Under the pieces are notes generated by a model, which saw only the letters and a program-made list of their open reading frames with translations, was not told the DNA's origin and searched no databases. From Candidatus Omnitrophica bacterium CG11_big_fil_rev_8_21_14_0_20_41_12 (GTDB lineage Bacteria; Omnitrophota; Gorgyraeia; Gygaellales; Profunditerraquicolaceae), in NCBI GenBank assembly GCA_002796135.1, contig PCWB01000034.1:1-33197 (forward strand): DNA of 33,197 nt, read 5' to 3'. Each line of letters begins with the position of its first letter. Position 1 is the stretch's first letter. Shown here piece after piece: positions 1 through 33,197 of this stretch. The position numbers were made by a program, and so were the translations under genes.

Positions 1-1071
1 CATAAGATTTGCGCGGATGACAAAGAGGCGGATGTTATTATTTTTAATACCTGTTCAGTGCGCAAACATGCCGAAGACAGAATCTGGAGCCTGATCGGAA
101 GCTATAAAGGTTCTAAGATCATTGGTTTGGTCGGGTGCATGGCTCAGAATCATAAAGATAAAGCTTTCCAGCGCGACGTAAATATCAGTTTTGTGGTTGG
201 GCCGCAGGATATACATAAGTTACCGGAGGTTCTTGAAAAAATATTAAAAACAAAGGGACTGGTTCCGGAAAACGGGGACTATCCCCGTTTACTTGAGTGT
301 AAAATTTGGGAGACTGATAGTCATAGCCGGCCTGAAGAGATTTATCACGCAGGTTTTTATCAAGGGAAATCCCATGGACATGTGGTTATTTCTGAAGGTT
401 GCTCAAACTTTTGCTCATATTGTGTGGTGCCATATGTGCGCGGGCCATTACGCCATCGGAAAAGAGAAAATATTTTGGATGAAATTCGAAAGGCGATTAG
501 CCAGGGAATTACTAAGATTACGCTTCTAGGGCAAAATGTTAACGCTTACCAGGATAAAAAAATAAATTTTACTAACCTGCTTGAGGAAATCAATCAGCTT
601 AAAGGATTAAAGGAATTGGATTTTTTTACCTCTCACCCTAAGGACGCAACTGTGGAGCTGTTTAAAGCAATCTGGGATCTGGATAAAGTAGCCAAGAGAC
701 TGCATTTACCTTTGCAGTCAGGCTCGGACAGGATCCTTAAATTAATGAACCGGGGTTATTCGGCAAAAGAATACTTGGAATTAGTCGATTCTTATCGTAA
801 AATTGTTAAAGGCGGTTTGTTGACTACGGATATCATCGTAGGATTTCCCACAGAAACCGAGAAAGAATTTAAAGAGACTTTTGATCTGGTTGAGGAGGTT
901 GGTTTTAATTCAGCATTTATCTTTAAATATTCACCGCGCCTGCAAACTGAAGCTGCCAAAATCGCCGTAAGCTTAAGTCAGCAAGAGTTAGAAAAACGGC
1001 ACAGGCAACTTTTGGATTTACAAAGGGGTATTTCTAATAAATTAGATAAGAGGCCTCATGGGAAAAAGTAG
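1..1071 (+). CDS. miaB: MiaB-type tRNA methylthiotransferase, 5' partial, no TRAM domain
   Basis: Radical-SAM enzyme that adds a methylthio group to i6A37 of tRNAs reading codons that start with U. The reading frame is open from base 1, so the true start lies upstream of the window. The N-terminal MTTase half shows NTCSVR (bases 46-63) and GCMAQ, which supply cysteines for the auxiliary FeS cluster. The radical-SAM motif CSNFCSYC follows at about 403-426. Later blocks include LLGQNVNAY, TSHPKD, LHLPLQSGSD and TTDIIVGFPTET, all typical of MiaB. The protein stops at ISNKLDKRPHGKK, just where the C-terminal TRAM RNA-binding domain normally begins, so roughly 60 residues are missing relative to family members. 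The last 14 bases overlap the next gene. Together with miaA downstream it covers both steps of ms2i6A37 synthesis. Family assignment is firm; whether it retains full MiaB activity is open. Confidence 0.93.
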   Translation, partial: HKICADDKEADVIIFNTCSVRKHAEDRIWSLIGSYKGSKIIGLVGCMAQNHKDKAFQRDVNISFVVGPQDIHKLPEVLEKILKTKGLVPENGDYPRLLECKIWETDSHSRPEEIYHAGFYQGKSHGHVVISEGCSNFCSYCVVPYVRGPLRHRKRENILDEIRKAISQGITKITLLGQNVNAYQDKKINFTNLLEEINQLKGLKELDFFTSHPKDATVELFKAIWDLDKVAKRLHLPLQSGSDRILKLMNRGYSAKEYLELVDSYRKIVKGGLLTTDIIVGFPTETEKEFKETFDLVEEVGFNSAFIFKYSPRLQTEAAKIAVSLSQQELEKRHRQLLDLQRGISNKLDKRPHGKK

Positions 1072-1822
1072 ATTTTTTTTAATTATTTTGACAATTCTGA
1101 TCATCCCGGCTGTTGGTTGGTCAGATGATATGGATAGTAAGAAGGTCGATTTCTTGCAGGGAAATTATCGCCGGGTTATTTTTGAAAGCCAGTCTCAAGC
1201 TAGTCTTGCTAAAGCAGAAAGATCTGATGAATTAAACTATATTTTGGGGCTAAGCTACCTTAAGGAAGCTAAATTAGAACAAGCTCAAGAATGTTTTAAG
1301 CTCATATTAGCCGGGCCGTCTCATAAATTCAAGCCGCAGGCAGAGTTAGGGTTAGCGGATACTTATTTAGTGGGCGCAAGATTTCAGGAAGCAGAGAATA
1401 TCTATAATAAATTGATCGCTGATGAGTCAAATAACATGAAAGCAGCAATATTATACCGGCTGAGTCAATTAGAATTTAAAAGAGGGAATCAGCAGAGGGG
1501 AGATGATTATTTATCCAAATTAAAGAAAGACTTTCCCTTAAGTCCTGAGTTAAGATTAACCCGGGGCTTAGCTTTGATTAATAAGCCGGCATTAACTACA
1601 GCGAATACCGGTGAATTTTCTGTGCAGGTGGGTTTTTTTACAAGCATTAGCAATGCCACTAACCTTAAAGATAAATTACTGGCCAGAAACTATCCGGCTT
1701 ATTTAGAAAATGCCGGTTCAGGTTACCGGGTGAAAGTAGGCCATTTAAAAACTTCTAATGAAGCGTTGATTTTAGGGAACAAACTTTCCCACGAAGGTTT
1801 TCAAACCAAAATCTGTCCGTAG
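1058..1822 (+). CDS. Exported TPR and SPOR-domain protein
   Basis: A 254-residue secreted or membrane-anchored protein. Residues 1-22 look like a signal peptide: Lys/Arg, then a hydrophobic run ending near VGWSDD. Residues about 56-160 contain helical TPR-like units (for example LNYILGLSYLKEAKLEQAQECF and AELGLADTYLVGARFQEAENIY as separate repeats). Residues 186-252 form a SPOR domain with SVQVGFF near its start and GYRVKVGHL in its second half. SPOR domains bind denuded septal peptidoglycan, so a periplasmic role at division sites or in envelope maintenance is likely; this is inference from the domain. The gene starts inside the end of miaB and lies 6 bases before miaA, so it seems to share their transcript although the functions look unrelated. 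A specific name such as FtsN, DamX or RlpA is not justified. Confidence 0.8.
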   Translation: MGKSRFFLIILTILIIPAVGWSDDMDSKKVDFLQGNYRRVIFESQSQASLAKAERSDELNYILGLSYLKEAKLEQAQECFKLILAGPSHKFKPQAELGLADTYLVGARFQEAENIYNKLIADESNNMKAAILYRLSQLEFKRGNQQRGDDYLSKLKKDFPLSPELRLTRGLALINKPALTTANTGEFSVQVGFFTSISNATNLKDKLLARNYPAYLENAGSGYRVKVGHLKTSNEALILGNKLSHEGFQTKICP

Positions 1823-1828
1823 TAGCTT

Positions 1829-2749
1829 ATGTTAAAAAAGAAAATAATCTTTCTTCTGGGACCTACGGCCATCGGCAAATCCGCTATCGCAATTAAGCTG
1901 GCTAAAAAAATTAAAGCGGAAATTATCTCTTGTGATTCCATGCAGGTCTACCGCGGCATGGATATCCTTACCTCTAAAGTTGATTCTGCTCAAAGAAAAA
2001 AGATCAGACATCATTTGCTGGATGTAATTGCACCTTCCCAAGAGTATAATGTCGCCAAGTACCGCAGAGATGCGTTATTGATTTGTAACGAACTTTTTTT
2101 AAAAGGGAAAATACCGTTTTTTGTAGGCGGCACCGGGCTTTACTATTCGATTATTATCGATGGGTTATTCCCGAAAGTCTCCAAAGATAGATCAATTCGA
2201 GCAAAATTAAACAAAGCGCTTCAGCTTAAGGGCAGCCGGTACCTTTATAAGAAGTTAGCTCGCGTCGATGCCCAAGCCGCTAAAAAAATCCATCCGCATG
2301 ATTCAAGAAGGATTATCCGGGCGCTGGAGGTATATTTAAAGACAGGTAAACCCATATCTGTTTTACAGAAATCTAGGGTGGGATTAGGGGATGAATATGA
2401 AATAAATATTTTCGGTTTAAATTTAAACCGGGAGCTGCTTTATAAAAAAATAGATCAAAGGGTCGATAAAATGTTTAAATTAGGTTTAGTTAATGAGGTA
2501 AAGAGATTAGTTAAATATAGATTAAGTAAAACTGCTGCCCAGGCAATCGGGATCCGTGAATTAGGAGGTTATTTTAATGGAGAATACGCGCTTGAGGAGG
2601 CCAGGCGTCTTATTCAGCGTAATAGCCGACATTACGCTAAGCGTCAATGTAGTTGGTTTAAAAATGATAAACGTATCATGTGGATTAATATCAATAAAAC
2701 TCAAACATCAGCTCAAATTGCTTTAAAATTATGGAAAAAGCTCTCTTAG
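1829..2749 (+). CDS. miaA: tRNA dimethylallyltransferase MiaA
   Basis: Transfers dimethylallyl from DMAPP to N6 of A37 in tRNAs reading UNN codons, making i6A, the substrate for MiaB. At 306 residues it is full length. The P-loop GPTAIGKS sits at residues 11-18 and the DSMQVYRGMDI block at 36-46. HHLLDVIAP is at about 61-69 and FVGGTGLYY at about 98-106. Also present are DSRRIIRALEVYLKTGKPIS and the C-terminal QAIGIREL block before RNSRHYAKRQCSWF, the latter a family hallmark near the catalytic channel. No clear Shine-Dalgarno sequence precedes the ATG, which lies 6 bases after the SPOR gene, so translation may be coupled. The 3' end overlaps hflX by 19 bases, an arrangement reminiscent of the miaA-hfq-hflX order in proteobacteria but without hfq. 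Confidence 0.96.
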   Translation: MLKKKIIFLLGPTAIGKSAIAIKLAKKIKAEIISCDSMQVYRGMDILTSKVDSAQRKKIRHHLLDVIAPSQEYNVAKYRRDALLICNELFLKGKIPFFVGGTGLYYSIIIDGLFPKVSKDRSIRAKLNKALQLKGSRYLYKKLARVDAQAAKKIHPHDSRRIIRALEVYLKTGKPISVLQKSRVGLGDEYEINIFGLNLNRELLYKKIDQRVDKMFKLGLVNEVKRLVKYRLSKTAAQAIGIRELGGYFNGEYALEEARRLIQRNSRHYAKRQCSWFKNDKRIMWININKTQTSAQIALKLWKKLS

Positions 2750-3990
2750 TAAGTATTCAATTAAAGACAGACCAAGGCCATTGGCGCATTGAGGATATAT
2801 CTAGCGAGTTGGAGGAATTAGCTCTTTCAGCCTCTGTTGAAGTCGTTGAGAATATAATTTGTATCTGCCAAAAAGCTACGGCCAATTATTTTATCGGCAA
2901 AGGCAAGGTTGAGGAGATTAGCGCGATCGCCAATGAGGAAGGTGTGGATACGGTAATTTTCAGCCATGATTTAAGCGGTACCCAGCAACGTAATTTGGAA
3001 GAAGCAATCGGTAAAAAAACCATTGACCGCACCCAGCTGATTTTGGATATTTTTAGCCGGCGCGCAAAAAGCCCCGAAGGAAAAATGCAGGTGGAGTTGG
3101 CCCAGTTACAATATTTACTTCCCCGCTTGGCCGGTAAGGGTATCGTTCTTTCAAATTTAGGTGGAGGTATCGGTACGCGCGGCCCCGGGGAAACCAAGCT
3201 AGAGGTTGACCGGCGTCAAGTAAGAAAAAAGGTCGATAAATTAAAAAATGATTTAAAAACTCTCAGGTTGCACCGCTTGACGATGCATAAAAGAAGAAAG
3301 AGCAATAATTTGCCTTTGGTGGCCTTAGTTGGTTATACCAGCGCCGGAAAATCCACGTTGCTTAATTTGCTTACTCAATCTACGCAGATTACTTCGGAGA
3401 AATTATTTACTACTTTGGACCCGCTTTCTAAGAGCCTCCAGCTTTTAAATGGGCAAAACATTATTATCTCCGATACAGTTGGTTTTTTACATGATCTGCC
3501 GCATCACTTGATCGAGGCTTTTAAGGCGACTTTAGAAGAGGTTAATGAGGCGGATCTATTAATCCATGTCTTAGATGTTTCTGATACCCGGCTTTATCAA
3601 CATAATCAAGCTGTGCTTGAGGTTCTAGATGAGCTGGGAGCAAAGGATAAGCCGGTACTTGTAGTTTTAAATAAAATCGATATAATTGAGGATCGCGGCT
3701 GGCTGGAAGTTTCTAAAAATGATTTTCCGGGATCCATTTTGTTTTCGGCAAAAACAGGCGAAAATCTGAGGGTATTAATTGCTAAGGTAGAAGAGAGCTT
3801 CTGCGCTCGGATGTTGAATCTAAAGATAGTTATTCCGCACCAGCGTATGGAGTTGGTTGATTTTTTCTACCGTAAAGCTAAGGTTAACAAAATTGACTAT
3901 TTACAAAAAGGGATAAAAATAGATTTGAGTATTTCCCGCCAACTTTATGATCAGCTATGGCAAGATAAGGATATAAGGATTATTGATTAG
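2731..3990 (+). CDS. hflX: Ribosome-associated GTPase HflX
   Basis: A 419-residue GTPase of the HflX family, which binds the 50S subunit and splits or rescues stalled ribosomes under stress. Residues 1-140 form the HflX N-terminal domain, including YFIGKGKVEEI and the IDRTQLILDIFSRRA block. The glycine-rich linker GGGIGTRGPGETKLE is at 144-158, followed by a basic coiled coil (159-190). The G domain shows G1 GYTSAGKS at 201-208, FTTLDP near 226-231, G3 DTVGF at 248-252, G4 NKID near 303 and a G5-like SAKTG. The C-terminal region resembles the usual HflX tail. The start overlaps miaA by 19 bases. The stop codon falls inside the left arm of the CIRCE element of the following heat-shock operon. 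Confidence 0.96.
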   Translation: MEKALLVSIQLKTDQGHWRIEDISSELEELALSASVEVVENIICICQKATANYFIGKGKVEEISAIANEEGVDTVIFSHDLSGTQQRNLEEAIGKKTIDRTQLILDIFSRRAKSPEGKMQVELAQLQYLLPRLAGKGIVLSNLGGGIGTRGPGETKLEVDRRQVRKKVDKLKNDLKTLRLHRLTMHKRRKSNNLPLVALVGYTSAGKSTLLNLLTQSTQITSEKLFTTLDPLSKSLQLLNGQNIIISDTVGFLHDLPHHLIEAFKATLEEVNEADLLIHVLDVSDTRLYQHNQAVLEVLDELGAKDKPVLVVLNKIDIIEDRGWLEVSKNDFPGSILFSAKTGENLRVLIAKVEESFCARMLNLKIVIPHQRMELVDFFYRKAKVNKIDYLQKGIKIDLSISRQLYDQLWQDKDIRIID

Positions 3991-4013
3991 CACTCTAGTG
4001 AATTAACTGCTAA
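3987..4013 (+). promoter_or_regulatory. CIRCE operator for HrcA
   Basis: Left arm TTAGCACTC (3987-3995), a 9-base spacer, and right arm AACTGCTAA (4005-4013). The known CIRCE consensus is TTAGCACTC-N9-GAGTGCTAA: the left arm is perfect and the right arm matches 7 of 9. It overlaps the hflX stop codon and lies upstream of hrcA-grpE-dnaK-dnaJ, the classical target operon, so autoregulation by HrcA is expected. Confidence 0.85.
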
Positions 4014-4018
4014 TTTTG

Positions 4019-4046
4019 TTGACAAATCGACATTTTATGTTAAAAT
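4019..4046 (+). promoter_or_regulatory. Sigma70-type promoter of the hrcA operon
   Basis: A perfect -35 hexamer TTGACA (4019-4024), a 16-base spacer and -10 TAAAAT (4041-4046) predict transcription from about 4053, giving a leader of about 40 bases to the hrcA start. The CIRCE lies upstream of the -35 box, which is unusual. A different promoter upstream of CIRCE cannot be excluded. Confidence 0.6.
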
Positions 4047-4092
4047 TACCCCTTAACATTATAATTCCAAAAAGTATTCAGCAGGAGTAAAA

Positions 4093-4827
4093 GTGCGTAC
4101 AGTTGATTATAACTCTCGAAGGAAGTCAGTCTTGCATTCGGCTATCAACCGCTATATTAAGAGTGCGCTTCCTGTTGCCTCAGATGATATTGCCGAGGAG
4201 TTTGAATTAAGCTCGGCAACAATCAGGAATATTTTCTCCGAACTTGATCAGTCAGGATACCTTAAACATCCTTATACTTCAGGTGGCAGGGTTCCTACGG
4301 ATCTGGGCTACCGTTATTACGTAGATTTTCTTATCCAACAAATAGATCTCTTGGATGATGAGAAGCAGCGTATTCTTAAGGACTGCAATAAAAAGATTAG
4401 CCGGCTTGATGAAGCTTTAGAAAATACCTCTGAAGTAATTTCTGAAATTACACATTATGCGGGAATTGTTTCATTCCTGGAGTGGCAGGATAAGATGTTT
4501 TACAAAGGGATCGGCCGTATACTTGATCAGCCAGAGTTTAGAGATGTTGACAAAATAAGGCTTTTAGTTAAGTTAGTGGAGGATAAGAAGCGCTTACTGG
4601 ATATTATTAATCGTGATTTTTCAGGGACAGTTAAGGTTTATATCGGGAGTGAATTGGGTTTTCCGGAGATGGAGAATTGCTCTTTGATTGTTGCAAGCTA
4701 CAATATGCGTAATCAACCCTCAGGAAGATTAGCGGTATTAGGCCCGATGCGGATGGAATATAAGCATATTATTTCGACATTGGAATATGTTTCCGAAGTT
4801 TTAAGCGAGGTGCTGGAGGATTTATAA
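4093..4827 (+). CDS. hrcA: Heat-inducible transcription repressor HrcA, short form
   Basis: Repressor of the dnaK (and often groE) operons; it binds CIRCE and is kept active by GroEL in studied bacteria. GTG start chosen because AGGAG lies at 4083-4087 and residues 7-80 form a complete HrcA winged helix (SSATIRNIFSELDQSGYL, then SGGRVPTDLGYRYYVDF). The C-terminal block is also present: QPEFRDVDKIRLLVKLVE (146-163), VKVYIGSE (180-187) and LAVLGPMRMEYKHII (213-227). The protein has 244 residues against about 340 for the family. The missing stretch is in the middle, between HYAGIVSF (121-128) and KGIGRILDQPEF (138-149), where the inserted dimerisation and GAF-like part usually lies. There is no frameshift scar. 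It sits 5 bases before grpE. Confidence 0.92.
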   Translation: MRTVDYNSRRKSVLHSAINRYIKSALPVASDDIAEEFELSSATIRNIFSELDQSGYLKHPYTSGGRVPTDLGYRYYVDFLIQQIDLLDDEKQRILKDCNKKISRLDEALENTSEVISEITHYAGIVSFLEWQDKMFYKGIGRILDQPEFRDVDKIRLLVKLVEDKKRLLDIINRDFSGTVKVYIGSELGFPEMENCSLIVASYNMRNQPSGRLAVLGPMRMEYKHIISTLEYVSEVLSEVLEDL

Positions 4828-4832
4828 AATAT

Positions 4833-5384
4833 ATGGAAGAGGCCAAAAATAACAAAGCGTCCGAGCATAAAAATCATAACCATCAAGAGGAAAAGCTGGT
4901 CACTCTTAAAGAATCAGAATACCTTGGCCTTTTAGGGGAGGCCAAGTTATCTAAGGATAGTCAGGATAAGATGCTGCGGAATCAGGCTGATTTTGAGAAT
5001 ACGCGCAAGCGCATTGACCGGGAGAAGCAGGAATTCGTAAAATTTGCTAATGAAGGTTTAATTTTAGATTTACTTAATGTGCTCGATGATCTGGAGCGTT
5101 CGGTTAATTTGGCTGAAACTAGTAAAGAGGATCTGCCTGCTTTTTTAAAAGGGGTGGAGATGATTTTGGCGCATTTATATGAGATGTTGAAGGAGCATGG
5201 AGTAAAGCCCATCGAAGCTGAAAATAAAATATTTGATCCGCACTACCATGAAGCCTTGATGCAGGCCGAGAATAAAGATTTACCGGAACATACGATAGTT
5301 GAGGTATTACAAAAAGGTTATTTAATACATGAGCGGGTACTGCGAACCGCAAAAGTGAAAGTTTCGAAAAAGACGGAGGGATGA
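4833..5384 (+). CDS. grpE: Nucleotide exchange factor GrpE
   Basis: Cochaperone that releases ADP from DnaK. Of its 183 residues, the first 35 or so are charged and low complexity (His/Lys/Glu rich), as usual for GrpE. They are followed by a long coiled coil (about 45-90: [19 protein letters not shown]) and the four-helix and beta-wing part. The signature [20 protein letters not shown] and the end [21 protein letters not shown] are highly characteristic. A purine-rich GGAGGA lies within the hrcA 3' end, with a somewhat long gap to the ATG. The stop is one base from dnaK, so tight translational coupling is likely. Confidence 0.97.
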
Positions 5385-5385
5385 A

Positions 5386-7278
5386 ATGGCAAAAGTTATT
5401 GGAATTGATTTGGGGACATCGAATTCAGCAGCAGCGGTTATGGAAGGCGGGAGGCCGGTGATTATTCCCTCGGCAGAAGGAGCCGGGGTTGCTTCAGGTA
5501 AGGCGTTTCCTTCTTATGTAGCATTTACTAAAGACGGAACCCGTTTGGTCGGTGAACCTGCAAGACGCCAGGCGGCAATTAACGCTGAAGGCACTATTCA
5601 GGCAGTCAAACGAAAAATGGGTACGGATTTTAAATTTAAAGCTTATGGTAAAGAATATACCCCGCAACAGATTTCCGCATTTATCTTGCAGAAAATTAAA
5701 CAGGATGCTGAAAACTATCTTGGGGATAAAATTGAAGATGTAGTTATCACCTGTCCTGCTTATTTTGACGATAATCAGCGTCAGGCAACTAAGGATGCCG
5801 GTGAAATTGCCGGTTTAAAGGTTTTACGAATTATTAATGAGCCTACGGCTGCCTGCCTGGCTTACGGTTTAGAGAAAGCCGGTAAAGAGCAGAAGATCAT
5901 GGTTTTTGATTTGGGTGGCGGTACGCTGGATGTCACAATTATGGAGATGGCTCAGGGGGTATTCCATGTCCAGTCAACTAGTGGTGATACGCAGCTGGGC
6001 GGTACAGATATGGACAAGGTTCTTCTGGAATTTATCACCGGACAATTTAAACGTGAAACCGGTATTGATTTAATGAGTGATAAAATGGCAGTGCAAAGGG
6101 TGCGTGAAGCTGCCGAGAAGGCAAAGATTGAATTATCTTCTACAGTGAGCACGGATATCAATCTTCCCTTTATTACCGCTGATGCTAGCGGACCGAAACA
6201 TTTAACGATGAATATTACGCGTGCAAAATTAGAGGATTTAGTTGGTCCGATCATCGATCGGTGCCGCCATCCTATGGAGCAGGCGTTAAATGATGCTAAG
6301 TTAACTTCTAAAGAGGTCGACCGGATTATTATGGTCGGCGGGCCTACGCGTATGCCGATTGTGCAAAAATTTGTTGAAGATTATGTCGGTAAAAAAATTG
6401 AGCGTGGAGTTGATCCGATGGAATGCGTGGCATTAGGTGCGGCGGTTCAAGCGGCAATTATTACCGGAGAAGTTAAAGATGTGCTGCTTTTGGATGTTAC
6501 CCCGCTTTCTTTAGGTATTGAAACCTTAGGTGGTGTGAATACAAAATTAATCGAAAGAAATTCATCCATTCCCACGCAAAAAAGTCAGGTATTTTCAACT
6601 GCTGCGGATAATCAAACTGCGGTTACCATACGTGTCTTGCAAGGTGAAAGACAAATGGCTAATGACAATGTGGAGTTGGGAAGATTTGATCTATTGGGAA
6701 TTCCCGCAGCTGCGCGTGGCGTTCCGCAGATTGAAGTGAAATTTGATATTGACCGGGACGGTATTGTGCATGTTTCAGCTAAAGATTTAGGAACCGGCAA
6801 AGAGCAATCAATACGCATTAGTGCTCCTAAAAAACTATCTAAAGAAGAGATCGACAAGATGGTTAAAGACGCTGAAAAATTTGCCGCTGATGACGCTAAA
6901 AAGAGAGAAGAGATTGAGATCGTTAATCAAGCGGATAATTTAGTGTATGCAACTGAAAAATCATTAAAAGATTACGGCGATAAAGTTAATCAAACTGAGC
7001 GGGCGGACATTGAAGCCAAGGCTAATGATTTGAAAGCTGCGATAAAAGATAAAAATATAGATAGAATTAAAAAAGGTATGGAGGATTTAACCAAGGCTTC
7101 TCATAAGCTTGCGGAGGAAATTTATAAGCAGGCTAATGCCAAGCAGCAGCAAGCACAGCCAGGCCAGGCAGCTGCGGGCCCGGAAGCAGAAAAACAGGAT
7201 ACGGGAAGTGAGCCTAAAAAAGATGAGGATATTATCGACGCTGAATATAAAGAAGAAGATAATAACGGGAAGAAATAA
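5386..7278 (+). CDS. dnaK: Hsp70 chaperone DnaK
   Basis: ATP-driven chaperone, 630 residues, full length. The nucleotide-binding domain shows [10 protein letters not shown] (6-15), the phosphate-2 motif [13 protein letters not shown] (173-185) and [14 protein letters not shown] near 317-330. The linker [19 protein letters not shown] leads into the substrate-binding domain. The lid helices end in a Gln/Ala-rich then acidic tail (about 590-630) with DIIDAEY, close to the usual EEVKDEE-like terminus. Small differences from the textbook sequence are [15 protein letters not shown] (Cys123 where Val is common), [11 protein letters not shown] (Cys157), and a slightly longer loop [17 protein letters not shown] (31-47). 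These resemble variants in some deep lineages. AGACGGAGGG provides a strong ribosome site. Gap to dnaJ is 6 bases. Confidence 0.98.
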
Positions 7279-7284
7279 ATAAGT

Positions 7285-8448
7285 ATGTCTGTTAAGGGTG
7301 ATTATTACCAGATTCTGGGAGTGCAGAAAAGTGCCAGTACGGATGAGATAAAAAAAGCTTACCGTGAGATGGCGCTTAAATTTCACCCGGATCGTGTACC
7401 GTCTGAGCAAAAAAAAGAAGCCGAGGAAAAATTCAAAGGAATTTCCGAAGCTTATGCTGTACTTTCCGATTCTACCAAAAGAAACCTTTATGATCAGTAT
7501 GGCCATTCCGGAATAGACCAGAAATACGCCCAAGAAGATATTTTTAGAGGTGCTGATTTTAGCAGTATTTTTAGAGAGATGGGCGGTGGTTCTGGCGGCG
7601 GCGCAAGTATATTTGAAGAAATATTCGGAGATCTTGGTTTTGATATTTTCGGGCCCCGGCAATCAAGAAGTGCTTCTGCCAGAAGGCGCGGACGGGACCT
7701 GCAGATTGCCCTGAAGATCTCACTGGAGGAGGCGGCTACCGGCACGGAAAAGACCATAACTGTTCCCCGTTATGAAATTTGTGCGAGTTGCTCCGGTAGC
7801 GGTGCCAAAAGTGGAACCAGGAAAGCTACTTGTTCGCAATGCAGAGGAACGGGAAAAACTGTAGTTTCTAATGGTTTTTTTCAGTTAGCGCAAACTTGTT
7901 CACGTTGTGGCGGCGAAGGTTCCACTATTGCTACTCCTTGCCCGGATTGCCGCGGAGAGGGCAGAACTAAAATCACCAAAAAGATTAAAGTCAAGATTCC
8001 TGCCGGGGTAGATAATGATTCACAATTACGTGTTCGGGGTGAAGGCGAAGCAGGAACAAATAGCCGTGGAGATTTATATGTAGTTATTGAGGTTAAGCAA
8101 CACGCTATTTTTCAAAGGCACAACACGGACATTATTACTTTTGTTAATATTAGTTTGGCTAAAGCTGTTTTAGGAGGGGAAGTCGAGGTTCCGGCTTTAG
8201 GTGGAAAATTAACCATGAAGATACCTGCGGGTACTCAATGTGGCAAAACTTTCCGTCTTCAGGGCAAAGGAATGCCGGACCTACATTCTCGAGATATTGG
8301 TGATGAATTGGTCAGGGTTGATATTGAAATTCCTACCAAGTTAACCGTGCAACAGAGGCAACTTATAGAAGAATTTGCCCGCCTTGGCGGTGAGGATTTG
8401 AGTTTTAAAGAAGGTTTTACGGAAAAATTTAAAAAGTCATTCCGTTAG
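7285..8448 (+). CDS. dnaJ: Chaperone DnaJ (type I Hsp40)
   Basis: Stimulates DnaK ATPase and delivers substrates. The J domain occupies residues 6-72 with the essential HPD at 34-36. A Gly/Phe-rich segment follows (about 85-125: [17 protein letters not shown]). Four CxxCxGxG zinc repeats are complete: C166/C169, C183/C186, C205/C208 and C219/C222. The two C-terminal substrate-binding domains run to residue 387, ending near [13 protein letters not shown]. Length and domain order are typical of the full type I protein. It follows dnaK by 6 bases and completes the hrcA-grpE-dnaK-dnaJ set. Confidence 0.98.
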
Positions 8449-8479
8449 GTGATCATTTACAAAGGAGACAAAGAGTAAC

Positions 8480-8740
8480 ATGCCTACTTATGAATATGAA
8501 TGTTTGTCTTGCAAACATAAATTTGAGATTTTGCAAAGCATCACCGCTAAGCCAGAGACTAAATGTCCGCAATGCGGAAAAAAATTAAGAAAATTAATCA
8601 GCAGTTCCGCAGGATTCATTTTTAAAGGGTCAGGTTTCTACGCTACGGATTATAAAAAAACCGATAAATCTTCAAAGCGCACAGCTATTGAAGGTTGCCC
8701 GAAGGCAAAAGAGGGCTGCTCTGGCTGCCCGGGCCATTAA
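8480..8740 (+). CDS. FmdB-family zinc-ribbon protein
   Basis: An 86-residue protein of the FmdB/CxxC_CXXC_SSSS family. The start MPTYEYECLSC is diagnostic. C8, C11, C29 and C32 form the zinc ribbon, followed by the ISSSAGFIFKGSGFY block. A linker of about 15 residues leads to a second cysteine group, C73, C80 and C83, at the very C-terminus, which is not part of the core domain. A good ribosome site AAAGGAGA lies about 10 bases before the ATG. Function in the family is unclear; FmdB was named as a putative regulator in formamide use in Methylophilus, but most members are uncharacterised. It lies 31 bases after dnaJ and 1 base before the DUF1015 gene. Confidence 0.9.
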   Translation: MPTYEYECLSCKHKFEILQSITAKPETKCPQCGKKLRKLISSSAGFIFKGSGFYATDYKKTDKSSKRTAIEGCPKAKEGCSGCPGH

Positions 8741-8741
8741 T

Positions 8742-10031
8742 ATGACTAGAATAAAAGCATTTAGGGCATTAGTTTATAATCAGGAAAAAGTCGCAGACCT
8801 TAAGCAGGTAGTTTGCCCTCCTTATGATGTAATCTCGCCGTCCGCTCAAGAGAAGCTTCATGAACGTTCACTCCATAATTTCATCCACATACTTTTAGGG
8901 AAGGATTTACCCGGAGATGATAAATACCGCCGGGCAGGAGTAATTTTTCGTGCGTGGCTAAAGGATGATATTTTGATTCAAGATGAACGTCCAGGAGTCT
9001 ATTTTTACAGCCAGCAATATGTTATTCGCGGAGAGAAAAAAACCCGATTGGGTTTTATCGCTCTACTCAGTCTCGGTGATGAAAAGAAATCTCCTGTTTT
9101 TGGGCACGAGAATACGCATAGCGCAGCCAAGCTTGACAGGTTCAAGCTGATTAAGCAGGTTAAAGCAAATCTTAGCCCGATATTTATCGTTTTTCAGGAT
9201 AAGCAACGCATCATCCAGAGGATATTTCAGAAGAATATACCTCTTCTTAAGGCATTTATTGAAGTAACTGATGATGAGAAAACCGTGCATAAATTATGGC
9301 GGATCGACGATCCGCTTAGCTTAAAGGCGATTGAATCCGGCACTAATGATGAAAATATGTTTATTGCTGACGGACACCACCGTTATGAAGTTTCCTGCGC
9401 GTATCGCGATCTAATGAAGGAAAAACTTCAAAGTCAATTTACCGGCGAAGAAGACTTTAATTATTGCCTGGCGTATTTTACTAATCCTGATCCGCGTGGT
9501 TTATCTATTTTACCGATACATCGCTTGCTTAGGCTGGAGTCTAAATTGGATATCAATGATTTTATCATCCGGGCTAAGGAATATTTTGATGTCGACCAGA
9601 TAAAAGACAGGGTGCGTTTTCTTTTTCTTATGGAAAAAGCCGGCTGCACTGAGCACTTAATAGGTTTTTATAAGGAAAAAAAGTATTATTTATTGCGCTT
9701 AAAGAATGTACGTATTTTGGATAAATTAATTGCCGATAAGCCCAAAGAGTACAGGGCTCTGGATGTAGCGATTCTTAATTACCTGGTATTAAAAAATATT
9801 TTAAAACTTGATTTAGCTAATTTGCAGAATATAAGCTATAGTCCGGATCCGGTAGAATTCATGAAACAGGTAGATAATGATCCTCTAAATATAGCCTTTT
9901 TTTTAAATCCGGTTAAAATTGAACAGATTATTAATGTGGCTTTGGGTGGCAATAAGATGCCCCTTAAATCCACTTATTTTTATCCAAAAGTTCTTTCTGG
10001 TCTAGTCGTCAATAAATTAGACAAGGTCTAA
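8742..10031 (+). CDS. DUF1015 (COG4198) family protein
   Basis: A conserved protein of 429 residues and unknown function. I place the start at the ATG at 8742, one base after the fmdB stop, because the family begins at IKAFRALVYNQEKV. An in-frame ATG at 8688 would add 18 Arg/Ala-rich residues lying inside fmdB. Conserved blocks are VVCPPYDVISP (23-33), FGHENTH (120-126) followed by KLDRFKLIKQVKANLSPIF, and ADGHHRYE (209-216). The invariant His, Asp and Arg residues suggest a catalytic or ligand-binding site, but no reaction is established that I can name. No Shine-Dalgarno sequence is visible, so coupling to fmdB is likely. DUF1015 genes are often seen near serine or phosphoglycerate metabolism genes in other genomes; here the neighbours are chaperones and accD. 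Confidence 0.88.
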   Translation: MTRIKAFRALVYNQEKVADLKQVVCPPYDVISPSAQEKLHERSLHNFIHILLGKDLPGDDKYRRAGVIFRAWLKDDILIQDERPGVYFYSQQYVIRGEKKTRLGFIALLSLGDEKKSPVFGHENTHSAAKLDRFKLIKQVKANLSPIFIVFQDKQRIIQRIFQKNIPLLKAFIEVTDDEKTVHKLWRIDDPLSLKAIESGTNDENMFIADGHHRYEVSCAYRDLMKEKLQSQFTGEEDFNYCLAYFTNPDPRGLSILPIHRLLRLESKLDINDFIIRAKEYFDVDQIKDRVRFLFLMEKAGCTEHLIGFYKEKKYYLLRLKNVRILDKLIADKPKEYRALDVAILNYLVLKNILKLDLANLQNISYSPDPVEFMKQVDNDPLNIAFFLNPVKIEQIINVALGGNKMPLKSTYFYPKVLSGLVVNKLDKV

Positions 10032-10034
10032 ACA

Positions 10035-10874
10035 ATGGCTCTATTCGGTAAACCAAAATATACGATTGTGCGGTTAAAGAAAAGAGAGATTCCCGAGGGC
10101 TTGTGGACTAAATGCGAGGAATGCTCCGAAACTCTTTATAATAAAACCCTGGATGAAAATTTCAAAGTTTGTCCTAAGTGTAATTATCATTTCGGGCTGA
10201 CGGCTTACGAAAGGATTGATTTATTATTTGATCAGAATAGTTTTCTGGAATTTGATAAAGATATGATCTCTCTGGACCCGCTTGATTTTAAAGGCCCAAA
10301 AACTTATAAAGAAAAATTAAATCAAGACCAGGAAGCTACAGGATTAAAAGATGCGGTTGTTTCCGGCGAAGGTAAGCTTAACGGTAGGCGGGTGGTTATG
10401 GCGGTTACGGACTCACGCTTTATCATGGGCTCGATGGGTTCGGTGGTAGGAGAAAAAATTACCCGCTCAATTGAGTTTGCTACTAAAAATAAGCTACCGA
10501 TGATTATTGTCTCCGGTTCAGGAGGAGGGGCGCGGATGTATGAGGGGATGTTTAGCCTTATGCAGATGGCCAAAACTTGCGCCGCTTTAGCTTATTTGCG
10601 TAAGGCAAAATTACCTTATATTTCGGTACTGACTAATCCCACGATGGCCGGGATTATGGCATCATTTGCCAGTGTCGGTGATATAATTATGGCGGAGCCT
10701 AAAGCCTTGATTGGTTTTACCGGGCCCCGGGTCATTGAGCAGACTATCCGTCAGAAGCTTCCCGCTGGCTTTCAGCGCTCGGAGTTTTTATTAGAGCATG
10801 GGCTTATCGATATGATTGTTAATCGCAAGAATATGAAGGATACTTTAAATCAATTACTCGATTACTTTAGTTAA
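10035..10874 (+). CDS. accD: Acetyl-CoA carboxylase carboxyltransferase subunit beta
   Basis: Beta half of the carboxyltransferase that moves CO2 from carboxybiotin to acetyl-CoA, the first committed step of fatty acid synthesis. It has 279 residues, with the N-terminal C4 zinc ribbon C27, C30, C46 and C49 that marks bacterial AccD. Carboxyltransferase motifs include MGSMGSVVGEKITRS, SGSGGGARMYEG and TNPTMAGIMASFASVGDI. These are followed by EPKALIGFTGPRVIEQTI, which helps build the oxyanion hole. It starts 3 bases after the DUF1015 stop and appears to be the last gene of the heat-shock transcript. The alpha-subunit gene accA is not in the window, so subunits must be supplied from another locus. 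Confidence 0.97.
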   Translation: MALFGKPKYTIVRLKKREIPEGLWTKCEECSETLYNKTLDENFKVCPKCNYHFGLTAYERIDLLFDQNSFLEFDKDMISLDPLDFKGPKTYKEKLNQDQEATGLKDAVVSGEGKLNGRRVVMAVTDSRFIMGSMGSVVGEKITRSIEFATKNKLPMIIVSGSGGGARMYEGMFSLMQMAKTCAALAYLRKAKLPYISVLTNPTMAGIMASFASVGDIIMAEPKALIGFTGPRVIEQTIRQKLPAGFQRSEFLLEHGLIDMIVNRKNMKDTLNQLLDYFS

Positions 10875-10917
10875 TTTTATATAATTAGTGGGTTTTACTT
10901 AATCAAGTGAGAATTAA

Positions 10918-12021
10918 ATGGCCCAGGTAAGTTTAGATAATGTTTGTAAAGTTTTTAAAGGGGATATCCTTGCCGTCAATAAAATTAATTTAGGGATCGA
11001 AAATAAAGAATTTATGGTTTTAGTCGGGCCTTCCGGTTGCGGTAAATCCACCACCTTAAGAATGATTGCCGGTTTAGAAGATATAAGTTCAGGCAGTATC
11101 TATATCGGGAACAAACTGGTTAATGAAGTTCCGGCAAAGGACCGTGATATTGCCATGGTGTTTCAGAACTACGCTCTTTATCCGCATATGAGCGTTGAGG
11201 AGAATATGTCGTTTGGCTTGAGGCTGCGCCGTATGCCTAAGCAGGAGATCGCTCAACGGGTCAATGAGGCAGCTGAGATCTTAGGGATTAAGCGCCTGTT
11301 TAAACGAAAGCCACGTGAGCTTTCCGGAGGGGAGCGTCAACGGGTAGCCGTGGGTAGGGCGATTGTCAGAAAACCGACAGTGTTTTTATTTGATGAGCCC
11401 TTGAGTAATCTTGACGCTAAAATGCGCGTACAGATGCGCACGGAGATCCATAAGTTACATATCCGGCTGCAGACAACGATCATTTATGTAACTCATGATC
11501 AGGTCGAAGCGATGACGATGGGAGATCGAATTGCGGTAATGAAAGATGGGGCGATCTCTCAATTAGGTGATCCTATTGATGTTTATGACCATCCGAGGAA
11601 TAAGTTTGTTGCCGGTTTTATCGGTTCTCCGCCGATGAATTTTATGCAGGGACAGATTATCAAGAAAGAAGGCAAGCTGTACTTTGATGAAGGTAAGATC
11701 CGGGTTAAGTTGGTTGAAGATATGTATAAGAAGATGGCTAATTATGTAGGCCTGGAGGTAATCTTTGGAATTCGATCCGAAAATATTTACGATAGATTAT
11801 TTATTTCGCAAGCCCCGCCTGAGAATATTGTTAAAGTCAATTGTGAAGTATTCGAACCGATTGGCTCAGAGGTTTATCTTTATTTAAATACGGGCAGGCA
11901 TACCTTTATTGCCCGCGTAGACGCTCATAACCGTCCCCGGATTAATCAGGAAATGGACGTGGTTTTTGATATGAGCAAGGGGCATTTTTTTGATAAGAGC
12001 ACTGAAGAAGCTATTCGTTAG
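10918..12021 (+). CDS. ABC transporter ATPase, MalK/UgpC/MsmX type
   Basis: A 367-residue ATPase of carbohydrate-uptake ABC importers. Walker [10 protein letters not shown] is at 37-45 and the Q-loop Gln at 83 ([13 protein letters not shown]). The signature LSGGERQ is at 135-141, Walker B FLFDE at 156-160, the D-loop SNLD at 163-166 and the switch His at 193. Residues from about 240 form the C-terminal TOBE/OB-like domain that in MalK-type proteins carries regulation. No permease or binding-protein genes flank it, so it may serve several separate sugar transporters, as MsmX does in Bacillus; that is inference. A TATAAT-like hexamer (10880-10885) lies upstream without a good -35, so its transcription start is unsure. 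The sugar specificity cannot be read from the sequence. Confidence 0.92.
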
Positions 12022-12056
12022 GCTTTAAAATCCAGCTTAAAGTTTAAGTTGCCCAG

Positions 12057-13340
12057 ATGCCTTTGAAAAACTCCTCTAGCAAAATACCAGTTTTTTTATT
12101 AATTATCTCTTTCTGCTTGCTTCTATTCAATTCTGTTTTCCTTCATGAAAAGATTAATTTAGTTGTTTCCCTGGTATTTACTCTCGCCAACATCTCTATA
12201 TTTATCTATTTTTTAAAATTATCCTCCCGAAAGTCCGCGCTGATTAAATCTGAAATTGAGCACAGCTCAGAGCAGATCAACATTATTAATGTCGATATTC
12301 AAAAGAGCCGCCAGCTGGCTAAGGCGCTTAAGTTAAAGATTACCCGCTATGACAACCTAAAAAAAATAATCGAAAAATTGAATGTTTCCTTAAAGACAGA
12401 TACGGTTATTCGCGAATTGACCGCTGCGGTTTATTCCTTGATCTCAGATAACCGGGGAATTGCTTTATTTTATTTGGTGGACAATCAATACCAGAGATTA
12501 AATCTTGTTTATTCGCTCAAAGATGACAGCGATTTAGTTATACTTTCAAAGGAAGGCGATATTTTTGATCAATGGGTCTTAAGGCACTCCAACCAGCTTA
12601 TCGTTGAGGATTTAAAGAATGATTTTCGTTTTGACCCGGAAAAGACCCTGCTTCAGGATCGGCGCCAGATTTTTTCCTTGATCAGTTCGCCCTTAGTTAG
12701 CCATGACTCTTTACTTGGCCTGTTACGGCTTGAAAGTAAGAAGGCAGGTTTTTTTACTCAGGATGATCTGCGTTTTTTGGCATTGGTAGCTGATTTGGGA
12801 TCAGCGGCATTGGAGAATAGCCTGCTTTTTCACAAAAAAGAGGAGCTGGCAATCCACGATGATCTTACCGGCCTTTTTACCAAACATCATTTTGTCAGCC
12901 GTTTAAAAGACGAGGTGAAACGTTGCCAGCGCCTGGATCAATATTTATCGTTGATGATGATCGACATTGATTTTTTTAAACAATATAACGATAAATTCGG
13001 CCATACTGCCGGAGATATTGTGCTCAAGAAAGTTGGATTATTGCTCAAAAGTTCTTTAAGGGAGGTTAATCCTTTATTATGCCGTTTCGGCGGAGAAGAG
13101 TTTTTGGTTATGTTGAGCGGATTAAATAAACAGAAGGCTTTAGTTCTGGCAGAAGATCTGCGAGGCAGGATTGAAAAAAAGACGATTATCTTACGCCGCA
13201 ATGAGACACACATCACTGTTTCTATCGGAGTAGCAAGCCTGCCGCTTGATACCAAGGATGATGATGAATTGATCCAAAAAGCCGATAAAGCCATGTATAA
13301 AGCTAAGGAAAAAGGAAGAAACCGAGTATGCTCCATATAA
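12057..13340 (+). CDS. Membrane GAF-GGDEF diguanylate cyclase
   Basis: Likely makes cyclic di-GMP. The 427 residues comprise two transmembrane helices (about 10-28 and 33-53), a helical linker (60-105) and a GAF-like sensor (about 110-258). A GGDEF domain (265-427) follows, with GGEEF at 345-349 and the upstream DDLTGLF and MMIDIDFFKQYND metal and nucleotide motifs. The active-site sequence is intact. The inhibitory I-site (RxxD ending six residues before the motif) is absent: the equivalent residues are EVNP. Feedback inhibition by product through this site is therefore unlikely. The helices leave almost no periplasmic domain, so the signal is probably sensed in the cytoplasm by the GAF domain or in the membrane. 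The gene overlaps the next diguanylate cyclase gene by 13 bases. Confidence 0.9.
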   Translation: MPLKNSSSKIPVFLLIISFCLLLFNSVFLHEKINLVVSLVFTLANISIFIYFLKLSSRKSALIKSEIEHSSEQINIINVDIQKSRQLAKALKLKITRYDNLKKIIEKLNVSLKTDTVIRELTAAVYSLISDNRGIALFYLVDNQYQRLNLVYSLKDDSDLVILSKEGDIFDQWVLRHSNQLIVEDLKNDFRFDPEKTLLQDRRQIFSLISSPLVSHDSLLGLLRLESKKAGFFTQDDLRFLALVADLGSAALENSLLFHKKEELAIHDDLTGLFTKHHFVSRLKDEVKRCQRLDQYLSLMMIDIDFFKQYNDKFGHTAGDIVLKKVGLLLKSSLREVNPLLCRFGGEEFLVMLSGLNKQKALVLAEDLRGRIEKKTIILRRNETHITVSIGVASLPLDTKDDDELIQKADKAMYKAKEKGRNRVCSI

Positions 13341-14323
13341 TTTTATTTTCATTTATATCAATTTTGTGGTTTATATTTTTAAAAACATTTTTTTTAAGCC
13401 GCTTGAAGTTCTTTAGCGAGCAAAATTCAGTGTTGCTTAGTGAATTCAATAGTTTGACTCAAGCCAAAGATCGCCTGGATCTAGAAAATAGGCAGCTTAA
13501 TGAAAAATTCGCTGATACTTTGGCTATTTATGAGTTAGCCAAGGATATTTGTAATAGCCTGGAGGAGGAAAAAGTTTTCGCTATCTTTAACAAAAGTTTG
13601 AAGAATTACATTTCGGTAGGTGATTGCCGCTATATAAAAGAAGCTGCAGATTTAATAAAATATAAAGATTATAATATCCTGCCTTTAAATATTGAAGAAA
13701 ATCAAATTATCGGATACTTGGCGGTGGATAGAATACCGGAGGCGGATAAGGAAAAGTTTGGAATACTCACTCAGCAACTTTTGATTGGGCTCAGAAGAGC
13801 ATTGTTGTACGAGAAGGTTCAAAGTTTAACGATTACCGATTCGCTTACGGGTGCTTACTGTCGCAGATATTTTCTGGAGCGTTTTAGCGAAGAATTAAAG
13901 CGTTCTAAAAAAAATAAACTGCATTTAACTTTTCTAATGGTCGATATCGATAACTTTAAGCAGTTTAACGACCATTACGGCCATTTAGTCGGGGATGCTA
14001 TATTACGCCAGGTTTCTAAGATCATATCTGAAGCAATCAGGCAGATTGATTTTTTCGGCCGTTACGGAGGAGAGGAGTTTTCTATTGTTTTGGCTGAAAC
14101 AGACCGGGATCAGGCTAATTTTGCCGCCGAGCGTATTCGTCAGGCAATCGCAACCGTATTAATCAGGGTTTATGATGAGGAGCTTAAAGTTACCGCAAGC
14201 ATAGGGGTTTCTACTTTTCCGGATAATGCTTTGAATATGCAGGATGCAATCGAGCTGGCGGATCAAGCCCTTTATTTGGCTAAGGAAACTGGTAAAAACA
14301 AAGTCTGTTTTACCCCTGCCTAA
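13328..14323 (+). CDS. Membrane-anchored GGDEF diguanylate cyclase
   Basis: Second putative diguanylate cyclase, 331 residues. One N-terminal transmembrane helix (about 2-23) is followed by a coiled coil (30-65) and a degenerate sensor region (about 66-160) that looks like a shortened GAF domain. The GGDEF domain spans about 165-331. GGEEF lies at 247-251 and is preceded by RQID at 238-241, a correctly spaced I-site, so product inhibition is expected. DSLTGAY and LMVDIDNFKQFND complete the active-site pattern. It overlaps the preceding cyclase by 13 bases and shares its general plan, suggesting an old duplication followed by divergence of the sensors. No signal is known. Confidence 0.9.
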   Translation: MLHIILFSFISILWFIFLKTFFLSRLKFFSEQNSVLLSEFNSLTQAKDRLDLENRQLNEKFADTLAIYELAKDICNSLEEEKVFAIFNKSLKNYISVGDCRYIKEAADLIKYKDYNILPLNIEENQIIGYLAVDRIPEADKEKFGILTQQLLIGLRRALLYEKVQSLTITDSLTGAYCRRYFLERFSEELKRSKKNKLHLTFLMVDIDNFKQFNDHYGHLVGDAILRQVSKIISEAIRQIDFFGRYGGEEFSIVLAETDRDQANFAAERIRQAIATVLIRVYDEELKVTASIGVSTFPDNALNMQDAIELADQALYLAKETGKNKVCFTPA

Positions 14324-14338
14324 AAGTAAAGTTATTCC

Positions 14339-14367
14339 TTGAAAAACGAGATGTTTTAATATAAAAT
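14339..14367 (+). promoter_or_regulatory. Candidate promoter just ahead of the ROK kinase gene
   Basis: TTGAAA (14339-14344), a 17-base spacer and TAAAAT (14362-14367) fit a sigma70 promoter. The -10 box ends only six bases before the ATG at 14374 and no Shine-Dalgarno sequence is present. If real, this promoter would make a nearly or fully leaderless mRNA. Confidence 0.35.
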
Positions 14368-14373
14368 ACCACA

Positions 14374-15300
14374 ATGGTTAAAAAATTTATTATTGGGATA
14401 GATTTAGGGGGCACGAACTTAAAGTGTGCTTTGCTGGATACTAATTTAAAGATTAGAGCCAAAAACTCTTTTAGCACAAGGAGTTTCAATAATAAGCCTA
14501 AGCTTATTGTCGGTATTGTCGGCATAATCAATAGTTTTATTTTTAATCATGGTTTAGCTAGATCTTCTATTTTAGGAGTAGGTTTGGGTTTACCTGGTCC
14601 GATAGATACCTTTGGCGGAATCGTACACTTTTTTCCCAACATCAAGGGATGGAATAATGTTGGCTTTAAGAAAATTTTAGAAAAAAAGTTAAAACTTCCG
14701 ATTGTTATTGACAATGATGCTAATCTTATGACTCTGGCTGAGCACAGGTGCGGAGCTGCAGCCGGATATAAAAATGCACTGTGCTTGACTTTAGGTACCG
14801 GGGTGGGGGGAGGCCTAATTATTAACGGGGTTTTGTTCCGGGGCGCTGATAATGCTGCCGGAGAAATCGGCCATTTGCCGCTTAATGAAAACGGTCCTCC
14901 TTGTGGTTGCGGAAGCCGGGCTTGCCTTGAATCATATATCGGAAATAATACCATAATTAAAGAAGCATCTAAATTATTCGGCCGGCAGATTTCTCTTGAA
15001 GAAGTCAGCCGCTTAGCCGGTCATAATAATGCCAAGGCAATAAAATTTTGGAGCAAAGTCGGACAGAGGCTGGGCCTGGCTTTATCCGGTGCTGTAAATT
15101 TACTAAATCTTGATGTCGTGGTCATTGGCGGTGGGGTGGCCGGTGCAGGCAATATATTATTTAAAAGCGTAAAACAAGCGATTTGGCAGCGCGCCATGAG
15201 CGTTCAGGCAAAAAGGGTGAAAATATTTAAAGCCAAATTAGGAGTTGATGCCGGCTTAATCGGTGCAGGATATTTAGTTAAGGAAAGATTGTTGAAATGA
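14374..15300 (+). CDS. ROK-family sugar kinase (probable glucokinase)
   Basis: ATP-dependent hexose kinase of the ROK family, 308 residues. The phosphate motif GIDLGGTN spans residues 8-15. Catalytic Asp is at 115 within DNDANL, and GTGVGGGLIINGVL is at 141-154. The ROK zinc site shows GEIGH with His167 and the CGCGSxxC pattern with C177, C179 and C184, followed by LESY. Because it has the zinc motif and no helix-turn-helix, it is a kinase and not a NagC/XylR-type repressor. Glucose is the likeliest substrate, but N-acetylmannosamine or another hexose is possible. Its stop shares an ATGA with lptD, so the kinase and the LPS assembly gene are probably translated from one mRNA. Confidence 0.9.
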   Translation: MVKKFIIGIDLGGTNLKCALLDTNLKIRAKNSFSTRSFNNKPKLIVGIVGIINSFIFNHGLARSSILGVGLGLPGPIDTFGGIVHFFPNIKGWNNVGFKKILEKKLKLPIVIDNDANLMTLAEHRCGAAAGYKNALCLTLGTGVGGGLIINGVLFRGADNAAGEIGHLPLNENGPPCGCGSRACLESYIGNNTIIKEASKLFGRQISLEEVSRLAGHNNAKAIKFWSKVGQRLGLALSGAVNLLNLDVVVIGGGVAGAGNILFKSVKQAIWQRAMSVQAKRVKIFKAKLGVDAGLIGAGYLVKERLLK

Positions 15301-17522
15301 GAAATTTTGTGATTAAGATCCCGCTTAACAAATTTAAAAGAATAATATTTTTAGTTTGTTTTTTTAACGCGCTCGTTTTATCTAGCGGATTGATCTTTGC
15401 CGAAGAAGCTAAAGAATCTCCCATAATTATTAATGGCGACAATGTTGAGTACTCTGCCGATAGCAGAGAAGTCAGTGCTACCGGTAATATCGAAGTTACT
15501 TATAAAGGCTCAAAGCTGACTTGTAATAAATTAAGAGTCAATATGCAAACAAGGGATGGAGTGGCTGAAGGCAATGCCAGGCTGCAGGATGCCAAGGGGG
15601 TAGTTACCGGAGAGAAAATAATTTATAATTTTGCCGATAAGAAAGGGGTAATCCTTGACGCGGATTTTCGTGCTAACCCATATTTTGGCAAGGCTAAAAA
15701 GGTAGAAAAGGTAAGTGATAGTGAATTTATTGCCAGGAGAGGTTATTTTACCACTTGTAGCCTAGATCAACCGCATTATCGTTTTGAGGCAAAGAAATTG
15801 AATATGTTTCCCGGGGATAAGACGCAGGCCAAAGAGGCTACGCTTTATCTTGGCGCTGTTCCGGTTGCCTATCTTCCCAAGTTTAATTATTCGATGAAAG
15901 AGCCGCTCATGCACGTGCAAGTTGAGCCGGGAACCAGGAAGGATTGGGGGCCATATTTATTGAGCGCCTGGCGTTATAATATTACCAGTAATGTGGATGG
16001 TAGGTTTCTACTTGATTACCGCAATAAACTGGGCTGGGCAGAAGGTTTTTACACAAATTACAGAACTCCGGGTGTTGGAAAGGGTGAGTTTAAGTTTTAT
16101 TACACGCAGGAAAAACCCGCTGATCAGCCAAAGGGGATGCCGACGGAGTTTCAGCGTTATTTTATGCGTTGGCGGCATAAATGGGATATTGATCAACGCA
16201 CTAATTTTGTCTCTGAATTCTTTAAAATTACGGACGAAAGAAGGAAGCTTGATTCAAGCTATCCGGCTAATCATAATTTCCTGCAAGATTATTTTTTCCG
16301 TGAGTATGAGAAAGATAGCCAGCCACTTAGTTACGCCTTATTCCATCATGCTTTTAATTATTCCAGTTTGGATATTCTTTTGCAGATGCGCACTAACCAT
16401 TGGTTTAATCAGATTGAGAAGCTACCGGAATTAAACTACAGCCTTCCGAGTTTACAATTATGGGAAACGCCATTTTATTTTGAGAATATAACCCAACTGG
16501 GAAATTATAATAAAAAGGGATCGATGATGCCTGTACCAACTAATGACGATGTAACGGTGGCACGGTTAGATACTAAAAATACGATCTCTCAACCAATGAA
16601 GATTGCTTTTATACAATTTAGGCCTTTTGTTTCCAGCCGGCAAACCTTTTATGACAAGGGAGCAAATGATCAGACGGGAATCATACGTACGATTTTCTCA
16701 GGCGGAGCAGACATGAGCACGAAATTCTACCGCATATTTGATGTTAAATCTAATTTCTTGAACATGGATATTAACGGCTTAAGGCATATCATTACGCCTA
16801 CGGTTGCCTATCTTTATACGCATGTGCCGACTATCCCGGGGACAAATATAAAACAGATCGATAGCGTAGATTCTATCAACCGCGGTAATACTTTTTCTTT
16901 GGGTTTGTCTAATAAGCTGCAAACTAAACGCGAAGGAAAGAGTATTGATTTCGTGGATTTTCTGGTAACTACCGAATATGTGGTTGACCCTAAGAACGGA
17001 GATAATGCATTTTTGACTAATACCAACAAAAAATTTGTCAGTCAGCTTTCAGATGTTCTTTTTAAATTAAAGGTGCTTCCTTATTCATGGTTACGCCTTG
17101 AAGGAGATGCAACCTACGAACATTCAGATCGCGATAATGTAAATTATAACCGTTTTTCTTTAGCTAACTATGATTTGACATTGGATTTAGGGAAAGATCG
17201 CTCCTTTGGAGTCGGCCAGCGCTACGAAAGAAAAGGTAAAAACGAAGTTACTTTGGATTTAAGGTGGCGGCTTAGCCCCAAATGGAAATTCGGAATGTAC
17301 CAGCGTTATAATTTTAAAAAGACTGATCTTTTCGATCTTGGTTCTCAGGAGCAGGAGTATACCTTGACTCGCGATCTGCATTGTTGGGAGCTGGATATTA
17401 CCCTTAATAAGAAGGAAATCAGCGGAACAAGTATATTTTTCACCTTCAGGCTTAAGGCCTTCCCGGAAAATGAATTCGGTTTTGATCAGTCGCTAACTGA
17501 GAAGAAATCCGGCGCTCAATAA
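15297..17522 (+). CDS. lptD: LPS assembly outer-membrane protein LptD
   Basis: Beta-barrel that inserts lipopolysaccharide into the outer leaflet, 741 residues. A signal peptide occupies about residues 1-35, ending in SSGLIFAEE. An OstA/LptA-like beta-jellyroll domain follows (about 42-160: NGDNVEYSADSREVSATGNI, then VTGEKIIYNF). The long barrel domain contains GLRHIITPTVAY, a typical LptD block, and ends with repeated aromatic strands. Cysteines outside the signal peptide are C76, C154 (FTTCSLDQPHYRF) and C696 near the C-terminus. Escherichia coli LptD uses four cysteines in two disulfides; here only one C-terminal cysteine is seen. Presence of LptD argues for an LPS-bearing outer membrane. 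It overlaps the ROK gene by four bases. lptA, lptB, lptC and lptE are not in the window. Confidence 0.93.
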   Translation: MRNFVIKIPLNKFKRIIFLVCFFNALVLSSGLIFAEEAKESPIIINGDNVEYSADSREVSATGNIEVTYKGSKLTCNKLRVNMQTRDGVAEGNARLQDAKGVVTGEKIIYNFADKKGVILDADFRANPYFGKAKKVEKVSDSEFIARRGYFTTCSLDQPHYRFEAKKLNMFPGDKTQAKEATLYLGAVPVAYLPKFNYSMKEPLMHVQVEPGTRKDWGPYLLSAWRYNITSNVDGRFLLDYRNKLGWAEGFYTNYRTPGVGKGEFKFYYTQEKPADQPKGMPTEFQRYFMRWRHKWDIDQRTNFVSEFFKITDERRKLDSSYPANHNFLQDYFFREYEKDSQPLSYALFHHAFNYSSLDILLQMRTNHWFNQIEKLPELNYSLPSLQLWETPFYFENITQLGNYNKKGSMMPVPTNDDVTVARLDTKNTISQPMKIAFIQFRPFVSSRQTFYDKGANDQTGIIRTIFSGGADMSTKFYRIFDVKSNFLNMDINGLRHIITPTVAYLYTHVPTIPGTNIKQIDSVDSINRGNTFSLGLSNKLQTKREGKSIDFVDFLVTTEYVVDPKNGDNAFLTNTNKKFVSQLSDVLFKLKVLPYSWLRLEGDATYEHSDRDNVNYNRFSLANYDLTLDLGKDRSFGVGQRYERKGKNEVTLDLRWRLSPKWKFGMYQRYNFKKTDLFDLGSQEQEYTLTRDLHCWELDITLNKKEISGTSIFFTFRLKAFPENEFGFDQSLTEKKSGAQ

Positions 17523-17548
17523 AATAAGATAAATATAGGAGTATTAAA

Positions 17549-18847
17549 GTGAACATTTCGATTATCGGCTCTGGTTATGTAGGTTTAGTCAGCGGTGCCT
17601 GTTTTGCCGAACTCGGTAATAATGTTATCTGTGCGGATAACGATGTAAAAAAGATTAGTGAACTTAAAAAAGGGGTTATCCCTATCTATGAACCGGGTTT
17701 AGAGGAGCTAATTTGTAATAACCTCAAGAAAAAACGGCTTAAGTTTACCTCTAGTATTAAGGATGCGGTAAAGGCCAGTGAGGTTATTTTTATCGCCGTA
17801 GGAACGCCTTCTCTGGAAAATGGAGAAGCGGATTTAACCGGGATTGAGAATGTTGCCCGGACAATTGCACAAAATATGAACGGTTACCGGTTAATTGTTG
17901 AGAAATCTACTGTGCCGGTTGAAACTTGCAGTTGGGTGAAGAAGACAATAGCCGCTTACATTAAAAAGAAATATAAGTTTGATGTGGTTTCTAATCCTGA
18001 ATTTCTGCGCGAAGGCTCAGCCATAAATGATTTTACCCACCCTGACCGGATTGTTGTGGGAGTAGAGAGTGCTAAAGCCAGACAAATAATGACTAGTTTA
18101 TATCAGCCGCTAAATCGGCCGATCTTAGTAACTAATATTAAATCAGCAGAGCTAATTAAGCACGCTTCTAATGCTTTTCTGGCTACTAAAATCTCGTTTA
18201 TTAATGCCCTTAGCCAGATTTGCGACCGGGTTGGGGCTAATGTAAAAGAAGTGGCGCAGGGAATGGGCTTAGATAATCGTATCGGCCGTCATTTTTTACA
18301 TGCCGGAATTGGTTATGGTGGTTCATGTTTTCCGAAAGATCTGGATGCTTTTATTACTATCGCCGAAAAGATAGGTTATGATTTTGATATTCTCAAAGCC
18401 GTAAGAAATACCAATGAAGAACAGAAGAAGTTTGTTTTTCGTAAAATTAAAGATGCTTTATGGATTATAAAAGATAAGAGTATTGCTGTTTTAGGCCTGG
18501 CTTTTAAGGCGAATACCGATGATTTAAGGAATTCCCCGAGCATTGATTTGATTAACGCGTTAGTGCAGGAAGGGGCAAAAATCAAAGCCTATGATCCTAA
18601 AGCCATGGAAAAAGCTAAGAGATTCATGAAAGATATAGTTTTTTGCAAGGATCCGTATCAGGCGGTTCGTGGTGCGGATTGTCTTATTGTTGCCACGGAA
18701 TGGAATGAATTTAAGGAGTTAGATTTTATAAAAATAAAAAAGGCCTTAAAGCATCCGTTGGTAGTGGACGCCAGAAACATTTATGACCCGGGCCAGCTTA
18801 AAAAGTTAGGTTTTACCTATATCGGAGTGGGGAGCGGCAATGAATAA
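17549..18847 (+). CDS. ugd: UDP-glucose 6-dehydrogenase
   Basis: NAD-dependent four-electron oxidation of UDP-glucose to UDP-glucuronate, in the cytoplasm. It has 432 residues and starts with GTG, supported by TAGGAG about 8 bases upstream and by the dinucleotide-binding motif GSGYVG at residues 7-12 immediately after the start. VIFIAVGTPS and EKSTVPVET belong to the N-terminal domain. The catalytic Cys260 lies in GYGGSCFPKDLDAF, the wording typical of UDP-glucose dehydrogenases. LGLAFKANTDDLRNSPS and the C-terminal UDP-binding domain complete it. It overlaps the next dehydrogenase gene by 8 bases. Its product would be the substrate of the decarboxylase encoded two genes downstream. Confidence 0.95.
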   Translation: MNISIIGSGYVGLVSGACFAELGNNVICADNDVKKISELKKGVIPIYEPGLEELICNNLKKKRLKFTSSIKDAVKASEVIFIAVGTPSLENGEADLTGIENVARTIAQNMNGYRLIVEKSTVPVETCSWVKKTIAAYIKKKYKFDVVSNPEFLREGSAINDFTHPDRIVVGVESAKARQIMTSLYQPLNRPILVTNIKSAELIKHASNAFLATKISFINALSQICDRVGANVKEVAQGMGLDNRIGRHFLHAGIGYGGSCFPKDLDAFITIAEKIGYDFDILKAVRNTNEEQKKFVFRKIKDALWIIKDKSIAVLGLAFKANTDDLRNSPSIDLINALVQEGAKIKAYDPKAMEKAKRFMKDIVFCKDPYQAVRGADCLIVATEWNEFKELDFIKIKKALKHPLVVDARNIYDPGQLKKLGFTYIGVGSGNE

Positions 18848-20153
18848 AACTTTATCGGATTTAAATAAAAGAATAAAAAATAAACAGGTAAAAATCGCCG
18901 TAATCGGCTTAGGTTATGTGGGGTTTCCTTTGGCGCTGGAATTTGCCAAGAAACATATTAATGTAATCGGGATTGAAATAGATCGCGACCGTCTTAATTC
19001 TATCGCTAAGCGCCGATCTTATATCAGCGATATCAGTACTAAAGAGTTAAGAGGGGTATTGGCTAGTGGCTATCTTAAGGCAAGTTCCGATTTTGCGGAT
19101 ATTCATCAGGCGGATGCAGTTTTAATTTGTGTTCCCACTCCGCTTAAAGGCAAGTATCTCCCGGACATCTCATTCATTAAAAATGCGGTTAATCAAGTGG
19201 CCCGGCATATAAAAGCTAAAGCTTTGATAATCTTAGAAAGCACTACTTATCCCGGTACGACCGAGGAAGAGATTTTGCCTATTTTTGAAAAAACCGGGCT
19301 TAAGCACTCCAAAGATTTTTTTCTTTGCTTCTCTCCGGAAAGGATCGATCCGGGTAATCAGGAATTCCCTATTCAGAAAATACCTAAAGTTATGGGGGGG
19401 ATTACTCCGGAGGCCACCGAATTGGCTATGGTAGTCTACCGTATTATTCTTGAAAAAGTAGTCCCGGTAAGCAGCTCTCGAGCCGCCGAAACTGTAAAAC
19501 TCCTTGAAAATACCTTTCGCCTAATCAATATCGGACTTATCGATGAGCTATCAATGATGGCGCATAAAATGAAAATTGATATTTGGGAAGTAATTGATGC
19601 AGCCAGCACCAAACCTTTTGGTTTTATGCCTTTTTACCCGGGGCCCGGAGTCGGCGGGCATTGTATTCCTAAAGACCCGTTATATTTGCATTGGAAAGCA
19701 AAAAGTTTCGGTTTCCACTCGCGCTTCATTCAATTGGCTTCCAACGTAATCAGCTATATGCCCGAATATGTTGTCAAAAGAATCGAAGAGGTATTAAGGA
19801 TGCATAGCGCAAAACGTTTAAAAGGATCAAAGATTCTGGTTGTGGGAGTTACCTATAAAAAAGATATTAAAGATTTGCGTAAATCACCCAGTATTGATGT
19901 AATCAACAGCCTTAAAAAACAAGGCGCAAAAATTTCTTATTTTGACCCGATAATACCTTTCTTAAAAATGAAAGATCTTAATTTAAAATCTATCAAACTA
20001 AACCGTAAGACAATCTGTGAATATGATTGTGTTTTGATTGCTACGGATCACTCCGGAGTCAATTATCCGATGGTTTTAGAAAATGCCAAATTAATTTTTG
20101 ATACCCGGAATGTTTTTAAAGGCAAGCATCAAGAAAAAGTAGAGAGGCTCTAG
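18840..20153 (+). CDS. UDP-N-acetylhexosamine 6-dehydrogenase (WbpA-like)
   Basis: Nucleotide-sugar dehydrogenase of 437 residues that most likely oxidises UDP-GlcNAc (or a related UDP-HexNAc) to the uronic acid. The Rossmann motif GLGYVG is at 23-28. [11 protein letters not shown] and FSPERIDPG mark the WbpA/WecC branch. The catalytic Cys275 sits in [17 protein letters not shown], preceded by [11 protein letters not shown], a context close to Pseudomonas WbpA. A WecC-like UDP-ManNAc dehydrogenase is the main alternative. The paralogous upstream gene has the different GGSCFPKD active site, so these are two distinct activities and not a recent duplication. It lies two bases before the UDP-xylose synthase gene. 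Confidence 0.87.
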
Positions 20154-20155
20154 CA

Positions 20156-21088
20156 ATGCGAAAAAAGACAGTCCTGATTACCGGGGGAGCAGGCTTTATC
20201 GGTTCGCACATGTGCGAAAAGCTGCTCGCTAAAGATTACCGGGTAATTTGTCTGGATAATTTTATTACCGGTACGCTGATTAATGTTAAACCGCTGCTTG
20301 AGGACAAGAATTTTCAATTAGTTGAGTGTAATGTCGCTAGTTATATCGATATTGCGGGAAAAATAGATTATGTTTTGCATTGCGCCTCGCTGGCTTCCCC
20401 GAATGATTATTTAGATTATCCTATCCAGACTTTAAAAGTAGGTTCTTTGGGTACGCATAACGCTTTAGGATTGGCTAAGCAAAAGAAAGCTGTTTTTCTG
20501 CTTTTTTCTACATCGGAAGTTTATGGTGATCCATTAGTTCATCCTCAGGTCGAAAGCTATTGGGGCCATGTTAATCCTATCGGCGTACGCGGTTGTTATG
20601 ATGAATCCAAGCGTTTTGCCGAAGCCATAACCATGGCCTATCATCGGATGCATAAATTAGATACTAAAATCGTACGTATTTTCAATACTTATGGGCCTAG
20701 AATGCGCCGTAATGATGGCCGGGTGGTGCCCAACCTTATCTGCCAGGCATTAAATTCAAAACCATTGACAATTTATGGTAAAGGACAACAGACCAGAAGT
20801 TTCTGTTATATTGACGATTTAGTGGATGGGTTAATCCGGCTTATGCTTGCTAAGGAAAATCTTCCTGTAAATCTAGGAAATCCGAATGAATTTACCATTA
20901 GCCAGCTATCCAGATTAGTTTTAAGATTAACAAATTCTAAAAGTAAGATAGCCTATAAGAGATTGCCTCTTGATGATCCTAAACAGCGCCAGCCGGATAT
21001 CTCAAAAGCCAGAAAATGCCTTGGCTGGGAACCGGTTATTTCTCTTGAGGAGGGGCTTAAACGGACCATCTCCTGGTTTAAGAAATAA
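20156..21088 (+). CDS. uxs: UDP-glucuronate decarboxylase (UDP-xylose synthase)
   Basis: Extended short-chain dehydrogenase of 310 residues that converts UDP-glucuronate to UDP-xylose. GGAGFIGSH at 10-18 binds [13 protein letters not shown] (117-126) and the following [15 protein letters not shown] are hallmarks of UXS that set it apart from UDP-glucose epimerases and dTDP-glucose dehydratases. The catalytic pair is Tyr148 and Lys152 in [30 protein letters not shown] and a C-terminal block for substrate binding follow. The gene directly follows the two sugar dehydrogenases, so UDP-glucose to UDP-glucuronate to UDP-xylose is encoded as a unit, probably for envelope polysaccharide or LPS sugars. 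No glycosyltransferase is adjacent. Confidence 0.9.
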
Positions 21089-21102
21089 AGAAAGCCCTTT
21101 CC

Positions 21103-21132
21103 TTGACAAGCCGCCCGTAAATATGTTATACT
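21103..21132 (+). promoter_or_regulatory. Sigma70-type promoter of the cvpA-nif3-dnaG-rpoD operon
   Basis: TTGACA (21103-21108), an 18-base spacer and TATACT (21127-21132) make the best-looking promoter in the window. Transcription from about 21139 gives a short leader with AAGGAG (21154-21159) ahead of the cvpA ATG at 21166. Confidence 0.8.
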
Positions 21133-21165
21133 TTGTTTTAAATCACAGATAGAAAGGAGAATCCC

Positions 21166-21744
21166 ATGGTTGAGGCAATAACCCAGTTTAATTTTGTTGA
21201 CATTATAATCGTAATCCTATCGCTGAGAATATGTTACATCGCTTTTAAAATGGGCTTGCCGGTTGAACTTTTTAAGTTTTTTGGTATTATTTTTGCTACT
21301 TATATCGCTCTACATTATTACACTAACCTTTCAGATTTGCTGCAGCGTTGGTTTCTTCCCAAGGCAATGCCTTTAGAGTTTCTGGATTTTTTAATCTTTA
21401 TGATTTTGGCTGTAGGCGGATATCTTGGGTTTGTTGTTTTGCGTAGCATGCTTTACCGTTTTATAAAATTAGAGGCCTCACCAAGGCTTAGCCAATTCGG
21501 CGGCCTCATTTTAGGCATAGTTAGAGCATTTTTTACAGCCGGGTTATTAGTTTATATTTTAATGATCTCAAGCGTAAAATACCTTAATGATTCAGTGAAA
21601 TCGTCTTATTTAGGAAATCGGTGTTATGCCGTAGCACCTCAAACCTATAACTGGTTATGGGATAATATTGTTTCTAAATTTAGCGCCAAAGAAAAGTTAA
21701 ATCCTACGGTTGCCGAAGTTATGAAGCGATTTAACCATAAATGA
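21166..21744 (+). CDS. CvpA-family membrane protein
   Basis: Small integral membrane protein of 192 residues with about four transmembrane helices (near 12-28, 35-52, 73-95 and 110-135). The order NFVDIIIVILSLRICYIAFKMG, then a Gly-rich third helix and LGIVRAFFTAGLLV, matches the CvpA/colicin V production family. Its biochemical role is not settled; family members have been linked to envelope stress tolerance and colicin V export. The start has a strong ribosome site (AAGGAG, six bases before the ATG). It is the first gene after the operon promoter, and its TGA stop overlaps the nif3 ATG as ATGA, so its translation is coupled to nif3, dnaG and rpoD. Confidence 0.82.
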   Translation: MVEAITQFNFVDIIIVILSLRICYIAFKMGLPVELFKFFGIIFATYIALHYYTNLSDLLQRWFLPKAMPLEFLDFLIFMILAVGGYLGFVVLRSMLYRFIKLEASPRLSQFGGLILGIVRAFFTAGLLVYILMISSVKYLNDSVKSSYLGNRCYAVAPQTYNWLWDNIVSKFSAKEKLNPTVAEVMKRFNHK

Positions 21745-22619
21745 AATTAATTAATTTTTATAATCAGGCGCTGAAATTCGGCCGCTTAGCTGACCCGCGT
21801 AAAGATAAGAAAAAAATAAAAAATTTCGAGGATTCGGCAATTCTTTTTGGGAATGCCGGGCTGGAAGTAAAAAAGATAATGGTCGGTATTGATATTGAGG
21901 TTGCCGAACTTTTACTTGGCGATCGTATCCGGGAGAGAGAAGGGTTGGATTTAGTGCTCGGGCATCATCCTGAAGGTAAGGCTTATGCGGGTTTACATGA
22001 AGTAATGCGGCTACAAATTGATTTATTGTGTCAGGCCGGAGTTGCTCATAAGACTGCTTCCAGATTGGTCCAAGAAAGAATGCTTGAAGTCCAGCGTAGA
22101 GTTTTACCTCAAAACCATACCCGGCCTGTGGATGCTGCCAGGTTGTTGAATATGCCTTTTATGAATCTGCATACTCCTGCGGATAATCATGTCTATAGGT
22201 ATTTAGATAATATTTTTAAGCAGAAAAAACCGCGTTTAGTCGAAGATATCGTGAAGATCTTAAATACTATTCCCGAATATCAGTTTGCTCAAAAATTAAA
22301 AACCGGTCCGCGTATAATTCTGGGTTCACCAAAACGAACGGCGGGAAAGATCTTGCTGGAGATGACCGGAGGCACTGAAGGCTCAAAAGATGTTTTTGGG
22401 AAATTGTATAAGGCCGGAGTAAGGACTTTAGTCTCAATGCATTTAAGCGAAGAGCATTTTAAAAAGGTCAAAGATTCCAATCTTAATGTGGTTATTGCCG
22501 GCCATATTTCAAGCGATAATCTGGGGTTAAATCTTCTTTTAGATAATATCGAAAAATCCGCAAAGCAAACATTCAAAGTTGTTGCCTGTTCGGGTTTTAA
22601 AAGGATTAAGAGAAAGTAA
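21741..22619 (+). CDS. NIF3-family (NGG1p-interacting factor 3-like) protein
   Basis: A 292-residue protein related to the NIF3/YbgI dinuclear metal family. VLGHHPEGKAYAGL (72-85) supplies the His pair typical of the metal site. The conserved N-terminal VGIDIEVAELLLG block lies just before it, and VVIAGHISSDNLGLNLLLD (near residues 250-268) supplies the C-terminal His/Asp part. Molecular function is not known; family proteins are variously annotated as GTP cyclohydrolase-like or metal-binding, and I would not go beyond that. It is translationally coupled to cvpA by an ATGA overlap and ends two bases before dnaG. Confidence 0.78.
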   Translation: MKLINFYNQALKFGRLADPRKDKKKIKNFEDSAILFGNAGLEVKKIMVGIDIEVAELLLGDRIREREGLDLVLGHHPEGKAYAGLHEVMRLQIDLLCQAGVAHKTASRLVQERMLEVQRRVLPQNHTRPVDAARLLNMPFMNLHTPADNHVYRYLDNIFKQKKPRLVEDIVKILNTIPEYQFAQKLKTGPRIILGSPKRTAGKILLEMTGGTEGSKDVFGKLYKAGVRTLVSMHLSEEHFKKVKDSNLNVVIAGHISSDNLGLNLLLDNIEKSAKQTFKVVACSGFKRIKRK

Positions 22620-22621
22620 AT

Positions 22622-24388
22622 ATGGCGCACCTTATACCAGAAAATCTGTTAGAGGATATTCTCGGCCGTCTGGATATAGTCGAGGTAATTTCCGGATATA
22701 TCCAGCTTAAAAAAGCAGGCCGGAATTTTAAGGCTAACTGTCCATTCCATCATGAGAAGACTGCATCTTTCATGGTTTCTGCGGAACGTCAGATCTATCA
22801 TTGTTTCGGTTGCGGTGAATCGGGAAATGCGTTTAAATTTCTTATGCGCCATGAAAGAATGGAGTTTCCGGAAGCAGTTGAGATTTTAGCCAAGAAAACC
22901 GGAGTTCATTTACCGCAATGGGATCAACCGGAAGTAGCCAGGGCAGCCAGTTTAAGCAGTCAGTTATATAAAATTAATCAGTTGGCGTTAAGTTTCTATG
23001 AAAACAATCTTCAATCCCTGAATTCTACGGCGGCATCAGATTATCTATTAAATCGGGGAATCAGGCTTGAGACGATAAAAGAATTTCATTTAGGCCTGGC
23101 AGGAAGCGCTTGGGATGGCCTGATTAATTTTTTAAGATCAAAAAATATTCCTCTTTCGCTCATGGAGACTGCCGGTTTAGTTTTAGCTAAGGAGTCGGGG
23201 GGTTATTACGACCGTTTCCGTAACCGGATTATTATTCCTGTTTTTAATATTCATGGCCAGGTAATCGGATTTGGGGCAAGAGTTACGGATAATTCTTTAC
23301 CTAAATATATTAATTCCCCGGAAACACCTGTTTATGTTAAAGGCAGAAATCTTTTCGGTTTGAATTTAGCCAAGGATTCTATCCGGGACCTGGACTGCGT
23401 GGTGATCGTGGAAGGGTATTTAGATTTTATAATGCCTTATCAAGAAGGATGGAAAAATATCGTAGCTTCTCAAGGTACTGCGCTTACCCTTGAGCAGATT
23501 AAGCTGCTTAAACGTTATACGCATAACGTCGTGATGGTTTACGACGGAGATACGGCAGGAGAGTTGGCTACTATGAGAAGCTTGGATCTTTTGATTGAGG
23601 AAGGCATGCATGTCAAGATTGCTCCGTTACCAAAAGACAAGGATCCTGATGTTATCGTGCGCCAGGAAGGAATAAAAAGTCTGAAAATAAAGATTGAAAA
23701 TGCGCTAAGTTTTTTTGATTATAAGCTGGGGATTTTAAAAGGCCGCTATAATGTAGGAGAGGCTCACGGGAAGAGCCAGATTGCTTCAGAAATGCTGCTC
23801 ACGATTAATAGGTTTGACAATGCAATTTTGCGCGGTGAGTATATTAAAAAATTATCCGAGGATCTTAAAATATCCGAGCATTATATACTTGAAGAGCTGA
23901 ATAAATTAAAAACTAAGGTTACCGACAGTAAGCTTAGTCCCTCAATTGTACAGAAAAAGCTATCAGAGATTAATCCGGTTGAGAAACTTTTAATTAAATT
24001 TATGATCGAGGAAAAGGAGTTAATCGGCAAGATTATGCAGGAGCTGCTTCCTTCTGATTTTCAGGATGCGCGAACCGCAAAAATCGTGCAGGTGATGCAT
24101 GATCTGGTGCTGAAGGGGAAAAATATTGAGCCGAATATTCTGATGAATTATTTCAATGAAGATGATGCCAACCAGCTTGTTTGTGAAACAATGTTTATGC
24201 CGGCGATTCTAGAAGATGAGCGGGAAAAAGCGGTTAATGATTGCATTGCCCGGATTAAAGTTCAGAGATTAAAATCTAAGCGTGAGTACTTGCATGTTCA
24301 GATAAAAAGCGCCCAAAATATGGGCGATGAACAGAGGTTAAATAGTCTTGTTCAGGAATTCCACAATCTTATTAAGAAAGGCGACTAA
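22622..24388 (+). CDS. dnaG: DNA primase DnaG
   Basis: Synthesises RNA primers at the replication fork. It has 588 residues. The CHC2 zinc finger is complete, with C40, H43, C61 and C64 in CPFHHEKTASF and YHCFGCGESGNAFKF. The central catalytic core includes the basic motif DRFRNRIIIPVFNIHGQVIG (197-216). The TOPRIM fold carries Glu264 in VVIVEGYLDF and Asp308/Asp310 in MVYDGDTAG. Residues from about 430 form the helical C-terminal domain expected to contact the DnaB helicase. It lies 2 bases after nif3 and 3 bases before rpoD, preserving the dnaG-rpoD pair of the macromolecular synthesis operon. Confidence 0.97.
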   Translation: MAHLIPENLLEDILGRLDIVEVISGYIQLKKAGRNFKANCPFHHEKTASFMVSAERQIYHCFGCGESGNAFKFLMRHERMEFPEAVEILAKKTGVHLPQWDQPEVARAASLSSQLYKINQLALSFYENNLQSLNSTAASDYLLNRGIRLETIKEFHLGLAGSAWDGLINFLRSKNIPLSLMETAGLVLAKESGGYYDRFRNRIIIPVFNIHGQVIGFGARVTDNSLPKYINSPETPVYVKGRNLFGLNLAKDSIRDLDCVVIVEGYLDFIMPYQEGWKNIVASQGTALTLEQIKLLKRYTHNVVMVYDGDTAGELATMRSLDLLIEEGMHVKIAPLPKDKDPDVIVRQEGIKSLKIKIENALSFFDYKLGILKGRYNVGEAHGKSQIASEMLLTINRFDNAILRGEYIKKLSEDLKISEHYILEELNKLKTKVTDSKLSPSIVQKKLSEINPVEKLLIKFMIEEKELIGKIMQELLPSDFQDARTAKIVQVMHDLVLKGKNIEPNILMNYFNEDDANQLVCETMFMPAILEDEREKAVNDCIARIKVQRLKSKREYLHVQIKSAQNMGDEQRLNSLVQEFHNLIKKGD

Positions 24389-24391
24389 CAG

Positions 24392-25945
24392 ATGAAGAAG
24401 AAAGAGCAGCCCACTAAGGATATGGAAAAATTGATTGCCCTTGGTAAGCAAAAGGGTTTTCTTACTTATGATGAAGTGAATGATCTCCTGCCTGAGGATC
24501 TTTCAAGTACTGTGGCGATCGACCATCTTTTTGAATTATTGGGTAATGAAGATATCCAGGTCGTGGAAGGTGAGGGGGATCCCGGCTTGTCTGCCAATCG
24601 GGCAAGTCAGGATAAGCAGAATATAGTTGCTCAACGTGAAGAGTTGCTCACGGAACAGCTAAAGAGTGAAGAGCGTTTTATGCCGCTTGATGATCCGGTA
24701 AAGATGTATTTAAAGCAGATGGGGTCGATCTCGCTTTTGACCCGTGAAAATGAAATTGAGCTGGCCAAGAAGATCGAAGATGCCGAAGATAAGTTTAAGC
24801 GCGCCAGTCTTGCAACTAAGTTTGCCAGAAATGTAGTTTTAGCTGTAGCTAATGATATTCTGGAAGAAAAAATCAATATGGAAGAAGTGGTTAAAGAGGA
24901 TATTCATATCAAGAAAAGCAGCGTGATGGGCAGATTTAAGCGCATCTTAGCTAAAGCCAAGCAAACCCGCAGCGAAGGAAATGCGGTTAATTTAATATTA
25001 CAGCTTAATTTTACGACCTCTGTAATTGAAACAGCAGTACGTAAATTAAGCTTGTTACTGCGGGAGCTTGATTATATAAAACGTTCAGGCAAAAGCAGCG
25101 GTAATCGTCGCCGGCAGATCTTAAAAGAAATTTCTCTGCCTCAGGCAAAAATTAAGGAGCAGATGAAGTTGATAAAATCTACGCACCTTAAGTTTAGCCG
25201 CACCAAAAAGAAATTAGTAGAAGCTAACCTGCGCCTGGTTGTAAGTATCGCTAAAAAATACACTAATCGCGGGCTATCTTTTCTGGATTTGATTCAGGAA
25301 GGTAATATCGGGCTGATGCGCGCAGTTGAAAAGTTTGAATATAAGCGGGGTTATAAGTTTTCAACTTATGCTACCTGGTGGATCCGTCAGGCAATAACCC
25401 GCTCGATTGCCGATCAGGCCCGGACCATTAGGATCCCGGTACATATGACCGAGACAATTAATAAAATAATTCGTTTTTCCAGGGTCTTTGTCCAAAAGAA
25501 CGGCCGGGAACCTACTCCGGAGGAGATCGCACATAAAATGCGTTTTCCGCAAGGCAAGATAAAATCTATTCTTAAGATTGCTCAGGAGCCTATTTCTCTG
25601 CAAATGCCTATCGGTGATGAAGGGGATACGCATTTCGGGGATTTTATTCAGGATAAAAAAGCGGTTTCACCGGCAAATGAAACCGTGCGCTCGATGTTAA
25701 AAGATGAAATGAACTCTGCTTTAAGCACATTAACGGAAAGGGAAAAAAAGATCTTGGTTTTGCGTTTCGGCATCCATGACGGATCAGCGCGCACCTTAGA
25801 GGAAGTGGGTAATGTCTTTAAGGTTACCAGGGAAAGAGTCAGGCAGATTGAGGCTAAAGCCTTGAAGAAACTGCGCCACCCTTCGCGTTCCCGTAAGCTG
25901 CGTACTTTTATGGATATGACACTGGCGCACCAGAGAGAGTATTAA
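24392..25945 (+). CDS. rpoD: Primary RNA polymerase sigma factor RpoD
   Basis: Housekeeping sigma70, 517 residues. Region 1.1 occupies about 8-55 ([20 protein letters not shown]). Region 1.2 is [20 protein letters not shown], followed by a non-conserved helical region of about 110 residues. Region 2 shows [39 protein letters not shown] and the -10-reading [17 protein letters not shown]. Regions 3 and 4 follow, ending with the -35-reading helix [20 protein letters not shown]. The presence of region 1.1 and the intact 2.3-2.4 segment identify the primary sigma and not an alternative one. A hairpin terminator follows 56 bases after the stop. Confidence 0.97.
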
Positions 25946-25948
25946 TTT

Positions 25949-25962
25949 TTGTAAAATTACAA
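25949..25962 (+). promoter_or_regulatory. Operator-like palindrome after rpoD
   Basis: TTGTAA, two A bases, then TTACAA form a perfect 6+6 inverted repeat just after the rpoD stop. Its left arm could double as a weak -35 box with TAAGAT (25973-25978) as -10, spacer 18. It is AT-rich and may be chance. Confidence 0.25.
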
Positions 25963-26001
25963 TTAAAGGTGTTAAGATGATTTGTTTAAAAAATGAGTCT
26001 A

Positions 26002-26039
26002 AGGCAGCTGCTCTTGTTTGGGTAAGCTGCTTTTTATTT
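26002..26039 (+). terminator. Rho-independent terminator or attenuator hairpin
   Basis: AGGCAGCT (26002-26009) pairs with AGCTGCTT (26025-26032), eight pairs with one G-T wobble, over a 15-base loop, and runs into a T-rich tail (26031-26039). It would end the cvpA-nif3-dnaG-rpoD transcript. It finishes only about 8 bases before the next ATG, so it could also act as a leader attenuator for that gene. Confidence 0.7.
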
Positions 26040-26047
26040 AATTAGAT

Positions 26048-28747
26048 ATGGAAAAAATGAAATTAGACAATAAAGAGAAAGAAGAACGCCTGCAAGATAT
26101 GCGTGCGGAGCTGGAGCTTAGGGTTAAGGTTAGAACAGCTGAGCTAAGCAGCTTAAACGAAGTTTTGCGTAAAGAGATTACTGAGCGTCAGAAGATGAGC
26201 CAGCAGCTAATCGGTGTAAACAGTTTTTTAAATAACGTATTTGTGTGTATTCAGGACGGTATTAGTGTTTCAGATACTAAGATGAATATTATACGCGTTA
26301 ATCCCACGATGGAAAAATGGTATCCTTACAGCCTGCCTCTGGTTGGGAAAAAATGTTATGAAGCGTATCATCAAAGAAATAAACCTTGCGATGTCTGCCC
26401 GGTTAAAATAACTTTAGAGACGCAAAAACCGGCACACATCGTTTCTCCCTTGGAGGATAAAGCTAAGAATGTGATAGGCTATTTTGATCTTTTTAGCTTT
26501 CCATTGTTTGATGAGGTTACAAAAGAGTTGATCGGGGCCATTGAATATGTGCGCAATATAACTGCACAGAAAAAAGCTGAAAATGCTTTGTGCCAGAGCG
26601 AAGAAAAGTTCCGTTTGATAGCTGAGTTTACTTACAACTGGATCTATTTGGTAGATAGTCACAGGAATATGGTTTATGTTTCTCCTTCCTGCAAGCGTAT
26701 TACCGGATATAATCAGGATGATTTTATGAATGATCCTGAGCTAATAATGAAAATCGTACATAAAGATGATATTGGCCTTTTGCTTAAACAGATCAAGAAA
26801 GTTTGTGACAACAGCGAAAAATTAGAGTCAGAATTCCGTATTTTGGATAAAAATAATCAGGTCCGCTGGATCCATCATACTTGCGTTCCGGTATTTGATA
26901 AAGATGGCAGGCTTATCGGCAGAAGAGCAAGTAACCGTGATATCACAAAAGATAAGGATAATGAAAATGAATTAAAAATATACCGGGAAAATTTAGAGGT
27001 TTTAGTTAAGGAGCGTACGGAATCACTGGAAGAAGAGATCCGGATAAGGAAATCCGCAGAAGAAAACGCAAACAGCTTAAATAAACGGATTGAATTTATC
27101 CTCGGGGCAACTAAGACCGGCCTGGATATTATCGATAAAGATTATAATATCCAATATGTTAATCCGGAATGGGCCAGTTATTATGGAGATTGGAAAGGGA
27201 AAAAATGTTTCGATTATTTAAAAAACCGTAAATCTCCTTGCCCAGAGTGCTTGTTGGAAGAGGCTTTTAAAGCAAAAAAAGCTGTTGTCAGCGAAGAAAT
27301 TATGCCTAAAGAAAACAATCGGCCGAACCAGGTTACTACTATACCTTTTCAGGATAAAGACGGAAAGTGGTTGTTCGCCAGGGTTCATGTTGATATAAGC
27401 GAGAAGAAGAAGATCGATAAGGAATTAGAACTGTATCATAATGATTTGGAGTGCCTCGTAGAAGAGCGAACGCAGGATCTCTTGCAAGAGACTGCCAGAT
27501 ATAAGAAATCGGAATCAGAAAAGATCCTTTTAAACCGCGAGCTGATTAAAACTAATGAGAAACTAAAGAGCGTCTCTCTTATTGATGCGCATACCGGGCT
27601 TTATAATTACCGTTATTTACAATCCGCTATTGAATCTGAATTCCATCAAGCCAGGAGATATGCCCAAAGCTTAGCGCTGATTATGCTTGATGTGGATTAT
27701 TTTAAATCTATAAACGATGTCTACGGTGTCGCTTTTGGTGATTCGGTCCTAAAACAGCTAGCCAGACAGCTGAAGCAAATGGTCAGGCGTTATGATGTCC
27801 TCATCAGGTACAGCGGAGAAGAATTTATTATTATATCTCCCAGATTAAACCGTAACACAGCTTTTAATATGGCCCAGAGGCTGCTTGATTCTTTAAACCT
27901 TGTTAATTTCGGCAATAAAAAGCATAGCGTTAAATTAAAATTAAGTTTTTCTGTGGCTGCTTTCCCCGACGACAAAGTTACTAGCGGAGCAGATTTGGTG
28001 AACTTGGTTAACAAGATACTTATTAAAACTAAGGAAGGCGGGGGTAATCGCGCGTATTCTTCGCTGGATCTCAATCATCCCTTAAAAAAGGGAATGGATA
28101 AAATATCCAAAGTAATGGGTATTAAAATTTTAAAGAATACGATTAATAAACTTAATAGACAGACCAAACAGGGGCTGACGGAATTTATTTTTGCTTTTGC
28201 CAAAACCCTGGAAGTAAAGGACCATTACAGCGGAGAGCATGTTGAAAATACGGTACATTTTGCTACGGAGATAGCCAGGAAATTGGATTTACCGAAAGAT
28301 GAAATAGAGCTGATCAAACAGGCGGCCATGTTGCATGATTTAGGTAAAATCGGCATCAGTGAAAACATTTTACTTAAAAAAGGGAAGCTTACTAAAAGGG
28401 AATTCGTAGAGATTCGAAAGCATCCGCAGATCGGGGCTGATATTATCAGACCGATCCAGTCTCTGCATGCGTTGATTCCGTTTATCTTCTACCACCATGA
28501 GCGTTGGGATGGCAAAGGGTATCCCAGCGGTATAAAAGGCGAGGATATCCCGCTAGGAGCCAGGATTATCGCCATTGCAGACGTATATCAGGCTTTGACT
28601 AGTGATCGGCCGTATCATAAAGCGTTTACTAAGGAAGTCGCAATAGATATGATAAAAAAATCCTCCGGAACCCAGTTTGACCCACTTATCGTAGATACCT
28701 TTTTAAAGGTTATCAGCCGCGAAAAGAAACCCCGTAAGCCGGTTTAA
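26048..28747 (+). CDS. PAS-PAS-PAS-GGDEF-HD-GYP cyclic-di-GMP signalling protein
   Basis: A cytoplasmic multidomain protein of 899 residues with no transmembrane segment. Three PAS domains are seen at about 55-175, 183-302 and 343-455. Each is preceded or followed by a helical signalling linker with the repeated RTAELSSL, ERTESLEEE and ERTQDLLQE wording. A GGDEF domain (about 510-672) carries SGEEF at 589-593, with RRYD (580-583) as a correctly spaced I-site. The C-terminal HD-GYP domain (about 705-890) is complete: HDLGKIGI with His763-Asp764, then HHERWDGKGYP (816-826). It may both make and break cyclic di-GMP, or the GGDEF part may act as a sensor. PAS1 and PAS3 carry C-x10-C-x2-C motifs (C103/C114/C117; C387/C398/C401). 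The start has no Shine-Dalgarno sequence and follows a hairpin; the ATG at 26057 is an alternative. Confidence 0.92.
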   Translation: MEKMKLDNKEKEERLQDMRAELELRVKVRTAELSSLNEVLRKEITERQKMSQQLIGVNSFLNNVFVCIQDGISVSDTKMNIIRVNPTMEKWYPYSLPLVGKKCYEAYHQRNKPCDVCPVKITLETQKPAHIVSPLEDKAKNVIGYFDLFSFPLFDEVTKELIGAIEYVRNITAQKKAENALCQSEEKFRLIAEFTYNWIYLVDSHRNMVYVSPSCKRITGYNQDDFMNDPELIMKIVHKDDIGLLLKQIKKVCDNSEKLESEFRILDKNNQVRWIHHTCVPVFDKDGRLIGRRASNRDITKDKDNENELKIYRENLEVLVKERTESLEEEIRIRKSAEENANSLNKRIEFILGATKTGLDIIDKDYNIQYVNPEWASYYGDWKGKKCFDYLKNRKSPCPECLLEEAFKAKKAVVSEEIMPKENNRPNQVTTIPFQDKDGKWLFARVHVDISEKKKIDKELELYHNDLECLVEERTQDLLQETARYKKSESEKILLNRELIKTNEKLKSVSLIDAHTGLYNYRYLQSAIESEFHQARRYAQSLALIMLDVDYFKSINDVYGVAFGDSVLKQLARQLKQMVRRYDVLIRYSGEEFIIISPRLNRNTAFNMAQRLLDSLNLVNFGNKKHSVKLKLSFSVAAFPDDKVTSGADLVNLVNKILIKTKEGGGNRAYSSLDLNHPLKKGMDKISKVMGIKILKNTINKLNRQTKQGLTEFIFAFAKTLEVKDHYSGEHVENTVHFATEIARKLDLPKDEIELIKQAAMLHDLGKIGISENILLKKGKLTKREFVEIRKHPQIGADIIRPIQSLHALIPFIFYHHERWDGKGYPSGIKGEDIPLGARIIAIADVYQALTSDRPYHKAFTKEVAIDMIKKSSGTQFDPLIVDTFLKVISREKKPRKPV

Positions 28748-28762
28748 TGGCTAAATATTAAC

Positions 28763-28791
28763 TTGCCCCGTTATAAATAATATGTTAAACT
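28763..28791 (+). promoter_or_regulatory. Candidate promoter for the tRNA and rnpB region
   Basis: TTGCCC (28763-28768), 17 bases, TAAACT (28786-28791). The -35 is moderate and the -10 weak, but this is the only promoter-like site between the PAS-GGDEF-HD-GYP gene and the tRNAs. It would start RNA near 28798, just before a series of hairpins. Confidence 0.4.
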
Positions 28792-28797
28792 AAAAAA

Positions 28798-28945
28798 ATA
28801 TCTAATAGGGAAATGTCCCTCGTCATCAGATAAGAACTTTTTGTGGACTCGGGATCAAATTTTCTCGTTTCACTCCAAAATTTGAGGTCCATATCCCGTA
28901 GGAGTAGTTTGTAATTACGGCGGGATTAGGGCTAGAGTTAAATTA
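28798..28945 (+). ncRNA. Structured leader or unknown small RNA upstream of the tRNAs
   Basis: About 150 bases without a plausible gene but with three consecutive inverted repeats. H1 is AGGGA-AATG-TCCCT (28807-28820). H2 is TGGACT (28844-28849) with GGTCCA (28886-28891), enclosing CAAATTTT (28856-28863) paired with AAAATTTG (28877-28884). H3 is CCGTA (28896-28900) with TACGG (28916-28920). ATCCCG at 28893-28898 can also pair with either CGGGAT at 28850-28855 or CGGGAT at 28921-28926, giving mutually exclusive folds. I do not recognise it as 6S RNA, SRP RNA, tmRNA or a known riboswitch. It could equally be a processed tRNA-precursor leader. Confidence 0.35.
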
Positions 28946-29019
28946 GGGCCCATAGCTCAGTTGGTTAGAGCAGGTGACTCATAATCACTTGGTCCGGGGT
29001 TCGAGTCCCTGTGGGCCCA
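28946..29019 (+). tRNA. tRNA-Ile2 (CAT anticodon, lysidine type)
   Basis: A 74-base cloverleaf. Acceptor GGGCCCA pairs with TGGGCCC and the discriminator is A. The D arm is GCTC/GAGC, the anticodon stem GGTGA/TCACT with loop CTCATAA, and the T arm CGGGG/CCCTG with loop TTCGAGT. Anticodon CAT could mean Met, but the anticodon arm and variable loop closely match Escherichia coli tRNA-Ile2, and pairs C4-G69 and C5-G68 fit recognition by TilS, which makes lysidine for AUA reading. It is not an initiator, having a paired G1-C72 and no GGG/CCC anticodon stem. No CCA is encoded. Elongator Met is the alternative. Confidence 0.9.
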
Positions 29020-29042
29020 GTATGTAACTATGGTGCTTTTGG

Positions 29043-29116
29043 GGGCGCATAGCTCAGTTGGTTAGAGCGCTACATTCACATTGTAGAGGCCATAGGTCCG
29101 AGTCCTATTGCGCCCA
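29043..29116 (+). tRNA. tRNA-Val (CAC anticodon)
   Basis: A 74-base cloverleaf. Acceptor GGGCGCA pairs with TGCGCCC and the discriminator is A. The D arm is GCTC/GAGC, the anticodon stem CTACA/TGTAG with loop TTCACAT, and the T stem ATAGG/CCTAT. Anticodon CAC reads the valine codon GUG. The T loop reads TCCGAGT, so position 55, nearly always U and converted to pseudouridine, is C here. No CCA is encoded. It lies 23 bases after tRNA-Ile2 and 21 bases before the next coding gene with no terminator between. Confidence 0.92.
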
Positions 29117-29137
29117 CTTAATTTATAAGGAGAGAAA

Positions 29138-29857
29138 TTGGCTACAGTTGATTTAAAAACGCAAATCGTCGCTTTAGTAAAACTCCAAGAGCTAGATAGT
29201 GAAATTTATGCTTTAAACAATGAAAAAACCGCTAAACCTCAAGAAATCAATGCGTTAGAAATTGTTTTTGAAAGTAAAAAACAGGGTTTGGCTGAACTTG
29301 AAAAAAAATCCCTTGAGCTGCAAAAAGAGCGTAAAGAAAGAGAGTTGGAACTTGGCAGTAATGCGGAGGCGGTAAAGAAGTTACAAGGCCAGCTGTATTC
29401 CTTAAAAACTAATAAAGAATTTCAGACTATGCAGAAGCAAATTGCCGATACTCAAGCCGACGGGTCGGTAATTGAAGAGAAAATATTGATTTCTTTTGAG
29501 GAATCGGATAAGATTAAATCTCAAATTGAACAGGAAAATTTGAAATTAAAAGATGAAGAAAAGGTTTTTACACAAGGAAAGAATAAGATAGAGCTACGCG
29601 TCAAAGAGATGGATGAACGTCTAAATCAGTTAGCGGTTCAAAGAAAACAGATTATCCCGGATATTGATCCTAAGATGCTGCTTGAGTATGAACGAATCCT
29701 TAACAGCCGGGACGGCCTGGCGATTGTTACAGTTAAGGGTAATTCATGCGGTGGCTGTAATATGCTGGTGCCCCCGCAGGTAATCAATTTAATTAAGATG
29801 TATGAGCATATTATTACTTGTGAGATGTGTAACCGCATTCTCTATATTAACGAATGA
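29138..29857 (+). CDS. Coiled-coil C4 zinc-ribbon protein (COG1579 family)
   Basis: A 239-residue protein. Residues about 10-180 form a long antiparallel coiled coil rich in Glu, Lys and Leu (for example LQGQLYSLKTNKEFQTMQKQ). The C-terminus carries a C4 zinc ribbon: C204 and C207 in GNSCGGCNMLVPPQV, then C228 and C231 in TCEMCNRILY. The family (COG1579) is predicted to bind nucleic acid, but its molecular role is not established. The start is TTG at 29138, supported by AAGGAGAG 4-11 bases upstream and by the family-typical N-terminus. It follows tRNA-Val and overlaps the RNase HI gene by four bases (ATGA). Linkage with RNase H and rnpB suggests an RNA-related role, by inference only. Confidence 0.88.
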   Translation: MATVDLKTQIVALVKLQELDSEIYALNNEKTAKPQEINALEIVFESKKQGLAELEKKSLELQKERKERELELGSNAEAVKKLQGQLYSLKTNKEFQTMQKQIADTQADGSVIEEKILISFEESDKIKSQIEQENLKLKDEEKVFTQGKNKIELRVKEMDERLNQLAVQRKQIIPDIDPKMLLEYERILNSRDGLAIVTVKGNSCGGCNMLVPPQVINLIKMYEHIITCEMCNRILYINE

Positions 29858-30282
29858 GCCATTTGAAAATTTATATTGATGGAGCTTCAAAAGGCAATCC
29901 TGGTCAAAGCGGAGCTGGAATTGTGATTTATCAAGACGGCCGTATAGTAAAAAAAATTTCAAATTATATCGGTACTGCTACGAATAATACCGCTGAATAT
30001 ATGGCTTTGATCTATGCGCTCGAGGAAGGTCTGCTTTTAAAAGCCAAGAGCTTAGAAATTAATACGGATAGCCAGCTTTTGGCCAGGCAATTAAATAAAA
30101 TTTATAAAGTTAAGCATGAAGGTATAAAAAATCTCTATAGTCGGGCAACACATCTTTTGACAGGTTTTGAAAAAGTAGTAATTAATCATATCCTCCGGGA
30201 AGAAAACGTCCTGGCGGATAAATTAGCAACAGAGGCGATTAAAAAGAAGCAGGCAGAATATGGCTGCCCTATTGTAAAATAG
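29854..30282 (+). CDS. Ribonuclease HI family protein, 3' end inside rnpB
   Basis: A 142-residue RNase H fold enzyme that cleaves RNA in RNA-DNA hybrids. Active-site residues are visible as Asp9 (IYIDGASKGNPG), Glu48 (NNTAEYMAL), Asp72 (NTDSQLL) and Asp122 (NVLADKLATEA). The absence of the long basic handle region places it with the short RnhA/YpdQ-type forms, so the name rnhA is tentative. The last 12 codons (KKQAEYGCPIVK) fall inside RNase P RNA: they encode the P1 5' strand, P2 region and P3 hairpin, and the TAG stop lies in the 3' strand of P3. The catalytic fold ends before this overlap. Its start is coupled to the zinc-ribbon gene by ATGA. Confidence 0.9.
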   Translation: MSHLKIYIDGASKGNPGQSGAGIVIYQDGRIVKKISNYIGTATNNTAEYMALIYALEEGLLLKAKSLEINTDSQLLARQLNKIYKVKHEGIKNLYSRATHLLTGFEKVVINHILREENVLADKLATEAIKKKQAEYGCPIVK

Positions 30283-30597
30283 GGAGGAAAGTCCGGGCTC
30301 CGGAGGATAGTGTAACGGGTAATCCCCGTCTCCTAAAGTGATTTAGGACGGACCAGAGCCACAGAGACGAGTCCAGTTCTTGCACGCAAGAGCTGGGGTG
30401 AAACGAGGCAATCTCTACATGGAGCAAGGCAGAATAGGAGACCAGCGCTGATCCGGCGCGTTAGGAGTTTTTGGGTATGCTGCTAAAGCTTGCGCGGTAA
30501 CGCGCTCGTTGAGAGGAATAGCCACTAATCGATGTCTGCCCGCAGGCTCTGCCCGCAGGCAGACATCAAGACAGAACCCGGCTTATTCTGCCTGCTT
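30247..30597 (+). ncRNA. rnpB: RNase P RNA, class A
   Basis: Catalytic RNA that removes tRNA 5' leaders. The conserved 5' core GGAGGAAAGTCCGGGCTCC (from 30285) and the 3' core ACAGAACCCGGCTTA (30571-30585) together form P4. P1 is a perfect 14-base pairing, 30247-30260 with 30584-30597, which sets the ends. P3 is a 7-base-pair hairpin, CCCTATT with AATAGGG (30267-30284). ATGGCTGCC (30260-30268) can pair with GGCAGACAT (30558-30566) with one mismatch as P2. The 5' 36 bases overlap the RNase HI gene. Between the P18 region and P4 3' strand lies an extra hairpin in the P19 position (30531-30567) containing a 13-base tandem duplication. Exact mature ends are inferred from P1. Confidence 0.96.
30535..30560 (+). 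repeat. 13-bp tandem duplication within rnpB
   Basis: TCTGCCCGCAGGC occurs twice in perfect tandem (30535-30547 and 30548-30560). With the flanks GATG and AGACATC it sits in a hairpin whose outer arms GATGTCTGCC and GGCAGACATC pair perfectly. A single copy would give a 10-bp stem with a CGCA tetraloop, suggesting that the hairpin grew by duplication. Confidence 0.9.
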
Positions 30598-30622
30598 ATT
30601 TAAAAACAAAAAAGGGGGAGTT

Positions 30623-31378
30623 ATGTCAGGTCACTCGAAATGGAAGACAAATAAGGGCAAGAAAGGTATTGCTGACGCAAAAAGAGGGGCAATGTTCACT
30701 AAAATTATTAAGGAGTTGGTTGTCGTCGCCAGAGATGGCGGAGGTAATCCTGATTCTAACCCCCGATTGCGTGCAATAATGCAGAAAGCTAAAGAATCAA
30801 ATATGCCTTCGGATAATGTGAAAATGGCAATCAAGCGCGGAACCGGCGAGCTACCCGGAGTAGTTTATGAAGCGGTAATGTATGAAGCTTATGGACCGGG
30901 AGGAGTGGCGATTTTAGTGGATTCTCTTACGGACAATAAAAACCGGACTACCGCAGAGTTACGTAATCTGATGTCAAAAAGAGGCGGAAATATGGCAGGG
31001 GCGGGAGCGGTGAGTTGGATATTTACACAGAAGGGTTATATTACGGTAGCTAAAGATAAAATTAAGGAAGATGAATTGATGAATATTGTTTTAGATGCCG
31101 GCGCCGAGGATATGAAGCATGATGATAATCTCTATGAGATCTTCACTGCTATTCAGGATTTAGAAAAAGTAAAAGCGGCCTTGCAAGAAAAAGGGATTAA
31201 ATGGGATGATGCTGAATTAACCATGATCCCTTCATCTACAATTAAGCTTGCCGGAAACGAGGCAAAGCAGGTTCTTGGTTTGGTTGAATCGCTGGAAGAG
31301 CATGATGATGTACAGCAGGTTTACGCTAATTTTGATATTCCGGATGAGATTATAAATGAGGTTGCTGGCCAGGAATGA
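30623..31378 (+). CDS. yebC: YebC/PmpR-family protein (TACO1-like)
   Basis: A 251-residue protein of the YebC family, long annotated as transcriptional regulators and more recently linked to translation of proline-rich stretches by YebC-type factors. The start at 30623 is chosen because the invariant MSGHSKWKTNKGKKG follows it; the frame stays open upstream to 30509, but that part is RNase P RNA. Other family blocks are AKRGAMFTKIIKEL, GNPDSNPRLRAIMQKAK, YEAYGPGGVAILVD, NKNRTTAELRN and GAVSWIFTQKGYI. A purine-rich AGGGGGAG lies only two to three bases from the ATG, a short spacing. The stop overlaps ruvC by ATGA, reproducing the widespread yebC-ruvC order. Confidence 0.95.
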   Translation: MSGHSKWKTNKGKKGIADAKRGAMFTKIIKELVVVARDGGGNPDSNPRLRAIMQKAKESNMPSDNVKMAIKRGTGELPGVVYEAVMYEAYGPGGVAILVDSLTDNKNRTTAELRNLMSKRGGNMAGAGAVSWIFTQKGYITVAKDKIKEDELMNIVLDAGAEDMKHDDNLYEIFTAIQDLEKVKAALQEKGIKWDDAELTMIPSSTIKLAGNEAKQVLGLVESLEEHDDVQQVYANFDIPDEIINEVAGQE

Positions 31379-31857
31379 TTATTGTAGGAATTGACCCTGC
31401 TTTAGCGATTACCGGCTATGGTGTAATTCAAGTCCAAGGGGCAACATTAACCGTAATTGAAGCGGGTATAATTCAGACTTCGCCAAAAGAGGCAACCACA
31501 AAAAGATTAGATAAGTTATACCGGGGGGTGCTTAAATTAATTACGGATACGCATTCAGATTGTCTGGTGTTAGAAAAAATATACTCACATTATAAACATC
31601 CGGCTACTGCTTGTATTTTAGGCCAGGCCAGAGGAGTGATCAGTTTAGCGGCAACCACTAAAGGAATACCGCTGTTTGAGTACGCTGCTACGCGCATAAA
31701 GAAAGCTATTGTAGGCAAGGGGTTGGCTTCTAAGGCTCAAGTGCAGGCAATGGTTGCTCACACGTTAAACTTAAAAAATCTACCGTCTTATATGGATGTT
31801 ACCGATGCTTTGGCATTGGCGATAACCCATAATTATATCAGTAGGTCAAAAATATGA
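31375..31857 (+). CDS. ruvC: Holliday junction resolvase RuvC
   Basis: Endonuclease that resolves Holliday junctions after RuvAB branch migration, 160 residues, usual length. Acidic active-site residues are Asp7 (VGIDPALAITGYG), Glu67 (LVLEKIYSHYKHP), Asp141 and Asp144 (MDVTDALALAI), equivalent to D7, E66, D138 and D141 of the Escherichia coli enzyme. The LGQARGVI and GKGLASKAQVQAMV blocks are family hallmarks. It is coupled by ATGA overlaps on both sides, to yebC and ruvA. Confidence 0.97.
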   Translation: MIIVGIDPALAITGYGVIQVQGATLTVIEAGIIQTSPKEATTKRLDKLYRGVLKLITDTHSDCLVLEKIYSHYKHPATACILGQARGVISLAATTKGIPLFEYAATRIKKAIVGKGLASKAQVQAMVAHTLNLKNLPSYMDVTDALALAITHNYISRSKI

Positions 31858-32480
31858 TTTCTCGTATTTGCGGAAAAATTGTGGAAAAAGGAGTAAATTA
31901 TCTGATCCTGGATTTAGGAGGATTAAGCTATGAAGTTCTGATACCTGCTTGCGTTATGCAGGGAATCGATAAATCAACTGATGGGCAAGCCAAAGTTTCT
32001 TTATTAACCTATCATTACTATGCGGTTGAGCAGGCCAAAAGTACACCGATCTTAATCGGATTCTTAAATCAAGTTGAAAAGGATTTTTTTGAAATTTTTA
32101 TAACCGTCTCCGGTATTGGCCCCCGTGCAGCTTTAAAAGCTTTGAATCAGCCGATTTCATTAATTGCCCGTGCCATTGATGAAGGAGACTTGGCTTATCT
32201 GCGGTCACTGCCCGGTATCGGTGAGCAGCGAGCAAAAGAGATCGTGGCTAAATTACAGAATAAAGTCGGTAAATTTGGTTTAATCCAGGACCGTTCTATG
32301 CATGAAAAAATTGCCGCAAAAAATATTACTGAAGAAGCCCTGGATGTTTTATTGCAATTGGAATATAAAAGAACTGAAGCGATGAATATGATCAAAAAAG
32401 TCCTGGAGATCAATACGCAAGTTAGTACTACCGAGGATCTCTTAAACCTGGTTTATAAACAGAGGCGCTTGGTAAAATAA
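31854..32480 (+). CDS. ruvA: Holliday junction DNA helicase subunit RuvA
   Basis: Binds four-way junctions and loads the RuvB motor, 208 residues. Domain I is an OB fold (residues 1-65: ISRICGKIVEKGVNYLILDLGG as two strands). Domain II has two helix-hairpin-helix motifs, VSGIGPRAALKAL and LPGIGEQRAKEIVAKLQNKV. Domain III is a three-helix bundle that contacts RuvB (EALDVLLQLEYKRTEAMNMIK). The gene overlaps ruvC by four bases and abuts scpB with no gap. ruvB, which often follows ruvA, is absent here. Confidence 0.96.
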   Translation: MISRICGKIVEKGVNYLILDLGGLSYEVLIPACVMQGIDKSTDGQAKVSLLTYHYYAVEQAKSTPILIGFLNQVEKDFFEIFITVSGIGPRAALKALNQPISLIARAIDEGDLAYLRSLPGIGEQRAKEIVAKLQNKVGKFGLIQDRSMHEKIAAKNITEEALDVLLQLEYKRTEAMNMIKKVLEINTQVSTTEDLLNLVYKQRRLVK

Positions 32481-33086
32481 ATGGATGAGCATAACTTAAA
32501 ATCTGCAATTGAAGCTTTAATTTTTGCATCTGAAAAACCAATTACCCTAGAACAGATAAAAAAGGTTTTAGAAATTTCAGATAACTCTACGATCAATAAA
32601 ATTATTCAGGAGTTAATCGCGGAATACATTGGGCAAAACCGGGGTATCCGTATAATTGAGGTCGCCGGAGGTTTTCAGATGATTACGGCCAGTGCCTTTG
32701 CGCCTTTTTTAAAGAAACTTTTTAAAAGCCGTAATCGCGATAAATTATCTAGGCAGGCCTTGGAGACACTGGCCATTATTGCCTATAAACAGCCCTTGAC
32801 TAAGGCCGAGATTGAATCTTTGAGGAATGTGAATATTGACGGAGTAATGAAGAGCCTGTTGGATAAAAATTTAATTCGCATCAGCGGAAGGAAAAAAGTT
32901 CCCGGCAGGCCGTATGTATTCGGAAGTACCCGGGAATTTTTAGAGCATTTTGGGTTAAGATCCCTTCAAGATCTTCCGAAGATCGAAGATTTTACAGCTT
33001 TGGCCCAAGAGCAACAAGCACAGGATATTGAGCCGATTACCCAAGCAGATCTGGAGGTTGAAAATGAGCCTAAGCAAATTGCGTAA
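32481..33086 (+). CDS. scpB: Segregation and condensation protein B
   Basis: Kleisin-associated subunit of the Smc-ScpAB condensin, 201 residues. It begins with LKSAIEALIFASEKPITLEQI, the standard first winged helix of ScpB. RGIRIIEVAGGFQMIT, LSRQALETLAIIAYKQPLTKAEIE and KNLIRISGRKKVPGRPYVFGSTREFLEHFGL follow as separate conserved blocks forming the second winged helix. The acidic, Gln-rich tail (about 175-201) is variable in the family. The ATG follows the ruvA stop directly. scpA is not in the window. The 3' end overlaps the chorismate mutase start by 23 bases. Confidence 0.95.
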   Translation: MDEHNLKSAIEALIFASEKPITLEQIKKVLEISDNSTINKIIQELIAEYIGQNRGIRIIEVAGGFQMITASAFAPFLKKLFKSRNRDKLSRQALETLAIIAYKQPLTKAEIESLRNVNIDGVMKSLLDKNLIRISGRKKVPGRPYVFGSTREFLEHFGLRSLQDLPKIEDFTALAQEQQAQDIEPITQADLEVENEPKQIA

Positions 33087-33197
33087 AGAAATCGACCAGC
33101 TTGACCGTAAATTAATCAAATTATTGAATTTACGTGCCGAGGCAACTAAAAGAATCGGTAAAATTAAAATTAAAACCGGTAAGAGCATTTATGCTCC
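33064..33197 (+). CDS. Chorismate mutase (AroQ), 3' partial; probable PheA N-terminus
   Basis: The first 45 residues are visible before the window ends. They match the first helix of AroQ-type chorismate mutase: Arg7, Arg24 and Lys35 have the same spacing as Arg11, Arg28 and Lys39 of the Escherichia coli P-protein, and the wording LRKEIDQLDRKLIKLLNLRAE is split here only by my reading. It would convert chorismate to prephenate. Whether it is a free mutase or the start of a bifunctional mutase/prephenate dehydratase (PheA) or mutase/DAHP synthase cannot be told. The ATG lies inside scpB, with GGAGG (33054-33058) 5 bases upstream as a ribosome site. Confidence 0.85.
   Translation, partial: MSLSKLRKEIDQLDRKLIKLLNLRAEATKRIGKIKIKTGKSIYA

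Follow-up and report, generated by a model that had tools for sequence, protein, structure and literature searches.

Recurrent overlap of the RNase HI gene with the 5′ end of the RNase P RNA gene in Omnitrophota

The window, a stretch of 33,197 nucleotides of contig PCWB01000034.1 from Candidatus Omnitrophica bacterium CG11_big_fil_rev_8_21_14_0_20_41_12, carries on its + strand, in this order, genes for tRNA-Met and tRNA-Val, a cdsZ-like zinc-ribbon gene, rnhA, rnpB, yebC, ruvC, a ruvA-like gene and scpB (Table 1). The stop codon of the cdsZ-like gene overlaps the rnhA start by 4 nt. On the far side of rnpB, the yebC frame stays open over 30509-30622, 5′ of the likely start, and into the 3′ end of rnpB, so that in principle the two could overlap there as well. 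A yebC start at TTG 30509, inside rnpB, is allowed by the reading frame alone; ATG 30623, which has a purine-rich leader and gives a family match from residue 1, fits better.

Table 1. Predicted features around the rnhA-rnpB junction (positions in the window).
Feature	Position	Strand	Evidence
tRNA-Met (CAU)	28946-29019	+	RF00005, ARAGORN
tRNA-Val (CAC)	29043-29116	+	RF00005, ARAGORN
cdsZ-like C4 zinc-ribbon gene	29138-29857	+	PF02591, PF24481; NF047363 match below curated cut-off
rnhA, RNase HI, 142 codons, stop TAG 30280-30282	29854-30282	+	ORF, Pfam, solved RNase H relatives
rnpB, class A RNase P RNA; outer P1 pair at 30247, Rfam span 30249-30599	30247-30599	+	RF00010, fold
rnhA/rnpB overlap: P1 5′ strand, P2 region, most of P3	30247-30282	+	sequence, ORF, RNA alignment
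P1 5′ strand AAGCAGGCAGAATA, pairs with TATTCTGCCTGCTT near 30584-30597	30247-30260	+	sequence, RNA alignment, fold
P3 hairpin CCCTATT-GTAA-AATAGGG, 30267-30273 paired with 30278-30284; contains the rnhA stop 30280-30282	30267-30284	+	sequence, RNA alignment, fold
yebC, directly 3′ of rnpB	30623-31378	+	PF01709, PF20772, NF001030

The rnhA product matched RNase_H (PF00075) at residues 4-129 with 61.2 bits against a cut-off of 25.8, and RVT_3 (PF13456) at residues 9-128 with 77.5 bits against 21.6. Residues D9, E48, D72 and D122, which we take to be the acidic catalytic DEDD residues of RNase HI, are invariant in 21 aligned relatives. By its domain score and these residues the product is predicted to be an RNase HI, and it resembles the family (PF00075/PF13456, and archaeal and halophile-type relatives in the PDB) over the whole domain with the DEDD residues aligned. 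It differs from these relatives in its last 11 residues, which are encoded by RNase P RNA sequence.

The rnpB gene scored 171.1 bits with RF00010, against a gathering score of 100, over model positions 1-367, the whole model, and it is the only RF00010 match in the genome, an assembly of 1.22 Mb in 57 contigs. P1 is a perfect 14-bp helix that joins the two ends of the RNA and was present in the minimum-energy fold both of the RNA by itself and of the RNA preceded by 60 nt of rnhA sequence. The score and the closure of P1 identify the predicted transcript as a class A RNase P RNA, like other bacterial members of RF00010 in covering all 367 model positions, in its closed P1 and in its conserved core. 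Two differences from that family were seen: the 5′ strand additionally encodes the end of a protein, and there is an insert near the 3′ end in which CTGCCCGCAGGC is doubled. The two copies stand in tandem at 30536-30560, within a hairpin insert in the 3′ part of rnpB; a dispersed repeat was ruled out, the genome holding just those two exact copies.

The rnhA stop lies 36 bases, exactly 12 codons, inside rnpB when counted from the outer P1 pair, so that the overlap runs from rnhA codon 132 through the stop codon. From the pairing of P3 it follows that the TAG sits in the 3′ strand of this hairpin. The original prediction had placed the last 12 rnhA codons on the P1 strand, the P2 region and P3, with the TAG inside P3, and these coordinates agree with an rnhA reading frame that ends within a full-length class A RNase P RNA gene. 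The same 36 bases would thus serve both an RNA fold and a protein tail, as had been proposed. The RNase H domain ends at about residues 128-131 and the Pfam match at residue 129, and the whole domain is therefore made ahead of the overlap. An alternative P1 that would let the RNA start after 30282, the arrangement named in the original prediction as incompatible with an overlap, was not found. Among 50 Omnitrophota loci with an overlap of at least 10 nt, the P1 5′ strand gave higher pairing scores with the 3′ arm of the same RNA than with the arms of other families (median 29.25 against 15.0, Mann-Whitney p = 5e-28), and P1 pairing is therefore not chance complementarity.

For comparison, 179 rnpB loci of the phylum were examined in three batches (51 + 28 + 100); in one batch 164 of 193 genomes matched, and the loci were taken among the matches listed. 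A directly 5′ rnhA was found at 132 of 137 loci in the class to which the window belongs and at none of the 42 in the rest of the phylum. Of the five exceptions, three lie at contig edges (L221, L002 and L145), one has no rnhA (L177), and one is the second rnpB of a genome, G192, 576 nt away from an rnhA (L141). The other rnpB of G192 (L254) stands directly behind rnhA, and both genes are full-scoring; in this single draft genome, duplication and contamination are both possible. Where at least 1300 nt of upstream sequence could be read, a tRNA-Met(CAU) gene, a tRNA-Val(CAC) gene or both stood 5′ of cdsZ-rnhA-rnpB (91 of 125 class loci), and RNase P substrates therefore share a neighbourhood with the RNase P RNA.

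The position of the rnhA stop relative to the Rfam start of rnpB ranged from -304 to +118 nt over the 132 class loci. It lay inside rnpB by at least 3 nt at 57 of these loci, by at least 10 nt at 50 and by at least 60 nt at 25. Within the genus of the window alone all states are represented, with stops between 38 nt ahead of the Rfam start and 71 nt past it. Separation of the two genes in relatives, which had been named as counting against the overlap, is thus half borne out, the genes being separate or overlapping by less than 10 nt at 82 of the 132 loci and overlapping at the other 50. A kept, functional arrangement is not supported by these loci, close relatives of the window being among the 82, and neither overlap nor frame is conserved: at the conserved GGAAAGTC element, the 50 loci overlapping by at least 10 nt use three frames, 24, 14 and 12 times. 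The resulting RNase HI tails, KQAEYGCPIVK, SRQNVAALCK and EESPSSEG among them, are read in different frames and are unrelated, and some relatives have none.

The length of the linker between the ADKLA motif and rnpB had a median of 24 nt in overlapping loci (n = 49) and 47 nt in the others (n = 80; p = 1e-13), three loci without the motif being left out, and a shorter linker thus accompanies overlap. In the window it is 20 nt. On a FastTree tree the overlap state was clustered, with at least 26 changes where 300 shuffles gave 40 on average and never fewer than 33, which indicates that overlap is inherited for some time yet often altered. The rnhA stops peak at 12-16, 29-34 and 66-84 nt, where the rnpB sequence offers stops. 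In the true frame the commonest bin was 60-90 nt (21 of 57), and it also held 34 of the 107 binned stops in the two alternative frames and 27 of the 72 binned next in-frame stops of non-overlapping loci. As unused frames and non-overlapping loci share the peak, a specially selected overlap of 66-84 nt was rejected as the main reading. True stops nevertheless came somewhat sooner than stops in the alternative frames (median 33 against 68, p = 0.007, relatedness uncorrected), so that overlap length may be under mild selection, and in one clade (f27) five of six loci keep a long overlap (68-69 nt) in a single frame.

Beyond Omnitrophota, where 60 of the 80 named loci were scanned, rnhA was found directly before rnpB in records labelled Deltaproteobacteria, Nitrospirae, Chloroflexi, Planctomycetales, Latescibacterota, Aerophobetes and others. 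Five phylum-level samples were drawn, each centred on a genome with rnhA-rnpB adjacency; 132 matched loci were fetched, 131 of them with more than 350 nt upstream, and two fragments (L358 and L359) were left out. The two genes were adjacent at 77 of the 131 loci (24/30, 16/30, 11/11, 17/30 and 9/30 by sample), and, in the same order, 0/24, 3/16, 11/11, 5/17 and 0/9 of the adjacent loci overlapped by at least 3 nt. It follows from these counts that the neighbourhood is old and that the overlap recurs. The third, Aerophobetes-type sample (L346-L357), in which the overlaps measure 4-72 nt, is the best place to seek a selected overlap.

A search of the + strand over 29000-31500, including the interval between rnpB and yebC, gave no intrinsic terminator, and promoter-like sites were not in excess in the window (3 against 5.5 in shuffles). 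Since neither a terminator nor an excess of promoters in the window or class was seen, co-transcription of rnpB with rnhA would be the simplest reading of the sequence. The opposite arrangement, in which a promoter inside the 3′ end of rnhA drives rnpB so that the two products never meet, draws on a TATAAT just before P1 at some loci (e.g. in G112, G114 and G161) and on the 42 outgroup loci, 24% of which have a promoter-like site over score 9 before rnpB against 10%, 12% and 0% in controls. Within the class, however, the share is 14%, against 14%, 11% and 3% in controls, and so equals that of one control window, and the window offers a single nearby candidate, TTGAAA-16-TATCCT, among sites fewer than in shuffles. 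A promoter at the junction was accordingly dropped as a candidate, enrichment over controls being absent in the class and in the window, and independent transcripts are considered an unlikely explanation.

A ribosome that completes RNase HI would, as the original prediction had it, come to rest on P1-P3; at the rnhA stop it would cover P3 and reach the conserved element behind, and one molecule could therefore not serve both uses simultaneously. It is physically plausible that the two uses interfere with, or exclude, each other on a single molecule. In a regulatory coupling, ribosomes ending rnhA would sit over P1-P4 and prevent the RNA from folding or from being trimmed at its 5′ end, each transcript would give either RNase HI or RNase P RNA, and RNase P output would be tied to translation. 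The overlap geometry in the window is real, most of the 25 loci with an overlap of at least 60 nt read through the conserved CR-I element, and every adjacent Aerophobetes-type locus overlaps, all of which would suit such a coupling. We nevertheless regard it as improbable, because most class loci lack an overlap of at least 10 nt and near relatives differ, the state has changed at least 26 times with three frames in use, and no adjacent locus overlaps in two of the other phylum samples. A function of the rnpB-encoded tail itself, for example in binding the RNA that encodes it, would be in keeping with the lysine-rich residues that several members show ahead of the overlap, but the tails of congeners vary in frame, length and sequence or are missing, which makes any need for the tail very unlikely and a tail function scarcely credible. 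A conserved tail was ruled out on the same frames and tails.

We favour, with a probability of about 0.72, a recurrent and tolerated capture of stop codons at a packed junction, at which the genes are partly co-transcribed and the RNase P RNA is trimmed, over a conserved switch. On this reading rnhA and rnpB would be old neighbours, lying end to end in a tRNA-cdsZ-rnhA-rnpB-yebC cluster that is probably at least partly co-transcribed. The linker behind the RNase H domain would have shortened until the rnhA stop was lost, and reading would then have run on into rnpB to the next in-frame stop, in the window the one in P3. The rnpB sequence would be held by RNase P function alone, any sequence sufficing as an RNase HI tail, and the capture would be tolerated because the domain is complete before the overlap and any tail will do. 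Translation of the longer transcript would yield RNase HI; the source of RNase P RNA would be molecules that ribosomes have left and that have been trimmed back to P1, and the stability of this RNA would let it accumulate. Pure drift fits less well with the earlier true stops, the single-frame long overlaps of some clades and the clustering on the tree, and the Aerophobetes-type loci are more uniform than drift suggests.

Both rnhA and rnpB are ordinary family members, and overlaps of coding with RNA genes are in general of a known kind. The rpmH and rnpA genes of Thermus overlap, and there too an RNase P-related gene overlaps its neighbour; two coding regions are involved in that case, whereas in the window a coding region lies over the gene for the RNA subunit. 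Protein genes and tRNA genes overlap in compact genomes such as those of mitochondria, where a coding end is likewise shared with a structured RNA and the conflict is resolved by processing or by the use of different molecules. Here, in contrast, the RNA is a ribozyme, and the overlap reaches 118 nt in relatives. In the literature searched, which included the accessible part of PMC2518516, no description was found of a protein gene that overlaps an RNase P RNA, though absence is not thereby proved; nor was any report found there on Omnitrophota in connection with RNase P. The 5′ domain of an essential ribozyme doubles as a protein end in many uncultured bacteria. It follows that gene callers that forbid overlap of RNA and coding sequence will truncate one or the other, and that a promoter start should not be taken for granted where the RNase P RNA begins. 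The relatives, whose stops range from upstream of P1 to beyond CR-I, form a natural series, a ready-made experiment on the coexistence of translation and RNA folding.

During the promoter search, a recurrent GTTCTTTGA was met before rnpB, the general form of which, G[T/C]TCTTT, also appears in 16S leaders; 14 genomes of the phylum, that of the window among them, carry such leader sites. A boxA matrix was built from the 16S-leader sites and the last 60 nt before rnpB were scanned with a threshold of 8.5. With relatedness uncorrected, boxA-like sites were found before rnpB at 27 of the 42 outgroup Omnitrophota loci (controls 1, 1, 2 and 2; reverse strand 3), 38 of the 132 class loci (controls 14, 2, 3 and 2; reverse strand 7) and 18 of 30 loci in the phylum of G230 (controls 1, 5, 0 and 3). 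The phylum of G231 gave 3 of 30, and the three other samples gave 0 of 71. No such site was found within 60 nt 5′ of the rnpB in the window (best score 0.4), and the best score within 1500 nt, 6.2, was under the threshold.

According to the accessible text of PMC5725501, boxA is bound by NusB/NusE and opposes Rho, and the survey described there left non-coding RNAs out, as its authors state. Like the boxA of rRNA leaders and suhB treated in that text, the GTTCTTTGA upstream of rnpB matches boxA-like sites in 16S leaders of the same phylum; it differs in that the putative Omnitrophota boxA precedes an RNase P RNA, and the window is without one. We offer as a tentative and still doubtful reading that RNase P RNA may be a target of Nus antitermination in Omnitrophota and at least one other phylum, with a boxA just 5′ of P1 that would keep RNA polymerase moving along a ribozyme that is not translated. 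At loci with rnhA in front of rnpB, the last rnhA codons would include the boxA, and translation into rnpB might replace it in keeping Rho off, the overlap then being one of two alternative protections of transcription through rnpB and downstream. As alternatives, boxA and overlap did not separate: an overlap of at least 10 nt was present at 11 of 41 boxA loci and at 39 of 91 loci without boxA (Fisher p = 0.085), in a comparison in which boxA was called by regular expression (41 of 132) and which linker length confounds. No report on boxA together with rnpB or RNase P RNA was found in a literature search outside which most subscription journals lay. If this reading were true, rRNA and RNase P RNA would be under common transcription control and a joint control of ribosome and tRNA production would be directly testable, and this by-product may matter more than the overlap. 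Examples of the boxA-like GTTCTTTGA are found at outgroup loci L156, L206, L143 and L182 and, beyond Omnitrophota, at L286-L311; in the class, the boxA-like element often lies within the last rnhA codons.
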